Assembly (NCBI RefSeq): GCF_019216885.1
Contig: NZ_JAAQRC020000001.1
Location: 1 to 64,000, forward strand
DNA from: Methylobacterium sp. SyP6R
GTDB lineage: Bacteria; Pseudomonadota; Alphaproteobacteria; Rhizobiales; Beijerinckiaceae
Direction of reading: 5' to 3'
Length of the DNA stretch: 64,000 bases
The notes below the pieces were generated by a model. It was given only the letters and a program-made list of their open reading frames with translations, was not told the origin of the DNA and did not search any database. A program made the translations under genes and the position numbers. Below, in pieces: positions 1 through 64,000 of this stretch; the stretch's first letter is position 1, and the number at the start of each line of letters is the position of its first letter.

Positions 1-1503
1 ATGCGTGTGGACGGCAGCTTGGCGGAAGGGGTCGGTTCCGGCCGCGGCGGCAACGGCGACGACGGCCGCGAGGTCGCAGCCGCCGAGATCGCGGGAGCCT
101 GGCAACGGGTGAAGCGCCGCCTGCGGGCGGAACTCGGCGAGGACGTGTTCGCGAGCTGGTTCGCCCGGCTCGAATTGCAGGACGTCACCGGCGGCGTCGC
201 CCGCCTCACCGTCCCGACCCGGTTCCTCAAGAGCTGGATCGAGTCGCACTACATCGACCGGGTGCTGGCCACCTTCCGCAGCGAGGCCGACGGCATCGAG
301 AGCCTGGAGGTCGGGGTGCGCGGCGCGATGGCGCCGGCCCGTCCGGGCGCCGCCGCGCTGACGAAGCCCGCCCCGAGCCCGCGCCCGGCCGCGAGCCCGA
401 GCCCGGTCGTCGAGATGCCCGAGCCCGAGCGCGCCGCCCGCGGTGCCGCCCCCGAGGGCGATCTCGGCGGCGCTCCGCTCGATGCGCGCCTGACCTTCGA
501 GAGCTTCGTGGTCGGCCGCTCGAACGCGCTCGCGCACGCCGCCGCCGAGCGGGTCGCCCGCCACGACGGCGGTCCCGCGCTCTACAACCCGCTCTACTTC
601 CATGCCGGCGTGGGTCTGGGCAAGACCCACCTCCTCCACGGCATCGGCCACGCGGTGAAGAATGCCGGCCGTCGGGTGATCTACCTCACCGCCGACCGCT
701 TCATGTACGGCTTCGTCAATGCCCTGAAGACCCAGAGCGCGCTGGCCTTCAAGGAAAAGCTGCGGGCGATCGACGTCCTGATCCTCGACGACGTGCAGTT
801 CATCCAGGGCCGCTCGATCCAGGCCGAGTTCGGCCACACCCTCAACGCCCTCATCGATGCAGGGCGCCAGGTGGTGGTGGCGGCCGACCGGCCGCCGACG
901 GAACTGGAGGCCCTCGACGAGCGGGTCCGCTCGCGCCTGGCCGGCGGCCTGGTGGTCGAGATCGGCACCCTCGACGAGGCCCTGCGCGCCTCGATCCTGC
1001 AATCGCGCCTGGAGGCGGTGCGCGCCTCGCACCCGGCCTTCGAGGTCGGTCCCGCGGTCGCCGAATACGTCGCGAAGGCCATCACCGCGAACGGTCGCGA
1101 CCTCGAAGGCGCGGTCAACCGGCTCTTGGCCCACGCGACGCTGACCGGCGCGCCCGTCACCCTCGACACCGCCGAGACGGCGATCCGCGACCTCGTGAAG
1201 AACCGCGAGCCGAAGCGGGTCAAGATCGAGGACATCCAGAAGCTGGTGGCGAGCCGCTACAACGTCTCGCGCTCCGACATCCTGTCCGAGCGCCGCACCG
1301 CCGCGGTGGTCAAGCCGCGCCAGATCGCGATGTACCTCTCGAAGGTGCTGACCCTGCGCTCCCTGCCGGAGATCGGCCGGCGCTTCGGCGGGCGCGACCA
1401 CACCACGGTGCTCCACGCGGTGCGCAAGATCGAGAAGGCGATCGGCGAGGACACGGCGCTCTGCGACGAGGTCGAGCTGCTGAAGCGGATGCTTCAGGAC
1501 TAA
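1..1503 (+). CDS. dnaA: Chromosomal replication initiator DnaA
   Basis: Encodes the AAA+ initiator that binds DnaA boxes and melts the chromosomal origin. The 500-residue product has an N-terminal interaction domain (about residues 29-95), a Pro/Ala-rich linker, an AAA+ core with Walker A GVGLGKTH near 203-210 and Walker B LILDDVQF near 260-267, and the DnaA signature [14 protein letters not shown] near 464-477 in the DNA-binding domain. The first base of the window is its ATG, which suggests the replicon was linearised here. The upstream origin is therefore outside the window. The N-terminal 25 residues are Gly-rich and could be a start overcall, but no upstream sequence is available to judge. 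Identity is very secure. Confidence 0.98.
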
Positions 1504-1680
1504 CGCCTCGAAATCGATAACCCTCCTGGATGCGCGCGGGGGAGGCTCGTGGATGAGCCTCCCCCGCCGGCTTGCGTTCGGGGAGCGCCTTCGCCAAAGT
1601 TCCCGTCCCGTGCGTGCACGGGGCAACGAGTGCGGTTGCCGGCCTTGAACGGTCGGTCGTTCGAGACACGGATCACCCTG

Positions 1681-2802
1681 ATGAAAGTCACCGTCGAGCG
1701 CGCGGCCCTTCTTCGGTCGCTCGGCCACGTGCACCGCGTCGTGGAGCGGCGCAACACGATCCCGATCCTGTCGAACGTGCTGCTGCGCTCGGGGCCGGAC
1801 GGCCTCCAGCTGAAAGCCACCGACCTCGACATCGAGGTGACCGAGACGATCCCCGCCGACGTGGTCGATGGCGGCGCCATCACGGTGCCGGCCCACGTCA
1901 TCTACGACATCGTCCGGAAGCTGCCCGACGGCGCCCAGGTCTCGCTCGAGACCAGCGGCGAGACCGGCCAGATGCTGATCCGCTCGGGCCGCTCGCGCTT
2001 CACCCTCGGCGCCCTGCCGGAGGCCGATTTCCCCGATCTCGCCGCCGGCGAGCTGCCGCACTCCTTCGAGCTGCCGGCCGCCGACCTCAAGCGCCTGATC
2101 GACAAGACCCAGTTCGCGATCTCGACCGAGGAGACGCGCTACTACCTCAACGGGATCTTCTTCCACACCATCGAGGCGGAAGGCTCGCTCAAGCTGCGCG
2201 CCGTCGCCACCGACGGCCACCGCCTCGCCCGCGTCCAGATGGAGGCGCCGGAGGGCAGCGGCGGCATGCCGGGCATCATCGTGCCGCGCAAGGCCGTGGC
2301 CGAGATCCAGAAGCTCGTCGAGGATGGCGGCGAGACCGTCGGCGTCGAGATCTCTTCCGCCAAGGTGCGGTTCAGCTTCTCGTCCGGCGTCACCCTGATC
2401 TCGAAGCTGATCGACGGCACCTTCCCGGACTACGCCCGCGTCATCCCGACCGGCAACGACAAGCGCCTGACGGTCGAGCGCGACCAGTTCGCCAAGGCGG
2501 TCGACCGCGTCTCGACCATCTCGTCCGAGCGCGGCCGCGCGGTGAAGCTCGCGATGACCGACGGGCGCCTGTCGCTGTCGGTCAACAACCCGGATTCGGG
2601 CTCGGCGACGGAGGAGCTGGACGTCGACTACGAGTCCGGTCCCCTCGATATCGGCTTCAACGCCCGCTACCTCCTCGACATCACCGCCCAGCTCGACGGC
2701 GATACCGCGCTCTTCCGCCTCGCCGATCCGGGCTCGCCGACGGTGATCCAGGACCGCGAGGGCGCGCCTGCGCTCTACGTGCTGATGCCGATGCGGGTGT
2801 GA
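1681..2802 (+). CDS. dnaN: DNA polymerase III beta sliding clamp DnaN
   Basis: Processivity clamp that encircles DNA and tethers the replicative polymerase. The 373-residue product begins MKVTVERAALL, the usual clamp N-terminus, and ends with the usual LMPMRV tail that packs at the clamp surface. The reading frame extends upstream to 1549, but those 44 residues have no clamp homology and lie in the dnaA-dnaN spacer, so the ATG at 1681 is chosen. It follows dnaA by 177 nt and precedes recF by about 520 nt. That spacer is unusually long for a dnaN-recF pair and contains a repeat element. Length and sequence are standard for the family. Confidence 0.97.
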   Translation: MKVTVERAALLRSLGHVHRVVERRNTIPILSNVLLRSGPDGLQLKATDLDIEVTETIPADVVDGGAITVPAHVIYDIVRKLPDGAQVSLETSGETGQMLIRSGRSRFTLGALPEADFPDLAAGELPHSFELPAADLKRLIDKTQFAISTEETRYYLNGIFFHTIEAEGSLKLRAVATDGHRLARVQMEAPEGSGGMPGIIVPRKAVAEIQKLVEDGGETVGVEISSAKVRFSFSSGVTLISKLIDGTFPDYARVIPTGNDKRLTVERDQFAKAVDRVSTISSERGRAVKLAMTDGRLSLSVNNPDSGSATEELDVDYESGPLDIGFNARYLLDITAQLDGDTALFRLADPGSPTVIQDREGAPALYVLMPMRV

Positions 2803-3319
2803 GGGCGGGACTGCGCGCGGCGAGAGTCGCGCGCATCACCGGAAGTCTTCGGCCTGAGAATCGAAGACCACATTGACAACCCTCCGCGTCATCCCGGGGC
2901 TCGCCAAAGGCGAGAGCCCGGGATCCAGAGCCGCTGATGGCTCAGGAAGAAGCGGAAAGCATGCCGCTTCGCTCTTCTCCACCTGAGTTTCTGGATTCCG
3001 GGCTCCGCTTCGCGGCCCCGGAATGACGAGGAGAGTGAAATGACCGACCCAGGCCATCCGAAGTCGACTTCCGTAACGCCCGCGTCATCGCTCCCGGCCG
3101 GCCGCGATGGCGATGCCGCTCCGTCCGGCTTGGCCGGCAGTGACACCGGACACACCCAGCGCCTGCGCCGCCTCTGGCGCGAAGGCGTCGAGGGTGGCGG
3201 GTACCAACCGGCCGAAACCGTTTTCGCGGAACTCGGCGCCCGCTACGAGACGCCGCATCGCGGTGCGTAACACCCGCGACATCGCCGGCCCTCCCGACGA
3301 CCTGTGATATGGCCCGGGG
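2803..3319. other. dnaN-recF intergenic region
   Basis: This 517-nt gap holds the palindromic repeat at 2887-3029. Downstream of it, a short plus-strand reading frame (about 3151-3270) contains RLRRLWREGVEGGGYQPAET, which faintly resembles the C-terminal part of ParD-type antitoxins. It has no plausible start or ribosome-binding site, so I treat it at most as a remnant. Nothing else is recognisable. Confidence 0.4.
2887..3029. repeat. Dispersed palindromic repeat, CGTCATCCCGGGGC family, copy 1
   Basis: The element begins cgtcatcccggggctcg and ends with ggccccggaatgacgag, so its two ends are imperfect inverted repeats of each other. Internally there is a second complementary pair (ggctcgcc / ggcgagagcc). 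A second copy lies at 33578-33722. Both copies sit in intergenic DNA. It resembles a mobile palindromic (REP/RPE-like) element, and no coding role is seen. Confidence 0.8.
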
Positions 3320-4465
3320 ATGACCGAGCCCGATCCCTTGCGCGTCACCCGTCTGATCGCCCGCGACTTCCGCAACCACGCCGATCTCGACCTCGCGGTC
3401 GGTCGCCACTTCGTCGCGCTGGTGGGGGAGAACGGGGCCGGCAAGACCAACATCCTGGAGGCCCTGTCGCTGTTCGCCCCCGGACGGGGCCTGCGCCGGG
3501 CGGACTTTTCCGGGATGGCGCGGGAGGGCGGAGCCGGCGGCTTCGCGGTGTCGCTGACCCTCGAAGGCCCCAACGGCGACCACCGCATCGGCACCGCCTG
3601 GGAGCCGCCGCGCAGCCGCGACGAGCGCGGCGGCCGGCTGTGCCGCATCGACGGCGCCACCGCGCCCTCCCCCACGGCCTTCGCCGAGCAGGTGCGGGTG
3701 GTCTGGCTCACGCCCGATCTCGACGCGTTGTTCCGCGGGCCCGCCGGCGACCGGCGCCGCTTCCTCGACCGGCTGGTGCTGGCGGTCGATGCCGGCCACG
3801 GCGCCCGGGTCAGCGCGATGGAGCGGGCGCTCCGCTCGCGCAACCGCCTGCTGGAGGAGCGGCCCGACGATGGCCCTTGGCTCGACGCGATCGAACGCGA
3901 GGTGGCGGAACTCGCCGTCGCGGTGGCGCTCGCCCGCCGCGAGACGGTGGAACGCCTCGACAGCCTGATCCTGTCGACCCGCGACGAGGCCTCGCCCTTC
4001 CCCTGGGCCGGGGTGCGGCTCGAGGGCGACATCGACGACCTCGTGGCGGTCTGGCCGGCGGTCGATGCCGAGGACCGCTACCGTGCGACCTTGCGCCAGA
4101 ACCGGTTTCGCGACCGCGCCGCCGGCCGGACGCTCGCCGGCCCCCAGGCCTCCGACCTCGTGGTCCGCCACGGCCCCAAGGACGTGCCCGCCGCCACCGC
4201 CTCGACCGGCGAGCAGAAGGCCTTGCTGATCGGCCTGGTGCTGGCCCATGCCCGCCTCGTCACCGGGATGAGCGGCCTCAGCCCCCTGGTGCTCCTCGAC
4301 GAGGTCGCCGCCCATCTCGATCCCCGCCGCCGCGCCGGCCTGTTCGACGCGCTCGCAACCCTGCCGGGCCAGGTCTGGATGACCGGGGCCGATCCGGTGC
4401 TGTTCGGGGAGCTGGGCGGACGGGCGGATATGGTGCAGGTGGCGGAGGGGAGCGTGCGCGCCTGA
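3320..4465 (+). CDS. recF: DNA replication and repair protein RecF
   Basis: SMC-like ATPase that loads RecA at gapped DNA and stalled forks together with RecO and RecR. The 381-residue product has the Walker A GENGAGKT at about residues 36-43, a Q-loop region, and a C-terminal Walker B with D-loop (LVLLDEVAAHLD, about 323-334), all typical of RecF. The N-terminus LRVTRLIARDFRNH matches the RecF start, supporting ATG at 3320. Gene order dnaA-dnaN-recF is the classic origin cluster. Confidence 0.96.
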   Translation: MTEPDPLRVTRLIARDFRNHADLDLAVGRHFVALVGENGAGKTNILEALSLFAPGRGLRRADFSGMAREGGAGGFAVSLTLEGPNGDHRIGTAWEPPRSRDERGGRLCRIDGATAPSPTAFAEQVRVVWLTPDLDALFRGPAGDRRRFLDRLVLAVDAGHGARVSAMERALRSRNRLLEERPDDGPWLDAIEREVAELAVAVALARRETVERLDSLILSTRDEASPFPWAGVRLEGDIDDLVAVWPAVDAEDRYRATLRQNRFRDRAAGRTLAGPQASDLVVRHGPKDVPAATASTGEQKALLIGLVLAHARLVTGMSGLSPLVLLDEVAAHLDPRRRAGLFDALATLPGQVWMTGADPVLFGELGGRADMVQVAEGSVRA

Positions 4466-4495
4466 ACGGCCTCAGAGCGTCGCACAACTCCAAGC

Positions 4496-4753
4496 TCAAT
4501 CGCCGCTCAACTCGTCGTAGAACGCCTTATCGGCCTTCAGGCCGGTGCGCGGAAACGACGCGATATAATCCTGGATCGGTTTGATGCGCGCCCAGAACTC
4601 GGCGAGCGACTGTTCGCGCCGTTGCGATTCATCCGCCGAGGCCATACCAAACTCCTCGGTCTTTTTCCCAGCTTCGACCTTGCCGGGTCCCGCCGTCGAT
4701 GCCAGCGTCTGAACGGGCCGGTCCCTATCCTCATTGCGATGATCGTGCGTCAT
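4496..4753 (-). CDS. Small hypothetical protein
   Basis: An 85-residue reading frame convergent with recF and divergent from recQ. The N-terminal third is charged and His/Asp/Arg-rich, the middle (MASADESQRREQSLAEFWAR) is helical and acidic-basic, and the tail reads LKADKAFYDELSGD. The start at 4753 is preferred because it fits between recF and recQ. An extension to 4768 or a start at the internal Met before SADES is also possible. The short charged make-up would suit an antitoxin-like or regulatory protein, but there is no partner toxin next to it and I do not recognise the family. The very long frame that continues upstream on this strand is only the antisense of recQ. Confidence 0.6.
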   Translation of the reverse strand: MTHDHRNEDRDRPVQTLASTAGPGKVEAGKKTEEFGMASADESQRREQSLAEFWARIKPIQDYIASFPRTGLKADKAFYDELSGD

Positions 4754-4852
4754 GGTGGCGTCCCGCATCGGCGATGAATACCTATCGTCGGCGAGGGGGC
4801 GTCTACAAGCCGCCCCGGTGCCGCCCGCCCGCAACGAGCCCGTAGAACCCCC

Positions 4853-6700
4853 ATGACTGACCGCCTCGACGAGGCCCGCGCCGCCCTTCGCAAAACCTTC
4901 GGCTACGAGGATTTCCGTCCCGGCCAGGCCGAGGTGATCGGCGCCGTGCTCGATGGGCGCGACGTCTTCGCGGTGATGCCGACGGGCTCGGGCAAGTCGA
5001 TGACCTACCAGCTGCCCGCCCTGGTGGAGGAGTCGCTGACCGTCGTCGTCTCGCCCCTGATCGCGCTGATGCACGACCAGGTGAAGCAGATGGAGGCCTT
5101 CGGCATCGCGGCCGGCACCCTCAACTCGACGGTGTCGGAATCGAGCGCCCGCGAGACCTGGCGCGGCATCCGTCAGGGCTCCTTGCGCCTGCTCTTCGTC
5201 TCGCCCGAGCGGCTGCTGATGGAGGGGTTGATCGAGGCGTTGCAGGGGGCCGGCGTCCGGCGGCTCGCCGTCGACGAGGCCCATTGCGTCTCGCAATGGG
5301 GCCACGACTTCCGGCCCGAATACCGCGACCTGGCGCGGGCCCGCGAGGCGCTCGGCGACGTGCAGACCGTGGCGCTGACCGCGACGGCGGACGCCGCGAC
5401 CCGGGCCGACATCTCGGAGCGGCTGTTTCCCCGCGGCCGCAAGCCCGAGCTGTTCGTCCACTCCTTCGACCGGCCGAACATCCGCCTGACCTTCGCGCCG
5501 AAGGAGCACCCGACCCGCCAGCTCTCGCGGTTCCTGCGTCCGCGCAAGGCCGAGAGCGGCATCATCTATTGCTCGTCCCGCAAGCGCACCGAGCAGATCG
5601 CCGAGATCCTGCAGCAGGACGGCTTCAACGCGCTGGCCTACCATGCCGGCCTCGAACAGACCGTGCGGATGCGCAACCAGGACACCTTCCTCCAGGAGGA
5701 CGGCGTCGTGGTGGTGGCGACCATCGCCTTCGGCATGGGCATCAACAAGCCGGACGTGCGCTATGTCTGCCACGCCGACATGCCCTCGACGATCGAGAGC
5801 TACTACCAGGAGATCGGCCGCGCCGGCCGCGACGGGCTGCCGGCCGACACCCTCACCCTCTACGGCCTCGACGACATGGCGCTCCGCCGCCGCCAGATCG
5901 ACGAGAAGGAGGTGCCCGACGACCGCCGCCGCGTCGAGCGCCGCAAGCTCGAGGCGATGATCGCGCTCTGCGAGGGCGCGACCTGCCGGCGCCAGTCGCT
6001 GCTCGGCTATTTCGGCGAGGAGAGCCAGCCATGCGGCCGCTGCGACCTGTGCCGCGGCGGCGTCTCGCTGATCGACGGCACGGTGGCGGCGCAGAAGGTT
6101 CTTTCCGCGGTGGTCCGCACCGGCCAGCGCTTCGGCGCGGCCTATATCTGCGACCTCGTCCACGGCAAGGAGAGCGAGCAGATCCGCCGCAACGGCCACG
6201 TCCAGCTGAAAACCTTCGGGGTCGGCGCCGACAAGCCGGTGGCGGCCTGGCGGGCGATCCTGCGCCAGCTCTTCGCCGCGGGCGCGGTGGCGGAGAACGG
6301 CGACGGCTATGGCGGCCTGTCCCTCACCGACAAGGGCGAGGCGATCCTGTTCGGCCGCGAGCCGGTGCAGTTGCGCCCCGATCCCGAACCGAAGGCCCCG
6401 AAGGAGCGCCGCCGCGGCGCCACCGACCGCGACGACTCGCTGGGCCTGTCGGAGGCCGACGAGGCGCTGTTCCAGCACCTGCGGGGCCTGCGCGCGACGC
6501 TGGCCCGCCAGGAGGGCGTGGCCGCCTACATGATCTTCCCCGATCGCACCCTGATCGAGATGGCCCGCGCCAAGCCCGTCGACCTCTGGGCCCTGCGCTC
6601 GGTCCACGGGGTGGGCGAGCGCAAACGCGATGCCTATGGGCAGCCTTTCGTCGAGGCGGTGGCGGAGTTTCTGGCGGATGCGGCGAAGCGGGCGGGATGA
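4853..6700 (+). CDS. recQ: ATP-dependent DNA helicase RecQ
   Basis: 3'-5' helicase acting in recombination and fork repair. The 615-residue product contains Walker A MPTGSGKS (about residues 43-50), the DEAH box in [18 protein letters not shown] (about 141-158), helicase motifs V/VI ([11 protein letters not shown] and EIGRAGRDG), a zinc-binding RQC region with Cys at about 377 and the CGRCDLC cluster at 394-400, a winged helix, and a C-terminal HRDC domain (about 525-610). The domain set and length are those of full RecQ. It stands alone, divergent from the small gene at 4496-4753. Confidence 0.96.
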
Positions 6701-6752
6701 GTGGGGCTTTCCGCGGAAAGTCGCTCACGCCGCGTTTCCGCATACTCGATCA

Positions 6753-6773
6753 ATCCGACAGGGTTTGTCGGAT
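6753..6773. terminator. Short perfect inverted repeat downstream of recQ
   Basis: ATCCGACA, loop GGGTT, TGTCGGAT form a perfect 8-bp stem 52 nt after the recQ stop. No T-tract follows, so it may be a rho-dependent pause or processing structure rather than a classic terminator. Confidence 0.35.
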
Positions 6774-6824
6774 ATCCTCTACGGCGGAGGTCGATGCGCT
6801 TCGTGGTTGGCGGCTCCTCCTGTT

Positions 6825-6859
6825 GGCGAACACATGTTTGCCGTGCAGCCGAGCCTGAC
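6825..6859 (+). repeat. Degenerate direct repeat flanking the VOC gene, left copy
   Basis: The 35 nt starting ggcgaacacatgtttgcc and ending ccgagcctgac match about 25 of 35 positions of the segment at 7498-7532, in the same orientation. Each copy contains an internal palindrome of the form AACA-N2-TGTT. The pair brackets the VOC gene at 6895-7380. Confidence 0.5.
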
Positions 6860-6894
6860 AACTGGAATAACCGCACGGAGTGGAAAGCAGACCC

Positions 6895-7380
6895 TCACCC
6901 GGCGGGATCGATGATCCTGGGCGGTGCTGGCGGCTGCATGAACTCGATCGTCGCGCCGTCAGGGCCAACGGCGTAGATCACCCGCGTTCCAGCCCGCGCA
7001 CCGCTCACGATCGGCTGCGGCGTGCTTTGAGCCTTCCAGCCGTAGGCGGCGATCCGCACGAGGAGCGCGTCGATGTCATCGACCACGAGGGCCAGATGCG
7101 CGAAGCCTGGGTCGAACGGCTTGGCTGGTGCGCTTGGTCGGTCTGGACCCTGATACTCCAGGAGTTCGATCGTCTGATCTGCCAGCGAAACGATCGCTAG
7201 GCGCACTGTCGCCCCATGCGCTCCGGTGACCTTACCGAGGAACTCGCCCCCCATCTCGCCTGTCCGCACGAGGCGTGCGCCGAGCCCATCGATCCAGAAC
7301 CGAAGTGCCTCGTCGAGGGAGCCGACCGCGAAGCCGACATGATCGGCGCGCTGCACATGGATGCTCGTGTGTTCCGACAT
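6895..7380 (-). CDS. VOC (glyoxalase/bleomycin-resistance) superfamily protein
   Basis: A 161-residue metal-dependent vicinal-oxygen-chelate fold protein. It has two betaalphabeta-betabetabeta modules: the first starts ADHVGFAVGSLDEALRFW and contains the central EFLGKVTG stretch, the second starts GFAHLALVVDDIDALL and ends DGATIEFMQPP. Candidate metal ligands are the His of ADHVGF, the Glu of TIELLEY, the His of FAHLAL and the Glu of TIEFMQ. This arrangement is shared by lactoylglutathione lyase, methylmalonyl-CoA epimerase and ring-cleavage dioxygenases, so the substrate cannot be assigned. The Met at 7380 is chosen over 7419 because homology starts there. It is isolated between two degenerate direct repeats, with about 200 nt of non-coding DNA on each side. 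Confidence 0.85.
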   Translation of the reverse strand: MSEHTSIHVQRADHVGFAVGSLDEALRFWIDGLGARLVRTGEMGGEFLGKVTGAHGATVRLAIVSLADQTIELLEYQGPDRPSAPAKPFDPGFAHLALVVDDIDALLVRIAAYGWKAQSTPQPIVSGARAGTRVIYAVGPDGATIEFMQPPAPPRIIDPAG

Positions 7381-7497
7381 GCGGGATTTTCTACCAGCAA
7401 AGGGGCCGCTCGTCTGCAATAGGTCGCCAGCACTCCCATGAAGCGCTCGTCAGCGTCAGGTAGTAGCCAACATGCCCGACTGGCCATCTTAGATGTC

Positions 7498-7532
7498 GGA
7501 AAACACCTGTTTTGCGTACGTCCGAGCATGAG
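7498..7532 (+). repeat. Degenerate direct repeat flanking the VOC gene, right copy
   Basis: Partner of 6825-6859; starts ggaaaacacctgttttgc and ends ccgagcatgag. The internal palindrome AAAACA-CC-TGTTTT is perfect. It lies in the 260-nt gene-free stretch between the VOC gene and the small gene downstream of rlmE. Confidence 0.5.
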
Positions 7533-7641
7533 TGGGAAATGGGCATACGGTACAATCCGCCGCTCACGTGACCGAGCCGACCGGAGCAGAATCGCAGGTT
7601 CTCGCCTCAACGAGAGAAAAACCGCATTCGCCTCACAGGCG

Positions 7642-7944
7642 TCAGGGCAGCCCGATCGCCATCGCTGGCCGCCCCTGCCGCGCCCGAAAATCCCGCAAGG
7701 TCGCGCCCAGGCGCTCCCGCAACGCCACCTCCGACAACGGACCCGTCACCACCAGGCTCGCCACCACCTCCGGATGTTTGAGCCGCTGCTTCGGCGTGCG
7801 GGCATGGTTGGCCACCCGCAACTGCCCCTCCGCCCCAGGCAAACCGAAGTAGAAACTCTCGCCCCGCGTCCCCTGCCCGATCTCCAGAAAGCCTTCCGCC
7901 AGGAGGAGCACCCGGGCGCAATCGATCGCCGCCGCCGGAGTCAC
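7642..7944 (-). CDS. Conserved hypothetical protein cotranscribed with rlmE
   Basis: A 100-residue reading frame whose GTG start overlaps the rlmE stop (GTGA), indicating translational coupling. The sequence is well-behaved: [20 protein letters not shown], then a glycine-rich turn ([15 protein letters not shown]), a central [20 protein letters not shown] and a C-terminal helical part ([17 protein letters not shown]). There is no signal peptide or membrane segment. I do not recognise a named family. The coupling to a 23S rRNA methyltransferase hints at an RNA or translation context, but that is inference. The frame upstream of the GTG is the shadow of rlmE. Confidence 0.7.
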
Positions 7945-8711
7945 GGCCGCCAGCCCGCCTCGTCCTCCTCGTCGCCGTCGTCGGTCTCGCGATACGGCCC
8001 GTCGGTCGCCTCGGCGCCGCGATAGCCGGTCGCCAGCACGTAGAGCTCGCTCGAATCGGCCCGGCTCGCCGCCGGCTTGACGTGGCGCACGCTCGAAAAA
8101 TCCCGCTTCAGGTCGGTGAGCAGGCCGCCCTCGGTGCCGCCCTGCAAGACCTTGGCGAGGTAGGTGCCGCCCGGCGCCAGAATCTCGCGGGCAAACGCGA
8201 GCGCCGTCTCGGCGAGCCCCATGATGCGCAGGTGGTCGGTCTTCTTGTGGCCGGTGGCGTTGGCGGCCATGTCGGACATCACCACGTCGGCAGGTCCCCC
8301 CAGCATCTCGGTGAGCAGCCCCGGCGCGGTCGGATCGAGGAAGTCGAGGGTGACGAAATCGACGCCGGGCATCGGCTCGATCTCGAGAAGGTCGATGCCG
8401 ACCACCCGGCCCCGCGGAATCGGCGCGCCCGGATGGCTGCCGACCTTGGCGGCGGCGATCTGCGACCAGCCGCCGGGCGCGGCTCCGAGATCGACCACCC
8501 GCTGGCCCGGCCGGAGCAGCCGGAACCGGTCGTCGATCTCCGAGAGCTTGAAGGCCGCCCGCGAGCGGTAGCCCTCGCGCCGAGCGCGGGCCACGTAGGG
8601 GTCGTTGAGCTGGCGTTCGAGCCAGATCTTGGAGGAGACCGTGCGCCCGCGCCCGGTCTTGACCCGCTGCTTCAGGTCGCCCCGGAGGCCGCCGCCGCGA
8701 CGATCGCTCAT
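7941..8711 (-). CDS. rlmE: 23S rRNA (uridine-2'-O)-methyltransferase RlmE (FtsJ/RrmJ)
   Basis: SAM-dependent methylation of U2552-equivalent in the ribosomal A loop. The 256-residue product has a basic N-terminal extension, [11 protein letters not shown] (first catalytic Lys), the SAM-binding motif [13 protein letters not shown], the MSDMA aspartate, a second Lys in TYLAKVLQG and the Glu in [10 protein letters not shown]: the full K-D-K-E tetrad. Length is slightly above the E. coli enzyme because of the charged N-terminus and an acidic C-terminal tail ([10 protein letters not shown]). It lies downstream of ppx on the same strand with a hairpin element between. Confidence 0.95.
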
Positions 8712-8761
8712 ATCCCGTGACCTTCGATGATCGAAAAAAATCGTTCAAGGTCAATGACGCC

Positions 8762-8830
8762 CCGGGCTTGCGGGCGCAAGCCCGCTTCTTGCAAGCCCTG
8801 CTTCTTGAAAGCAAGCCTGCGCAAGCCCGG
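8762..8830. repeat. Nested inverted-repeat element between ppx and rlmE
   Basis: The ends ccgggcttgcg and cgcaagcccgg are perfect inverted repeats, and a second hairpin (cgggcgcaagcccg) and further cttgc/gcaag repeats lie inside. The element could fold into a long bulged stem-loop in the ppx-rlmE transcript and act as an attenuating or processing structure. It has the look of a REP-type palindrome. Confidence 0.65.
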
Positions 8831-8838
8831 AGCGGTCG

Positions 8839-9948
8839 TCAGCCCGGCCGCACGCCCCGGCGCCAGACGCCGTCCTCGCGCATCATGTTCATCAACAGGC
8901 CCTCGCGCAGGCCGCGATCGGCGATGCGCAGGCGCTCGGACGGGAAGGCGCGGCGGATCGCCTCCAGGATGGCGCAGCCGGCGAGCACCAGGTCGGCCCG
9001 GTCGCGGCCGATGCACGGGTTCTGCGCCCGGTCCGACAGCCGGGTCGAGAGCAGGCCGTCGATGGCGTCGGTGACCTCGCGGTCGCGCATCCACAGGCCG
9101 TCGATCCGCCGCCGGTCGTAGCGCGGCAGGCGCAGGTGGGTGGCGGCGAGCGTCGTCACCGTGCCGGAGGTGCCGAGCAGGTGGAAGTTCGGCGCATGCG
9201 CCGCGGCGCCAGCGATCAGCGCGAACTTGGTCAGGCGGTCGGCGACCTCCTCGACCATGCCCTCGAAGACCGGGCGGGTCACGTCGGCCCCGCCATAGCG
9301 CTCGGCCAGGGTGACCACGCCGACGGGGAGCGAATCCCAGGCGCGGATGCGCAAGGTCGGGTCGGCGCTGCGGGCGAGGGCGGCGGAGCCGTCGAGCCAG
9401 ACGATCTCGGTCGAGCCGCCGCCGATATCGAAGATCACCACCGATTCGGCGTTCCGGTCGGCGAGCGCCGCGCAGCCGGTGACGGCGAGGTAGGCTTCCG
9501 TGCGCCGGTCCACCACTTCGAGGTCGAGGCCGACCTCGCGGTGGACGCGCTCGACGAAGGCCTGGCCGTTCACCGCGAGCCGGCAGGCCGCGGTGGCGAT
9601 CGACTTCGACCGCACCACCCCGCGGGAGCGCATCTTGCCGAGGCACACCGCCAGCGCGTCGACGGTGCGGTCGATGGCGTCGTCGCTCAGGCGGTCGGTG
9701 CTGCCCAAGCCTTCGCCGAGGCGCACGATGCGCGAGAAGGCGTCGATCACCCGGAACCCGTAGGGCGCCGGCTCGGCGATCAGCAGCCGGCAATTGTTGG
9801 TGCCGAGATCGAGCGCCGCGTAGGCGCGCCGCTCGCTCCGGCGTGGGTCATGATCCTCCGCCACGCGTGGCGGAGGCGCGGTCGCGCGCGCTGTCTCGGC
9901 GTACTCCGCGGCGCGCGCCGGCACGGAGACGACCGTCTCATCCCTCAT
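8839..9948 (-). CDS. ppx: Ppx/GppA family phosphatase (exopolyphosphatase or pppGpp phosphohydrolase)
   Basis: Actin-like ATPase-fold enzyme that removes terminal phosphate from polyphosphate or from pppGpp. The 369-residue product has the phosphate-1 motif ALDLGTNNCRLLI and the phosphate-2 motif FDIGGGSTEIVW. It lacks the long C-terminal HD-like domain of E. coli Ppx, as is common in alphaproteobacteria. The N-terminal 40 residues are Arg/Pro-rich and outside the fold, so translation might begin a little later. The gene is followed by rlmE in the same direction. Which of the two activities dominates cannot be told from sequence. Confidence 0.9.
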   Translation of the reverse strand: MRDETVVSVPARAAEYAETARATAPPPRVAEDHDPRRSERRAYAALDLGTNNCRLLIAEPAPYGFRVIDAFSRIVRLGEGLGSTDRLSDDAIDRTVDALAVCLGKMRSRGVVRSKSIATAACRLAVNGQAFVERVHREVGLDLEVVDRRTEAYLAVTGCAALADRNAESVVIFDIGGGSTEIVWLDGSAALARSADPTLRIRAWDSLPVGVVTLAERYGGADVTRPVFEGMVEEVADRLTKFALIAGAAAHAPNFHLLGTSGTVTTLAATHLRLPRYDRRRIDGLWMRDREVTDAIDGLLSTRLSDRAQNPCIGRDRADLVLAGCAILEAIRRAFPSERLRIADRGLREGLLMNMMREDGVWRRGVRPG

Positions 9949-10099
9949 CGGCGATGCCGATATCCTTCATGGTCGCACCCTCGCGGGGCGACGAGCCCAT
10001 CACATGACGGGAAGCTTACGTGGCTCCGGGCGGAACGCAAAGCCGCGATCGTGCCGCGCCACCCGCAGACTCACCGGGACGATCGGAAGCCTTCGACGA

Positions 10100-10948
10100 T
10101 CAATCGACCGCCGTGCCCTTCAGCTCGGCCTGGGTGAAGCGCTGCTGCTCCTCCATCACCAGCCCGGCGAGCTCGCGCTTGAGCGCGTTGAACTCGGACG
10201 AGGCGGTGTCGCGCGGGCGGGGCAGCGGCACGATCAGGTCGCGCTTCATCCGGCCCGGGCGGTAGGTGAGCACGACGATGCGGTCGGCGAGGTAGATCGC
10301 CTCCTCGATCGAGTGGGTCACGAACACGATGGTCTTGCGGTACTCGGCCCAGATCCGCAGCAGCTCGTCCTGGAGGGTGCGCCGGGTCAGCGCGTCGAGG
10401 GCGCCGAAGGGCTCGTCCATCAGCATCACCGGCGGGTCGAGGGCCAGGATGCGGGCGATGGCGACGCGCTGGCGCATGCCGCCCGACAAATCCTTCGGAA
10501 AGCGCCCGAGGAAGTCGGACAGGCCGAGCTTCCGGGCGATGCCGGCGACGACCGTGTCGGCCTGCCCGCGCGCCACGCCCTTGATGTCGAGGCCGAAGCG
10601 GATGTTCTGCTCTACGCTCATCCAGGGAAACAGGGCATATTCCTGGAAGACCATGCCCCGTTCGGGCCCCGGATCGACCACCGGACGCCCGTTCATGCGG
10701 ATCTCGCCCGCGGTGAGCGGCGAGAATCCCGCGATGGCGTTGAGCAGGGTGGACTTGCCGCAGCCCGAGGGGCCGAGCAGGCAGACGAACTGGCCGCTCG
10801 GGATCGCCGCGGTGACGTCCTCGAGGGCCACCACGGCGCCCTCGCCGGTGCCGAACACCTTCGAGGCGTGCGCGATCGTGATCTCGGCGGCCCCCGGGCC
10901 GGGCCGGGCGGCGGGCTCCGACGTGCGGAGCGTTGCGGTCGCGGTCAT
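10100..10948 (-). CDS. ABC transporter ATPase, sulfonate/nitrate/taurine type
   Basis: Cytoplasmic ATPase of an importer in the SsuB/TauB/NrtD family. The 282-residue product has Walker A GPSGCGKST, the Q-loop in MVFQEYALFPW, signature LSGGMRQR, Walker B VMLMDEPFG and the switch His in VFVTHSIEEA. The LTRRTLQDEL stretch after Walker B is typical of this subfamily. It is the last gene of a three-gene operon, starting 4 nt after the permease stop. The substrate is not fixed by the ATPase. Confidence 0.92.
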   Translation of the reverse strand: MTATATLRTSEPAARPGPGAAEITIAHASKVFGTGEGAVVALEDVTAAIPSGQFVCLLGPSGCGKSTLLNAIAGFSPLTAGEIRMNGRPVVDPGPERGMVFQEYALFPWMSVEQNIRFGLDIKGVARGQADTVVAGIARKLGLSDFLGRFPKDLSGGMRQRVAIARILALDPPVMLMDEPFGALDALTRRTLQDELLRIWAEYRKTIVFVTHSIEEAIYLADRIVVLTYRPGRMKRDLIVPLPRPRDTASSEFNALKRELAGLVMEEQQRFTQAELKGTAVD

Positions 10949-10952
10949 GGTG

Positions 10953-11765
10953 TCAGCGCTCCAGGCCGCGATGCCAGCGCAGCAGGTGGTCGTTGAGGCG
11001 CGACATCGCGCCGTCGATGACGAGGCCGAGGAGGCCGATCGTCAGCATGCCGCCGATGATCTTGTCCGACCACATGTATTCGCGCGCTTCCAGGATCCGG
11101 TAGCCGAGTCCGTCCGAGACCGCGATCATCTCGGCGACGATCACCACGATGAAGGCGGTGCCGATGCCGATGCGCATGCCGGCGAGCACGAAGGGACTCG
11201 CCGCCGGCAGGATCACCCGCCGGAACATCGTCCAGGAATTGGCGCCCAGGTTGCGCGCGGCGCGGATATAGATCGAATCGACCTGCCTCACCCCCGCCAC
11301 CGTGTTGACGAGGACCGGGAAGAAGGTGCCGAGCGCGATCAGGAACAGGGCCGGCGGGTTGCCGAGGCCGAACCACACGATGGCGAGCGGGATATAGGCG
11401 ATCGGCGGGATCGGCCGCAGGATCTGGAGCAGCGGATTGACGAGGCCGTAGAGACGGTCGCTCGTGCCCATCAGCAGGCCGACCGGCAGGGCGAGGCCGA
11501 CACCGATGGCAAAGCCCGCGATCACCCGGCCCAGGCTCGCCACCGCGTCGTGCGGCAGCTCGCCGGAGACCAGCCAGGCGGCGTAGCTCTGGCTGGCGGG
11601 ATCGTAGGGCAGGGCCGGGACGAGGCTGGAAAACCAGCGCGAGGCCACCGCGCTCGGCGGCGGCAGCACCACGGCGGAGAACAGGCCGGCCCGGCTGGCG
11701 ATCTCCCAGAGGATCAGCAGCCCGACCGGCAGCAGGGCGCCGCGGAAGGCGGAGAGGCGGTTCAC
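10953..11765 (-). CDS. ABC transporter permease, sulfonate/nitrate/taurine type
   Basis: Inner-membrane permease of the SsuC/TauC class, 270 residues with about six hydrophobic segments. The coupling EAA-loop region reads SIYIRAARNLGANSWTMFRRVILPAA, and the segment AFIVVIVAEMIAVSDGLGY is characteristic of the family. The start codon is GTG at 11765. It lies 19 nt after the solute-binding protein gene and directly before the ATPase gene, so the three are almost certainly one transcript. Confidence 0.92.
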   Translation of the reverse strand: MNRLSAFRGALLPVGLLILWEIASRAGLFSAVVLPPPSAVASRWFSSLVPALPYDPASQSYAAWLVSGELPHDAVASLGRVIAGFAIGVGLALPVGLLMGTSDRLYGLVNPLLQILRPIPPIAYIPLAIVWFGLGNPPALFLIALGTFFPVLVNTVAGVRQVDSIYIRAARNLGANSWTMFRRVILPAASPFVLAGMRIGIGTAFIVVIVAEMIAVSDGLGYRILEAREYMWSDKIIGGMLTIGLLGLVIDGAMSRLNDHLLRWHRGLER

Positions 11766-11784
11766 GAAAGGTCTCCGGACCGGC

Positions 11785-12765
11785 TCAGTTGGTCTTGGCG
11801 CCGAGTTCGGCCTTCGCCTTCTCGAGCAGGTCGAGCTTGACCCATTCGGCGTCGCCCTTGGGCGGGTTCACCATCTTGCCGAGGCCGTATTTGTGCATCA
11901 GGTCGGCCGTGACCTGCATGTGACCGGCCGGCATGTCGTAGGTGTAGTCCGCATTCTCCATCGAATCGCGGAAATCCTTGCTGCTGAGCTGGCCCTTGAA
12001 GACCGTGTCGCGGACGTATTTTTCTGCGAGGTCCGGCTTCTCGATGAAGGTCTTGGTCGCCTCGACGAACAGCTTGAGCACCCGGGCGGCGACCTCGGGC
12101 TTCTCGGTGTACATCTTCTCGGTCATGACCAGCGGGCGGTAGGGCACGCCGACCGGGGTGTCGTAGGGCTTGACGATCTCGTAGCCCCAGCCGTTCGAGA
12201 TCGCCTGCGTCGATTGCGGCTCGCTCTGGCAGATCACGTCGACGTATTTCTGCGCCAGCGCCTGGTTCAGGTCGGCGTAATTGTTGAAGTAGACGAGCTG
12301 CACGTCCTTGCCCGGCCGCTCCGACCAGGTCAGGCCGTTCTTCTCCAGCTCGGCCAGCAGCATCAGGTCCTGGGTGCCGCCGCGCACCACCGCGACCTTC
12401 TTGCCCTTCACGTCGGCGAGGGTCTTGGCGCCGAGATCGGGCCGGCCGAGGATGCGCACGCCGCCATTGGCGAAGCCCGCCACCACCAGGAGCTTCACGC
12501 CGTTGCCGCGCGCCGCCACCGCGCCGTCGGCGCCCGAGGCCGCGATGTCGATCTGGTCGACCGCCATCGCCGGATAGATGTCGGCGCCCTTGGCGAACTG
12601 CTTCTCGTCGATCTTGAGGTTATATTTGCCGGCGATCTCCTTCATGTAGGAGATCGCGCCGTAATGGGCGAATTTCAGGTTGCCGAGACGGACGACGTCC
12701 TGGGCGGCGGCCGGGCCGGCGACGGCCGCCCAGACGGCGGCGATGGCGGCGAGGCGCGTGAGCAT
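11785..12765 (-). CDS. ABC transporter solute-binding protein (SsuA/NMT1-like)
   Basis: Periplasmic binding protein of the NMT1/THI5-like type, 326 residues. The signal peptide MLTRLAAIAAVWAAVAGPAAA is evident, which selects the Met at 12765 over an upstream one at 12825. The mature part opens with QDVVRLGNLKFAHYG and includes GKKVAVVRGGTQD, the usual ligand-lobe loop. First gene of the importer operon. It could bind an alkanesulfonate, taurine, nitrate or another small anion or a pyrimidine precursor. No desulfonation enzyme lies nearby to decide. Confidence 0.9.
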   Translation of the reverse strand: MLTRLAAIAAVWAAVAGPAAAQDVVRLGNLKFAHYGAISYMKEIAGKYNLKIDEKQFAKGADIYPAMAVDQIDIAASGADGAVAARGNGVKLLVVAGFANGGVRILGRPDLGAKTLADVKGKKVAVVRGGTQDLMLLAELEKNGLTWSERPGKDVQLVYFNNYADLNQALAQKYVDVICQSEPQSTQAISNGWGYEIVKPYDTPVGVPYRPLVMTEKMYTEKPEVAARVLKLFVEATKTFIEKPDLAEKYVRDTVFKGQLSSKDFRDSMENADYTYDMPAGHMQVTADLMHKYGLGKMVNPPKGDAEWVKLDLLEKAKAELGAKTN

Positions 12766-12911
12766 GGGTCTCTCCCTGTCCGTCCGGACGGCAGGGCGCC
12801 CGGTTTGGTGCCGGATACTGGACAAAGGTCGAGCCGGCCGAAAGCCGGATTACGGCGCCAGGGATAAGACTTTAGACTCGCGGATTAAATCGCCGCGCGT
12901 GCTCGACAGCG

Positions 12912-13391
12912 TCAGAGCATGCCCTTGACCACCGCCGCGGCGGGCAGCCGCGGCTGGGGTCGCAGCAGGCTCTTGACCTGCGAGAACGGCCGCGGCCGGT
13001 TGATCACCTCGTCGAGGCGCGACCACAGGGTCTTGGGCGAGAACGGCTTGGCGATGATCTCGTTGACCCCGAGATTGATCGCCCGGTCGACCACGTTGCG
13101 GCGCGGCTGGGCCAGCATCAGGATGATCGGCACGGTCGGGGCCGGCGAGGTCGCGGGCGTGCGGGCGAGGCGAATGAACTCCTCGCCGGACAGGATCGCC
13201 AGGTCCCAGTCGAGCACGACGAGATCGGGCTTGCTCTCGGCGAGCACGCCCAGCGCCTCCGCGCCGTCCGGCGCCTCGAGCAGGCGCTTGATGCCGACGC
13301 GCATCAGCATGTCGCGCACGATGCGGCGGATATACAGGCTCTCGTCGACCACGAGGGCCGACAGGTCCGGGAAGGTCGGGGTGGCGATCAT
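12912..13391 (-). CDS. Single-domain response regulator (CheY-like)
   Basis: A 159-residue receiver domain without an output domain. The acidic pair appears in ALVVDESL, the phosphorylated Asp in LVVLDWDLAILSGEEF, the switch Thr/Ser position in PTVPIILMLAQ, and the conserved Lys in EIIAKPFSPKTLW. A roughly 30-residue C-terminal tail (PFSQVKSLLRPQPRLPAAAV) follows the domain. The Met at 13391 is selected since the longer frame to 13541 lacks homology. No histidine kinase is adjacent. A CtrA-like half site lies upstream at 13456-13463. Confidence 0.88.
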   Translation of the reverse strand: MIATPTFPDLSALVVDESLYIRRIVRDMLMRVGIKRLLEAPDGAEALGVLAESKPDLVVLDWDLAILSGEEFIRLARTPATSPAPTVPIILMLAQPRRNVVDRAINLGVNEIIAKPFSPKTLWSRLDEVINRPRPFSQVKSLLRPQPRLPAAAVVKGML

Positions 13392-13455
13392 CGCGGGCTC
13401 GGTCTCGACTGACCAGAGGTTAAGCACGATCAACCCTGCGGTTTCGCTAACCGAG

Positions 13456-13463
13456 ATGGTTAA
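13456..13463 (-). promoter_or_regulatory. Candidate CtrA half-site TTAACCAT
   Basis: On the minus strand the sequence reads TTAACCAT about 65 nt upstream of the response-regulator start. This matches the half-site bound by the alphaproteobacterial cell-cycle regulator CtrA. A single 8-mer is weak evidence. Confidence 0.3.
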
Positions 13464-13533
13464 CGTCAACTCTCCCTCGACGGCGACGCGGCGCCGGGGC
13501 AGTGTCGCGGTCCCGCAAGACCGGAGCGCACGC

Positions 13534-14244
13534 ATGTCCACCGAACTCCTCTTCCGCGACGATGCGTATCTCCGCGAGGCGGAAGGCCGGATCGTGGCGG
13601 CGGACGAGGCCGGCCTCGTCCTCGACCGGACCGTGTTCTACGCGCAGGGCGGCGGCCAGCCCGGCGACCGCGGCCGGATGGTGCGGGAGGACGGCAGCGA
13701 GATCGCCGTTCTCGACACCGTCTACGGTCCCGACAAGCGCACGATCCTGCACCGCGTCGCGCCGGGCACCGCTCTGCCGGCCCCCGGTGAGCCTGTCCGC
13801 CTCGTCCTCGACTGGCCGTTGCGCCACGCCCGCATGCGGGTGCACACCGCCCTCCACCTGCTCTCGGTCGCCCTCCCCTACCCGGTCACCGGCGGCTCGA
13901 TCGGCGACGGCGAGGGCCGGCTCGATTTCGACATCCCGGATGCCGGCCTCGACAAGGAGGCGGTGACGGCGCGCTTAACGGAGATGATCGCGCAGGATGC
14001 CGCCGTGACGACGCGCTGGATCAGCGACGAGGAGCTCCTGGCCAATCCCGGCCTCGTCAAGACGATGTCGGTGAAGCCGCCGATCGGCAGCGGCCGGGTG
14101 CGGCTGGTGGCGATCGAGGGCCTCGACCTCCAGCCCTGCGGCGGCACCCATGTGAGCCGCACGGGCGAGATCGGCAAAGCCACCGTCACGGCGATCGAGA
14201 AGAAGGGCAAGCAGAACCGGCGCGTGCGGCTGTCGCTGGCTTGA
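13534..14244 (+). CDS. alaX: Alanyl-tRNA editing protein AlaX
   Basis: Free-standing editing domain that hydrolyses mischarged Ser- or Gly-tRNA(Ala). The 236-residue product has the editing-site zinc ligands HTALH (His104, His108) and PCGGTH (Cys202, His206), plus the FYAQGGGQPGDRG glycine motif. Size corresponds to the AlaX-M type without the catalytic synthetase core. The Met at 13534 starts homology; the frame further upstream is antisense to the response regulator. It ends with a basic tail (EKKGKQNRRVRLSL), as is usual. Confidence 0.92.
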   Translation: MSTELLFRDDAYLREAEGRIVAADEAGLVLDRTVFYAQGGGQPGDRGRMVREDGSEIAVLDTVYGPDKRTILHRVAPGTALPAPGEPVRLVLDWPLRHARMRVHTALHLLSVALPYPVTGGSIGDGEGRLDFDIPDAGLDKEAVTARLTEMIAQDAAVTTRWISDEELLANPGLVKTMSVKPPIGSGRVRLVAIEGLDLQPCGGTHVSRTGEIGKATVTAIEKKGKQNRRVRLSLA

Positions 14245-14260
14245 ACCTGGGATCGATTCG

Positions 14261-14300
14261 ACTGGCAGATCCGCTCTGTAGGAGAAGCGGACCTGCCAGT
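14261..14300. terminator. Strong hairpin between alaX and a convergent gene
   Basis: ACTGGCAGATCCGCT, a 10-nt loop, then AGCGGACCTGCCAGT: a 15-bp stem with one mismatch. It lies 16 nt after the alaX stop and 49 nt beyond the stop of the convergent gene, well placed as a bidirectional terminator, though no T-tract follows on either strand. Confidence 0.6.
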
Positions 14301-14348
14301 CGCGGTCATGCCGTCGGCTCGCCGGGCCTGGAGCGCTTCACGACCGCG

Positions 14349-15074
14349 CTACTTCGTGTCGACGCGGTCGCCGGCAGTCGACGCGACTTTGATCAGTCCC
14401 TTCGTCGTCGCGTGAGCGAGAAATGCGTCCAGCAGGTCCACTCCGAGCGCCGAGTGCCGCGGCACGGCGATCGCCTGTTCGATCGCCATGAACCGGCCCG
14501 GCAGGACACGGAGGTCGCCCCCTTCGGCCGCGAACGCCTCGACGGCCTGCCTCACGCCTGCCGCAACCTCGCACCCGCCCTCGCGGAGACGACGCAGAGC
14601 CTCGTTCGGCGTCGGCATCGCCACCAGCTCGGCCTGCCGGAGGGACCGGAGCAGATGGCCGTGATAGGCGGCCCCGGCCGCCGACGCGACCCGCACCCGC
14701 GGCCGGTCGACCTCGTCCCCACTTCGCAGTGAACTCGTCTCCCGAACGGCGAAGACGCCCTCGATTGTCATGTAGGAGCGGCTGTACGTCACGCGCTCGG
14801 CGCGGGCCGGATCGACGGCGATGAACGCGACGTCCCACCCCTCCTCGCCGAGGGACGCCATGAGCGATCCGGCCGACGGGAAGGTCACGAGGCGGACCGG
14901 CCGACCGAGCCACTCGCCGAGGGCGCGGCCGAGGTCGACGGCGATCCCGTGCGGTTCGCCGTCGTGCTCCCGGGTCCGCACGAGCGCCGTGTTGGCGAGG
15001 TTGATCGCGATGCGCAGGGGCCGGGATGCGGCCGGGTCGAGAGCCCGTGCGCCGTGGTGACCACACTCACTCAT
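14349..15074 (-). CDS. Solute-binding protein family 3 (amino-acid type) domain protein
   Basis: A 241-residue type II periplasmic-binding fold: LRIAINLANTALVRTREHDG at the N-terminus, then AVDLGRALGEWLGRPVRLV, DVAFIAVDPARAERVTYS and a C-terminal lobe ending in HSALGVDLLDAFLAHA. This is the pattern of bacterial family 3 solute-binding proteins. No signal peptide precedes the fold, so it is either cytoplasmic or mis-started, and no permease or ATPase lies nearby. It may be an orphan sensor-like protein. The Met at 15074 is chosen; 15095 is possible. Confidence 0.75.
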   Translation of the reverse strand: MSECGHHGARALDPAASRPLRIAINLANTALVRTREHDGEPHGIAVDLGRALGEWLGRPVRLVTFPSAGSLMASLGEEGWDVAFIAVDPARAERVTYSRSYMTIEGVFAVRETSSLRSGDEVDRPRVRVASAAGAAYHGHLLRSLRQAELVAMPTPNEALRRLREGGCEVAAGVRQAVEAFAAEGGDLRVLPGRFMAIEQAIAVPRHSALGVDLLDAFLAHATTKGLIKVASTAGDRVDTK

Positions 15075-15375
15075 TCGTTGGTGTCTCCCCCTCATCGAGA
15101 CCGCGCCTCGCGCTCAGGCGCAGCCCGGCCGCCCCCTGCCTCGGCCGTCCGTCGTCCCTTGGACCGGATGGCGGCCGCCGGGAGGGTCGGACATGCCGGG
15201 GCGATCGGGATGGCCTGGATTTTCCAGACGAGCCCCAGGAGCACGTCGCCCGATATCGGCGCCGAGGATGCTGCCGAAGCGGCCCATGCCGGGCATCCAG
15301 GTTGCGCGGGGCGTCCGGCCGGGAGGCGGCGAGTAAGAGCCCGGGCTGTCGCCGTCTCCCTCGCCGCCGCCGCCG
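15075..15375. other. Gene-free stretch between the solute-binding protein and mmsA
   Basis: This 301-nt GC-rich stretch contains only frames with biased Arg/Pro/Ala composition. No repeat, terminator or RNA is recognised. It should hold the promoter of the leftward gene at 14349-15074. Confidence 0.4.
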
Positions 15376-16875
<1,500 letters not shown>

Positions 16876-16946
16876 GGGTCGTCCTGTCTTGGTAAGGAAG
16901 AGGAGCGGGCGCGGCCCGCCTTGCAAAAAAGGGGCGAGGCGCGGGC

Positions 16947-17708
16947 TCAGCCCGCCTTGAACTGGCGCGCCAGGGCCTCGGTGCCGCGGGCGAGCACGCC
17001 GACGTCGATGGCGACCGCCGTGAAGGTGGTGCCGATCTCGATGCAGCGTTTCGCAAACGCCGTGTCGGGGGTCAGGATGCCGGCGGGCTTGCCCGAAGCC
17101 CGGATGCGGCGCACCGCGCCCTCCACGGCTGCGACCACCTCCGGGTGGCCGGGCTCGCCGACATGGCCGAGGCTCGCCGCCAGGTCCGCCGGCCCGACGA
17201 AGACGCCGTCGACGCCCTCGACCGCGCAGATCTCCTCCAGCCGGTCGAGCGCCTCTCCCGTCTCGACCTGCACCAGCAGGCAGATCTCCTCGGCGGCGCG
17301 CCTGGCGTAGCCCGGGACCCGCCCGAACCGCGTGGCGCGGGTGAGGCCGGACACGCCGCGCACGCCCTCAGGGGGATAGCGCGTCGCCGCGACCGCAGCC
17401 CGCGCCTCGTCGGCATCCTGCACGTAGGGGATCAGCAGGGTCTGGGCGCCGAGATCGAGGAAGCGCTTGATCAGCACCGCGTCGTTGGCGGCCGGCCGCA
17501 CCACCGCAGAGACGTCGTAGGGCGCCACGGCCTGGAGCTGGGCCAGCACGGTGAGCGGATCGCCCGGCGAGTGCTCGGTGTCGAAGAGCAGCCAGTCGTA
17601 GCCCGATCCCGCCACGGCTTCCGCCGCGTAGGAGCCCGGCAGGCTGCACCACAGGCCGATCTGCTGGCGGCCCTCGCGCAAGGCGCGCTTGAAGCGGTTC
17701 TCGATCAT
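16947..17708 (-). CDS. hpaI: HpcH/HpaI family aldolase (4-hydroxy-2-oxoheptanedioate aldolase type)
   Basis: Class II metal-dependent aldolase of the TIM-barrel HpcH/HpaI family, 253 residues. Conserved active-site features are the His in FDTEHSPGD (about 46), the Arg in VVRPAAND, the metal-binding Glu in VQVETGEAL and Asp in [12 protein letters not shown]. The family cleaves 4-hydroxy-2-oxo acids to pyruvate and an aldehyde, classically succinic semialdehyde in homoprotocatechuate breakdown. It lies 9 nt after the hydratase gene. Specificity within the family (HpaI, GarL, RhmA) is hard to assign, but the neighbouring HpaH-like gene favours HpaI. Confidence 0.88.
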
Positions 17709-17717
17709 CTTGAAGCC

Positions 17718-18524
17718 TCAGACGAAGGAGACGCCGATGGCGCCGATCGGGCCGTAATCGGCCTGGATCACGTCGCCCTTTTTGATGTCGACGGGACGGG
17801 TGAACGAGCCGCCGAGCACGATCTGCCCCTTCTTCAACCCGGAATCGACCGCCGCGAGCTTGTTGACGAGCCAGGCGACGCCCGCGGCCGGATGGCCCAT
17901 GATGGCGGCCGAGACGCCGGATTCCTCGATGATGCCGTTCTGCGACAGGGTCGCGCCGATCCAGCGCACGTCGACGTCGAAGGGACGGATCGTGCGCCCG
18001 CCGACCACGATCGCCCCGAAGGCGGCGTTGTCCGCGATGGTGTCGACGATCGCCCGCGGCACCTCGGTGCGGTAATCGATGATCTCGAGGGCCGGGACCA
18101 CGAACTCGGTCGCCCGCATCACGTCGTAGATCCGGCAGCCCGGGCCCGACAGGTCCTCGCCCATGATGAAGGCGAGCTCGACTTCGAGCCGCGGCTTGAT
18201 GAACAGGTCGGTGCGGATTTGCGCCCCGTCGTTGAACAGGGCGTCGTCGAGGATGCGGCCGTAATCCGGCTCGGTCATCTTCGAGGCCATCTGCATGGCG
18301 CGCGAGGTCAGGCCGATCTTGTGGCCGGCGAGCCGGGCGCCGGCGGCGATCCGGGCCTCGGCCCAGAGATCCTGGACGCGGTAGGCATCCGCGATCTCCA
18401 TGCCGGGAAAGGTCTTGGAGAGCTGTGGGCAGGGCACCCGCTCGCGCTCGGCCTTGAGGATGGCCTCGGCGGCCTTGCGGTGGTCGTCGTCGCTCAGCAC
18501 GGCTTGTGTCCTCCAGAGTTTCAC
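17718..18524 (-). CDS. hpaH: 2-oxo-hept-4-ene-1,7-dioate hydratase-like protein (HpaH family)
   Basis: Hydratase of the MhpD/HpaH group in the fumarylacetoacetase superfamily, 268 residues. Supporting segments: AYRVQDLWAEARIAAGARLA, HKIGLTSRAMQ, the metal-ligand region RLEVELAFIMGEDL, and the C-terminal VQADYGPIGAIGV-type ending. The start is GTG at 18524, overlapping the dioxygenase stop (GTGA), which implies tight translational coupling. It hydrates a 2-oxo-enoic acid to the 4-hydroxy-2-oxo acid used by the next gene, the HpaI-like aldolase. Confidence 0.88.
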   Translation of the reverse strand: MKLWRTQAVLSDDDHRKAAEAILKAERERVPCPQLSKTFPGMEIADAYRVQDLWAEARIAAGARLAGHKIGLTSRAMQMASKMTEPDYGRILDDALFNDGAQIRTDLFIKPRLEVELAFIMGEDLSGPGCRIYDVMRATEFVVPALEIIDYRTEVPRAIVDTIADNAAFGAIVVGGRTIRPFDVDVRWIGATLSQNGIIEESGVSAAIMGHPAAGVAWLVNKLAAVDSGLKKGQIVLGGSFTRPVDIKKGDVIQADYGPIGAIGVSFV

Positions 18525-19414
18525 TTGATCGGCGGGCGCGGCAGCACGGCCTCGCCGGGCTCCATGACGTAGGTGTAGTCGAGGGCGTACCAGGGCGCCG
18601 TCGCATCGGCCGCCTCCGGATGCGGGCGATCGTGGCGCACGAAGTCGCCGACCAGCGCCTTGGTCACGCCGAACTGCACGTCGGAATCGATATGCGGGTC
18701 GTTGGCGTCGTAGACCTGCGAGATCAGCACCTTGAAGCCCGGCTTGAAGATCAGGGCATGCAGGTGGGCCGGGCGCATCGGGTGGCGGTCTTGCGCCGCC
18801 AGCAGCCGGCCGACGACCCCGTCGGTGGGGATCGGATAGCCGATCATCATCACCGAGCGGAACCAGAACCGGCCGTCGTCATCGGTGGTGAACTTGCCGC
18901 GCAGGTTCATCTCGGCCTGCTCGGGATCCTGGTTCTCGTAGAGGCCAACGGGCGAGGCGTGCCAGACATCGACCTCGGCGCCGGCGATCGGCCGTCCCTC
19001 GCCGTCGATCACCCGGGCATTGACGAAGAGCGGGTCGCCCGGCGTGTCGGAGCGCACGATGGTGCCGCCATTCTCGACCCGCGGCGCGTTGAGGCGCCAG
19101 AACGGCCCGAGCAGCGACTGCGAGGTCTCGGTGTTGCCGTGGTCGCCGTTGTTGAGGAGGCACACGAGGGAGGACACGCCGAGCGAGCCGGCCATCAGCA
19201 CGAACTCGTTGTGGGTGTCGGAGGCGAGCGCGCCGATCTCGTTGAGGATCGCGGTGGCGTCGCGGAACTCGGCCTCTGTGAGGCGCACGTCGCGGACGAA
19301 GCCGTGCAGATGGGTGATGAGCGAGGTCATGATCTCGCGCAGGCGCGGATCGCGCGTCCGCGCCATGACCTCCAGAACGGCAGGCGTCACGTCCTGCTGA
19401 CGCTCGATACGCAT
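18521..19414 (-). CDS. Intradiol ring-cleavage dioxygenase (hydroxyquinol/catechol 1,2-dioxygenase type)
   Basis: Non-heme Fe(III) dioxygenase, 297 residues. An N-terminal Dioxygenase_N helical domain (about 20-95) precedes the catalytic beta sandwich. The four iron ligands are visible: Tyr159 (VGLYENQD), Tyr193 (GYPIPTDG), His217 and His219 (RPAHLHAL). These features fit the hydroxyquinol and chlorocatechol 1,2-dioxygenase branch. It heads a four-gene leftward operon with an HpaH-like hydratase, an HpaI-like aldolase and an aldehyde dehydrogenase. The odd point is that those partners belong to meta-cleavage pathways, so an ortho-cleaving enzyme at the head is unexpected. The Met at 19414 starts homology. 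Confidence 0.9.
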   Translation of the reverse strand: MRIERQQDVTPAVLEVMARTRDPRLREIMTSLITHLHGFVRDVRLTEAEFRDATAILNEIGALASDTHNEFVLMAGSLGVSSLVCLLNNGDHGNTETSQSLLGPFWRLNAPRVENGGTIVRSDTPGDPLFVNARVIDGEGRPIAGAEVDVWHASPVGLYENQDPEQAEMNLRGKFTTDDDGRFWFRSVMMIGYPIPTDGVVGRLLAAQDRHPMRPAHLHALIFKPGFKVLISQVYDANDPHIDSDVQFGVTKALVGDFVRHDRPHPEAADATAPWYALDYTYVMEPGEAVLPRPPIK

Positions 19415-19730
19415 GGCTTCCGCCTCCCTGAATCTGCGCCCTGGTCCCATATCATCGATTATTCGTCAAGAAGCGATTGTGGAGATGCGGGATTCGGGCT
19501 CCCAAAGAGCACAGGATGCGACGCATCGGACCGCTCCCGTCGCCACCCGTGCTCGTGATGCGCCCGCCGTCCTGGGCACTCCCGGGCTGTCCCAGCCAAG
19601 GGTAAGCCCCCCTATTGAAAAAGGTTTTCTGACCGGCATCCACCGATCGGGAGAGGTCGGGCCTCCCTCCGGGGCCAAGTCGCATCCCGACCCGGTCCGG
19701 CGTCCGGCCGCAGGGACGGCGCTGCCGTGA

Positions 19731-19759
19731 TTGACAGATAAAATCGTTTTTCCTATGAA
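19731..19759 (+). promoter_or_regulatory. Sigma-70-type promoter for the GntR gene
   Basis: TTGACA (19731-19736), a 17-nt spacer, and TATGAA (19754-19759) lie just upstream of the gntR ATG at 19783. The -35 box is perfect, the spacing optimal and the -10 box matches 4 of 6. The rest of the 368-nt divergent spacer (19415-19782) shows no gene and should carry the leftward promoter and the regulator's operator. Confidence 0.65.
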
Positions 19760-19782
19760 TCGTCGACGAAGCGCTAAATCAC

Positions 19783-20556
19783 ATGTCGGGGGAGAGCGTC
19801 TTGACCGAGGCCAGGAGCCGACGCGCTGCGGGTGACCGGGACGGCATTCAGTCTGCCCTGGCCATGCCGGGCCCCGCCCTGGTCGACGACGGCAAGAACA
19901 CGATGGCGAGCCAGCTCGTCGATCGCTTACGCGAGGCGATCGTGTCCGGTCAGCTCGAGGCGGGCAGCAAGATCAACCTGGAGCGTGCCCGCGGCAGCTT
20001 CGGAGTCTCGCTCAGCCCGCTCCGGGAGGCGCTCGCCCGGCTGATCGCCGACGGCCTCGTGGTGTTCGAGGACAATCGCGGCTATCGCGTCGCGCCGGTC
20101 TCGCTCGCGAACCTCGAGGAGATCACGCGGCTGCGCGAGGAATTCGAGATCCTGGCCCTGCGCCAGGCGATCGCGATCGGCACCGTGGACTGGGAGGGCG
20201 ACGTGATGCGCGCCCTCCACCGCATGAACCGGACCGAGCGCGATCCGGAGCAGCCCGACACGCTGGAGCGGTGGGAGGCGTATCACCGCGAGTTCCACCT
20301 CACGCTGATCGCCGGGTGCCGCATGCCGCTGCTGCTCAATTTCTGCAGCGTGCTCCTGAGCCTGAACGACCGCTACCGCCGCTCGTTCCTGCGCCGCACG
20401 CCCGGGGGCGACCGCAACGTCGCCCAGGAGCATAGCGAGATCGCGCAAGGCGCGGTCGCCCGCGACGCCGACTTCGCCTGTGCCGCCTTGCGCGAGCACA
20501 TCCACCGGACGGGCACCAACCTGCAGCGGCATCTCGCCGACAGGCTCGCCCCGTAA
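19783..20556 (+). CDS. GntR family (FCD domain) transcriptional regulator
   Basis: A 257-residue regulator with an N-terminal winged helix (about 40-110: MASQLVDRLREAIVSGQLEA, SLSPLREALARLIADGLV) and a C-terminal all-helical FCD ligand domain. The latter has metal-type residues in REFHLTLIAGC and LREHIHRTGTNL. The N-terminal 38 residues are an extension outside the fold. It sits between the leftward dioxygenase operon and the rightward isomerase/transporter/dehydrogenase genes, so it probably controls both, responding to an aromatic or hydroaromatic acid. A clear promoter is at 19731-19759. Confidence 0.9.
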   Translation: MSGESVLTEARSRRAAGDRDGIQSALAMPGPALVDDGKNTMASQLVDRLREAIVSGQLEAGSKINLERARGSFGVSLSPLREALARLIADGLVVFEDNRGYRVAPVSLANLEEITRLREEFEILALRQAIAIGTVDWEGDVMRALHRMNRTERDPEQPDTLERWEAYHREFHLTLIAGCRMPLLLNFCSVLLSLNDRYRRSFLRRTPGGDRNVAQEHSEIAQGAVARDADFACAALREHIHRTGTNLQRHLADRLAP

Positions 20557-20591
20557 GCGCCAGCGCCTTCCCGATCCTTCGAGCGACCCTC

Positions 20592-21401
20592 ATGCATGCC
20601 TCCTCCGACTGGCCGCTCGGCCTGGCCCACTTCACCTGCATCGGGGTGCCGCCCGTCGACCTCGTCCGGCTTGCCGCCCGGACCGGCTGCGCCTCGGTGG
20701 GCCTGCGGCTCCATCCGGCCTTTCCGGGGGCTCCGTTCTACGAGCTGCCGCCCGGGAGCGACGCCTTCCGGGCGATGCGCCGGGCGCTCGCCGACGAGGG
20801 CCTTCGCGTCTACGACATCGAGTTCGTCGTCGTCGGGGAGGATTTCGTGCCGGCCTCGCTGTCCGGCATGCTCGAGGCCGCCGCGGGGCTCGGCGCCCGG
20901 CGCCTGAGCGTGTGCGGCGACGATGCCGACCGCCCGCGCCTCGTCGCGCGCTTTGCCGAACTCTGCGATCTCGCGGCCGGGTTCGGGATGGGAGTCGACC
21001 TCGAATGCATGGCCTGGCGCCGGGTCGCCAGCCTGCCCGACGCCGTCCGGGTGGTCGAGGCCGCCGGCCGGCCGAACGGCGGCGTCCTCGTCGACGCGCT
21101 CCACCTCGCCCGGACCGGCGGGTCGCCCGAGGACGTGCGCGCCGTGCCGCCTCACCTCATCCGCCACGCGCAGCTCTGCGACGCGCCGGCGCAGGCGCCG
21201 GACTCGACGGAGGCGATCATCCAGGAAGCCAGGGCGGGGCGCCTGCCCCCGGGCGAGGGGGCGCTGCCGCTGCAGGCGCTGGTCGCGGCCCTGCCGCCCA
21301 CGACCGCCCTCTCGATCGAGGTGCCGGTCACCGGCACCACCACGCCCGAGGACCACGTGCGGACGAACCTGGCCGCGGCCCGGCGCGTGCTCGCCGGCTG
21401 A
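20592..21401 (+). CDS. TIM-barrel sugar phosphate isomerase/epimerase family protein
   Basis: A 269-residue xylose-isomerase-like TIM barrel. Landmarks: LRVYDIEFVVVGEDF (strand with metal Glu), GMGVDLECMAWRRV (Glu), GGVLVDALHLARTGG (Asp/His) and HAQLCDAP. This superfamily includes 3-dehydroshikimate dehydratases of the AsbF/QuiC1 kind as well as sugar isomerases. In this neighbourhood (shikimate-type transporter, shikimate-dehydrogenase-like and type II dehydroquinase genes) a dehydratase making protocatechuate is an attractive hypothesis, but the active site alone does not prove it. It starts 36 nt after gntR and is likely cotranscribed. Confidence 0.8.
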   Translation: MHASSDWPLGLAHFTCIGVPPVDLVRLAARTGCASVGLRLHPAFPGAPFYELPPGSDAFRAMRRALADEGLRVYDIEFVVVGEDFVPASLSGMLEAAAGLGARRLSVCGDDADRPRLVARFAELCDLAAGFGMGVDLECMAWRRVASLPDAVRVVEAAGRPNGGVLVDALHLARTGGSPEDVRAVPPHLIRHAQLCDAPAQAPDSTEAIIQEARAGRLPPGEGALPLQALVAALPPTTALSIEVPVTGTTTPEDHVRTNLAAARRVLAG

Positions 21402-21545
21402 AACGCCGTACGGGCGCGGCTACGATCCGCACGGACCTGGCCGGCATCCGGGACGCCACGCCGGTCTCGAGAAAACACGAACGATGCGCCGGAGCCTGCC
21501 GATCCAGGCCGACGATCAGCGCGCCTTGACGAGGGAGGAACCACC

Positions 21546-22907
21546 ATGACGATACAGGGCAATTCATTAAAAACTGCCGGGCACGAACCGTCCGGCGCGC
21601 ACGAGCCGAAGAAGGCCGCGCTCGCGAGCTGGATCGGCAGCGCGGTCGAATACTACGACTTCTTCATCTACGGCACCGCCGCGGCTTTGATCTTCCCGAA
21701 GCTGTTCTTCGCGCCCGACAACCCGCAGGCGGCGGCGATCGCCTCGTTCGCGACCTTCGGCGTCGCCTACATCACCCGGCCCCTCGGCGCGGTGGCGCTC
21801 GGCCATATCGGCGACCGCTTCGGCCGCAAGAAGGTGCTGACCTTCACGCTGCTCCTGATGGGCTTCTCGACCTTCATGATCGGCTGCCTGCCGACCTACG
21901 GCCAGGCCGACATCCTGGCGCCGATCCTGCTCGTCATCGCGCGCCTGCTGCAAGGCGTCTCGGCCGCCGGCGAGCAGGCCGGCGCCAGCTCGATGACGCT
22001 GGAGCACGCGCCACCCCACCGCCGCGCCTTCTTCACCAGCTTCACCTTGAGCGGCACCCAGGCCGGCCTGATCCTGGCGACGCTCGCCTTCCTGCCGGTC
22101 TCGGCGATGCCCGAGGACCAGATGCTGTCCTGGGGCTGGCGCATCCCGTTCTTCCTCAGCGCCCTCGTCGTCGCGGTCGGCTTCTGGGTCCGCCGCACCC
22201 TGCCGGAGACCCCCGCCTTCGAGGAGGAGAAGCACCAGCACCAGGGCGAGCCCGCCCCCGTGCTGGCGCTGTTCCGCAACCAGTGGCCGGACGTGGTGCG
22301 GGTGATCTTCGCCGCGATCATCTCCGTGGTGAGCACGATCTTTGCGGTCTACACCTTGTCCTACGCGGTCAACGTGGTGAAGATCCCGCGGCCGACGATG
22401 CTGACGCTGCTGATCCTCGCCAACGTGATCGCGCTCGCGGCGATCCCGCTCTGGGCCATGCTGGCCGATCGGATCGGCCGCCGCCCGGTCTTCATCTTCG
22501 GGGCGATCGGCTGCGCCGTGCTGATCTATCCCTATCTGTGGGCGATCAGCCGGGCCGACATCACGCCGATCTACGTGCTGGGCCTCCTGCTCTCCGGCAT
22601 CGTCTACAGCGCGGCGAACGGCATCTGGCCGTGCCTCTACGCCGAGATGTTCGAGACCCGCATCCGCCTGTCCGGCATGGCGATCAGCACGCAGATCGGC
22701 TTCGCCATCGGCGGCTTCGCGCCCAGCATCGCGGCGGCCCTCCAGGGCCAGGGCCAGGACGGCTGGGTTCCCGTCGCGATCTTCGTCATGATCACCTGCG
22801 CCATCGCGGCGGTCTCGATCACGACCGCGCGCGAGACCTATCGGACGCCGATGAACGAACTCGGCAAGCGGCGTGCAGCCGCCGCGGTCCGTGTCCGGAC
22901 CGCGTAG
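21546..22907 (+). CDS. MHS family major facilitator transporter (shikimate/dicarboxylate-like)
   Basis: A 453-residue proton symporter with about 12 membrane segments. The N-terminus AALASWIGSAVEYYDFFIYG and the MFS motif A GDRFGRKKVL are diagnostic for the metabolite:H+ symporter family (ShiA, KgtP, ProP). Loop 8-9 carries the repeat-type motif LADRIGRRPVFIFG. It is in the same orientation as the flanking isomerase and shikimate-dehydrogenase-like genes and probably imports the pathway substrate, such as shikimate, quinate or a related acid. Substrate assignment is by context only. Confidence 0.9.
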   Translation: MTIQGNSLKTAGHEPSGAHEPKKAALASWIGSAVEYYDFFIYGTAAALIFPKLFFAPDNPQAAAIASFATFGVAYITRPLGAVALGHIGDRFGRKKVLTFTLLLMGFSTFMIGCLPTYGQADILAPILLVIARLLQGVSAAGEQAGASSMTLEHAPPHRRAFFTSFTLSGTQAGLILATLAFLPVSAMPEDQMLSWGWRIPFFLSALVVAVGFWVRRTLPETPAFEEEKHQHQGEPAPVLALFRNQWPDVVRVIFAAIISVVSTIFAVYTLSYAVNVVKIPRPTMLTLLILANVIALAAIPLWAMLADRIGRRPVFIFGAIGCAVLIYPYLWAISRADITPIYVLGLLLSGIVYSAANGIWPCLYAEMFETRIRLSGMAISTQIGFAIGGFAPSIAAALQGQGQDGWVPVAIFVMITCAIAAVSITTARETYRTPMNELGKRRAAAAVRVRTA

Positions 22908-23062
22908 CACCGGGAACAGGGAGCGGCCTCCCGGCCGCCCCGCAAACCACAAGGCAGACTTGCGTTGGCGGCCGACGCAAGTCTGCCCAAGCTCTTATTT
23001 TTCGCAGTTTTCTGTCGCAAGACCGGCGGCCGCTTTTGCGAAACCTGCTGAGAGGCAAGACC

Positions 23063-23896
23063 ATGATCCGCGGTACCACGACCCTCATCGCCCATCTCGG
23101 CTACCCGACCGAGTCGTTCAAGGCGCCGATGATCTACAATCCGTGGTTCGAATCGCGCGGGATCGACGCCGTGGTGATGCCGATGGGCGTCAAGGCCGAG
23201 GATTATCCGGATGTGTTCCGGTCGCTGTTCCGGCTCACCAACATCCGCGGCGCCCTCGTCACCATGCCGCACAAGATCACCACGATCGGGCTGCTCGACG
23301 AGGTCAGCACCACCGCGACGATCGCCGGCTCGTGCAACGCGGTGCTGCGGCGCCCGGACGGGACGCTCGTCGGCGACATGTTCGACGGTGCCGGCTTCGT
23401 GCGCGGGGTCCAGCGCAAGGGCCGCGACCTCGCAGGCGCCCGGGTCCTGGTCGTCGGCAGCGGCGGGGTCGGCTCGGCCATCGCCGCCTCGCTGGCGGCG
23501 GCCGGCATCGCGGGGATCGGGGTCTGCGACCACGATCCGGCCGTCGCCGAGGCGCTCGCCGGACGCCTGCGCGCGCATTACACGGCGCTGGAGGTCGTCA
23601 CCGGCAGCAACGACCCGGCCGGCTACGACGTCGTGGTCAATGCCACGCCGCTCGGCATGAGGGACGGCGATCCCCTGCCGATGGACGTCACCCGCATCGC
23701 GCCCGGCACGTTCGTGGGCGAGGTGGTGATGAAGCAGGAGCATACGCCGTTCCTGCGCGCCGCCCTGGAGAAGGGCTGCCCGATCCAGGTCGGGACCGAC
23801 ATGCTGTTCGAGCAGATCCCCGCCTACCTGGAATTCTTCGGCTTCGGCACGACGACCGCCGAGGAACTGCGGGCTGTCGCCCGCCTGTCGTACTGA
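23063..23896 (+). CDS. Shikimate dehydrogenase-like oxidoreductase
   Basis: A 277-residue NAD(P)-dependent SDH fold. The catalytic Lys71 (VTMPHK) and Asp108 (FDGAGF) and the Rossmann motif GSGGVG (132-137) are present. However, the substrate-anchoring SxS of canonical AroE (HSLSP) is absent, being GYPTESFKAPMIYN here, and the usual NTDxxG reads MFDGAG. It is therefore probably one of the AroE paralogues with altered substrate, for example quinate/shikimate catabolism, not the biosynthetic enzyme. The Met at 23063 is preceded by a Shine-Dalgarno-like AGAGG. The next gene is aroQ, 21 nt downstream. Confidence 0.88.
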   Translation: MIRGTTTLIAHLGYPTESFKAPMIYNPWFESRGIDAVVMPMGVKAEDYPDVFRSLFRLTNIRGALVTMPHKITTIGLLDEVSTTATIAGSCNAVLRRPDGTLVGDMFDGAGFVRGVQRKGRDLAGARVLVVGSGGVGSAIAASLAAAGIAGIGVCDHDPAVAEALAGRLRAHYTALEVVTGSNDPAGYDVVVNATPLGMRDGDPLPMDVTRIAPGTFVGEVVMKQEHTPFLRAALEKGCPIQVGTDMLFEQIPAYLEFFGFGTTTAEELRAVARLSY

Positions 23897-23917
23897 GGAT
23901 CCCGGAGGAGCCCCGTC

Positions 23918-24364
23918 ATGAGCCGCCTCGTCACCGTGCTGAACGGCCCGAACCTGAACCTGCTCGGCAAGCGCCAGCCGCACATCTACGGCAGCGAGAC
24001 GCTCGCCGACGTCGAGGCCTCGTGCCGGGCGCTCGCCGGCGAGCTCGACCTGGAGATCCGCTTCCACCAGTCGAACCGCGAATACGAGATCATCGACTGG
24101 ATCCACGAGGCGCGCGAGACCGCCGGCGGGATCGTCATCAACCCGGCGGCCTTCACCCATACCTCGGTGGCGATCCTCGACGCGCTCAACACCGTCGAGG
24201 CGCCGGTGATCGAGGTGCACATCTCGAACGTGCACAAGCGCGAGGCCTTCCGCCATCACTCCTACGTCTCGCTGCGCGCCGACGGGGTGATCGCGGGGCT
24301 CGGCACGCAAGGATACTTGCTGGCGTTGCGCCGGGTCGCGCAGTTGATCGACACGAAGGCGTGA
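23918..24364 (+). CDS. aroQ: Type II 3-dehydroquinate dehydratase
   Basis: Dodecameric dehydroquinase that interconverts 3-dehydroquinate and 3-dehydroshikimate, 148 residues. Conserved motifs: [18 protein letters not shown] with catalytic Tyr24 and the flexible-loop Arg, [13 protein letters not shown], and the His/Arg region [17 protein letters not shown]. The loop has Gln where most family members have Glu (RQP for REP). Placed last in the rightward run with a shikimate-dehydrogenase-like gene and a transporter, it more likely serves quinate/shikimate catabolism than the core aromatic pathway. Confidence 0.93.
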
Positions 24365-24430
24365 CGCACCGACCCATCCGGACCCGACGGCATCGAGGGT
24401 CTTCGTCGCAGGACGGGGACCCTCTCGCGA

Positions 24431-24485
24431 GAGCATTGTCCGACGAAGGGGCTGCCGGTTCGTCGCAGACGATGCGGCACGATCG
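24431..24485 (+). repeat. Dispersed repeat, GAGCATTTTCCGACG family, degenerate copy
   Basis: Begins gagcattgtccgacgaaggg and continues ccggttcgtcgcagacgatgcggcac, matching the better copies at 40825 and 48455 with several substitutions. It lies in the spacer after aroQ. Confidence 0.7.
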
Positions 24486-24553
24486 AATGCCCGGAGCAGC
24501 GCCGTCCACCCTCCGCGGCGCTTCGCATGCTCAAGCCGATCGCCTTTCGACGC

Positions 24554-25423
24554 TCAAGCAGGCGGCGCGTGCGGAGCGACGATGAAGTCGCGAATCGCAC
24601 CGAACACCCGATCCGGGTCATCCCCATGAATGTCGTGGGCGCACTGGTCCAGACGCTCGAAGTGCAAGAGGTGAGCGGGAATGGCCGCGGCTGTCGCCTC
24701 GGCCAAAGGTATCGGCACGATGGGGTCGTGCTCACCCGCCATCAGCAGCACGGGGCAGCGCAACCTTTCGAGGTCATCGCGGAAGTCGAACCGTCCTTGC
24801 TCGTTCCGGGGCCCGTTGAAGTGCAGTGCCACCTCCGTTCGCATGATGATGCGCGAGAGGTTCGGGGGCGGTCGGTCACGACGGTGCCGGTAGAACGGCC
24901 TGCAGCGCTCGATGTAGCGGGCGCGTCCCTCCGGGGTTGGATTCATCCAGTAGCTTTCGGCCAACGCGCCGATGTCCGGGCCGCCGACACGCTCGAACGC
25001 GGCGAAGATCGTCGGGAAGTCAATCCTGGCGGCCGTGCTGAGCAGGATGAGCTTGCCCGGGTGGTCGGGGTAGCGGGTGGCATAGGCTTGCGCGACGAAG
25101 CCGCCGAACGAGAGACCGCAGACGATGGGCCGGACGATGCCGAGCGCGTCGCAGAGGCCCTTCACGTCGTCGGCCCACTGCGCCAGGTTCCAGGTCGCTG
25201 GATCGTCTCCCTCGCTGCGGCCGTTGCCGCGAAGATCGCAGAAGACCACCTGGGCGACATCGCTCAAGCCTGCGAATGCCTCCTTGAAGCCGACGTGATC
25301 CCAGCCCGGCCCGCCGTGCAGCATGAGGAGGGTCGGCTTCTCGCGCATGGTGTCGCCGTCAGGCACGAGGCCGAAATTGGCGACATCCACGAAGAGTCGC
25401 ACTCCGTTCACGAAGATGAGCAT
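24554..25423 (-). CDS. Alpha/beta hydrolase, proline iminopeptidase/haloalkane-type fold
   Basis: A 289-residue alpha/beta hydrolase. The oxyanion-hole motif LLMLHGGPGWDH, nucleophile elbow GLSFGG (Ser), acid residue in MAGEHDPIVP and catalytic His in CAHDIHGDDP are all in the expected order. The HGGPG motif is common in proline iminopeptidases and related esterases. No signal peptide. The Met at 25423 (MLIFVNGVRLF) is the natural start; the extra 20 residues to 25483 are unlike the family. Substrate unknown. It stands alone between aroQ and clpP. Confidence 0.85.
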   Translation of the reverse strand: MLIFVNGVRLFVDVANFGLVPDGDTMREKPTLLMLHGGPGWDHVGFKEAFAGLSDVAQVVFCDLRGNGRSEGDDPATWNLAQWADDVKGLCDALGIVRPIVCGLSFGGFVAQAYATRYPDHPGKLILLSTAARIDFPTIFAAFERVGGPDIGALAESYWMNPTPEGRARYIERCRPFYRHRRDRPPPNLSRIIMRTEVALHFNGPRNEQGRFDFRDDLERLRCPVLLMAGEHDPIVPIPLAEATAAAIPAHLLHFERLDQCAHDIHGDDPDRVFGAIRDFIVAPHAPPA

Positions 25424-25522
25424 CGTGACGATCCTCCACGTGGTCGGGTCCGCGCGCTGACGCGCTTGGGGTTTCGGTAACATGACGTTCGCCGCAGGCT
25501 CGGCCCTCGTGCGCCCTGCACC

Positions 25523-26134
25523 CTACGCGAGGCCGCCCGTTCGCGCGGGAGGGAGGATGCGGTCGACGAGGCCCCAGTCGAGCGCCTCCTCCGCCGTCAT
25601 GAAGCGGTCGCGGTCCATGGCGCGCTCGAACTCCTCGTAGGACCGCCCGCAATGCTCGGCATAGAGCCGCGTCATGCGCTGCTTGGTTCGCAGCGTCTCC
25701 TGGGCGTGGATGAGAATGTCGGATGCCTGTCCCTTGTATCCCCCGAGCGGCTGGTGGACGAGGATGCTGGCATTGGGCAGTACGGCCCGCTCCCCGGGCT
25801 CGCCGGCCATGAGCAGGAACGAGCCCATCGAGTAGGCCATCCCCATGCACAGCGTATGCACCGGAGCGCGGATGTGGCGCATCGTGTCGTACATGGCAAA
25901 GCCGCTCGTGACGACGCCGCCCGGCGAATTGATGTAGAGGTGGATCGGCCGCGTCGGATTCTCCGCTTCCAGGAACAGGAGCTGGGCGCAGACCAGCGCC
26001 GAGACCGTGTCGTTCACCTCCCCGTTGAGGAAGACGATGCGCTCACGCAGGAGGCGGGAATAGATGTCGAAGGACCGTTCCCCGCGGCTGGACTGCTCGA
26101 CGACCATAGGGACGAGTTGCATCGCGTCGCGCAT
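25523..26134 (-). CDS. clpP: ClpP-family serine protease paralogue
   Basis: A 203-residue Clp protease subunit. The catalytic triad is intact by alignment with E. coli ClpP: Ser102 ([10 protein letters not shown]), His127 (ILVHQPLGG) and Asp176 (MDRDRFM). The glycine-rich [11 protein letters not shown] loop is also present. The Ser motif reads MGMAYSMGS where the housekeeping enzyme normally has GQAASMG, so this looks like a secondary ClpP. No clpX or clpA is adjacent. The upstream ATG at 26134 gives the short N-terminal [14 protein letters not shown]. It would act with a Clp ATPase encoded elsewhere. Confidence 0.9.
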
Positions 26135-26194
26135 CGGCGACCTCCGATCTTCCGGGATGGGACTTGGATGGGGTAAGCCTTGGTACGAGCCGCG

Positions 26195-26551
26195 TCAGGC
26201 GGCGCGCAGCACGGGGGCGTTGCCGTTCGCGGCGGTCGTCGTCAGCGGCGCGAACCGGGCATCCGTCAGGTCGTGAACGATGCGCAGGCAGGTGCCGCCC
26301 GTCCCGTTCGGGGCGATGCGGAACGTCACCGTGCTCTCAAGGTACGGCGGGGTGGCCTCGCGCATCCGGTAGCTGACCTCGCACCCTGGCGTGACGGCAA
26401 TCGGTTCGGGCGCGGCCAGCGCCGCCCCGGGCAGCCAATGCTCCCGAAGCGCCGGGATGCTGAGCGCGCGCCACACCTTCGCGGGCGGTTCGCTCAGCTC
26501 GTAGGCCTGCTCGATGCCGGGGCCGGGCTCGTCGCACGCCGCGTCACTCAT
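26195..26551 (-). CDS. SRPBCC/AHSA1 (activator of Hsp90-like) domain protein
   Basis: A 118-residue START-like fold protein. The pattern YELSEPPAKVWRALSIPALREHWLPG at the N-terminus and the later STVTFRIAPNGTGGTCLRIVHD strands match the AHSA1 family found beside ArsR regulators. The start overlaps the arsR stop by 4 nt (ATGA), so the two are translationally coupled. Such pairs are common in soil bacteria, and the AHSA1 partner is thought to bind a hydrophobic ligand. Its actual ligand is unknown. Confidence 0.82.
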   Translation of the reverse strand: MSDAACDEPGPGIEQAYELSEPPAKVWRALSIPALREHWLPGAALAAPEPIAVTPGCEVSYRMREATPPYLESTVTFRIAPNGTGGTCLRIVHDLTDARFAPLTTTAANGNAPVLRAA

Positions 26552-26862
26552 TGATCCATCTCCTTCAGCACAGCCTTGAGCGCGTCGATACGGGCGGGCC
26601 AGTAGGCGCGGTACTTCGCCAGCCACTGCGCGATGAGCGCCACCCCGGCCGGATCGACGTCGTAGTTCACGAAACGGCCCTGCCGCTCCTCGCGCACGAG
26701 CCCGGCGCCCCGCAGCACGGCGAGATGCTGGGACATCGCCGGCTGGCTGATCGCCATGCCCTGGCGGAGCGCGCTGGCGTTCATGCGCCCGCCCGCGAGC
26801 TTCTCGAAGATCGCGCGTCGGGTGGGGTCCGCCAGGGCCCGGAAGATGTCGTCCTCAACCAT
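26548..26862 (-). CDS. ArsR family winged-helix repressor
   Basis: A 104-residue metalloregulator-type repressor. Starts MVEDDIFRALADPTRRAIFE, the standard ArsR opening, followed by the recognition helix region QGMAISQPAMSQHLAVLRGA and the wing LVREERQGRFVNYDVD. No Cys metal site is seen, so it senses something other than a thiophilic metal by the classical site. It resembles the SdpR branch that pairs with AHSA1 proteins. A strong inverted repeat directly upstream (26871-26895) is the likely operator and implies autorepression. Confidence 0.9.
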   Translation of the reverse strand: MVEDDIFRALADPTRRAIFEKLAGGRMNASALRQGMAISQPAMSQHLAVLRGAGLVREERQGRFVNYDVDPAGVALIAQWLAKYRAYWPARIDALKAVLKEMDQ

Positions 26863-26870
26863 GGCAATAG

Positions 26871-26895
26871 ATAAGCAGATGCTTATGTCATAAGC
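26871..26895. promoter_or_regulatory. Palindromic operator upstream of arsR
   Basis: Two overlapping inverted repeats, ataagc-agat-gcttat (26871-26886) and gcttat-gtc-ataagc (26881-26895), lie 9 nt upstream of the arsR start. Three ATAAGC half-sites in 25 nt, in otherwise GC-rich DNA, are a strong operator signature for an ArsR dimer. Confidence 0.75.
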
Positions 26896-27500
26896 AAGCC
26901 CGGAGCGCCTGCCGCGAAACGCGGGACGTGGACGCCTCGTCCGCGGCACGGGCGCGTCGACGGGCGTGGCGGGTTCCGGAAGGGAACCGCCGATCCTTCG
27001 CGAGAGCGCCGGAACTCGACACAGGAAATCCGGCTACGGGATACAGGCCTCCGCCTCGACGAGGCGTTCGACCGGCCAACCGACCGTCCCGCGGGCCCAG
27101 CTGTCCCCCGACCGGCAATCAGGCAGCCGACGGGCGTTCGGATGCGCCGAGTTCGATGCAGGCGGCGTCCCACGGGCCGAACGGAGCCGGCATGTCAGCG
27201 TTGGCGCGTTCGATGGCGCATCCGCAGCATTCGACGGCGAGGCCGGCGACCTCGTCCTCCGTGGGGCGCGCGCCGCGCCGCGTCGGTGCGATGAAGGCGA
27301 GCCGTCAATGGGTGGGGGAGGCCAATCAGCCGAAGCAGGCCCGATGTCCCGATCACGTCCCTCGCGATCGGCGATGACGAAGGCCGCCTCTGCCCGCCAT
27401 CCGGACAAGGGTCATGTGCTGGCGCCGGACGGACGAGGATTCTGGGTGGAACAGATCCGCTCGCGGATACCACCGACCCAAGCTAAGTTCTTGAAAACTA
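26896..27500. other. Gene-free stretch between arsR and tRNA-Gly
   Basis: About 600 nt without a supportable gene. Frames on both strands are Arg/Pro/Ser-rich with no family resemblance. The apparent plus-strand frame that ends in GIEPTTFSLGS is a known artefact of reading a tRNA-Gly gene backwards. Confidence 0.5.
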
Positions 27501-27575
27501 TGGAGCGGGCGATCGGGATCGAACCGACGACATTCAGCTTGGGAAGCTGACGTTCTACCACTGAACTACGCCCGC
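27501..27575 (-). tRNA. tRNA-Gly(CCC)
   Basis: On the minus strand the gene starts GCGGGCG, has the D-loop segment TAGTTCAGTGGTAGAA, an anticodon stem GTCAGC / GCTGA around the loop TTCCCAA (anticodon CCC), the T-arm GGTTCGATCCC and the acceptor complement CGCCCGC. It is followed by T and an encoded CCA (27501-27503). All four arms pair. No integrase is next to it here, so there is no sign that it is an occupied attachment site. Confidence 0.93.
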
Positions 27576-27672
27576 GGTGGTCATCGTCATACGGGGTCGC
27601 CCGGGCGCTGTCCACCCCGAAATGCCGCGCCACGAGGCCTGCGCCGGCTTGCCCGGCAGTCGGTCTTCCGGG

Positions 27673-30600
27673 TCAGCGTTCCATGCGCTGGGACTGGGGA
27701 GCGTTGGCGTCGCCGCCGCCGGCGCCGAAGAGCTTGCGCAGGAAGCCCGGAGCGATCGCCGAGAGCGGGTTGACGCTGATGTTGGGGGCGCTCATCGCGC
27801 CGGCGACCCGGAAGTTGATGCCGAACAGGCCCTCGTTGTGGCCGCCACCCAGGAGCGGGCCGAAGATCGGCACCTGGGACACCACGTTGTTGAGGCCGTA
27901 GAGCGGCACGAAGGTGCCGGAGACGTCGGTGCGGTCCTTGGCCGTGTCGATCCAGCCGCCGAGGGTGAAGCCCATCGCAGGGCCGGAGATCGCGGCCTCC
28001 GCGAAGGCGATGCGGGTGCCGGTGCGCTGGAAGGCGGCGCGCAGGCGGTCGAAGCCGACGTCGTTGGCGTCGCTGCGCCGGTCCTCGGTCTCGCCCTGGG
28101 CCAGGATCCGGCCGAGCGCCGGCTCGTTGCGCAGGGCGAAGGAGCGGACCTGCACCAGGCCCGATTGCGGCCCGTCGTTCAAGCCCATCTGCAGCGACAG
28201 GAACCCGCCCTGCATACGCTTGTAGATGTCGAGGAAGCGGAGCGCCGCGCCGGCATCGCTGGTCTCGGCGTTGAGCACCGGCGGGCTGGACCGGTCGGGC
28301 TTGGCCACCTCCAGGCTCACCCCGGCCGAGCGCAGGCGGCCCTGGATCCGGGCCTGGCGCACGTCGTCGCCGCGCAACGACAGCTTCAGGCTGGCATTGG
28401 TCATCGCCTCCTCGTTGAAGCCGGTCAGGATCGCGAAGCTGAGATCGGCCTCGATGTCGCGGGCGGACGTGTCCTTGCCGCCTTTCTTCGGCGGCGCGGT
28501 CATCGCGCGCAGGAAGGGCCGGGCATCGGCGACGCCGCCCTTGGCGGTGATGCGGTAGCCGGTGCCGGTGCGCTCGACCTGGGCGCGGATGTCGTCGCCC
28601 GGAGAGAGCTTGAGGCTGGTGAGGTCGGCCCGCTCGAAGCCGCCCTCGGGATTGAGCGAGGCGCTGCCGCGCAGCTGCACCGGGCCGGAATCGAGCGCGA
28701 TGTCGCGCAGCTCGCTGCCCTGGCCGGTCTCGGTGAGGGAGAGCGTCAGGCGCCCCGGCCGGCCGGCGGCCTTGGTCCAGCCCGGGAGGAGCCCGTCGAT
28801 GCTCGCCTTGCCCAGGTCGGCCTCGACCCGGATCGGAGCCTTGCCCGGCCGGCCGAACGGCACGACGAAGCGGGCATTCACCGGGCCGGCGAGAAGGGGC
28901 GCGGTCGGCAGGCCTTTCCGGGCGCGGGCCGCGTCGTCGAGGGCCATGGTCACCAGGGCCTCGCCCGGCGCCCCGGCCTTCGGCTGGTGCAGGTCGACGG
29001 TGAGCGGGGCGCCGGCGAGCCGCCCGTCGCCCTTCAGGCTGAAGCCGTTGCGGTCGTAGGCGAGCGCGAAGCGGCCGTTCTCGAGCTTCTCCTTGCCGAC
29101 CAGGCGCTCGGCCGCGATGTCGGTCAGCGTCCCGCTCATCACCACCGGCAGGTCGGCGATGTCGGGCACCGCCTCGAGGGAGAGCGGGAAGTCGATGCGC
29201 AGATCGGCCTGGCCGCGCAGGGTCGCCGGATCGAGTTCGGTGCCGGACAGCGAGCGGAAGAGCTTGGCTTGCATGAGCGAGGCCAGGGCGTCGGCGCCGC
29301 CGGTGAGGCGAAGCCCGATCTGCGCCGTCACGGCGTTCGGCACCGCGTCCTTGATGACGAAGGAACCGTCCTGGAGGGCGAGCGCCCGCCCGTCCGGCAT
29401 CCGGATCTCGGCATTGGCGCCCCGGATGGTGGTGTTGCGCCCGGTGACGAGTCCCGAGACCCGGGCGCGGGAGAGCGGCGGCGCGTCGTTGGAGATGGTG
29501 AGCCCGCCCTCGCTCACGCCGAAGGCGATCCGCACCGCCTGGTCGGGCATCGGCTCGCCGCGGGTCGCCGCGGCGAACTCGGCCATGCTCATGTCGACCA
29601 GGATGTCGAGGCTGTCGAGGCGCCCGGCGCGCAGGTTGTCGACGAGGTAGGTGCGGATCGGCGGCGCGACGTTCTCGGGCCAGAGCCTCAAGGCCGCGCG
29701 CCCGTCGGTGCGGTCGGCGGTGATGCGCAAGGTCAGGCCGCCCTCGTCGGCCTTCGTGCCGAGGGTGCCGCTGAGGGTGCCGTGCACGGCATCGCCCGAC
29801 AGGGTGAGGGCGTCGACCTGCACGCCGTCGTCGCGGCCGGAGAGGCGGGCCTCGACCTTGGCGATCTTGACGGGAGCGTCGCCGGGCGCCGCGCCGCGCA
29901 AGGTCGCGTCGGTTCCCGTGAAGCCGGCCGTCCAGCGCGGCCCGGCGCCGTCGGGGCCCGCCACCCACTCGCCGGCGAGGCGCACGCGGTTGCCGGCGCC
30001 GCGATAATCGAGGGCATCGACCTTGAGGGCGCGGCGGGTCTCGTCCCAGGTGGCGTCGACCGTCACCGCCTCGATCGTGACCGGGTTGAAGTCCTTCTCC
30101 TCGATCAGCAGGTTGCCCTCGCTGGTGGTCATCCGCATCGTCATGCCGTCGAGGCGCGCGCCGTGCATCGCCACCTGGGCACGGCCGGAGAGCTTCAGGT
30201 CGGTGGTGAGCGGCAGGCGCGACTGGCCGGAGAGCAGCAGCAGGTCGGAGACCGGCAGGTCGTCGAGGGTGAGCACGCCGTGGCGGCCCCCGTCGGGCGC
30301 CTCCTCGACGTCGCCGCCGAAGCGCCAGGGCCCGTGCGGCCCGACGATGCGCATCTCGAACACCCGGGCGGGGCGCGCCGCATCGCGGTTGAACAGCCCG
30401 TCGACCCGCGGGAAGACCACGCGCTCGGCGCCCGATTCGTCGAGGAGCGTCAGGCGGGCATTGGTCAGGCGGGCGCGATCGAGGCTGCCGATCACGCCGG
30501 AGGGATCGAGCACCAGGCTCAGGATCGACGCCACGGTGGCCGAGACCGGCGAGACGGTGCCGCGGGCGGCCACCACCGCCGGCGGCGTGTGGGGTTTGGC

Positions 30601-31131
30601 GTCGGACGGGTCGTTGGAGGCCGCGAAGGCGATCGAGCCGTCATGATGCAGGAGCGCCCGCAATTGCAGGTCGCGGAACTCGACCGAGCGGGCCTGGACC
30701 GACAGGCCGAACAGCGACCACAGGTCGATGGCGACGACGGCGAGCGGTGCCCGCACCACGAGGTCGCCCTCGGGGTTGCGGATGTCGAGGCCCGCCGTGC
30801 GCAGGGCCAGCGCCCCGTCCCGGTCGATCTCGATGGCGCTGTCGTGCAGGCTCACGCTCCAGCCCGGGCCGAGGCGCTCGGCGATGCCCGCCGCCACCCG
30901 GGGCTCGAGCCAGGCGAAGCTCACCGGGCCGCTCGCCAGGCGCAGGTAAGCCAGGCCGAGGCCGATTCCGAGCAGGATGACGGCCGCGAGCTTGAGCAGC
31001 AGGACGCCCCGGACGCAGGTCCGCAGCAGCGACCGGGGCGCCGCCTTGATCCGCGCGGCGCAGGGGACCGGGGCCGCGTGGTCCGGCTGCGGGACGGGGT
31101 CTGGTCCTGGTGTCGCTCGGCCTGTCGTCAC
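27673..31131 (-). CDS. AsmA-like/DUF3971 (YhdP/TamB-type) envelope protein
   Basis: A 1152-residue protein with a proline-rich cytoplasmic N-terminus, one transmembrane helix (about 40-64: VLLLKLAAVILLGIGLGLAY) and a very long periplasmic part. The DUF3971 core follows (LASGPVSFAWLEPRVAAGIA, DLWSLFGLSVQARSVEFRDL), and the C-terminus is AsmA-like (FGINFRVAGAMSAPNISVNP, LSAIAPGFLRKLFG). Such proteins are thought to form hydrophobic grooves that carry phospholipids to the outer membrane. The apparent start is GTG at 31131. The bcp gene runs divergently upstream. Size and domain order are usual for alphaproteobacterial members. Confidence 0.9.
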   Translation of the reverse strand: MTTGRATPGPDPVPQPDHAAPVPCAARIKAAPRSLLRTCVRGVLLLKLAAVILLGIGLGLAYLRLASGPVSFAWLEPRVAAGIAERLGPGWSVSLHDSAIEIDRDGALALRTAGLDIRNPEGDLVVRAPLAVVAIDLWSLFGLSVQARSVEFRDLQLRALLHHDGSIAFAASNDPSDAKPHTPPAVVAARGTVSPVSATVASILSLVLDPSGVIGSLDRARLTNARLTLLDESGAERVVFPRVDGLFNRDAARPARVFEMRIVGPHGPWRFGGDVEEAPDGGRHGVLTLDDLPVSDLLLLSGQSRLPLTTDLKLSGRAQVAMHGARLDGMTMRMTTSEGNLLIEEKDFNPVTIEAVTVDATWDETRRALKVDALDYRGAGNRVRLAGEWVAGPDGAGPRWTAGFTGTDATLRGAAPGDAPVKIAKVEARLSGRDDGVQVDALTLSGDAVHGTLSGTLGTKADEGGLTLRITADRTDGRAALRLWPENVAPPIRTYLVDNLRAGRLDSLDILVDMSMAEFAAATRGEPMPDQAVRIAFGVSEGGLTISNDAPPLSRARVSGLVTGRNTTIRGANAEIRMPDGRALALQDGSFVIKDAVPNAVTAQIGLRLTGGADALASLMQAKLFRSLSGTELDPATLRGQADLRIDFPLSLEAVPDIADLPVVMSGTLTDIAAERLVGKEKLENGRFALAYDRNGFSLKGDGRLAGAPLTVDLHQPKAGAPGEALVTMALDDAARARKGLPTAPLLAGPVNARFVVPFGRPGKAPIRVEADLGKASIDGLLPGWTKAAGRPGRLTLSLTETGQGSELRDIALDSGPVQLRGSASLNPEGGFERADLTSLKLSPGDDIRAQVERTGTGYRITAKGGVADARPFLRAMTAPPKKGGKDTSARDIEADLSFAILTGFNEEAMTNASLKLSLRGDDVRQARIQGRLRSAGVSLEVAKPDRSSPPVLNAETSDAGAALRFLDIYKRMQGGFLSLQMGLNDGPQSGLVQVRSFALRNEPALGRILAQGETEDRRSDANDVGFDRLRAAFQRTGTRIAFAEAAISGPAMGFTLGGWIDTAKDRTDVSGTFVPLYGLNNVVSQVPIFGPLLGGGHNEGLFGINFRVAGAMSAPNISVNPLSAIAPGFLRKLFGAGGGDANAPQSQRMER

Positions 31132-31381
31132 GCGTGCGTCGCCACTCCGGGCGCTCGCTGTCCGAGCGCCGCCATTTGATGAGGCCTCAGGCCCCCGAGC
31201 GCGCGGGTCGCGCTCCGGGGGCCTGAGGCCGCCGCCGATGATTGCCCGCTCCGGTGACCGGAGGGTAACGTTCTGCCGCTTATCCGTCGGGCGGCGCGCC
31301 GGGCCGGCCCCTCGCCCCGCGGCTCAAGTCCTGCCCGCCTCCCCTAGAGGCACACCATCAATCGGCCGAAAGGAAGGCACG

Positions 31382-31846
31382 ATGGCGCTGAACCCGGGCG
31401 ATCCCGCCCCCGACTTCTCCCTGCCGGCGACCGGCGGCGAGACCCTGAGCCTCGCCGGCCTGAAAGGGCGCAAGGCCGTCCTGTATTTCTACCCCAAGGA
31501 CGACACCAGCGGCTGCACCCTGGAGGCGCAGGCCTTCAACGGGCTGCGCGACGCCTTCGCGGAGGCCGAGACCGCGGTGATCGGCGTCTCGCCGGACCCG
31601 ATGAAGAGCCACGACAAGTTCCGGGAGAAGTACGCCCTGGAATTCCCCCTCGCCTCGGACGAGACGAAGGCGATGCTCGAGGCCTACGGCGTCTGGGTCG
31701 AGAAGAGCATGTACGGCCGCAAGTATATGGGCGTCGAGCGCACGACGTTCCTGATCGACCGCGACGGCACGATCGCGAAGGTGTGGCAGAAGGTGAAGGT
31801 GCCGGGCCATGCCGACGCGGTCCTGGCGGCGGCGAAGGCGCTGTGA
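31382..31846 (+). CDS. bcp: Thioredoxin-dependent peroxiredoxin (Bcp/PrxQ type)
   Basis: Cytoplasmic thiol peroxidase, 154 residues, reducing hydrogen peroxide and organic peroxides. The peroxidatic Cys45 lies in KDDTSGCTLEAQ. The resolving Cys normally five residues later in Bcp is Gln50 here, so this is a 1-Cys-like or atypical member. The fold markers PAPDFSLP and the C-terminal VWQKVKVPGHADAVL are typical. ATG at 31382 follows a good ribosome-binding site (AAGGAAGG). Confidence 0.92.
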   Translation: MALNPGDPAPDFSLPATGGETLSLAGLKGRKAVLYFYPKDDTSGCTLEAQAFNGLRDAFAEAETAVIGVSPDPMKSHDKFREKYALEFPLASDETKAMLEAYGVWVEKSMYGRKYMGVERTTFLIDRDGTIAKVWQKVKVPGHADAVLAAAKAL

Positions 31847-31910
31847 GGCGCGCGGGCCGGCGGCGTGCGATGAGTGAGCAGCGTGTACCCCCTCATTGAC
31901 AATCAAAGCG

Positions 31911-32070
31911 CAATTCCCCTCTCCCGTGTGAGAGAGGGACCAGGCGCGAGGGTGACACGCTTCAGTGTAAAGCCTGAACTGTCGTGCTGGCAGCTCAACG
32001 CTTTTAGCTAGAATCAGAACCGCAGCACCCTCATCTCTACCCCTCTCCCACTCGGGAGAGGGAATTCCGC
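31911..32070. repeat. Intergenic palindromic repeat with CCCTCTCCC ends
   Basis: The left end caattcccctctcccgtg and the right end cactcgggagagggaattcc are inverted copies of each other, and the left end also forms its own small hairpin (cccctctcccgtgtgagagaggg). It fills most of the 378-nt gap between bcp and the M23 gene. A related but shorter element sits at 36511-36664. Confidence 0.65.
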
Positions 32071-32178
32071 GACTTATTATTTATCGGACTTCGATTTTCC
32101 AGCGCCCGGAGGACCTTGCGCGAAGGCCGGCACGAGACTGCCGCGGGACCCCGGTTCGTCTTCGCCCTTGAAACATCC

Positions 32179-32190
32179 TTAACCTTAACC
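32179..32190 (+). promoter_or_regulatory. Tandem TTAACC boxes upstream of the M23 gene
   Basis: TTAACCTTAACC, 35 nt upstream of the peptidase start. It resembles CtrA half-sites (TTAACCAT) and would suit a cell-envelope gene under cell-cycle control, but spacing does not match the full TTAA-N7-TTAA site. Confidence 0.25.
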
Positions 32191-32224
32191 CGCGACGGTC
32201 CCGATCAGGTTACGGACCGTCCCG

Positions 32225-33517
32225 ATGCTCCCCTCCCGCCTCTCGTCCCTCGTCGCCTCCCTCACGTCGCCGGCCGGCCGCCCGGATCGGGTCTGGGTGG
32301 TGCGGCGCCGGACCCTGGTGCTCGCCGCCCTTGCCTTCGGGGCGCTGTCCCTGTGGGCGAGCGCGGCGACGTGGTTCATCGTCTTCCGCGACGAGGCGCT
32401 GGCGCGGTTCATGGAACGCCAGGGCGCGATGCAATACGCCTACGAGGAGCGGGTCAGCGCCCTGCGGGCCCGGCTCGACCGGGTGGCGACACAGAAGCTC
32501 CTGGAGCAGGACGGGGTCGAGACGCGGCTCGCCGACCTCGCCGGCCGGCAGGTGGCGCTGGAGGGCCGGCAAGCGATGCTGATGGGGCTGGCCGAGCAGG
32601 CCGGCGGCCCGAGCGCGATGGGCGAGGACGGCATGGGAGGGTCGGCCGCGGGATTGGCCACGTCTTGGCCGGCCCGCGACGCCAGGACCGTGCCCTCGGC
32701 GATGTCTTACGCCCCGCTGCCCGCGCCTCCCCCGCTCCCTGCGCCGACGCCCGAGTCGCTCGGCCTGCGCACGGAGGCCGACAGTCTCGCGCCTGCCCTC
32801 TCGCCCGCCCCCTCCCCCGGGGTGAGCCTGCGGATGGCGACCCTGGAACACGCCCTCGACGGGCTGGAGGCGCGCCAGAGCCTGGCGGTCGGCCGCCTCG
32901 CCGCGAGTAGCCGCAGCGAGGCGGCCCGCCTGCGGATGATCGTGGCCGAGACCGGGCTCGATGCGCGGCGCTTCGCCGCGCCCCACGGCGGCGGCATCGG
33001 CGGCCCGCTGGTGCCGGCCGGCTCGGGCCCGTTCGAGACCGCCGTGCTCCAGGCCGAGCGCGACCTCGGCGAGCGCGACAGTTTGAGGAAGATCGTCGGC
33101 GCGATGCCGCTGCGGCGGCCGATGGCGACCGATCACGGACTGTCCAGCACTTTCGGCTACCGGTCGGACCCATTCACCCGCGGCCTCGCCCTCCATACCG
33201 GCATCGACCTGCGCAGCGAGTACGGCGCCCCGGCCCGGGCCACCGCCGCCGGCACGGTGACGCAGGCGGATTTTGCGGGCGGCTACGGCAACATGGTCGA
33301 GGTCGATCACGGCCACGGCCTCGTCACCCGCTACGCCCACCTCTCGGCGATCACGGTGGTGCCCGGTCAGAGCGTGGCGGCGGGGCAGATGGTCGGCCGG
33401 GTCGGCTCGACCGGCCGCTCCACCGGCACGCACCTGCATTACGAGACCCGGATCGACGGCGAGCCGGTCGACCCCCAGCGCTTCCTGCGGGCGGGCGCAC
33501 GGCTGGCGTCGCGCTGA
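32225..33517 (+). CDS. M23 family metallopeptidase, membrane-anchored, coiled-coil
   Basis: A 430-residue cell-wall endopeptidase or EnvC-like activator. One N-terminal transmembrane helix (about 30-53) is followed by a coiled-coil (YEERVSALRARLDRVATQKL), a long Pro/Ala-rich linker and the C-terminal LytM/M23 domain. Zinc ligands are present as HTGIDL (HxxxD) and THLHYE (HxH), so the domain should be catalytically competent. The G-rich DFAGGYGNMVEVDHGHG core is standard. It acts in the periplasm, probably during growth or division. Its upstream gap holds a repeat and TTAACC boxes. Confidence 0.92.
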   Translation: MLPSRLSSLVASLTSPAGRPDRVWVVRRRTLVLAALAFGALSLWASAATWFIVFRDEALARFMERQGAMQYAYEERVSALRARLDRVATQKLLEQDGVETRLADLAGRQVALEGRQAMLMGLAEQAGGPSAMGEDGMGGSAAGLATSWPARDARTVPSAMSYAPLPAPPPLPAPTPESLGLRTEADSLAPALSPAPSPGVSLRMATLEHALDGLEARQSLAVGRLAASSRSEAARLRMIVAETGLDARRFAAPHGGGIGGPLVPAGSGPFETAVLQAERDLGERDSLRKIVGAMPLRRPMATDHGLSSTFGYRSDPFTRGLALHTGIDLRSEYGAPARATAAGTVTQADFAGGYGNMVEVDHGHGLVTRYAHLSAITVVPGQSVAAGQMVGRVGSTGRSTGTHLHYETRIDGEPVDPQRFLRAGARLASR

Positions 33518-33577
33518 TCTCGAAGTCCCTCGAGCGGGGATATCGATCGATCCGGCAGATACGTCGACATCTCTCCA

Positions 33578-33722
33578 CGTCATCCCGGGGCTCGTCGAAG
33601 ACGAGAACCCGGGATCCATAACCGCTGACGATTCAGGACAGGACGACCAGCGTTCCGCTTCATCCTGAACCCTCAGCGGTTATGGATCCCGGGTTCCGCT
33701 TTCGCGGCCCCGGGATGACATC
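33578..33722. repeat. Dispersed palindromic repeat, CGTCATCCCGGGGC family, copy 2
   Basis: Begins cgtcatcccggggctcgtcg and ends cggccccgggatgacat. Its internal arms (gggatccataaccgctga / tcagcggttatggatccc) are long complementary stretches, so the whole element can fold into one long stem. Same family as 2887-3029. Confidence 0.85.
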
Positions 33723-33771
33723 GAGGGTTCCAATTCGGTCGGCCAACTCGAACAGGCTCTTCGCCAGAGCC

Positions 33772-33981
33772 TTAACCGCCCACCGTCTCGACCGGGGCAT
33801 CGCCCGTCGCCGGGACGGGCGCGGCGTCCTCCCCGGCAGCGTCGCGCCGGCCCTCCAGCTCGGCCCGCAGCTCGCGCTCGGCGAGGAGCCAGAACTGGAT
33901 CTCGTAGCCGTCCGGGCGGTGGTTGCGCTCCCAGATGTCGTAGGCGCGGGCCCGGATCGCCGCCAGGGGTATCTCACGCAT
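33772..33981 (-). CDS. DUF2934 family small protein
   Basis: A 69-residue protein. The first 43 residues (REIPLAAIRARAYDIWERNH, then RPDGYEIQFWLLAERELRAE) match the DUF2934 pattern, a helical module common in alphaproteobacteria and often multi-copy. The Ala/Pro-rich tail is variable. ATG at 33981 is preferred over the GTG one codon upstream. Function unknown. Confidence 0.8.
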   Translation of the reverse strand: MREIPLAAIRARAYDIWERNHRPDGYEIQFWLLAERELRAELEGRRDAAGEDAAPVPATGDAPVETVGG

Positions 33982-34146
33982 CACCGATGACCTCCTCCCA
34001 CGCCGGCCCGCCAGGTGCCGGGGGCCGGCTCAACGGGGCTCCTATACCGTGGGTCGGTATCGCTGTCGCGACGGAACGGCAGCGCCGGAGCAACCTTCGC
34101 GCTCCGGCGACAACCTATGTTGGTCCGGACGATCCCGGATCCGACG

Positions 34147-35862
<1,716 letters not shown>

Positions 35863-35923
35863 TCACAGGATTCTTTTGGGAGAGAGGGGCGGCGCGGATG
35901 CGCCGCCGGTCTTTCCGCGCAGA

Positions 35924-36343
35924 TCAGCGCGACTGGGGTGCCGCGGGGGCGGCCGGCGCGGCGGGCGCCGCCGGAGTGGCCGGAGCGGAGCCTTGGGTCG
36001 CCGGCGCATCGCCCTGCTGCTGGCGCAGCTGATCGAGGACGTTGCCGGCCGGGGGCGCGCCGGTCTGCCCCGCCGGGGCCTTGGTGCCGGCGCCGTCGAA
36101 GATCGAGCGCGGGCCGGCGCCCCGGTGCGACATGATCGCCAGCACCATGCTGGTGGCGAAGAACAGGGCGGCCAGGATCGCGGTGGCGCGGGTGAGCGCG
36201 TTGGCCTGGCCGCGGCCGGTCATGAAACCCTGCGTGCCGCCCCCGCCGCCGAGGCCGAGGCCGCCCTCGGAGCGCTGCAGCAGCACCACGCCGATCAGGG
36301 CGAGGACGATGATCAGGTGGACGACGATCAGGACGGTCTGCAT
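35924..36343 (-). CDS. secG: Preprotein translocase subunit SecG
   Basis: Small SecYEG component, 139 residues. Two membrane helices are visible: MQTVLIVVHLIIVLALIGVV and ATAILAALFFATSMVLAIM, separated by the conserved LLQRSEGGLGLGGG loop and the GRGQANALTRAT segment. The C-terminal half is a long Ala/Pro/Gln-rich cytoplasmic tail, as in other alphaproteobacterial SecG proteins. The Met at 36343 is the natural start. Directly upstream of pyrG. Confidence 0.93.
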   Translation of the reverse strand: MQTVLIVVHLIIVLALIGVVLLQRSEGGLGLGGGGGTQGFMTGRGQANALTRATAILAALFFATSMVLAIMSHRGAGPRSIFDGAGTKAPAGQTGAPPAGNVLDQLRQQQGDAPATQGSAPATPAAPAAPAAPAAPQSR

Positions 36344-36510
36344 CGGGCTTCCGGGCCGGCCCTCGACGGGCCGCCAACGTGGCAACGGCCGGCACGCGGA
36401 ACGCGCCCGGGCCTCCAATTCCGGGCGCTCCTATACGAGATATGCGCCGGAGCCAAGGGTGGAGGGTGGAATGGAGGGGAAGAAGACACAGTCTGGCGCC
36501 GCGGTATAAT

Positions 36511-36664
36511 CCTCCCCCCTCTGCGGGGGAGGGTGCCCGGCGGAGCCGGGCGGGAGAGGGGACGCCGCTTCCGGATGAGGCGGAACCGCTCTGACGGGCG
36601 TCCTCTGAATCAGCGTCGCGCTGCCCCTCTCTCGGCCTGCTCCGCAGAGGGGGAGGGGGAGGGG
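36511..36664. repeat. Intergenic palindromic repeat with purine/pyrimidine-rich ends
   Basis: The left part cccccctctgcgggggaggg and the right part ctctcggcctgctccgcagagggg are inverted copies around an internal ggcggagccgggcgggagagggg core. It lies between secG and dihydroorotase and is related in style to 31911-32070. Confidence 0.6.
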
Positions 36665-36675
36665 GCCGTGGCGCC

Positions 36676-38016
36676 TCACCCCCGCGCCGGGAACCCTTCC
36701 TCGAACCGCACCGCCTCGCCCCGCGACGGCTCGGTGAGCGCGCCCTCCCACATCACCGCCTGGCCCCGCACCACCGTGCCGACCGGCCAGCCGGTGACCT
36801 CGCGGCCGTCATGGGGCGTCCAGCCGCATTTGGAGGCGATCCAGGCATTGGTGATGGTCTCGCGGCGCTTCAGGTCGACCACCGTCACGTCGGCATCGTA
36901 GCCCACCGCGAGCCGGCCTTTCCGGGCGATGCCGAAAGTGCGCTTCGGGCCGGCGCTGGTGAGATCGACGAAGCGTTGCAACGAGAGCCGGCCCGCGGCG
37001 ACGTGGTCGAGCATCACCGGCACCAGGGTCTGCACGCCGGTCATGCCCGAGGGCGAATCCGGGTAGACCTTCCGCTTCTCCTCCAGGGTGTGGGGCGCAT
37101 GGTCGGAGCCGAGCACGTCGGCCACACCCTGCGACAGGCCCCACCACAGCCCGTCGCGGTGGTCCGCCCCCCGCACCGGCGGGTTCATCTGGACGAGCGT
37201 GCCGAGACGGGCATAGGCCTCGTCCCCGTCGAGCGTCAGGTGATGGGGGGTCAGCTCGCAGGTGGCGACGTCCTTGTGCTGGCTGAGATACCGCATCTCC
37301 TCCTTGGTGGAGATGTGCAGGATGTGGATGCGCGCTCCCGTCTCGCGGGCGATGCGCACCAGGCGCTCGGTGGCCTTCAGCGCGGCCTCCGGCGAGCGCC
37401 AGACCGGGTGCGAGGACGGATCGCCCGGCACCCGCAGGCCCTTGCGATCGCGCAGCATCGCCTCGTCCTCGGCGTGGAAGGCCGAGCGGCGGCGGGTGCG
37501 CTTCAGGATCTCGGTGATGCCGGCATCGTCCTCGACGAGGAGCGAGCCGGTGGAGGAGCCGATGAACACCTTGATCCCGGCCGCCCCCGGCAGGCGCTCC
37601 AGCTCGGCGACATCCTTGGCGTTCTCGTGCGTGCCGCCGACCCAGAACGCGAAGTCGCAATGCATCCGGTGATGGGCGCGCTTCAGCTTGTCGTCGAGGG
37701 CGCCCGGATCGGTCGTCTGCGGCACGGTGTTGGGCATCTCGAACACCGTGGTCACGCCGCCCATCACGGCGGCGCGCGATCCCGTCTCCAGGTCCTCCTT
37801 GTGGTCGAGGCCCGGCTCGCGGAAATGCACCTGGCTGTCGATCACGCCGGGCAGGAGGTGCAGGCCGCGGCAATCGAGGGTGCGGCCGGCCGACGCCTGC
37901 GACAGGTCGCCGAGGGCGGCGACGCGCCCGGCCGTGACGCCGATATCGGCCAGACCCTCGCCGTCGTGGTTGACCACGGTGCCGCCGCGCAGGAGGAGGT
38001 CGAAGCTCTGGCTCAT
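36676..38016 (-). CDS. pyrC: Dihydroorotase, class I type
   Basis: Amidohydrolase closing carbamoyl-aspartate to dihydroorotate, 446 residues. Metal-site features: DSQVHFREPG, the carboxylated Lys in GIKVFIGSSTG, His in SAFHAEDEAM, His in HILHISTKEEM and Asp in LGSDHAPHT. The first His of the classical HxH pair is Gln here (QVH), a change seen in some alphaproteobacterial dihydroorotases, so activity may depend on a modified metal site. Allantoinase is a less likely alternative. The Met at 38016 is chosen; 38025 adds three residues. Divergent from ygfZ. Confidence 0.88.
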   Translation of the reverse strand: MSQSFDLLLRGGTVVNHDGEGLADIGVTAGRVAALGDLSQASAGRTLDCRGLHLLPGVIDSQVHFREPGLDHKEDLETGSRAAVMGGVTTVFEMPNTVPQTTDPGALDDKLKRAHHRMHCDFAFWVGGTHENAKDVAELERLPGAAGIKVFIGSSTGSLLVEDDAGITEILKRTRRRSAFHAEDEAMLRDRKGLRVPGDPSSHPVWRSPEAALKATERLVRIARETGARIHILHISTKEEMRYLSQHKDVATCELTPHHLTLDGDEAYARLGTLVQMNPPVRGADHRDGLWWGLSQGVADVLGSDHAPHTLEEKRKVYPDSPSGMTGVQTLVPVMLDHVAAGRLSLQRFVDLTSAGPKRTFGIARKGRLAVGYDADVTVVDLKRRETITNAWIASKCGWTPHDGREVTGWPVGTVVRGQAVMWEGALTEPSRGEAVRFEEGFPARG

Positions 38017-38111
38017 CGGTCGCATTCCTCGTTCACCCCTGGACCGCGATTGAGGGCCGGGCGCAGGCGGCTTATGTCAGCCCCGCCCGCGGTTCAAGCA
38101 AAGGACCCCCG

Positions 38112-38945
38112 ATGCCGCTTGCTCTCCTGCCGGACCGCGCCGTCGTGGCGGTCACCGGCCCCGACGCGCCGAGCTTCCTCCAGGGTCTCCTGACCTGCAA
38201 CGTCGAGACGCTGCCGGCGGGCGAAGCCCGGCTCGGCGCGCTCCTCAGCCCGCAGGGCAAGATCCTGTTCGATTTCCTGGTCTGCCGCGCACCCGACGGC
38301 TTCCACCTCGATGTCGCCCGCGAGAAGGCGCCCGATCTCCTCAAGCGCCTGACGCTCTACAAGTTGCGGGCGAACGTGACGGTCGAGGCGCTGCCGCTCG
38401 CCGTGGCGGCGGGATGGGGCATGGAGCCCCCCTCCCCGTCCTTACGCGACGGCCGCCTCGCCGACCTCGGCTGGCGCCTCCACGCAGCGGAGTTTCCGGC
38501 GGCCGATGCCGATGCCGCAGCCTATGCGACCCACCGCATCGGCCTCGGCGTGCCCGAGGGCGGGACCGATTTCCCCTTCGGCGACGCCTTCCCGCACGAG
38601 GCGCTGATGGACCAGCTCGGCGGGGTCGACTTCAAGAAGGGCTGCTATGTTGGCCAGGAGGTGGTGTCGCGCATGCAGCACCGCGGCACCGCCCGCACCC
38701 GCATCGTGCCGGTGGTCTATCGCGACGGGGAGGCCGGCCCGGCGGGCGAGCCGGTGACGGCCGGCGACCGGAGCCTCGGCCAGACCGGCGGCGGGGCCGG
38801 GTCGCGCGGGCTGGCGATGCTGCGGATCGACCGCCTCGGCGAGGCGCTGGCGGCGGGGGAGACGGTACGGGCCGGCGGGCGGGTGGTCGCGGTCGAGAAG
38901 CCGGGTTTTGCGACGTTTGCGTGGCCTGTACCTGTAGACGGGTAG
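38112..38945 (+). CDS. ygfZ: tRNA-modifying/Fe-S assembly folate-binding protein YgfZ
   Basis: GcvT-like folate-binding protein required for some Fe-S enzymes. The 277-residue product has the signature KGCYVGQEVVSRMQHRG with the essential Cys, and begins with LPDRAVVAVTGPDAPSFLQG, typical for the family. The C-terminal beta barrel (RVVAVEKPGFATFAWP) is intact. Divergent from pyrC. A weak terminator follows at 38988-39010, and then the composition turns sharply AT-rich. Confidence 0.92.
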   Translation: MPLALLPDRAVVAVTGPDAPSFLQGLLTCNVETLPAGEARLGALLSPQGKILFDFLVCRAPDGFHLDVAREKAPDLLKRLTLYKLRANVTVEALPLAVAAGWGMEPPSPSLRDGRLADLGWRLHAAEFPAADADAAAYATHRIGLGVPEGGTDFPFGDAFPHEALMDQLGGVDFKKGCYVGQEVVSRMQHRGTARTRIVPVVYRDGEAGPAGEPVTAGDRSLGQTGGGAGSRGLAMLRIDRLGEALAAGETVRAGGRVVAVEKPGFATFAWPVPVDG

Positions 38946-38987
38946 CAGACATAATTTTTCCTGCAAATATAAAATTGTAGCGATCAT

Positions 38988-39010
38988 CCCCTGGCAAAGC
39001 TGGGGGTTTT
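38988..39010 (+). terminator. Weak intrinsic terminator after ygfZ
   Basis: CCCC-T-GGC, loop AAA, GCT-GGGG with a bulged T, followed by GTTTT. The short stem plus T-run lies 43 nt after the ygfZ stop. Confidence 0.5.
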
Positions 39011-39479
39011 AGAAACGATCCGCTCACGGTGCTGCACCTGAGCAACATCCTATTTGATTCGATACATCTATACTAAAAATAAATCCAACTTTTGAATCTT
39101 GGCGGCTTGCAAATCCCTCATCATTTGAGAGAAAGCGTAAGCCGTGACGTCGATCCGTGCCTGCCGTTGCAAAGATCGCCGCTCACGGCATCGGATGCTG
39201 TCCACAAAAATACTTCATGACCCGTTAAATCGCTACTGACAACCCAGCAAATCTGATTTTTTCTATCATGATAATAAGTATTTCAATATCGATTTATCTG
39301 TATAGCAATAAACAAAGACCAAATTTCTCTTTTTAAAGAAATTATATTCATGAGATTTCTTGCATTATTGTGAACATTAGAAAGTAAACATGTAAGAACA
39401 TTGACAAGCCATGGAAATGTTTTATAAACAATCACGCACATATGGTCCGGGCGATAAAGCATCTCGGAGGACTGCAGGT
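39011..39479. other. AT-rich gene-free stretch
   Basis: About 470 nt of visibly AT-rich DNA between ygfZ and an orphan secreted-protein gene. Short frames on both strands lack ribosome-binding sites or family resemblance. It probably contains the promoter of the orphan and marks the edge of transferred DNA. Confidence 0.45.
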
Positions 39480-40205
39480 ATGTTTTTCCGATTGGTCGCC
39501 CTACCGATCTTTGCTTCCACCTGCTACGCTTCAGTTTTAGGCGCCAAGGAGCTGAATACCTCTCAGATATCATTAATTCGAGAAACGGTTACAAATATTT
39601 GTAATACGGTTAGCGGTGCAAAGGGGCTAAAAACAGAAGCTCAGATTGCAGGTGATGTCAAAGCTCAGTTAGGAGGTTTGGCCGGAAAACTGGCAACCGC
39701 TGGATTGGAAGGCCAGACATCAATTCGCCGCGACGCTTTCGAAGGGTTGTCCCAAGAAGCAACGGCTGAGGCCCTGCAAGGAGATCGCCTTTGCAGAGAG
39801 CGATTATTTGTGATAATGTTTGACACTACCAACAGAGAAATAAACAACATACCACATAACATCGTGAACAAGCCGCAGCTCAACGAGCCGAGCGCGAGAG
39901 ACTCGTTCGTTGGGGAGTGGGTTGGAACCGTGATATGCCAAAACGATAAAAATTTTTTGATAACCCTCGACATCAAGAAACAGAACGGGGACACAGCTTC
40001 TGGCACCGCGGATTGGCGCGGCCATCTTTCAGGAGGTGCGGGATTTAGGCTGGTGCCGGATCCAAGTCTCAAAGGAACGCCATCGTATATCTATATTCCG
40101 AACATACCAGATGTATATTCATATAAATTTACCAGAATCAACAAAGACAAACTCGTTGGCCAGTCGACAGGATCTGAAAAATGCGACATTATATTGGAGA
40201 GATAA
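39480..40205 (+). CDS. Putative secreted orphan protein in AT-rich DNA
   Basis: A 241-residue protein. ATG at 39480 follows a strong CGGAGG nine nt upstream and gives a signal peptide MFFRLVALPIFASTCYASVL, so it is preferred over the upstream Met at 39411. The mature N-terminal half is helical (KELNTSQISLIRETVTNICN). The C-terminal half looks like a beta domain (DSFVGEWVGTVICQNDKNFL, then GTADWRGHLSGG), reminiscent of small lipocalin-like or DUF-type periplasmic folds. Two Cys may pair (VICQ and EKCDII). GC content is far below its neighbours, suggesting horizontal acquisition. Family not recognised. Confidence 0.75.
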   Translation: MFFRLVALPIFASTCYASVLGAKELNTSQISLIRETVTNICNTVSGAKGLKTEAQIAGDVKAQLGGLAGKLATAGLEGQTSIRRDAFEGLSQEATAEALQGDRLCRERLFVIMFDTTNREINNIPHNIVNKPQLNEPSARDSFVGEWVGTVICQNDKNFLITLDIKKQNGDTASGTADWRGHLSGGAGFRLVPDPSLKGTPSYIYIPNIPDVYSYKFTRINKDKLVGQSTGSEKCDIILER

Positions 40206-40317
40206 ATCGACAACTACAATTTCTTCAACGGCGTGAATTTGATTATCGCATCAAGTAAATCCACCGACTTGACCTCATACGTCATCGAGCGTCGAATTTA
40301 GTGCACGCTCGATGAAA

Positions 40318-40605
40318 CTAATCTTTCATCCCAAGTTTCTTGTTCGCCTCCGCATGCTCGGGCCACACCGCCCTGAGCACGAACACCCTGATCGCCGAGG
40401 ACAGATTCTGCTCGCCGCGCTCCGCATCGATCCGCCCGACCAGCGCCTGGACCGAGAGCCCCCGCGCCACGGCGAGTTGACGCAACGCCTCCCAGAACGC
40501 CGCCTCGAGCGACACGCTGGTGCGGTGGCCGGCGATGACGAGGGAGCGCTTGAGCAACCCGCCCTCGGGCAGGGCGCCCGACGGCGGATCGCCAGCGAGG
40601 CTCAT
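40318..40605 (-). CDS. Ribbon-helix-helix domain protein downstream of fumC
   Basis: A 95-residue protein with the RHH-type core KRSLVIAGHRTSVSLEAAFW followed by EALRQLAVARGLSVQALVGR. It overlaps the upstream DUF4169 gene by 4 nt (ATGA). The trio fumC, DUF4169, RHH is a recurring alphaproteobacterial arrangement. It probably binds DNA, but its target is unknown. The larger frame upstream of 40605 is not homologous. Confidence 0.85.
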   Translation of the reverse strand: MSLAGDPPSGALPEGGLLKRSLVIAGHRTSVSLEAAFWEALRQLAVARGLSVQALVGRIDAERGEQNLSSAIRVFVLRAVWPEHAEANKKLGMKD

Positions 40606-40793
40606 GCCTCGCCGTCGGGGGTCTTCAGCCGGTGGCCCTCGTGCCGGGCGGTCTCCAGGCTCTTGCGGGCCTCCTCGCGGGTCTTCGCCGCCTTCGGGCG
40701 GCCGAAGACGACGCGGTTCTCCACCGCCTGGGCCTCCTTGGCGGCCCGCTCGCGGGCCTTGCGGACCTGCTTCAGGTTGATGATCTCGGCCAT
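40602..40793 (-). CDS. DUF4169 family small protein
   Basis: A 63-residue, highly charged helical protein: MAEIINLKQVRKARERAAKE, then FGRPKAAKTREEARKSLETA and RHEGHRLKTPD. This is the DUF4169 pattern. It is coupled to the following RHH gene and lies downstream of fumC across a dispersed repeat. The Met at 40793 starts homology. Function unknown. Confidence 0.88.
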   Translation of the reverse strand: MAEIINLKQVRKARERAAKEAQAVENRVVFGRPKAAKTREEARKSLETARHEGHRLKTPDGEA

Positions 40794-40824
40794 GACCCGA
40801 TCCTCCGCGCCCCCGCCACCCTGA

Positions 40825-40927
40825 GAGCATTTTCCGACGAAGTGGAGACCGGTTCGTCGTAGAAAATGCGGCACAATCAAAAACCTAGAGAGCTTCGCGA
40901 TGGCGCTGCCATCGCGAAGCTCTCTAG
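40825..40927 (+). repeat. Dispersed repeat, GAGCATTTTCCGACG family, full copy with long hairpin
   Basis: Begins gagcattttccgacgaagtg, continues with ccggttcgtcgtagaaaatgcggc and ends in a perfect 19-bp inverted repeat (40885-40927) with a 5-nt loop: ctagagagcttcgcgatgg / ccatcgcgaagctctctag. Other copies are at 24431, 44843, 48353 and 48455. This is the best preserved one and sits between fumC and DUF4169. Confidence 0.9.
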
Positions 40928-40976
40928 AAACGCCCCGCGCGGCGATAAGCTGCGCGGGGCGGGCGTCAGATTGCGG

Positions 40977-42386
40977 TTATTCGGCGCTCGGCGCCAGCAT
41001 GTCCTCGGGCCGCACCACCGCGTCGAACTGCGCCTCGGTGACGTAGCCGAGGCGAAGCGCCTCCTGCTTCAGCGTGGTGCCGTTCTTGTGCGCGGTCTTG
41101 GCGATCTCGGCGGCCTTGTCGTAGCCGATCGAGGGCGCGAGCGCGGTGACGAGCATCAGCGAGCGGCTCATCAGGTCGGCGATGCGGTCGCGGTTCGGCT
41201 TGATGCCGACGACGCAATTGTCGGCAAAGCTCACCGCGGCGTCGGCCAAGAGCCGCACCGATTGCAGCACCGCGTTGGCGATCACCGGCTTGTAGACGTT
41301 CAGCTCCAGGTGGCCCTGGCTGCCGGCCATCGACACGGTGGTACCGTTGCCGACCACCTGGCAGCACACCATCGTCAGCGCCTCGGCCTGGGTCGGGTTG
41401 ACCTTGCCGGGCATGATCGAGGAGCCGGGCTCGTTCTCGGGCAGCGAGATCTCGCCGAGACCCGAGCGCGGGCCGGAGCCCATCAGGCGGATGTCGTTGG
41501 CGATCTTGAACAGGCCGCTCGCCAGCGCGTTGAGCGCGCCCTGCGTGAAGACCAGGGCGTCGTGGGTCGCCAGCGCCTCGAACTTGTTGTCGGCCGAGGT
41601 GAAGGGCAGCCCGGTCAGCTCCGCCACCTTGGCGGCGAACTTTTCGGCGAAATCGGGATGCGCGTTGAGGCCGGTGCCGACCGCCGTGCCGCCCTGCGCC
41701 AGCGCCAGCACGCCGGGCAGCGTGGCGCCGACGCGGGCGCCGCCGAGCGCCACCTGGGCGGCGTAGCCGGAGAATTCCTGGCCGAGCGTGACCGGGGTCG
41801 CGTCCTGCAGGTGGGTGCGGCCGATCTTGACGATCTCGCCGAATTCCTTGGCCTTGGCGTCGAGGGCGGCGTGCAGGTGCTGGAGCGCCGGCATCAGCCG
41901 GTCGTTGATCTCGCGCGCCACCGCGATGTGCATCGCGGTCGGGAAGGTGTCGTTCGAGGACTGGCCGCGGTTGACGTGGTCGTTGGGGTGGACCGGCGAC
42001 TTGCCGCCGCGCTGTCCGCCGAGGCGCTCGTTGGCGAGGCTGCCGATGACCTCGTTGGCGTTCATGTTCGACTGGGTGCCCGAGCCGGTCTGCCAGACCA
42101 CCAGCGGGAACTCGTCGTCGTGCCGGCCCTCGACCACCTCGGCGGCCGAGGCCGCGATGGCCTGCGCGAGCTTCGGCTCCAGCACGCCGAGATCCTGGTT
42201 CACCAGGGCCGCGGCCTGCTTGACGAGGCCGAGCGCGTGGACGAGGGGTGCGGGCATCCGCTCGGTGCCGATGCGGAAATTCTGGATCGAGCGCTGGGTC
42301 TGGGCACCCCAGTAGCGGTGCGCCGGGACTTCGATCGGCCCGAACGTATCGGATTCCGTGCGGGTGGTTGTCTCGGTCGGCGACAT
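40977..42386 (-). CDS. fumC: Fumarate hydratase class II FumC
   Basis: Iron-independent fumarase of the TCA cycle, 469 residues. Diagnostic segments: [20 protein letters not shown] at the start, [13 protein letters not shown], the active-site His/Ser loop [13 protein letters not shown] and [19 protein letters not shown]. Length and sequence are standard. It is followed on the same strand by a repeat and then the DUF4169 and RHH genes, and is divergent from the P450 gene. Confidence 0.97.
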
Positions 42387-42489
42387 CTTGGCCTCTTTGG
42401 CGGTGCGAAACGGCGCCTACTTAAGCCAAGAGTGGCGATTGCGCGATGCCCCGGCACGCCTCGAATCACGCCACCGTCAAGGAGTCCGG

Positions 42490-43881
42490 ATGCCCTCCCC
42501 TGCGGCGGCCGTGGCCGCCCCCTTCCGTCCCGCCGTGCCCCGCCCGCGCACCGAGCCGATGGGGCTGTTCGCTTTTCTCCGTGCCGCCCGCGCCAACCCG
42601 CTGACCACCTGGTACGCGGAGCATTTCGAGCAGCCGATCGTCACCGGCGAGGGCGCGCTCGGCCGGGTCACGGTGGTGAGCGATCCGGCCGCGATCCGCC
42701 ACGTGCTGGTCGACAACGCCGCCAATTACCGCAAGGACGACCTGCAGCGCCGGGTGCTGGCACCGGGCCTCGGCAACGGCCTCCTCACCGCCGAGGGCGA
42801 CGAGTGGCGCCTCCAGCGGCGTACCCTCGCCCCCATCTTCTCGCCCCGCCACGTCGCCCGCTTCGAGGCGCCGATGGCGGAGGCCGCCAGCCGCCTCGCC
42901 CGCCGGATGAGGAAGCGGGACGGGCAGAGCGTCGATGCCGCGCTCGAGATGACCCGCGTCACCCTCGACGTGCTGGAACGCACCATCTTCACCCACGGCC
43001 TCTCCCGCGAGCCCGACGCGCTCGGGCGCGCCATCACCCGCTACTTCGAGGCGCTGGGGCCCATCGACCCCCTCGACGTGTTCGGCATGCCCGACTGGGT
43101 GCCGCGGATTGGCCGGCTCAAGGCGCGGCCGGCGCTCCGCTTCTTCGCCGAGGTGGTGGACGAGCTGATCGAGCGCCGCCGGGCCCTGGTCGCGTCGGGG
43201 GCAGAGGCTCCGCACGACCTCCTGACCCTGCTTCTGAAGGCGCAGGACCCGGAGACCGGCCGCGGCCTGTCCGACCTGGAGGTGCGGGCCAACATCGTCA
43301 CCTTCATCGGCGCCGGCCACGAGACCACCGCCAACGCCTTGACCTGGACGCTCTACTGCCTGTCGCAGGACGGCGCGGCGCGGCAGAGCGTGGAGACCGA
43401 GATCGACGCCGCCTTCGCCGCAAACCCCGCTCCGGGCTCGGACACCCTGCCCCGCACCAGGGCGGCCCTGGACGAGGCGATGCGCCTGTTTCCGCCGGTG
43501 CCGTTCATGAGCCGGCAGGCGCTCGCCGCGGACCGGATCGGCCGGATCAAGATCCCGCGCGGCTCGCTGGTGACGGTCGCGCCCTACGTGCTGCACCGCC
43601 ACCGCCGGCTCTGGGACGAGCCCGACGCCTTCATCCCCGAGCGCTTCCTGCCGGAGAACCGCGCGGCAATCGACCGCTTCGCCTACCTGCCCTTCGGGGC
43701 CGGCCCGCGCATCTGCATCGGCGCGAGCTTTTCCGTGATGGAGGCGACCCTGGTGCTCGCCCACCTGCTCCACGCGGTGCGCCTCGACCGGGCGCCGGAG
43801 GCCGGGCCGGTGGTGCCGCTGCACCGGGTGACGCTCCGACCGCGGGACGGCTTGCGGATGCGGGTGACGGCACGGGGGTGA
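42490..43881 (+). CDS. Cytochrome P450
   Basis: A 463-residue soluble P450. The I-helix oxygen-activation motif FIGAGHETTANAL, the K-helix EAMR, the PERF-type segment FIPERFLPE and the heme-ligand loop PFGAGPRICIG with Cys409 are all intact. The long N-terminal Pro-rich region has no membrane anchor. The general sequence style (fatty-acid or CYP102/4-like) does not fix a substrate. No ferredoxin or reductase gene is adjacent. ATG at 42490 is chosen since the upstream part is antisense to fumC. A broken sulfonate-binding-protein gene follows. Confidence 0.93.
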   Translation: MPSPAAAVAAPFRPAVPRPRTEPMGLFAFLRAARANPLTTWYAEHFEQPIVTGEGALGRVTVVSDPAAIRHVLVDNAANYRKDDLQRRVLAPGLGNGLLTAEGDEWRLQRRTLAPIFSPRHVARFEAPMAEAASRLARRMRKRDGQSVDAALEMTRVTLDVLERTIFTHGLSREPDALGRAITRYFEALGPIDPLDVFGMPDWVPRIGRLKARPALRFFAEVVDELIERRRALVASGAEAPHDLLTLLLKAQDPETGRGLSDLEVRANIVTFIGAGHETTANALTWTLYCLSQDGAARQSVETEIDAAFAANPAPGSDTLPRTRAALDEAMRLFPPVPFMSRQALAADRIGRIKIPRGSLVTVAPYVLHRHRRLWDEPDAFIPERFLPENRAAIDRFAYLPFGAGPRICIGASFSVMEATLVLAHLLHAVRLDRAPEAGPVVPLHRVTLRPRDGLRMRVTARG

Positions 43882-44046
43882 CCCGACGCCGGAGCCGCCT
43901 CTCTCTCCTGCCGCGCCTGGTCGGCTCCGCTCCAGGGCACCGGACCCGGCTGCGGTCCGTCGCCTGCGCCGGTGCTTTCGACGCCACCGGCCAACCCGAA
44001 CGACGGCCGGGCAATCGATCGGCGATCAGATGAGATCCCGAGCCGG

Positions 44047-44465
44047 TCATCGGACCGGAGGCGCCCAAATCCCGCGGGCGGCGGTGTCGACGGGGCGCGG
44101 CAGCAGCCCCTCGGCGCGGCACGCGCCGGCGATCGTCTGCCGCGCGGAGAGCCCGTCCCGGGTGACGGGCTCGACCGGGTCGCTGCGATGGGCATTCGCC
44201 GCCGGGACGATCTCGGGATCGAGCTTTTAGAGCGCGGCGAGCCGTGAGGCGGCTTCGGCCGGGTTCGCCTTCACCCAGGCCCCGGCCTGCGCGAGCTTGC
44301 CGAACAGGAGGCCCAGCACCGGCCCGTTCGCCGCCACGTCGGTGTCGGCGGCGAGGTCGTAACGCTTGTGGAGCGACAGCCCGGCCCCGACTCCGCCCCG
44401 ACGAGCGGCCCGAGACGCGCGAGCACGCGACCTTCGGGGAGGCGCTGCACCGCATCGTGTTCCAC
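44047..44465 (-). pseudogene. Degraded aliphatic-sulfonate-type solute-binding protein gene
   Basis: Three minus-strand pieces together reconstruct the C-terminal part of an SsuA-like protein. They are EHDAVQRLPEGRVLARLGPL in one frame (about 44390-44465), then AGLSLHKRYDLAADTDVAAN and AGAWVKANPAEAASRLAAL in another (44230-44390), and, after an in-frame TAA at 44227-44229, KLDPEIVPAANAHRSDPVEP continuing to VDTAARGIWAPP (44050-44226). One frameshift and one nonsense codon are needed, and the N-terminal half of the gene is missing. No intact ABC genes adjoin it, so this looks like a decayed remnant. Confidence 0.7.
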
Positions 44466-45406
44466 GGCGTGGCGCAGTGAGCCTGTTCGCCTGCCTCGCC
44501 CTCACCTCAACCCTGGTGCTGGCGCGCGGGGCGGGTGCGGTTCCGGGGTTGAGGCGGGCGGCACGGCGGCCGGGTGAGCGGGCGGGACGAGTGATGAAGC
44601 CGTAGGCTTCACACGCCTGAGCGAAGCCGCTTTCCGCATCGCGAAGCGATCAATCGGAAAGCGTATGAGGCATGACCGCAACCCCCGTCGAGCCTATGTC
44701 GATGAGGGGCGCGAAAACGAGCCCGCCCCTGTGACGGGTCGATGGCCGTCAGGTCCGCTGTGAACAGGGGACGGGGATGGGGGACGGAGGTCCGCCAATT
44801 CCTCATGAAACCGTTCGCATACCGGGAAGTTAACGCCCGCTGGAGCACTTCACGATCGCGCTGCAATCGCGACGCTCTCTGAGTCCTTGGTTTGCCGCAT
44901 TTTCTACGACGAACCGGTCTCCACGTCGTCGGAAAATGCTCTCATTGCGGGCTGGAACCGATGTCGAACACCAACTCGAGCTTCACCGACGCCAACGCTC
45001 CTACCCGCAGCTTCGGCAGTGACCACGACCCGGTGCTCGACGGTGTCACTCGTGGCCTCGAGGCGCTATTTCCCCCGTGTATCAGTTCGTGAGCCGAGAC
45101 GAGGACCCGGAGGCGGCGCAGAACGATCGCGAAGCGTGACGGGGTCCGATTCAGCCATCGGGCGTCGAGCGACATCGACATCGCCGATGTCGCCGCACTT
45201 GTTCCGGCCTGCATCCCGGCCGCAATCCTGGTACTCCGGCGGTGAACTCGACATCCTCGATCCTGGCGGCTCGCCATGAGGGCGCGCCGATGATCCGCTG
45301 TTCTGCGAACGTCGGACTTCTCGGCCGCCGCCGCCTCACTCCGAGATGGGACCGCCGACCCGGAGCAGCGTTGTCCAGCAAGGCGATCGGTAACGGAGCG
45401 ACGGGA
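44466..45406. other. Repeat-rich gene-free stretch
   Basis: About 940 nt with no convincing gene. It holds a hairpin element near 44625-44665 (gctttccg / cggaaagc) and the inverted copy of the dispersed repeat at 44843-44944. Short frames after 44960 are not family-like. It forms the left border of the accessory segment 45-48.5 kb. Confidence 0.5.
44843..44944 (-). repeat. Dispersed repeat, GAGCATTTTCCGACG family, inverted copy
   Basis: Read on the minus strand it begins gagcattttccgacgacgtgg, includes ccggttcgtcgtagaaaatgcggc and ends in a degenerate version of the terminal hairpin. Orientation is opposite to the pair at 48353-48557, so the two loci bracket 45.0-48.3 kb as inverted repeats. 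Confidence 0.85.
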
Positions 45407-45646
45407 ATGGCAAAGCTCTTCATCGCGCATGTCCGCGGACTGGTCGGCCAGCGTCCCCTCGTGACCGTGCGCGCCGCGGCGGAGGGCGAAGCGAGACTGT
45501 TCCTTGAGGCGGCATATCCGGACGATGAGGTGGTCGAGGTCGTTGAGGCCGGCGATTGGGTCAGTACGTCGGACACCGGCACGGAGGCCGGCGACGTGCG
45601 TGAGCATCCCGACACCGAGTGGCAGGCGTCGACGTCGGGCTTTTAG
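45407..45646 (+). CDS. Small hypothetical protein
   Basis: A 79-residue acidic protein: MAKLFIAHVRGLVGQRPLVT, then VRAAAEGEARLFLEAAYPDD and a disordered acidic tail (STSDTGTEAGDVREHPDTEW). ATG at 45407 has a GGAG upstream. The ordered part looks like a small alpha-beta domain. No family recognised. It lies 5 nt before the YjbR gene and is probably cotranscribed. Confidence 0.6.
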   Translation: MAKLFIAHVRGLVGQRPLVTVRAAAEGEARLFLEAAYPDDEVVEVVEAGDWVSTSDTGTEAGDVREHPDTEWQASTSGF

Positions 45647-45651
45647 AGGGG

Positions 45652-46020
45652 GTGCCCTGTCTGCCGGAGGACGTTCGCGCGCTGGCCCTCATGCTGCCGG
45701 AGGCGATCGAGGGAGCGCACCAGGGCCATCCTGACTTCCGGGTCGGCGGCCGGATCTTCGCGACCCTCTGGACGGATGAGGATCGTGTCGTCGTGAAGCT
45801 GACACCCGAGCTGCAGGCGGAAATGGCAGAGGCTCGGCCCGCTGGGTTCGAGCCGGTGCCTGGTGCGTGGGGCTCCCGCGGCTGGACCAGCGTCGATCTG
45901 TCTGCAGTGGAGGAGGAGGTGCTGCGCGGCGCTCTCCTCGCGGCGTGGAAGACTGCTGCACCACCCGGCCTCGTGGCGCGGTTCGCCGCGCTTGCCGTCG
46001 ACCCGGACGACGATCGGTGA
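45652..46020 (+). CDS. MmcQ/YjbR family DNA-binding protein
   Basis: A 122-residue CyaY-like fold protein of the YjbR group. The pattern LPEDVRALALMLPEAIEGAH followed by GHPDFRVGGRIFATLW and VVVKLTPELQAEM is diagnostic, and the C-terminal GWTSVDLSAVEEEVLRGALL completes the domain. The start is taken as GTG at 45652, where homology begins; a GTG at 45619 is also in frame. Biochemical role is unclear despite the family name. Confidence 0.85.
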   Translation: MPCLPEDVRALALMLPEAIEGAHQGHPDFRVGGRIFATLWTDEDRVVVKLTPELQAEMAEARPAGFEPVPGAWGSRGWTSVDLSAVEEEVLRGALLAAWKTAAPPGLVARFAALAVDPDDDR

Positions 46021-46180
46021 AGGAGGAGCGAGGGCGCCCGATACGGCACCGCGCAATGCGGCTTGCACGCCGAGCATCGGCGCCGCCGCCGGTGACCTCT
46101 GTTGCAGTACAGGGCCATGGGCGGCCTGTATCCGTCACCTGAGCCTGACAAGCGTGTCAGCCACGGGCTAAACCTCCCGG

Positions 46181-46990
46181 ATGTCACAGACACTTGTCCC
46201 GGGTCGTAGCTGCGGCCCTTGTACCGCATGCTGTCAGGTTCTTGAGGTGAAGGCTCTCGCCAAGCCGGCCGGCATCCTATGTGAGCACAGCACAGGTGCG
46301 TCCTGTGGTATTTACCGTGATCGCCCGCGGGCGTGCGCCAAATGGTACTGCCTCTGGCGTAAGATCGGGGCGCTCCCAGACGAGTTGAGGCCCGATCGAT
46401 CGGGTGTACTACTCTCCCTCGAAACCGACCCCACCGCAGACGATCCGTTTCTTCGCACTCGTATCGTCTGCCGAGCGGTATACAGCGCCGATGATCTCGA
46501 TCGGTGGGAGGCGATCGAAGCCGTCGCGATGTTCGCGCGCGAAGGCTCGCTACCGGTCTGGACGGCCGCCGGACAGAGGGAGTCCCTCACCTACCCGCAC
46601 GAGGTGCATGCAGACCATCTTCGAAGCGCCATTCTGGGCGCGGAAGCGCCGGCGCTGCCAGACCCGGAGGCTGCAGCCTGGCGGCGGAAACTCGGCTTCG
46701 AGCTCGGGGATGCGAATTGCGCGGGAGACGGCGAGCCACCGGATCGGCTAAAGCGCATATCCATCCATGGAGGTACGCTTATGGCAACCGGTACGGTGAA
46801 GTGGTTCAACGGAACCAAGGGCTTCGGTTTCATCCAGCCCGACGACGGCGGACAGGATGTGTTCGTCCATATCTCTGCGGTGGAGAAGGCAGGCCTTCGC
46901 GACCTCGCGGACGGCCAGAAAATCTCTTACGAGGTGGTGGTCGACCAGCGGCGCGGCAAATCATCTGCAGAAAATCTGAAGATCGATTAA
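46181..46990 (+). CDS. Cysteine-cluster (YkgJ-like) protein reading in frame into cold-shock domain
   Basis: The 269-residue frame starts with a Cys cluster of the YkgJ/UPF0153 kind: CGPCTACC (about 12-19), further Cys in [20 protein letters not shown] and CAKWYCLW, likely binding zinc or iron. After about 200 residues it continues without any stop into a complete cold-shock domain ([11 protein letters not shown] onward). Either this is a genuine YkgJ-CSD fusion, or the stop of the first gene was lost and cspA is expressed from its own strong Shine-Dalgarno (see the next entry). The C-terminal end of the first part, [20 protein letters not shown], has lower conservation character. ATG at 46181. 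Confidence 0.75.
46781..46990 (+). CDS. cspA: Cold shock protein (CspA family)
   Basis: A 69-residue OB-fold RNA chaperone: [20 protein letters not shown] with the RNP1 motif KGFGFI, and [14 protein letters not shown] with RNP2 VFVHI. ATG at 46781 is preceded by GGAGGT (46769-46774) at 6-nt spacing, one of the strongest ribosome-binding sites in the window, so independent translation is very likely even though the upstream frame reads through it. A perfect 11-bp hairpin follows at 47001-47029. Confidence 0.93.
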
Positions 46991-47000
46991 GATTTTTCTC

Positions 47001-47029
47001 GTGACGGCGGCGATCAGAGCCGCCGTCAC
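47001..47029. terminator. Perfect hairpin downstream of cspA
   Basis: GTGACGGCGGC, loop GATCAGA, GCCGCCGTCAC: a perfect 11-bp stem 10 nt after the cspA stop. No T-run follows (ccacaaaaaac), but position and strength fit termination or 3'-end protection of cspA mRNA. The remaining 270 nt to azlC contain only a frame that would have to start inside this hairpin. Confidence 0.7.
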
Positions 47030-47299
47030 CCACAAAAAACGCATAATCCAATTACCGTCTCCCACCCTGCGCCAGGCATCCCATCACCTTTTAATAATAG
47101 AACGAGATCTCTTATCCGCGAGCAGGGCGCTGCACGACACGTCGATAGGCGGCATTACGAGGCTGGAAGCGCTGGCTCAAGATTGCGCGATGATGGCCTA
47201 CCTTGCCGAACGGGATGGCAATCAGGAGTTCGCCGCGACTCTGTCCACTCGCTGCGATAGCTGATACCGCGGGACGCTCTCATCGACGGGGTAACGCCT

Positions 47300-48013
47300 A
47301 TGCGGCCTTCGGGCATGTCAGCCGGGACGAGTCGGAGCGAAGCTCTGGAGGGCGTCGTCGACATCGCGCCGGCTGCAATCGCTGCGGTGCCGATCGGATT
47401 GCTGTTCGGCGCTCTGGCCGCGAGCAAGGGCCTCTCGATCGCCGAGGTCGCCCTCATGTCCGCGCTGGTCTGTGCCGGTGGGGCGCAATTCGCGATCATC
47501 GAACTCTGGACGTACCCTCTCGCGATCGGGACGCTCGTGGCCTCGACCGCCCTCATCAATCTCCGCCACATCCTGATGGGAGCATCCCTCGCGCCCAAGA
47601 CGGGTGCGTTCGGCCCCTGGCAGCGCCTGCTCACGTTCTACGCGCTCGTCGACGAGACCTGGGCTTTCGGCGAGCGGCGAGCGGCCGCCCGTTCCCTGAC
47701 GCCGGCCTATTTCGGTGCCATGGGGGCGACGCTCTGGATCAACTGGGTGACCTGTTCGACGCTGGGCGCCGCCGCGGGGTCCTTGCTGGGTGACCCACGG
47801 TCCGTCGGCGCCGACTTCGCGTTCACGGCCCTCTTCATCGGCATCGTCGCGGCCCTTTGGCGGGGTCGCAGCACGGCGGTGCCGGTCATTGCCGCAGCGG
47901 TCGCCGGAGCATTGTGCTACCGGCTCGTCGGCTCGCCCTGGCACGTGATGGCCGGCGCCGCTGCCGGCATCGCAGGGGCGGCGCTCGCCTGGCGCCCGGA
48001 CGAGGCCCGATGA
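47300..48013 (+). CDS. azlC: AzlC family branched-chain amino acid export permease
   Basis: Large subunit of the AzlCD exporter, 237 residues with 5-7 hydrophobic segments. The signature is clear: DIAPAAIAAVPIGLLFGALA, MSALVCAGGAQFAIIELW, INLRHILMGASLAP and ALVDETWAF. ATG at 47300; a second Met at 47315 is possible. It overlaps azlD by 4 nt. Confidence 0.93.
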   Translation: MRPSGMSAGTSRSEALEGVVDIAPAAIAAVPIGLLFGALAASKGLSIAEVALMSALVCAGGAQFAIIELWTYPLAIGTLVASTALINLRHILMGASLAPKTGAFGPWQRLLTFYALVDETWAFGERRAAARSLTPAYFGAMGATLWINWVTCSTLGAAAGSLLGDPRSVGADFAFTALFIGIVAALWRGRSTAVPVIAAAVAGALCYRLVGSPWHVMAGAAAGIAGAALAWRPDEAR

Positions 48014-48315
48014 TCGTCGATCTCCCGACCCTTGTGACGATCGTCGCGATGGCCGTGGTGACGTATGCCACGCGCATCGGCGGATTGGCCCTCGGCGACC
48101 GGCTGCAGCTCGGTCCGCGCGCCAAGGCCGCCGTCGACGCGATCCCGCCCGCGGTGCTGGTTGCGGTGATCGCGCCCTCACTTCTCGCGACGGGCTGGCG
48201 CGAGACTGCAGCCAGCGCGATCACCATCATCGCCGCGACCCGGTTCCCTCTTATCGGGACTGTGGCGGTCGGCGTCGGGACGATCGTGCTGCTTCGGCAC
48301 GTCGTCCCGGGCTGA
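48010..48315 (+). CDS. azlD: AzlD family small permease subunit
   Basis: A 101-residue membrane protein with three to four hydrophobic helices: TLVTIVAMAVVTYATRIGGL, AVDAIPPAVLVAVIAPSLLA and FPLIGTVAVGVGTIVLLRHV. This is the AzlD pattern, partner of AzlC in amino-acid export. Its start overlaps the azlC stop (ATGA), showing coupling. Two dispersed repeats follow. Confidence 0.92.
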   Translation: MIVDLPTLVTIVAMAVVTYATRIGGLALGDRLQLGPRAKAAVDAIPPAVLVAVIAPSLLATGWRETAASAITIIAATRFPLIGTVAVGVGTIVLLRHVVPG

Positions 48316-48352
48316 CCTCACGCGGCCAAATTTGCCAAGTCCGCGGCGCTCC

Positions 48353-48456
48353 AGAGCGTTTTTCTGGCGAAACGGATACCGGTTCTCCGCAAAAATACAT
48401 CAAAACCAAATACTTATAGAATTTCGCGATGGCAATGCGATCGTGAAGTGCTCTAG
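48353..48456 (+). repeat. Dispersed repeat, GAGCATTTTCCGACG family, variant copy
   Basis: Begins agagcgtttttctggcgaaa, includes ccggttctccgcaaaaata and ends gcgatcgtgaagtgctctag. It is a variant of the same element, immediately abutting the next copy, so the two share the CTCTAGAG junction. Confidence 0.8.
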
Positions 48457-48557
48457 AGCATTTTCCGACGAAGTGGATGCCGGTTCGGCGCCGAAAATGC
48501 GGCAAAATCAAAGACCTAGAGAGCTTTGCGATGGCAACGCGATCGTGAAGTGCTCTA
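48455..48557 (+). repeat. Dispersed repeat, GAGCATTTTCCGACG family, tandem second copy
   Basis: Begins agagcattttccgacgaag, includes ccggttcggcgccgaaaatgcggc and ctagagagctttgcgatggc, and ends gatcgtgaagtgctctag. It is closely similar to 40825-40927 apart from the terminal arm, which matches the copy beside it. Confidence 0.85.
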
Positions 48558-48754
48558 GCAGAGCCAGAAATCGCCGTCCCGAAGCAACCGATCGGATTTG
48601 GGATGAGGCCGCGTGCAACTGATCCGAGCGATTTGGTCAACAGACGGTAAGGCATGGTCGCCAAAGCCCGGATGCGCGGCCCCAAAGGGTAAGAGTCCGT
48701 TTACTTCGAACCTTTCGCTTAGGCAGTATGACCTAACCCTAGGCGGCCGCCCTC

Positions 48755-49714
48755 ATGCGCTTTCTTCTCGCACCGGTTCTGCTCGTCGCCGCGTGCTGCA
48801 CCTCCCTCGCGGCCGCCCCCTCCCCGTTCCGCGCGTCCCTCGCGGCGGCCGGCGGCTGCGGCGCGCACCGCGCCCTTGCGGAAGAAAGGCTCGGCCGGCT
48901 CAGCGCCGCCACGGTGTCCGCCGTGCCGCAGGGCGAGGCCGACCTGTTCGGCAAGCCGGCCGGGCAATGGACCGAGGACGAGATCCGCGACGCCCTTTCC
49001 GCCTTCGCAGCCTGCGAGATCCGCTCCGAGCCGGCCGGCACCGGACGGAGCGAGCGCCTCGCCCGCGACCTACGCGGCCTCGACACGGCCCTGCGCCGGG
49101 CCATCGTCGTCGGGCACGCCCGCGCCCCCATCGAGGCGGGCGAGGAGCGGGCGCCGCACGGGTCCGGCCGCGGTCACACGATGCCCGGGGCCGCCAGGCT
49201 GCGGCAGGGCCCGGCCTTCACCCCCGCGCTGCGGAGCGGCATCCCGGCGGAAGGCCCGCGACCTGTCGCGGCACCCGCAGACACACCGCACGCAGAAGCG
49301 CCAAACGGGGTCGCCGTACAGTCGGCCTCTTCCGATGCATGGGACGACGCGCCGCCCGCCCAGGCTTGGCGCACGCAGCCGCCGGTCGCCGATCCGGCGC
49401 CGGGTGTGCCGGCCCGCCCGGCGCTGGCGCCGATCGCCGCATACCGGCCGCCGACCGAGCGGACGCAGTGCCCGGTCAGCCTCGTCGCCTTCGAGCTGCT
49501 CCAGGCCGAGATGCGTCTCTCCGAGGTCGAGAACCTGCTCGGCTGCCGGGGCACCATCGACGCCACGGCAACAATTCCAGGACTCGGCACCTTCGTGACG
49601 TATCTCTGGTCGGACCGCGGCAGCGGCGCCACCGTCACGCTCGTCTTCCAGAACAAGCGCCTGCGCTCGAAGGCGCAGCGCGGCCTCGGTGCGGAAGCCC
49701 GGCGCGCCGGCTGA
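48755..49714 (+). CDS. Secreted hypothetical protein with C-terminal SmpA/BLIP-like domain
   Basis: A 319-residue protein with a signal peptide (MRFLLAPVLLVAACCTSLAA), a helical N-terminal domain with two Cys (GGCGAHRALAEERL and AACEIRSEP), a long Pro/Ala-rich disordered middle and a compact C-terminal domain. The latter reads LQAEMRLSEVENLLGCRGTI then LWSDRGSGATVTLVFQNKRL. It resembles the small beta-lactamase-inhibitor/SmpA-type folds that start with a helix and a four-stranded sheet. Function is unknown, probably periplasmic. A second frame over the middle of the gene is a shadow. Confidence 0.75.
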   Translation: MRFLLAPVLLVAACCTSLAAAPSPFRASLAAAGGCGAHRALAEERLGRLSAATVSAVPQGEADLFGKPAGQWTEDEIRDALSAFAACEIRSEPAGTGRSERLARDLRGLDTALRRAIVVGHARAPIEAGEERAPHGSGRGHTMPGAARLRQGPAFTPALRSGIPAEGPRPVAAPADTPHAEAPNGVAVQSASSDAWDDAPPAQAWRTQPPVADPAPGVPARPALAPIAAYRPPTERTQCPVSLVAFELLQAEMRLSEVENLLGCRGTIDATATIPGLGTFVTYLWSDRGSGATVTLVFQNKRLRSKAQRGLGAEARRAG

Positions 49715-49779
49715 GCAACCGGGCGGGAATTCATCCCCACCGGCGATCGACCGCATGATCCGCAATCTCCGTCCTGACG

Positions 49780-50050
49780 CGAACCCCGCGCTACCTGAAC
49801 CATCATCTCGTCCGGGAGGGGGCGCTGTCGCTGCAAGGCCTCCTCCGCCAGCGCCTCAAGCCAGGTGCGCCACTCCTCCGCGGCGGTGAGCAGCCGCGCC
49901 ACGTTCTGCGCCCGTGGCGTTCGAGATCCGCGCCCGTACCTCCTCGGCCGACAGCGTCCCACCGGGAGGCCTGCGCCTCCAGGAAGGCGACGATCTCTGG
50001 AGCTTCGCCTCGCGGAGCGCCCACCGTTCCTCGGTGAGCGCCATCATCAC
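49780..50050 (-). pseudogene. Frameshifted small phage-type gene
   Basis: Fragments in three minus-strand frames line up as one gene: MMALTEERWALREAKLQ, then EIVAFLEAQAS, GGTLSAEEVRARISNATGA, AQNVARLLTAAEEWRTWLEA and LAEEALQRQRPLPDEMMVQ. At least three frameshifts are required, so it is dead. It lies directly downstream of a phage portal protein remnant in the same orientation. Function not recognised. Confidence 0.55.
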
Positions 50051-50075
50051 GTGCCCGCACCCTCATGCGACGCGC

Positions 50076-50325
50076 TCAAGGGCATCCGGGCCGATCGGCG
50101 GGGGCATCGAAGCGGGAGGCCCGCTCCGGATCGACAGCGGCGGGGATGGGGGCGCCCGGCTGCGCCCCGGTGCCGGCGATGGCCCGCGCGATGGTCGTCG
50201 TGTTGACCGGCACGAAGTGGTGGCGCCGTCCGGCTCGAGCGGTTCCATGTCCTCAAGCCCGAGGATCTGGTTCGGCGACAGCCCGCCGACCCCGAACAGC
50301 AACGGGTACAACCTGGACCGGATCA
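50076..50325 (-). pseudogene. Phage portal protein C-terminal remnant
   Basis: YPLLFGVGGLSPNQILGLED followed by MEPLEPDGATT in one frame, then HHFVPVNTTTIARAIAGTGA and PERASRFDAPADRPG in the next, ending at a TGA at 50076. The SPNQILGLEDMEPL-then-FVPVN pattern is that of the C-terminal region of HK97-type portal proteins. The frameshift lies near 50230 and the N-terminal bulk is gone. Confidence 0.55.
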
Positions 50326-50734
50326 CCGACATGCTGATTCGCAGCGTCGGCAATGAAGCGAAGCTGGATGCCCGGGCCAAGGAACTCGCGAAGGAGGAAA
50401 GGCGGCTGATGGCCGAGCTCGAAGCGCTGCCAGACGTGCCGCAGATGGTGGCGCGGCATCCCGCAGCTATCGCCTCTTACGAGGAGGCGCTGGGACGGCT
50501 GGACGAAGCGCCGGACGCCTGCACCAAGGCCGGCGATCCGGAGCTGGCGTCCGCTCTCCGCGACCTCGTGGACACGGTCACGGTTGGCGGGATCCTGAGG
50601 TGAAGGGCGGCATCGAGGTAGAAATCTCAGGACGCCTGACTGCACTGCTCGGGCCTAAAGCTTATCCGAACAAGGTCCGTGCAGTGGGGGGACCTGATGG
50701 TAGCGGAGGACCGCTACATCAAGCGACCCACTAA
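50326..50734 (+). pseudogene. Serine recombinase C-terminal remnant
   Basis: The plus-strand sequence ITDMLIRSVGNEAKLDARAK, MAELEALPDVPQMVARHPAA, LGRLDEAPDACTKAG and LRDLVDTVTVGG matches the coiled C-terminal region of large serine recombinases. It then shifts frame near 50595 to continue GGIEVEISGRLTALLG, the family's usual beta-strand ending, and stops at 50734. The catalytic domain is missing. The left end is abutted against the portal remnant on the other strand, a recombination scar. Confidence 0.5.
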
Positions 50735-50813
50735 GGCGGAGCCGACGTTCCTGTTTCGTGCGAAGGCGGCTTGATCCGGGAACAGGCCTGATGCCGCAAG
50801 TCAGGCGGGGTTT

Positions 50814-51167
50814 GTGCACCTCCCTCCCCCCTCTAAGTCCCGCGGCCTCGCCAGCCTCTCCCCTGGCGTCGTCCTGTGCCGCGGCCTGCGCGAAGCGGAG
50901 TGGGCTGAGACGCACGAGCGCTGCCAGGAGTTCGTCGAGCGCTGGGGGATGCAGGCGCACGCGGCTGGGTGGGACACGCTGCGCCTTTTCGGGGTGTCTC
51001 CCGAATTCGGCGCGATCCGCGGTGACTGGAAGGGCCAGCTCATCCCGCTCATCGCCGACGTGACCGAGGTCAACGCCGAGTTCATCCGGATCGGTCCGTG
51101 GCGGGCGTTCTTGCTGCACCCGATCAAGCAGCAGGGCATGATCCCGATCTGGAGCTACGGGCGATGA
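50814..51167 (+). CDS. Hypothetical protein, paralogue of the broken gene at 63154
   Basis: A 117-residue protein. The core ASLSPGVVLCRGLREAEWAE, RCQEFVERWGMQAHAAGWDT, LRLFGVSPEFGAIRGDWKGQ and LIPLIADVTEVNAEFIRIGP recurs almost segment for segment at 63154-63514. No signal or membrane segment; Trp/Gly-rich. The homologous copy starts at SIPSVVLEWSKGFASLSPG, so the real start could be slightly different. It overlaps the next gene by 4 nt. Family unknown, probably phage- or element-borne. Confidence 0.7.
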   Translation: MHLPPPSKSRGLASLSPGVVLCRGLREAEWAETHERCQEFVERWGMQAHAAGWDTLRLFGVSPEFGAIRGDWKGQLIPLIADVTEVNAEFIRIGPWRAFLLHPIKQQGMIPIWSYGR

Positions 51168-51409
51168 CCGGCGGCGAGGCCTTCCGAGCGAAACTCCTGA
51201 CCGACGATGCGCTCGACGCGGCGATCGCCGCCTACCTCGCCGACCCGTCGGCGCCGGTGGTGCTCGAGATCGGGGACAGGCGCCTCGACGTCGCCGCGGC
51301 CGTCATGGCGCACCAGTGGTCGGCGGACGAGCTTGCGATCGAGGATGCGACACCGGCCCGGCGGCGGAATGCGGTGAGGACGGCGGTGCTGCTGGCAACT
51401 GTGGGGTGA
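51164..51409 (+). CDS. Small hypothetical protein coupled to 50814-51167
   Basis: An 81-residue protein starting with ATG inside the preceding stop (ATGA). Sequence: MTGGEAFRAKLLTDDALDAA, IAAYLADPSAPVVLEIGDRR and a C-terminal helix (AMVMAHQ-type, reading AAAVMAHQWSADELAIEDAT). Acidic and soluble. No family recognised. A strong hairpin follows at 51445-51470. Confidence 0.65.
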   Translation: MTGGEAFRAKLLTDDALDAAIAAYLADPSAPVVLEIGDRRLDVAAAVMAHQWSADELAIEDATPARRRNAVRTAVLLATVG

Positions 51410-51444
51410 CAAGGCTTTCGGACTACAAATCAATGATCTCTCAT

Positions 51445-51470
51445 CGCAGGTGCCCTTTTGGGCACCTGCG
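51445..51470. terminator. Bidirectional hairpin between convergent genes
   Basis: CGCAGGTGCCC, loop TTTT, GGGCACCTGCG: a perfect 11-bp stem lying between the stop at 51409 and the convergent ATPase stop at 51481. It marks the boundary where composition drops to AT-rich. Confidence 0.75.
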
Positions 51471-51480
51471 AGCGATCTAA

Positions 51481-52932
51481 TTAGGTTTGTCCTGGGGTAT
51501 TTGAATCAAGTTGATCTGTAATATTTCTGCCGACTGTGTAACAATAGACTGAACTCGGTATAATTCTGAGCTTAACTCCCTCAAGAACAATTTCATCGCT
51601 AATTGTTTTCGTAGTTAGAAAAGCACTTCTTACGTTTTTATGTTTTTTTAACATGAATTGAAGATGTTTATATTGATCATACGGCCTGCTATTATATCTA
51701 TCAGACCATTTTACTTCACCGATCCAATCGGGCCGCTGGCTGTGCGATGACAACATCACTATATCAACTTCTCCTTCGTTTTTCCATCGAGCATATCGCA
51801 ATTGTCGGAAGTTGATTGCATGTTGCCACTGAGAATATATGGCCGACTCGGCAAGATGGCATATTGCATCAGTGTCTTCTTCGTATACTGGCCCGAACAG
51901 GGCTGCTCGCATCGATGGATTGTTCAGGTATATCTTGAAATTTCTTTCTCTCTGTAGAGACTTGCAGTTTTCGTCAACGTGAGAAACTTTGATTATTAGA
52001 AATGCTTTTTCCAGATATTCAATGTACTTCTTGATTGTTGGCTTGGCCAATCCAGATCCTTGAGAAATATTTTCTAGATTTGCTTCGTGACCCGCATTAT
52101 AAGCAAGGAATGAAAACAGCTTGTTAAGTTCTTGTATTTCTTCAATGCCATACAAGCTTGGGAGATCTTTCAAAAGAACTTTATCAATAATGTCGTTTCT
52201 AATAAACTGTTCGGGGTTGTTCCGTATAGCCGTGTTAATCACAGCCTCAGGATACCCTCCAAAATTCAAGTAATCTACAAACCTGGCATTTAATTTTTGA
52301 ATATCGACAGGTGCAAAATAATGTAAAGCCACTCCCGGCAATCTCTCAGATCGCTCGCGGCGTTCGATTAATGCATCATCTTCGCCAAGAAAAACGAGAA
52401 ACTCGTAAAAAGTCAGAGGGGGAAGCATAAATTCGGAGAACCTACCTGCCCCAGACTCTTGACTTTTCAGTCGTAATGCTGCGGCGGCAGACCCAGTGGC
52501 GACAAATTTTACATCCTTATAGCTATCAACAAGATCCTTGAGGTCTATTTCCCAGTCTTTCAGATATTGGATCTCATCAAATACGACAAGCTTTTGACCA
52601 TTTTTTGCTGGCATCAACGACAAAAATTTTTCAAGCGAAATTCCTGAATATACTGGCGTATCAATACTGGCATACAAGACATTTGAAGGCTCTATTCCAG
52701 CAATCATTGCTTCATGCAATAGCTGTTTAATCATAAACGTCTTGCCGACCCGGCGGGGTCCAAGCAATATTGCGGCCCTTCGAACGGAAAAATTGAGAGC
52801 CAGCTGCTTGAACGGCTCGAAATACACCCGTCTTGGACTTGTGGCTTCTGGAATGGTCCAAACGCTGTTGACCCACCAGGGGTTATCGCGTTCGATCCTA
52901 CGCTGGATGTCGATGTCGCTTATGGCTCGCAT
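51481..52932 (-). CDS. AAA_14/DUF4143 family ATPase
   Basis: A 483-residue protein with an N-terminal P-loop ATPase domain (Walker A LLGPRRVGKT, Walker B KLVVFDEIQYLKDWE, arginine-containing sensor region FVATGSAAAALRLKSQESGAGRF) and a C-terminal DUF4143 domain. The latter ends in a PD-(D/E)xK-like arrangement: NEGEVDIVML followed by WIGEVKWSD, i.e. E-D-ExK. A middle winged-helix segment reads SQGSGLAKPTIKKYIEYLEK. Such proteins are widespread, often on mobile DNA, with unknown function. Composition is clearly AT-rich relative to the host. The Met at 52932 is preferred; 52953 adds seven residues. Confidence 0.88.
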   Translation of the reverse strand: MRAISDIDIQRRIERDNPWWVNSVWTIPEATSPRRVYFEPFKQLALNFSVRRAAILLGPRRVGKTFMIKQLLHEAMIAGIEPSNVLYASIDTPVYSGISLEKFLSLMPAKNGQKLVVFDEIQYLKDWEIDLKDLVDSYKDVKFVATGSAAAALRLKSQESGAGRFSEFMLPPLTFYEFLVFLGEDDALIERRERSERLPGVALHYFAPVDIQKLNARFVDYLNFGGYPEAVINTAIRNNPEQFIRNDIIDKVLLKDLPSLYGIEEIQELNKLFSFLAYNAGHEANLENISQGSGLAKPTIKKYIEYLEKAFLIIKVSHVDENCKSLQRERNFKIYLNNPSMRAALFGPVYEEDTDAICHLAESAIYSQWQHAINFRQLRYARWKNEGEVDIVMLSSHSQRPDWIGEVKWSDRYNSRPYDQYKHLQFMLKKHKNVRSAFLTTKTISDEIVLEGVKLRIIPSSVYCYTVGRNITDQLDSNTPGQT

Positions 52933-53077
52933 GTAACGCTCCGCTCGAGCCAATAGAGAAACGATCGTTTAGCTATTTGTCAATCATGGCTTAAGCCATT
53001 GATGCAGCTTGGTAATTTCCTGCAAAATAGTGAGCGTCCTTTCAGACGGCAGGCCTCAATGGCCCATTCTCCGATCG

Positions 53078-53600
53078 TTAAGCCGGCTGCGCAGCTACGA
53101 CCGTCGGCACCTCGCTCAACCGTGTCGTGAACCGTGGCGAGCGCATCTCGAACTTGGTCGACCAGGTGCGCTTCTCCACCAACCCCGCCCGAGCCGGCAC
53201 CACAGCACCACGCCCGAACCGGCTGTTGCAGGCGTCCATCGCCGCCATCAGCGCGCCGGACTTCTCCCGATCGAGGGCGCCGAACAACGGGCGAGGCGCG
53301 CCGTCGAGCGGCACGAGATCCTTCGTGACTAGCCCAGCCTTGCTGTAGCGCCAGGGCGTCGGCCCCTGTTCCTTCCAGGTCTTCGCCACACCGTGGAGCG
53401 CGGCCTGGATCAGGTGGCGGCTGTCGTTCGTCGCCTCGGGCAGGTGGACCACCGTCGAGACCGCGCGCATCGGGTCGCCCCGGTCGTGCTCGCTCGTGTG
53501 ATAGAAGACGGTGACGGCCGAGACGGCGAGACCGTCGCGCCGCAGCTTCTCGCCGAGCCGTGTCGCGTGCGCCGCCACCGACCTCCTGGATGGTCTCGAG
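53078..53600 (-). pseudogene. umuC: UmuC (DNA polymerase V) C-terminal remnant
   Basis: The minus-strand sequence HATRLGEKLRRDGLAVSAVT, VVHLPEATNDSRHLIQAALH, TWKEQGPTPWRYSKAGLVTK, DREKSGALMAAMDACNSRFG and WSTKFEMRSPRFTTRLSEVP is the little-finger plus DUF4113 tail of UmuC. The catalytic palm and fingers are absent. The frame is broken near 53590, where the sequence passes into an unrelated upstream frame. So this is a truncated gene next to AT-rich cargo, returning briefly to host-like GC. Confidence 0.75.
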
Positions 53601-53948
53601 GATGGTCGCCTGGCGGTTCGTGGCACCGGCGTAGAACTGGGCCTCGCGCGAGGCGATCCAGTCGTCGGCCACCGAGTTCGCCCGGTCAAGGTCGAGCGAC
53701 CCCTCCCAGCCGTCGGGGTCCTCCTCGAAGATCGGCGGGCCGTTGAGCGGGCGCGACTTCACCGCAGTTGCATACTGCATCAGAATGCGTTCGAGCAAAT
53801 ATCATGACGGAGCGGTATCATGGTACCACACAAAGTCGATCCATACTTGCTAATCTTTTTTCAATTGATGGCCGTTCCTAATGCGGCCCGGCAGGAAGGC
53901 AGTTCAATGAATCACAACCCCTAACTCCGATAGCCACAGTTGGTGCAA
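53601..53948. other. Junction region upstream of the umuC remnant
   Basis: A minus-strand frame (53601-53798) opens with MQYATAVKSRPLNGPPIFEE and runs into the umuC remnant out of frame. It is not recognised and may be another truncated gene. From 53800 the DNA is AT-rich and non-coding up to the gene at 53949. Confidence 0.4.
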
Positions 53949-54263
53949 ATGCCTGAAAACGTAACAGACGATATTCTTGAGAGATTTCTCAAATCGAAAG
54001 GCGCCACTAGAGATTGCGAAGCGTGCGGAGAAAACAAATGGATCGTTAGAGCTGACGACTCAGATGGCATATCCTTCTCGATGTCCTTACTTAAAACCGC
54101 GGATCATAAAGAATTGAACTTTGGGTTGGGAGTCTGCGGAGTTATATGCGGTAATTGCGCGAATATAAGAACTTTCTATAGGGGGTCGGTTCTGAGGTGG
54201 GGTCTTGAAAACAATCTTATAAAGCATGATGAAGGCGCAAAAAGCGAGAACGAAGATGAATGA
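53949..54263 (+). CDS. Small putative zinc-binding protein in AT-rich island
   Basis: A 104-residue protein. Start MPENVTDDILERFLKSKGAT, then a CxxC pair (DCEACGEN), a central beta stretch (KWIVRADDSDGISFSMSLLK) and a second CxxC (VICGNCANIR) spaced about 48 residues later: a likely four-Cys zinc ribbon. The acidic tail ends KSENEDE. ATG at 53949 is favoured over the TTG at 53940. It overlaps the next gene, so both are likely cotranscribed. Family not recognised. Confidence 0.75.
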   Translation: MPENVTDDILERFLKSKGATRDCEACGENKWIVRADDSDGISFSMSLLKTADHKELNFGLGVCGVICGNCANIRTFYRGSVLRWGLENNLIKHDEGAKSENEDE

Positions 54264-54744
54264 GCCAGTTCAACAAATTCTATCAGCTGAAGTTGCCGAT
54301 ATTAAGAGATATAGGCGCCTAGAAGGAGGCAGAGGAATGGGCTCGTCATCAGGCGGCGGGGGAGGTTCGGATGATATAAGGGATCGCGTTGGCAATCTAG
54401 AGAGAGATTTCAATAAAATCATCGATCGTCTAGATGGTATAAAAAACTTGGTAGAAGGCGCCCGCTTAGATATCGATGGCAAACTCACAAAGATAGAGCT
54501 GAAGGCAAGTATTGTAGATACTAAGCTTGATGCCAAGGCTGGAAGTGCGGAACTCAATAAAATCGGCGGGGAGATCAATGCTAAAATGATCGGAATTGAA
54601 AGAGATTTGATTGGAAAAGCGTCGGCTTCAGACCTTAGTTTGGTTAAGGGCGGCATCGATAAGCTTCCAACGACAATTCAATTGCTAGGATTTATTGTCG
54701 CCGTATTTGTAGCCGCTGGCGTCGCCAAGCATTTTGGCTGGTAA
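54256..54744 (+). CDS. Coiled-coil protein with C-terminal membrane anchor
   Basis: A 162-residue protein (a start at 54226 would add ten residues). After a short N-terminal region with a Ser/Gly stretch (GMGSSSGGGGGSDD) comes a long heptad-rich coiled coil (IRDRVGNLERDFNKIIDRLD, continuing through KLDAKAGSAELNKIGGEINA) and a single C-terminal hydrophobic helix LLGFIVAVFVAAGVAKHFGW. That is a tail-anchored topology, with the coil in the cytoplasm. The start overlaps the stop of the zinc-protein gene. Similar layouts occur in phage- and defence-associated membrane proteins, but no family is assigned. Confidence 0.75.
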   Translation: MNEPVQQILSAEVADIKRYRRLEGGRGMGSSSGGGGGSDDIRDRVGNLERDFNKIIDRLDGIKNLVEGARLDIDGKLTKIELKASIVDTKLDAKAGSAELNKIGGEINAKMIGIERDLIGKASASDLSLVKGGIDKLPTTIQLLGFIVAVFVAAGVAKHFGW

Positions 54745-54921
54745 GTCTCTTGTCTACGAGATCAAATATGGGAACTTTTCTCGTACATATTATATGTTTA
54801 AATGACCGCAATAAAACAAATTATTTTTTTGAGTTTTTGAGGGCAAAGATTAGAAGACAGTAAAGGCTAAGCGCCAACGCAATGCGATATACATCAACAG
54901 GACGCTAGATCAGGGGAAGTT

Positions 54922-56061
54922 ATGAACGACAGTGAAAATCTAAAAGCTGCGATTGACAGGGCGGTGCGCCTCGCGCACGAATGGAGTGGGCAGCCAAAAC
55001 CCAACGAGCCCATCGAGTCGTGGGATATCGACGCAATTGATGATGCCGTAAGAAAGATCAAGATACTTAGTAATATTGGTCAAGATCAAATAATTGAAAC
55101 CGTAACGTATATATCTGAGGCGATCAAGCTTCCCGAAATTTCGTATCTTGATAGCACAAAAGAAGTTGTTGCTATGAAAGCGCGAGCAGGCGCGCTGTCT
55201 CAAGCTCTCTGGGAAGTTGGCAAAACTGCACATGAAACCGCTGCCGGAACATCTAACATACTGACAATCTCCCCTAAGGATAAAAAATTTGCCGACTTAG
55301 TCGAAGAATTATCAAATAGCATTACACAGGCGACGGATCGAATATTAGAATTAGAGAATATGATCAATGAAAATCCAGTTGAATCAAATGCTTTGCCTAT
55401 GATCTCCGCAACAGCGGACGTTGGCTATCTAAAGCAGAAATTGCAATTGGCATCGGAGTTGATTAAGTCTTCTGTGAAGGTAAGCGTAAAATACATACAG
55501 GGAATTTTGTCATCGGCGAGAGACAATGCCGAAAATATATTGAGTTTGGTTGGTGGGTGGCTTACCAGTTTCGGCCTGAAAATCAAAAAGATAAGCTTGG
55601 GGATCGCGTCGGCAACGACAAAGGCGTTCAAATCAGGGGTTGCGCTTGCTAAGCGCCTTTTACTAGGCGCAGATGAAGTTCACAGTCCACCAGCCACCGA
55701 TACGGTACGTCTAGAGCAGGGAGTTCCCTTCAGTTTTTCAATATCACAATCGGAATTACAAGAGGAGATGTTGACGAAGATTGTTGCGGAAATAATTCGT
55801 ATAACGAAATCGAAAAACTTAGTAGGCATTTACATCGACAAATTCGAAATTCTGGGTTCGGAAAAAGACAATGGCACTGGAGTAATTTCTATGACGATTT
55901 ATAAAGCCGATGAATATAGAGAGTGGGGTTCGCGTGGGGTGATATGCAGTGTCTCGTTGAAGAAGGAGCAATATATTGTATTTGAGCAATTGGAGTTTCA
56001 GACGAAAGTAAAGGCGAAAGTTGCGCTTTATATCGCCCAGGGTGACGTGGGAAAAACATAG
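54922..56061 (+). CDS. Unrecognised 379-residue protein in AT-rich island
   Basis: ATG at 54922 follows AGGGGAAG, a good ribosome-binding site. The N-terminal 160 residues are helical (AIDRAVRLAHEWSGQPKPNE, FADLVEELSNSITQATDRIL), a central amphipathic segment (LSLVGGWLTSFGLKIKKISL) could contact a membrane, and the C-terminal 110 residues form a distinct alpha-beta domain (SFSISQSELQEEMLTKIVAE, NLVGIYIDKFEILGSEKDNG). No catalytic motif is visible. It follows the coiled-coil gene by 178 nt of AT-rich DNA and may share its regulation. Probably horizontally acquired. Confidence 0.75.
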   Translation: MNDSENLKAAIDRAVRLAHEWSGQPKPNEPIESWDIDAIDDAVRKIKILSNIGQDQIIETVTYISEAIKLPEISYLDSTKEVVAMKARAGALSQALWEVGKTAHETAAGTSNILTISPKDKKFADLVEELSNSITQATDRILELENMINENPVESNALPMISATADVGYLKQKLQLASELIKSSVKVSVKYIQGILSSARDNAENILSLVGGWLTSFGLKIKKISLGIASATTKAFKSGVALAKRLLLGADEVHSPPATDTVRLEQGVPFSFSISQSELQEEMLTKIVAEIIRITKSKNLVGIYIDKFEILGSEKDNGTGVISMTIYKADEYREWGSRGVICSVSLKKEQYIVFEQLEFQTKVKAKVALYIAQGDVGKT

Positions 56062-56136
56062 TTGTCGATAATAGCTGTAGACCAAAAACGAAAGGACGAA
56101 CAGCAGCATATTGAGCGGCGCCAGTGCAAAGCAGCC

Positions 56137-56310
56137 CTATCGCAGCGCGTGAACCGTGAACCGACTAAACCGAGGACACCAGTCGCCGAGACCGACGATG
56201 GCGCCTGCCACTCCGACCATCTCCGCAACCTCCGCCCGGTTCAACTGATCCGGGAGGAAGTCGACGAAGATCTCTGCGGACCAGTCCTGGAAGACCGGTC
56301 GTGTTCTCAT
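56137..56310 (-). pseudogene. Phage gene C-terminal fragment
   Basis: MRTRPVFQDWSAEIFVDFLP, DQLNRAEVAEMVGVAGAIVG and LGDWCPRFSRFTV fit the C-terminus of a phage structural or recombination-associated protein family (pattern TRPVF-DW...LN...AG..VGLGDWRP..GRF.V). Upstream the frame loses similarity, so only the last 57 residues remain. Confidence 0.45.
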
Positions 56311-56477
56311 GACCCGCGCTTGCCCGCCGCGCCTAGAGGCGGATCCGTAACGCGCTAGCGGGCGCCGCGTGCCAGGAACTCGCCTCCGATCCGAAATTCC
56401 GATAAGTCCATCGCGCACCTCGGCGTCCGAGCCGCCACGGTAGCACATGCGCCAGGGCGTCGACCGTTGAGCTGATC

Positions 56478-57169
56478 TTACCCTCCGCCGCCTGTCAGGC
56501 GCCACCCGCGCGCCGACCGCGGACCCCGCGAGTCGCCTGACGCTGGGCCAGACGCCCGCATCCACTCTAGTCCAGTGGCGATGTGAACGAGGCCGTTGGG
56601 CTCGACCGGCAGACCGCGCCGCAGCAATCCTCGCCGCCCGCCGGACTCGCTCACGCCCACGCGCCGGCAGAAGGCCTTCGGGCTCTCGTATCCCTCGGGT
56701 GGGCGCCCCCGGGGCGGGGCCCTGTTCCGCGCCCACCAGGACAGGGCGTCGTCGACGGGCACGGTCCCGTCCGGGTGGGAAGGCATACCTCGCTTCAGCG
56801 CGGCCCTCACGACGCCGACGGTCACGTGCAGTCTGGCTGCAAAGGCTGCCACTGCCTCTCCCTGGGGCAGCAGCTTCTGCGCCGGGACCGGTTCGGCGGC
56901 CCGAGTCCGCGCCGCCCTATCCTCGGCGAGCCAGGCGAGCCGCCGCCGGCCGATCCGGAAGACTGGTCCGGCGACACCCGCATGCTCCGTGACGCCCGGC
57001 AGGGTGCCGGCCGGCGGGGCAACCTCGAACCAAGCCGAGGGCTTCCGGGGTGGCGCTTCACGGCGCGGGCGGTCGGCGCCTGGCGCTCCTCCCGCGGCTG
57101 CGGCTCCTCGAGCAGCACGCTCCACCGCGCCACCTCGCGGCCGGTTAGCTCGGCGCGATCGTCGGGCAG
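56478..57169 (-). pseudogene. Probable frameshifted phage/element protein with HTH-like segments
   Basis: The N-terminus appears in one frame (MLPDDRAELTGREVARWSVL, LEEPQPREERQAPTARAVKR) and the remainder in another (RKPSAWFEVAPPAGTLPG, EHAGVAGPVFRIGRRRLAWL, EAVAAFAARLHVTVGVVRAA, DGTVPVDDALSWWARN, then a second similar segment GYESPKAFCRRVGVSESGGR). The last two look like paired small DNA-recognition modules. A 1-nt indel near 57050 explains the switch. If the second frame alone is used (from 57185) the first 50 residues are low-complexity. No family named. Confidence 0.45.
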
Positions 57170-57357
57170 CATCACCACCCGCCACAACCCAAAGCCTGCA
57201 CCCCAGGAGCCCTACTCATGGTATCGATGGCGCTCGCTCGCATTGGCCCTCCGCGCTCTTCCCCGCATGTCCTGCTCGCTCTTGATGCTGTGAGAGAGCA
57301 CTTTGCCGCATCCATTTTCCTGGATCGAACCCGGAAGGCTCTTTTCTAGTAGCCTGT

Positions 57358-57384
57358 GCCGATAGCGCCATTACCGCCATTAGG
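57358..57384 (+). repeat. Tandem 9-bp repeat array 1 (3 units)
   Basis: GCCGATAGC, GCCATTACC, GCCATTAGG in direct succession. First member of the left pair; the next array starts exactly 85 bp later. Non-coding, preceded by CTGT as in array 4. Confidence 0.85.
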
Positions 57385-57442
57385 TGGCCGATTTCGGCTT
57401 TCCGAATGATCCTGCGGCTTTCGTGCTTTCCCCACCTCACGT

Positions 57443-57469
57443 GCCAATAGTGTCATTAGCGCCGATAGG
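57443..57469 (+). repeat. Tandem 9-bp repeat array 2 (3 units)
   Basis: GCCAATAGT, GTCATTAGC, GCCGATAGG in direct succession, same strand and phase as array 1. The 465-nt spacer that holds arrays 1 and 2 (57186-57651) shows no gene. Confidence 0.85.
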
Positions 57470-57651
57470 TGGACGAAGAAGGCGGCATGCAGCCGTAGGC
57501 GCGGCACTCCAGCGCTTTGAAGACGAGGCACCAAGACCGCTCGCCACCATTGGTGATATGCTGATTGCTGGAAGCTAGCTCAGCCAGGAGATGCGGCGCA
57601 CCGCGCTACGCTCCTCGAAACGGTCGCAGGCTGGAAGGTTTAGATCGTCCG

Positions 57652-57927
57652 ATGACCTCCGCTGCGAGTTCCTGGGGGCCCTTTGATCCGCACCTCGACG
57701 AGGCCGAGCGCCGCGCTCGCCTGCGCTGTCTTCGTGGCCTTGCCCGCGTCCTGTCCGGCCCGCGCGCCGCTGACCTCTGCAACCACCTCGCCGCGGCCGA
57801 GCATGATGCAAGCGCCCTACCCCTCGCCCTTGCCGCCCTGGACCGCATGCCTTCCGTCGATCGCCGGCAGATCGTCGCGACCTACGGCGCCGTTCACCGC
57901 CCCGCTGCCGAAGGAGATGTCGAGTGA
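57652..57927 (+). CDS. Small hypothetical protein, first of the rightward operon
   Basis: A 91-residue helical protein: WGPFDPHLDEAERRARLRCL, RGLARVLSGPRAADLCNHLA and AALDRMPSVDRRQIVATYGA. ATG at 57652 begins the sensible part. It overlaps the next gene (GTGA). It is the first of seven closely packed small genes that run to 59867. No family recognised. Confidence 0.65.
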   Translation: MTSAASSWGPFDPHLDEAERRARLRCLRGLARVLSGPRAADLCNHLAAAEHDASALPLALAALDRMPSVDRRQIVATYGAVHRPAAEGDVE

Positions 57928-58406
57928 GTGCCGCCGCCGCCTTCGATAGCGACAGGTTTCGGAAGTGCATGGCCCTCGCCATCGGCGGGGCGACAGAAGG
58001 CGAGCGCAAAGCGGGGCGAGCTGCCGCCGCCCGTGTGGCCGTGGCCGCCGGCCTGTCGTTCGAGGAGGCGGAGCGCCGCGCAGGTCGGGGTTTCGATCCG
58101 GGCGGCTTCGAGGACGCCTTATCGGAAGCCGTGTCGCGCGGTGCGGCCGAAGCTGTCGCCGAGGCGATGCGGAAGGCCAGGGAAGCCGCAGCACATCAGG
58201 AGGCCCTTCGCGACGAGGAGCGCCGGGAGGCCGCCAGGGAGCGCCGCCGTCAGGCAAAGGCCGCAAAGCAAGCATGGGCCGCCGCCGAACACGAGATGGC
58301 CGAGTGGCCCGAGCGCGCCAAGGCTGAGCAAGCCGAGAGGGACCGCTTGTGGGCCGAACAGCGCGCGGCGCGACAGGCCGCCGAGACGATAGGAGCGAGC
58401 ACATGA
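57924..58406 (+). CDS. Coiled-coil hypothetical protein
   Basis: A 160-residue protein with GTG start overlapping the previous stop. The N-terminal 85 residues are a small helical domain (FRKCMALAIGGATEGERKAG, VAAGLSFEEAERRAGRGFDP). From residue 95 to the end it is a long, highly charged Glu/Arg/Ala coiled coil (EALRDEERREAARERRRQAK). It overlaps the next gene by ATGA. Likely an element-specific structural or DNA-associated factor. Function unknown. Confidence 0.7.
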   Translation: MSAAAAFDSDRFRKCMALAIGGATEGERKAGRAAAARVAVAAGLSFEEAERRAGRGFDPGGFEDALSEAVSRGAAEAVAEAMRKAREAAAHQEALRDEERREAARERRRQAKAAKQAWAAAEHEMAEWPERAKAEQAERDRLWAEQRAARQAAETIGAST

Positions 58407-58746
58407 CCGAACCCCGCACCGCCTATCACGCCGGATTGTGGGACGCTGTATTGGTCGCCGTCGGCGCGGCCGATGCGATCGAGGCTCGGCCCGATGCCTC
58501 CACCTTGCGCCAGCGGTCCGCTGCGGAGGCCCTGCGCGGCTTTGCCGACGGCATCCGCGCCAATCTCCTGCCTGAGCCCCGAAACCCTGTCCTTGAGGCC
58601 CTGAGGGCAATTCGCGCCGAGCCGGGCGAGGAAGGCGAGATCCGTGTCCCGAGTGCGCCGGCCGGCTGCACTGGACGAGAGACCCGGGCAACGGCCATGT
58701 ATGGGGCCAGTGTGAGACTGACGATTGCCTCAGGTGGATGCAATGA
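58403..58746 (+). pseudogene. Small helical protein plus zinc-finger tail, apparent frameshift
   Basis: The first frame gives MTEPRTAYHAGLWDAVLVAV, GAADAIEARPDAST and LEALRAIRAEPGEEGE. Then the recognisable continuation is in another frame: CPECAGRLHWTRDPGNGHVW and GQCETDDCLRWMQ, ending TGA at 58744-58746, just before the next gene at 58783. The C-x2-C...C-x4-C pattern is a zinc ribbon that should be the C-terminus. A 1-nt indel around 58620-58645 separates the two. Staying in the first frame would run 139 nt into the DUF5681 gene. Either a frameshifted pseudogene or a programmed or sequencing shift. Confidence 0.6.
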
Positions 58747-58782
58747 CCCCTGTATTCCACCTGCACATGCAGGAGACGAACC

Positions 58783-59202
58783 TTGGCTAAGGCAGGCACA
58801 TTCCCGAAAGGGCAGAGTGGGAACCCTGCCGGCAAGGCCAAGGGCACCCGCAATCGTACGACCATGGCTATGCAGCAACTACTTGAGGGCGAGGCGGAGA
58901 AGATCACCCGCAAGGCGGTAGAGCTGGCCCTGCTCGGCGATACCGTCGCCATCCGCCTGTGCATGGAACGCCTGGTGCCAGTTCGGAAGGATCGGCATGT
59001 GCAATTCGACCTGCCGGACATCGAGAACGCGGGCGACATTCCGAAGGCAACCTCTGCCTTACTGAAGGCCGTTGCGTCGGGCGAGATCACGCCCGCCGAG
59101 GCCGCCGACATCGGCCGCGCCGTGGACGCTCACCTGAAGGCGATCGAGACGCACGAGCTGACCGAACGCCTCAACCGCCTGGACGGAGCCGACGATCAAT
59201 GA
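58783..59202 (+). CDS. DUF5681 domain protein
   Basis: A 139-residue protein with the DUF5681 opening KGQSGNPAGKAKGTRNRTTM, followed by LLEGEAEKITRKAVELALLG and DTVAIRLCMERLVPVRKDRH. The C-terminal part is helical (SGEITPAEAADIGRAVDAHL). DUF5681 proteins occur near phage packaging genes. The start is TTG at 58783 with AGGAGA six nt upstream; no ATG is available. It overlaps the following small gene (ATGA). Confidence 0.85.
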   Translation: MAKAGTFPKGQSGNPAGKAKGTRNRTTMAMQQLLEGEAEKITRKAVELALLGDTVAIRLCMERLVPVRKDRHVQFDLPDIENAGDIPKATSALLKAVASGEITPAEAADIGRAVDAHLKAIETHELTERLNRLDGADDQ

Positions 59203-59441
59203 GCCTCGCTGCCCTACACCGCCGCCTTGACCAGATCGAACGCCAGCGCGGCATGAGCGGCGCCATGGAGCAGATGAGCGACGCGCAGCTGTGGCGCATC
59301 ATCCGCCGGGGCTACCCCGTCCTTGTCCAGGAGCACGGAAGCCTGCCCGCCGCCGTCAGGCACCTTCGAGCGACCGGCGATGCCGGCCTTGCCGACATTA
59401 TCGAGGAAGACACCGGGGGCGCCGATGCTGTCCGCCATTAA
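59199..59441 (+). CDS. Small hypothetical protein (tandem paralogue 1)
   Basis: An 80-residue protein: MSLAALHRRLDQIERQRGMS, then SDAQLWRIIRRGYPVLVQEH and LRATGDAGLADIIEEDTGG. Its N-terminal coiled segment (SLAALHRRLDQIE) resembles that of the genes at 59425 and 59625. Overlaps the DUF5681 stop. Function unknown. Confidence 0.65.
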   Translation: MSLAALHRRLDQIERQRGMSGAMEQMSDAQLWRIIRRGYPVLVQEHGSLPAAVRHLRATGDAGLADIIEEDTGGADAVRH

Positions 59442-59628
59442 ACGCTGCATCGCACGGCTTGAGCAGCGCGACCGTGGCCGGCTTCGTGGCGTACATCGCT
59501 ACAGCGACGAGGAGTTGGACGGGCTGATTGCCTGGCACCAAGACCTCGACCCGGGCCGGGCGGATCTCGACCAAGCCCGCGAGGAATGGGCCCTTGACCT
59601 CATGCGCAGAGAAGGGTTGATCCGATGA
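59425..59628 (+). CDS. Small hypothetical protein (tandem paralogue 2)
   Basis: A 67-residue protein: MLSAIKRCIARLEQRDRGRL, then YSDEELDGLIAWHQDLDPGR and EWALDLMRREGLIR. It shares the short N-terminal helix plus SD-E-L-I layout with its two neighbours. It overlaps the previous gene by 17 nt and the next by 4 nt. Confidence 0.6.
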   Translation: MLSAIKRCIARLEQRDRGRLRGVHRYSDEELDGLIAWHQDLDPGRADLDQAREEWALDLMRREGLIR

Positions 59629-59867
59629 GCCTTGCAGACCTTCGCCGCCGTCTTGAGCGCGTCGAGGCTATCCACGTCGTCGAGGCGCCGCGGGCGATCC
59701 TTGCCGATCGGCCGATGAGCGACGAGGAGGGCGCCGCCGCCCTCCGGGACTGGCGCAAGTGGGCGGCCGATGGCCGGGCGAGCCTTCACCGGGGCATCCT
59801 GTACATCGCGGAACCGCGTTCGCCGACCGAGGCCGAGTGGGCGGCGGATCACCTCCAGCCGCACTAA
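59625..59867 (+). CDS. Small hypothetical protein (tandem paralogue 3)
   Basis: An 80-residue protein: MSLADLRRRLERVEAIHVVE, then MSDEEGAAALRDWRKWAADG and SPTEAEWAADHL. Its N-terminus is very close to the gene at 59199. It ends convergently with the HGG-type gene, the two stops overlapping by 4 nt. Confidence 0.6.
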   Translation: MSLADLRRRLERVEAIHVVEAPRAILADRPMSDEEGAAALRDWRKWAADGRASLHRGILYIAEPRSPTEAEWAADHLQPH

Positions 59868-60139
59868 GCGCCGCTCAGCGCCCCGAGCAGGTCGCGAGTG
59901 CTCAATTGCAGCCGCCGAACCTCCGCCCGCAGGGCCGCAGCCTCCTTGGTCCGTAGGCCATCCCGATACCGGCCGTTGGCCTCACCCTGCGGTGCGCCGC
60001 TTCCCTGGGCGCCGCCGTGCATTCGGCACCGGCGCTTCCCGCTCACTGCCGGCGACCGGCATTCGATCCCCTGCCTGGTCTTGGCACAGCATCGGGGCGC
60101 TAGGCGGAATGGCGTGGGTTGCCGGGCCAGTGAGTGCAT
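59864..60139 (-). CDS. HGG-motif basic protein
   Basis: A 91-residue Arg-rich protein with a Cys-containing middle (CCAKTRQGIECRSPAVSGKR) leading into CRMHGGAQGSGAPQGEANGR. That is the HGGxxGxGxPxGxxNG motif of small element-borne HGGX proteins, and here the run of Cys/His may bind zinc. A C-terminal helix (ALRAEVRRLQLSTRDLL) follows. Its first 158 nt overlap the end of the upstream gene in another frame. ATG at 60139. Confidence 0.7.
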   Translation of the reverse strand: MHSLARQPTPFRLAPRCCAKTRQGIECRSPAVSGKRRCRMHGGAQGSGAPQGEANGRYRDGLRTKEAAALRAEVRRLQLSTRDLLGALSGA

Positions 60140-60794
60140 GGGGTTGATGTTCCTTTTCGAGAGGCCCCCCGGGGTTCGGGGCGGTGACGCTGCCGACGAT
60201 GGCTTGGCCGCCCTGGTAGACGTGGACGTGCTCGACCCGGACCGTCTGGGCTCCACTGCGCCGGAGCTTCGCCAAGGCCTCAAGCTGTGTCGTGTAGGTG
60301 CGCAGCATCTTCGTGGCGAGTGTCCCGGCCGCCTCCATCCGGGCGGGGCTGTCTGTGGTCGCAGCCTGCGACAGGCAACGCATGGCAAGGTGATGGGTCG
60401 CGGCCATCTGAACGGCAAGTTGGCCCTCTATCTCGTTCTCGGGCCGGACCGCATCGACACCGGCGAGCATCGCGTTGAGGGCGAGCTGCGGCGTCGGGTT
60501 GTCCTTGGCGATCATGACGGTGAGCTTGCTCAGCTGCGCCACCGCAAATTCGTCGGACCGGCTGCCCATCGCATCGGAAAGACGAACCAGCCAGCCCCGC
60601 GGATCATCGTGCGGTGATCCCAGGTCCGTCCCGCCTTCCGGTCCGACTTCGAGGGAGGCAGACACTGGAACGTGCCACGCAGTACCCCGGGCATCCGCCG
60701 CCAGCATTCGAGCGGTTTCCTCATCGGAGCACTTCGGCCTCGCCGGCCGCTTCCTCGACGCCTTAGCCGCCGCCGGTTGTTCCTGCTTAGGCAT
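59982..60794 (-). CDS. Hypothetical element-borne protein
   Basis: A 270-residue protein. A basic N-terminus (SRKRPARPKCSDEETARMLA) is followed by a helical core (FAVAQLSKLTVMIAKDNPTP, MAATHHLAMRCLSQAATTDS, LATKMLRTYTTQLEALAKLR), then VEHVHVYQGGQAIVGSVTAP and a loose Pro-rich tail. The EHVHVYQGGQAIVG strand is a recurrent feature of a mobile-element protein family in Methylobacterium-like genomes as far as I recall, without known function. The last 158 nt overlap the HGG gene in another frame. Confidence 0.65.
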   Translation of the reverse strand: MPKQEQPAAAKASRKRPARPKCSDEETARMLAADARGTAWHVPVSASLEVGPEGGTDLGSPHDDPRGWLVRLSDAMGSRSDEFAVAQLSKLTVMIAKDNPTPQLALNAMLAGVDAVRPENEIEGQLAVQMAATHHLAMRCLSQAATTDSPARMEAAGTLATKMLRTYTTQLEALAKLRRSGAQTVRVEHVHVYQGGQAIVGSVTAPNPGGPLEKEHQPHALTGPATHAIPPSAPMLCQDQAGDRMPVAGSEREAPVPNARRRPGKRRTAG

Positions 60795-60830
60795 GGTCGG
60801 TGACCCGTTCTGGGTTGAAATACTTGATCT

Positions 60831-61283
60831 TCAATCAAGCCGCCGCACCCGCGACCCCGGCCCGCAATGAGCCTCCCGCTCTACCAACCCGCGCTTAGCC
60901 AGGAGGACGATAACCCTCGACGGATTGGCTGCCTCACCAGCCCTGCGGGTTGGCCTGACCGTGTTCGGCGATCGAGGAGCTTCCCACCGCAACCGCCACC
61001 GACGCACCCGCTCCCGCTCCCGCTCCCCAATCTGAGCTTCCCGCACGGCGATTCCACCAACGGCGAAGTGATGCCCGGCCGCGACAAGTTCCCGGAGATG
61101 GGCGATCTGCGCGCGGTTGGCACGGTCGAAATGCCGTTTCATCCTCTCGGCGCGACCGATCGGCAGCGGCCCCATGACGGCCAGAACCTCAGCCGGCGTG
61201 TGCCAGCGCGGCGCCCCGCCCTCGTCGAGGCGCACCAGGGCCGACAGGAACGCCCCTTGCCTGATCCCCAGCCCGCGGCTCAC
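60831..61283 (-). CDS. Hypothetical basic protein
   Basis: A 150-residue Arg-rich protein with GTG start at 61283, eight nt after the stop of the upstream gene and preceded by GAG. It begins with a helical segment resembling winged-helix proteins (RQGAFLSALVRLDEGGAPRW, TPAEVLAVMGPLP) and ends with SRVIVLLAKRGLVEREAH. That gives two possible HTH-like units separated by a charged linker. No family identified. Part of the leftward operon. Confidence 0.6.
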   Translation of the reverse strand: MSRGLGIRQGAFLSALVRLDEGGAPRWHTPAEVLAVMGPLPIGRAERMKRHFDRANRAQIAHLRELVAAGHHFAVGGIAVREAQIGERERERVRRWRLRWEAPRSPNTVRPTRRAGEAANPSRVIVLLAKRGLVEREAHCGPGSRVRRLD

Positions 61284-61291
61284 ATCGGCTC

Positions 61292-62272
61292 CTAAGTGTA
61301 GGATTGCTCATCAAGATCTACTCCGGATTGCGCTTCGTCAGCAAGCCAGAAGCAGTCCTCAATGGGCTTGGTATAGCGAAGGGGCGCAGCGTTCTTGCGA
61401 ACGCTCCTCGTAGCTTGGACAACAGCTTCATTTATTTCAACGCCCTGATGCGCCAGCATCGCTGCCTCACTGATAATCTCGTCACGCAAATCATCTGGAT
61501 GATGCCGCGGAACAGCCAGAGTGACGGCTGCCAAGAGCGCATGCCCAGCCGCTCGTGGCGAAGCGGTCGCCAGCACAGACCCGCTTGGACGCACCGGTTC
61601 AGTTTGCTTTGTAAGGCGCTGTGTCCGTGGAGTCCGGCGGCGAGGTTTGGCACGAGCAGCGCGATTGTGGAATGCTGCAACACACGGTGATTTTTTATAT
61701 CCTTCTGACGGCGGGCAAAATTTCTGAGGCCGCCCTCTCCAGATACGCGTGATTTTCCCGCAGAACTGACAACTTGGTTTTTCTTCCTCGTTATCGTCTT
61801 CATAAATTGTCTTGATTTCCTCACAAGATACAACGGCGTGCGCCGCAGATTTTGCCTCAGCCCGCGCTTTCCTTCTGATTTCACTATTACGCCGCTCGCG
61901 GAAGCGTTGCGCACAAGAATATGATGTTGAAGTTTTTATCCAAGAACAAAAACGTTGCGGTTTACCGTTCCAAATCCGTGTGGGCTTTCCACAAAACTCA
62001 CAAGTCGGCGGCTCTGCGGGCTCGGGCACTGATCGCGTCTCAACCACAACAGGCGCCGGTTGGGCCGCTTGGTTTGCGTACCGCGGTACAGAGATTGCCT
62101 CAAAGCTCCACAGAGACCGCAGTCCAGCAGCGTCCGCGGCGTGCGCCTGCGCTATGGCGGCTTGGTAGGCTGCTTGTTGCTGTGCGACGGCAGCCCACCG
62201 TTCGGCTTGTGCCGCCTGCTCTTCTGCGGATCGGATCAACCAATCCGCTTCGGCGGGGTTGCGAGGCATCAT
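61292..62272 (-). CDS. Two-zinc-motif hypothetical protein
   Basis: A 326-residue protein, first of the leftward operon. An N-terminal Ala/Gln-rich helical domain (SAEEQAAQAERWAAVAQQQA) is followed by two internal repeats: CEFCGKPTRIWNGKPQRFC about residue 90 and CQFCGKITRIWRGRPQKFC about residue 170. Each continues to a fourth Cys (YSCAQRF, SPCVAAF), so each can bind zinc. A basic linker separates them, and a C-terminal region (HHPDDLRDEIISEAAMLAHQ) resembles phage sigma-like or regulatory tails. Start at the ATG 62272 is preferred to the TTG at 62323. Family not recognised. Confidence 0.7.
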   Translation of the reverse strand: MMPRNPAEADWLIRSAEEQAAQAERWAAVAQQQAAYQAAIAQAHAADAAGLRSLWSFEAISVPRYANQAAQPAPVVVETRSVPEPAEPPTCEFCGKPTRIWNGKPQRFCSWIKTSTSYSCAQRFRERRNSEIRRKARAEAKSAAHAVVSCEEIKTIYEDDNEEEKPSCQFCGKITRIWRGRPQKFCPPSEGYKKSPCVAAFHNRAARAKPRRRTPRTQRLTKQTEPVRPSGSVLATASPRAAGHALLAAVTLAVPRHHPDDLRDEIISEAAMLAHQGVEINEAVVQATRSVRKNAAPLRYTKPIEDCFWLADEAQSGVDLDEQSYT

Positions 62273-62557
62273 CTTCAAGCGCCCTCTGATCTGATAGGGC
62301 GCAAGGATGCATAAATCAGTCAATACCGATCAATTATCCGAGATATGGACCCACATTAATTTTTGCGCGTCGCCTTGGTCTCAATTTGATTAATGCATCA
62401 AAATATTCACATAAGATCACTCTTATTCGAGCTTCAATTTTCATACGGACACCAATTGGCCTATCGCCCGGTCAAGCTAGCTAGCGGCTTCAGGCTCGTT
62501 CGCAACCGAGTTGGCTTAGGTCCAGGGTCGATCGACGTAGACAGACCGCCCTCCCCT
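62273..62557. other. AT-richer gene-free stretch upstream of the zinc-motif gene
   Basis: About 285 nt without a convincing gene. It should carry the promoter of the leftward operon. It borders the right pair of tandem repeat arrays. Confidence 0.4.
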
Positions 62558-62602
62558 GCCGATAGCCCCCTACCGGCCAATAGCGCCATTAGTGCCGGTA
62601 GG
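62558..62602 (+). repeat. Tandem 9-bp repeat array 3 (5 units, last 3 conserved)
   Basis: GCCGATAGC, a degenerate CCCCTACCG, then GCCAATAGC, GCCATTAGT, GCCGGTAGG. The last three (from 62576) form the conserved trimer, and array 4 starts exactly 85 bp after that trimer. Confidence 0.85.
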
Positions 62603-62660
62603 TGCGGATCTCGTCCTACCCGGACGCCTTGAAGCGCCTTCGCTCATACCGGCTCTCTGT

Positions 62661-62687
62661 GCCGATAGTGCCATTACCGCCTTTAGC
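62661..62687 (+). repeat. Tandem 9-bp repeat array 4 (3 units)
   Basis: GCCGATAGT, GCCATTACC, GCCTTTAGC. Second member of the right pair. It is preceded by CTGT and lies 142 nt upstream of the small gene at 62830. Confidence 0.85.
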
Positions 62688-62829
62688 TGTTGCCCTCACT
62701 CTAGGGAGTGAGGCCAATCGTCGAGGAGAGCACCTACCCATCGGCGGTAAACCGGCTCGCTCTTTCGCTCTGGCGGGAGTATCTTTAGCTCAGTTGCGTC
62801 CGTGCAGCCGCTTCTCAGAGGAGCGCTCC

Positions 62830-62964
62830 ATGCCTGAGATCCGCATCGTCGGGACCGAGGACGGCACCTACACAGTCTACTGCGGCCAAGAGGTGATTGC
62901 CTCAGGGCTCACCCACGGCCAAGCCATGGCTCATTTGGTTCACGAGGGCGCGCGGCTGGGCTGA
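62830..62964 (+). CDS. Very small hypothetical protein
   Basis: A 44-residue protein: MPEIRIVGTEDGTYTVYCGQ, EVIASGLTHGQAMAHLVHEG. It has the look of a single betabeta-alpha module (strand-turn-strand then a helix), like many small phage-borne proteins. ATG at 62830 follows GAGG about ten nt upstream. Function unknown. Confidence 0.55.
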   Translation: MPEIRIVGTEDGTYTVYCGQEVIASGLTHGQAMAHLVHEGARLG

Positions 62965-63153
62965 ATGATCATCCCCTCTGAGATGACGAGATCCGCCTTT
63001 CACGGTGATGGCGGACCTTTGCCTGCTGCGGCGGTGTTCACCTCAGCAACCCACAGGATGCGAGTCGCCCAAGGTTTCATTCGGCACGAACGGCAACGGT
63101 TCGTCAAACTTAGGCTGGGTTGGCCTGCGCCGCGATGCGGGAAAGGTCGCCCC

Positions 63154-63514
63154 ATGAGCATCCCGTCTGTCGTCCTCGAATGGTCCAAGGGCTTCGCCAG
63201 CCTCTCCCCGGGCGTGCCGCCCTGTCCTGGTCTGCGCCCTGACGAATGGGCCGAGACGGCACCGGCGCTGCGGCGAGTTCATCGAGCGCTGGGGGATGCA
63301 GGCGCACGCGGCCGGATGGGAAACGACGCATCTCTTCGGCGTGAGCCCGACCCTCGGCACGACCCGCGGCGGCTGGACCGGCCATCTGATCCCGCTCACC
63401 CGGGACGTGACCGAGGTTACCGACGAGTGGATCAGGATTGGGAACGGGTGGGCGTACAAGGCGCACCCGGTCAAGCAACAGGGAATGGTCCCGGTGTGGA
63501 AGTTCGAGCGATGA
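63154..63514 (+). pseudogene. Frameshifted paralogue of the gene at 50814
   Basis: The first frame gives MSIPSVVLEWSKGFASLSPG and PGLRPDEWAET. A one-nt insertion near 63258 then moves the homologous continuation (IERWGMQAHAAGWETTHLFG, VSPTLGTTRGGWTGHLIPLT, DVTEVTDEWIRIGNGWAYKA, HPVKQQGMVPVWKFER) to the next frame. Removing one G restores a 119-residue protein close to 50814-51167. The total of 361 nt (3n+1) fits a single insertion. Confidence 0.8.
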
Positions 63515-63709
63515 CTACCACTTCCGCGTCAGGTTCGGAAACGCGCCCGAGGCGAGAAGAAAGGCGCCCAGGAAGGCCATAAATCCTGCGGGGACTGTCG
63601 CACGGATCAGAAAGCGTCCGGCTTCATACTCAAACAGGAGGATCCGGGCTGCGAAGTAGAGGAGACCGGCGCCGATCGCTGCACAGAGTAGGCGTCTCCA
63701 AACGGGCAT
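63515..63709 (-). CDS. Small membrane protein
   Basis: A 64-residue protein with two hydrophobic helices: [20 protein letters not shown] and [20 protein letters not shown]-terminus MPVWRR, C-terminus NLTRKW. Its start overlaps the long tail of the integrase frame by about 100 nt in another frame, so one of the two ends may be misjudged. Function unknown. Confidence 0.55.
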
Positions 63710-64000
63710 TGTCGCTTCCCCGAACTCGTCTCGCGCGCATCGGCGCCAGACTTCCTACCTCTCAGCGTGGACCAAAGGAACCCGCTCCCCGAGTGCCCCT
63801 TGAAGGCGTTCGCCCGGCGGATGTAGCCGACGACCGTGCGCGTATCGCGGTGGCCGCTCTGATCCATAATGCGGGCGAGATCCGCCCCGCGCTCCGCTGC
63901 GGTCGTGATGTAGCCAGCCCGCAGCGAGTGCGCCCCAAACGTGGAGGCATCGAGCCCGGCCGCGGTCGCGTGCTTCTTGATGATGTCAGCGACGGCTTGG
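63607..64000 (-). CDS. Tyrosine recombinase/integrase, C-terminal part (cut by window end)
   Basis: The minus-strand frame is open at the window edge and reads [20 protein letters not shown], then [20 protein letters not shown] with the HxxR box, and [20 protein letters not shown] with the second His and the catalytic Tyr nucleophile. A typical phage-type integrase would end soon after [12 protein letters not shown]. Here about 55 further residues of non-homologous tail run to a stop at 63607, perhaps because the original stop was lost. The upstream 5' end is outside the window. It is the probable integrase of the 56-64 kb element. Confidence 0.85.

Follow-up and report, generated by a model that had tools for sequence, protein, structure and literature searches.

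What are the paired runs of 9-bp repeats that bracket a group of small genes near one end of the 64,000-nt stretch of Methylobacterium DNA analysed here (the window)? Rechecking the sequence confirmed four trimers of such units, all on the forward strand, together with the two further units, one of them degenerate, ahead of the third trimer, and the start-to-start spacing that is common to the two pairs (Table 1). The arrays had been described as non-coding, which holds in both this species and Methylobacterium terricola; for those at 57.4 kb, no open frame is common to the two species. The stretches between the trimers are indeed unlike, 18 of 58 positions being identical against a shuffle mean of 16.3 and, because this spacer identity is at chance, we can rule out that one locus is a simple duplicate of the other.

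Table 1. Repeat arrays and genes of the window and of the region to its right
Feature	Position	Strand	Remarks
Distal array A, first trimer	57358..57384	+	9-bp units GCCGATAGC GCCATTACC GCCATTAGG; GT directly before
Distal array A, second trimer	57443..57469	+	Starts 85 bp past the first
Small WGPF-type gene	57652..57927	+	183 bp after array A
DUF5681 protein, rightward gene set	58783..59202	+	E 9.3e-12
HGGxSTG-domain protein, leftward gene set	59864..60418	-	NF041373, E 1e-9
Leftward gene adjoining array B	61292..62266	-	
Two extra units ahead of third trimer	62558..62575	+	Second unit degenerate
Distal array B, first trimer	62576..62602	+	
Distal array B, second trimer	62661..62687	+	Starts 85 bp past the first
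Tyrosine-integrase C-terminal ORF	63607..64000, on to 64239 outside the window	-	PF00589, E 1.3e-7, model positions 103-169 of 172
HTH protein	83051-83311		
Toprim_3/DUF7146 ORF	83781-84731		Separate from the DUF3987 ORF; helicase gene follows
DUF3987 helicase ORF	to 86287		
Further trimer	86325	+	Outside the window
Further trimer	86377	-	Outside the window
Further trimer	86485	-	Outside the window
Further trimer	86593	-	Outside the window

Far from being scattered across the genome, the trimers are confined to one region: a 27-mer IUPAC model, applied with at most one mismatch to the whole 7.5-Mb genome, gives eight matches, all within 57.3-86.6 kb, whereas its reversed control pattern gives none. 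Likewise, 20 mononucleotide shuffles of 112 kb contain no match at the unit score reached by all eight sites (the same kind of shuffle served for the locus arrays, the survey of WGPF genes, the distal arrays and the plasmids described below). The four sites outside the window form a cluster (86325-86619) that begins 38 bp past the end of the gene for a DUF3987 helicase and is arranged as one trimer facing three, with spacings of 52 and 108. The window pairs are direct, not inverted, and have no helicase gene adjacent to them; that gene is 22 and 27 kb away from them, and the cluster 24 and 29 kb.

Moreover, a relative with the same element has not lost the trimers: both window pairs are kept in M. 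terricola, where the arrays are 93% identical and their surroundings 78%. The difference is significant by Fisher test at both the 57.4-kb (p 0.0025) and 62.6-kb (p 0.006) sites, the counts being 125 of 134 for the arrays and 315 of 419 for the surroundings, plus flank stretches of 10 of 11 and 62 of 69 that are included in these p values. Within array A, 27 of 29 positions are kept in the first trimer with its preceding GT and 27 of 29 in the second; in array B, 25 of 29 are kept in the second trimer, and the two extra units sit in a 47-bp block with 46 identities. In the original prediction, the 85-bp spacing seemed to be selected. It recurs in both pairs here and at the 57.4-kb site of both species, but the claim is weakened by the 87 bp found at the 62.6-kb site of M. 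terricola, which rules out a strict rule; the spacings at the third cluster are a further reason why exactly 85 bp is not general.

The trimers are probably iterons, sites bound by the replication-initiator helicase of a single mobile element, which occupies at least 57.25-88.51 kb of the chromosome; we read the arrays as the iterons for the initiator of a rep-ori module, one that may operate as in SaPI/PICI and SCC elements, albeit with a helicase of another family. Several kinds of site had been proposed for the repeats, and of these plasmid iterons are the best supported, because the same units recur 3' of an initiator-type DUF3987 helicase gene, and related loci are arranged likewise with other 9-mers.

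Indeed, repeats immediately 3' of such a gene characterize both the 86325-86619 cluster and most of its relatives. Within the genus, 14 of 20 DUF3987 loci have strong period-9 arrays just 3' of the helicase, as do 12 of 19 further loci; the remaining six and seven, respectively, lack them, and relatedness inflates these counts. RepA-type helicases are not supported as carriers of the rule (4 of 23 loci). The genus scan took in the loci that reach the C-terminus (20 of 30 DUF3987 and 24 of 30 RepA, one of the latter being too short to score), and the further loci comprise six of 21 from one search, all eight from a second and five of the six new ones from a third; those left out are mostly repeats of earlier genes, along with L277 (a weak Desulfoluna match) and L212 (which repeats L268). 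The helicase-adjacent arrays often form an inverted pair, there are two repeat sets at 18 of 29 loci, and the 9-mers differ between elements. The arrays follow helicase type: similarity of the helicase C-terminus tracks the 9-bp unit in a Mantel test of 26 of 29 loci, which is likewise inflated by relatedness and includes five loci with weak arrays. Left out of this test were the near duplicates L153 and L215, and L280, whose match is broken by stops; L156, L158, L169, L171, L217, L276, L279 and three repeats were never entered.

Among four plasmids with a DUF3987 gene, pBT01 alone has a strong array; the RHOAph plasmid has just a two-unit inverted repeat, which does not score, and the Sulfitobacter and Crinalium plasmids have no array. 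A pattern scan of viral contigs gave, among the matches listed, 80 that were inspected (L027-L106; L107-L146 were left out), most of which look, untranslated, like long collagen-like coding repeats. In the same scan, L038 looked relevant.

According to its predicted structure, the helicase is an AAA+ ATPase that resembles MCM and carries a winged helix at its C-terminus. The structural match to the MCM-like fold extends across the ATPase core, and no family but MCM appears among the 50 matches listed (the winged helix was not searched by itself); by sequence, no credible relative was found in the PDB (best E 0.15). Cch, the sister of the SCCmec helicase Cch2, is also MCM-like. The C-terminal domain, in which the winged helix is predicted and whose similarity tracks the unit, may recognize the repeats, as the C-terminal domain does in PICI/SaPI. 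Adjacent 9-bp units would each be bound by a winged helix; the 86325-86619 cluster would be the origin where helicase rings assemble, and the window pairs would be remote sites to which the initiator binds with the same specificity and which may serve copy control, origin pairing, or the coupling of flanking-gene transcription to replication.

In SaPI/PICI, an initiator helicase gene is followed immediately 3' by repeats in two sets (PMC6092414, PMC7581432), an arrangement that, as far as the available text of these sources describes it, matches the one seen here. Our element differs in its DUF3987 helicase, in its 9-bp units grouped in trimers and in its extra arrays 22 and 27 kb away. It may also depart from PICI origins, in which the spacer is reported as AT-rich: an AT-rich melting region between inverted arrays seems mostly absent, the spacer AT being 0.27-0.52 in 10 of 12 loci (with edges set by hand) and 0.40 in this element. 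Yet, at 26 of 29 loci, the 320 bp 3' of the helicase contain a 40-bp segment richer in AT than any in the gene (median 0.57 vs. 0.47). A further likeness is to SCCmec Cch2, whose C-terminal domain binds direct repeats that closely follow the gene on its 3' side (PMC7581432), although the helicases there are of other families, the repeats are three and short, and the part of the account available mentions no distal arrays. For the PICMI satellites of Vibrio, DUF3987 is one of two markers of the replication gene, called a primase, whose deletion in the 6.1-kb PICMI115 lowers replication (PMC10803314); the available text does not state which marker PICMI115 carries, nor does the word 'iteron' occur in it.

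Origins of this kind are already known; it is the two extra, far-off sets that are unusual. There is a likeness to satellite phage P4, in which the initiator has sites at the origin and again, several kilobases off, in a set of direct repeats. P4 alpha is a single primase-helicase protein, whereas here Toprim and helicase are encoded by separate genes.

The far-off pairs could instead be promoter-proximal operators, through which the helicase or another regulator, such as the HTH protein of Table 1, represses or activates the flanking gene sets; the likeness to the 86.3-kb cluster would then reflect a shared regulator, not replication. We consider this rather unlikely. Each pair is non-coding and has a gene set downstream of it: A precedes the rightward one, and B separates the leftward one from a small rightward gene. 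Paired sites that are direct and side by side suit cooperative repressors. However, a search of 57-63 kb for sigma-70-like promoters found none (a weak test, with 0.6 expected in shuffles), and arrays of the same kind lie 3' of helicase genes in many elements, following helicase type. The distal pairs may have a transcriptional role.

Nine proteins of the sets have no PADLOC match that would indicate defence; the WGPF-type gene has no PADLOC or NCBIfam match, and the leftward gene adjoining array B, searched also as a longer 5' version, has sub-threshold matches and no credible family. Neither of the two large ORFs at 72.6-78.4 kb matches Pfam. The 57.3-62.8 kb region has no direct DNA similarity to known phages; 23 records of known plasmids share parts of the gene sets, and the five of these that were scanned lack GCC-type trimers at threshold, two of the five having other repeats at the helicase.

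It is improbable that arrays A and B are functionless relics, old origin clusters left behind after module exchange. At least eight relatives of the WGPF gene are placed, by coordinates, 3' of a helicase gene, and array A occupies the position before that gene at which the phage-plasmid pVL1_6 has helicase-adjacent repeats, with no helicase gene directly preceding it here; the survey of WGPF genes gave seven of 30 (medians 1.2 vs. 0.6), counting the sites of this window and of M. terricola. Against decay stands the greater conservation of both pairs than of their surroundings.

We regard integrase-arm or excisionase (Xis/Cox) sites as very improbable. The original prediction placed an integrase 0.9 kb beyond the arrays; an ORF is present there, but its open frame is 210 amino acids and its match to the Phage_integrase model is confined to the C-terminal part. 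Distal arrays lie 0.2-0.4 kb from integrase genes in three other elements (G019 and the akin L282 and L283). They occur in only four of the eight elements in which helicase and integrase were both seen, a point against the iteron reading, integrases having been sought by a motif scan that may miss some. Distal matches that reached 20 of 27, in L281, L285 and G090, were excluded from the distal arrays; in L285 and G090, they seem to be coding. Arm and Xis sites lie within a few hundred base pairs of the att core. The reading is disfavoured because arrays are 1.6-2.9 kb from known attachment sites, as with the 59-bp att repeats of G019; in the present element (G000), an array other than A and B lies 1.8 kb from the tRNA-Met end. 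The left attachment site of this element was looked for and not found. Additionally, this type of unit is found whether the integrase of the element is a serine (G000) or a tyrosine one (G019, G085 and G090).

That the repeats are coding (V-P-x or G-T-N triplets) and merely resemble DNA sites is scarcely credible: helicase-adjacent units are in frame within a small ORF in several elements, but the window arrays are non-coding in both species and the 86284-86730 ORF has no codon-position bias.

The repeats thus look like docking sites for a DNA-copying helicase, with a distinct repeat for each kind of element. More tentatively, DUF3987, of 'unknown function' in Pfam, may be a widespread class of MCM-like initiator that loads itself; joint diversification of its winged helix and the 9-bp trimer code would give a private origin to each kind of alphaproteobacterial prophage or phage-plasmid, and trimer arrays tens of kilobases away, often by an integrase gene, would be long-range partner sites, like P4 crr, coupling replication control to integration or excision. 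On the iteron reading, a large family would gain a concrete, testable function, and the origins of many unannotated prophages, satellites and phage-plasmids could be found from 9-bp trimers just 3' of a DUF3987 gene. From the private units one could predict which elements are able to coexist in a cell, and the conserved distal arrays would reopen a question known from P4, namely, why initiator sites are needed far from the origin.

A sequence check confirmed the four trimers of three direct 9-bp units in the window, which form one pair at 57358-57469 (array A) and another at 62576-62687 (array B). When the unit was modelled more broadly, as GCC-NN-TA repeating every 9 bp and usually with GT in front, eight trimers were found in the whole SyP6R genome, compared with none for the reversed control pattern; as the original prediction would have it, they are not scattered across the genome, all eight being confined to chromosome positions 57.3-86.6 kb. 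Four of them lie beyond the window, and a third locus, the cluster at 86.3 kb, therefore belongs to the finding, although it was out of sight when the pairs were first described.

Trimers of the SyP6R genome outside the window
Feature	Position	Strand	Basis
trimer outside window	86325	+	unit-model search
trimer outside window	86377	-	unit-model search
trimer outside window	86485	-	unit-model search
trimer outside window	86593	-	unit-model search

The 86.3-kb locus accounts for the window's trimer pairs. The cluster starts 38 bp past the stop codon of a gene assigned to DUF3987 by Pfam (E 6.8e-63) and to 'DNA helicase' by PHROG, for whose product a helicase fold with a DNA-binding end is predicted. 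A Toprim ORF precedes this gene and a large serine integrase is located after it; the order primase-helicase-repeats is that of a mobile-element replicon. In M. soli, the helicase homology ends at two trimers, one of them inverted, which are offset by 52 bp as in SyP6R. The ORF that overlaps the 86.3-kb repeats differs from M. terricola by 14, 17 and 16 changes at codon positions 1, 2 and 3, respectively, so this stretch seems not to be kept as protein.

Two queries, the SyP6R DUF3987 helicase and the RepA helicase encoded by phage-plasmid pVL1_6, were run against 99 genomes of the genus and have matches in 31 and 25 of them, respectively. When the period was scored in the 340 bp beyond the end of DUF3987 homology, 18/20 genus loci had 9 as their strongest tandem period; arrays with a period strength (z) of at least 3 occur in 14 of these 20, versus 0/20 within the gene and 0/19 further downstream. 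A z of 3.0 was reached in 12 of 19 additional loci, chosen from order-mates, named genomes and viral contigs, three of which duplicate genes of the genus set. The units vary: GTGCCNNTN in the group of the SyP6R helicase, and CCGACNNTR, CGTTTTGCG, CTGACRAAA, CCCCCAAAA, CACTTGACC and others elsewhere. Both strands carry runs of at least two units in 18/29 DUF3987 loci, and in eight loci of the 65%-identity helicase group an extra trimer is present just upstream of the helicase start. RepA-type loci have repeats without a fixed 9-bp step, the period-9 rule holding in 4/23. Two Methylobacterium Toprim/RepA phage-plasmids (L148, 8884-9020; L150, 9748-9871) have their own repeats, GGTGGGG and CGCAACA, immediately downstream of the helicase gene, with no single fixed unit spacing. 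Plasmid pBT01 of Bartonella tribocorum, which also carries repC, has a DUF3987-type gene (19247-20866) adjoining a Toprim gene, with GTTTTGAAG arrays and inverted copies 3' of it (z 5.7).

M. terricola carries the SyP6R element, with homologous blocks between 58748 and 88508 and the 57.4-kb region on a second contig, and both window pairs are present, as anticipated for a relative with the same element; there, too, these arrays are non-coding. Identical positions number 125/134 in the arrays versus 387/499 in their surroundings (p 1.2e-5; by site, p 0.0025 at 57.4 kb and 0.006 at 62.6 kb), and the units are better kept than the spacers, a sequence pattern as for protein-binding sites. The proposed fixed 85-bp spacing holds for the 57.4-kb pair in both species, but the 62.6-kb pair has 87 bp in M. 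terricola.

In M. terricola, the element ends on the right inside a complete tRNA-Met(CAT) gene, into whose 3' end the reading frame of the serine integrase extends; in SyP6R, this end is marked by a tRNA-Met fragment at 88464-88506. The following 73 bp (88507-88579) recur at G078:C49:60178-60250 in M. terricola (97%), and 60 bp of them at G099:C101:21517-21576 in another genome (98%); this stretch resembles the terminus of a different mobile element. No left end of the SyP6R element was located; the shared region reaches at least as far as 57.25 kb. At 50600-50760, an apparent 3' end of a second serine recombinase has 13 bp in common with the integrase end at 88464; further left, there may be a related element or the remains of one. 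Two large leftward ORFs of the element (1213 and 725 aa; 72604-78419) have no Pfam match. In M. durans, perfect 59-bp direct repeats (C1 1415461-1415519 and 1469908-1469966) flank a 54.5-kb prophage-like element containing a DUF3987 helicase and an integrase.

A small WGPF-type gene starts 183 bp beyond array A, and in pVL1_6 the helicase-adjacent repeats directly precede a homologue. This gene type is found in 53/99 genomes, and the coordinates place at least eight copies 3' of a DUF3987 or RepA helicase; arrays with z of at least 3 lie upstream of it in 7/30 loci, the window's own and that of M. terricola included, versus 1/30 controls, and several private units are represented among them. 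Near array B, the reported integrase is indeed 0.9 kb away, but it is only an integrase C-terminal ORF. Distal arrays, away from the helicase gene, lie downstream of the integrase, at 0.2 kb in M. durans and at 0.3-0.4 kb in two akin viral contigs (L282 and L283), with no matches in five shuffles each; none was found in L278, L284, G085 or G090. A distal set is thus present in four of the eight elements in which both helicase and integrase were seen (SyP6R and M. terricola counted once). At its distal sites (1591 and 15358), L283 has units of both the CTGACAAAA and the CCCCCAAAA type next to each other, as if sites of an earlier specificity were retained.

One element carries one unit at three sites, conserved and with a helicase as neighbour. 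In the origin reading, the DUF3987 helicase would bind the 9-bp units and load at 86.3 kb, where replication would start, and the window's pairs may hold additional helicase or draw the origin to themselves; more speculatively, the unit count, three plus three facing, would suit ring assembly. The main rival explanation is that the window's pairs are operators. According to PMC6092414, the origin of SaPIs and Gram-negative PICIs lies immediately 3' of the initiator gene and comprises an AT-rich region between two iteron sets; SaPI Rep and SCC Cch2 recognize the origin via a C-terminal domain (PMC7581432). The DUF3987 system would share this way of working, with a different helicase family. For an AT-rich region its signs are mixed: spacers between inverted arrays are mostly poor in AT, yet in 26/29 loci the 320 bp beyond the helicase contain a 40-bp window richer in AT than the gene does. 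P4 ori/crr is a further system with which the DUF3987 arrays can be compared. A search of the open literature on DUF3987 with iterons or origins turned up no account of such 9-bp iterons next to DUF3987 genes. As known here from sequence, the DUF3987 system would be a variant of such origins, which we do not assign to the PICIs.
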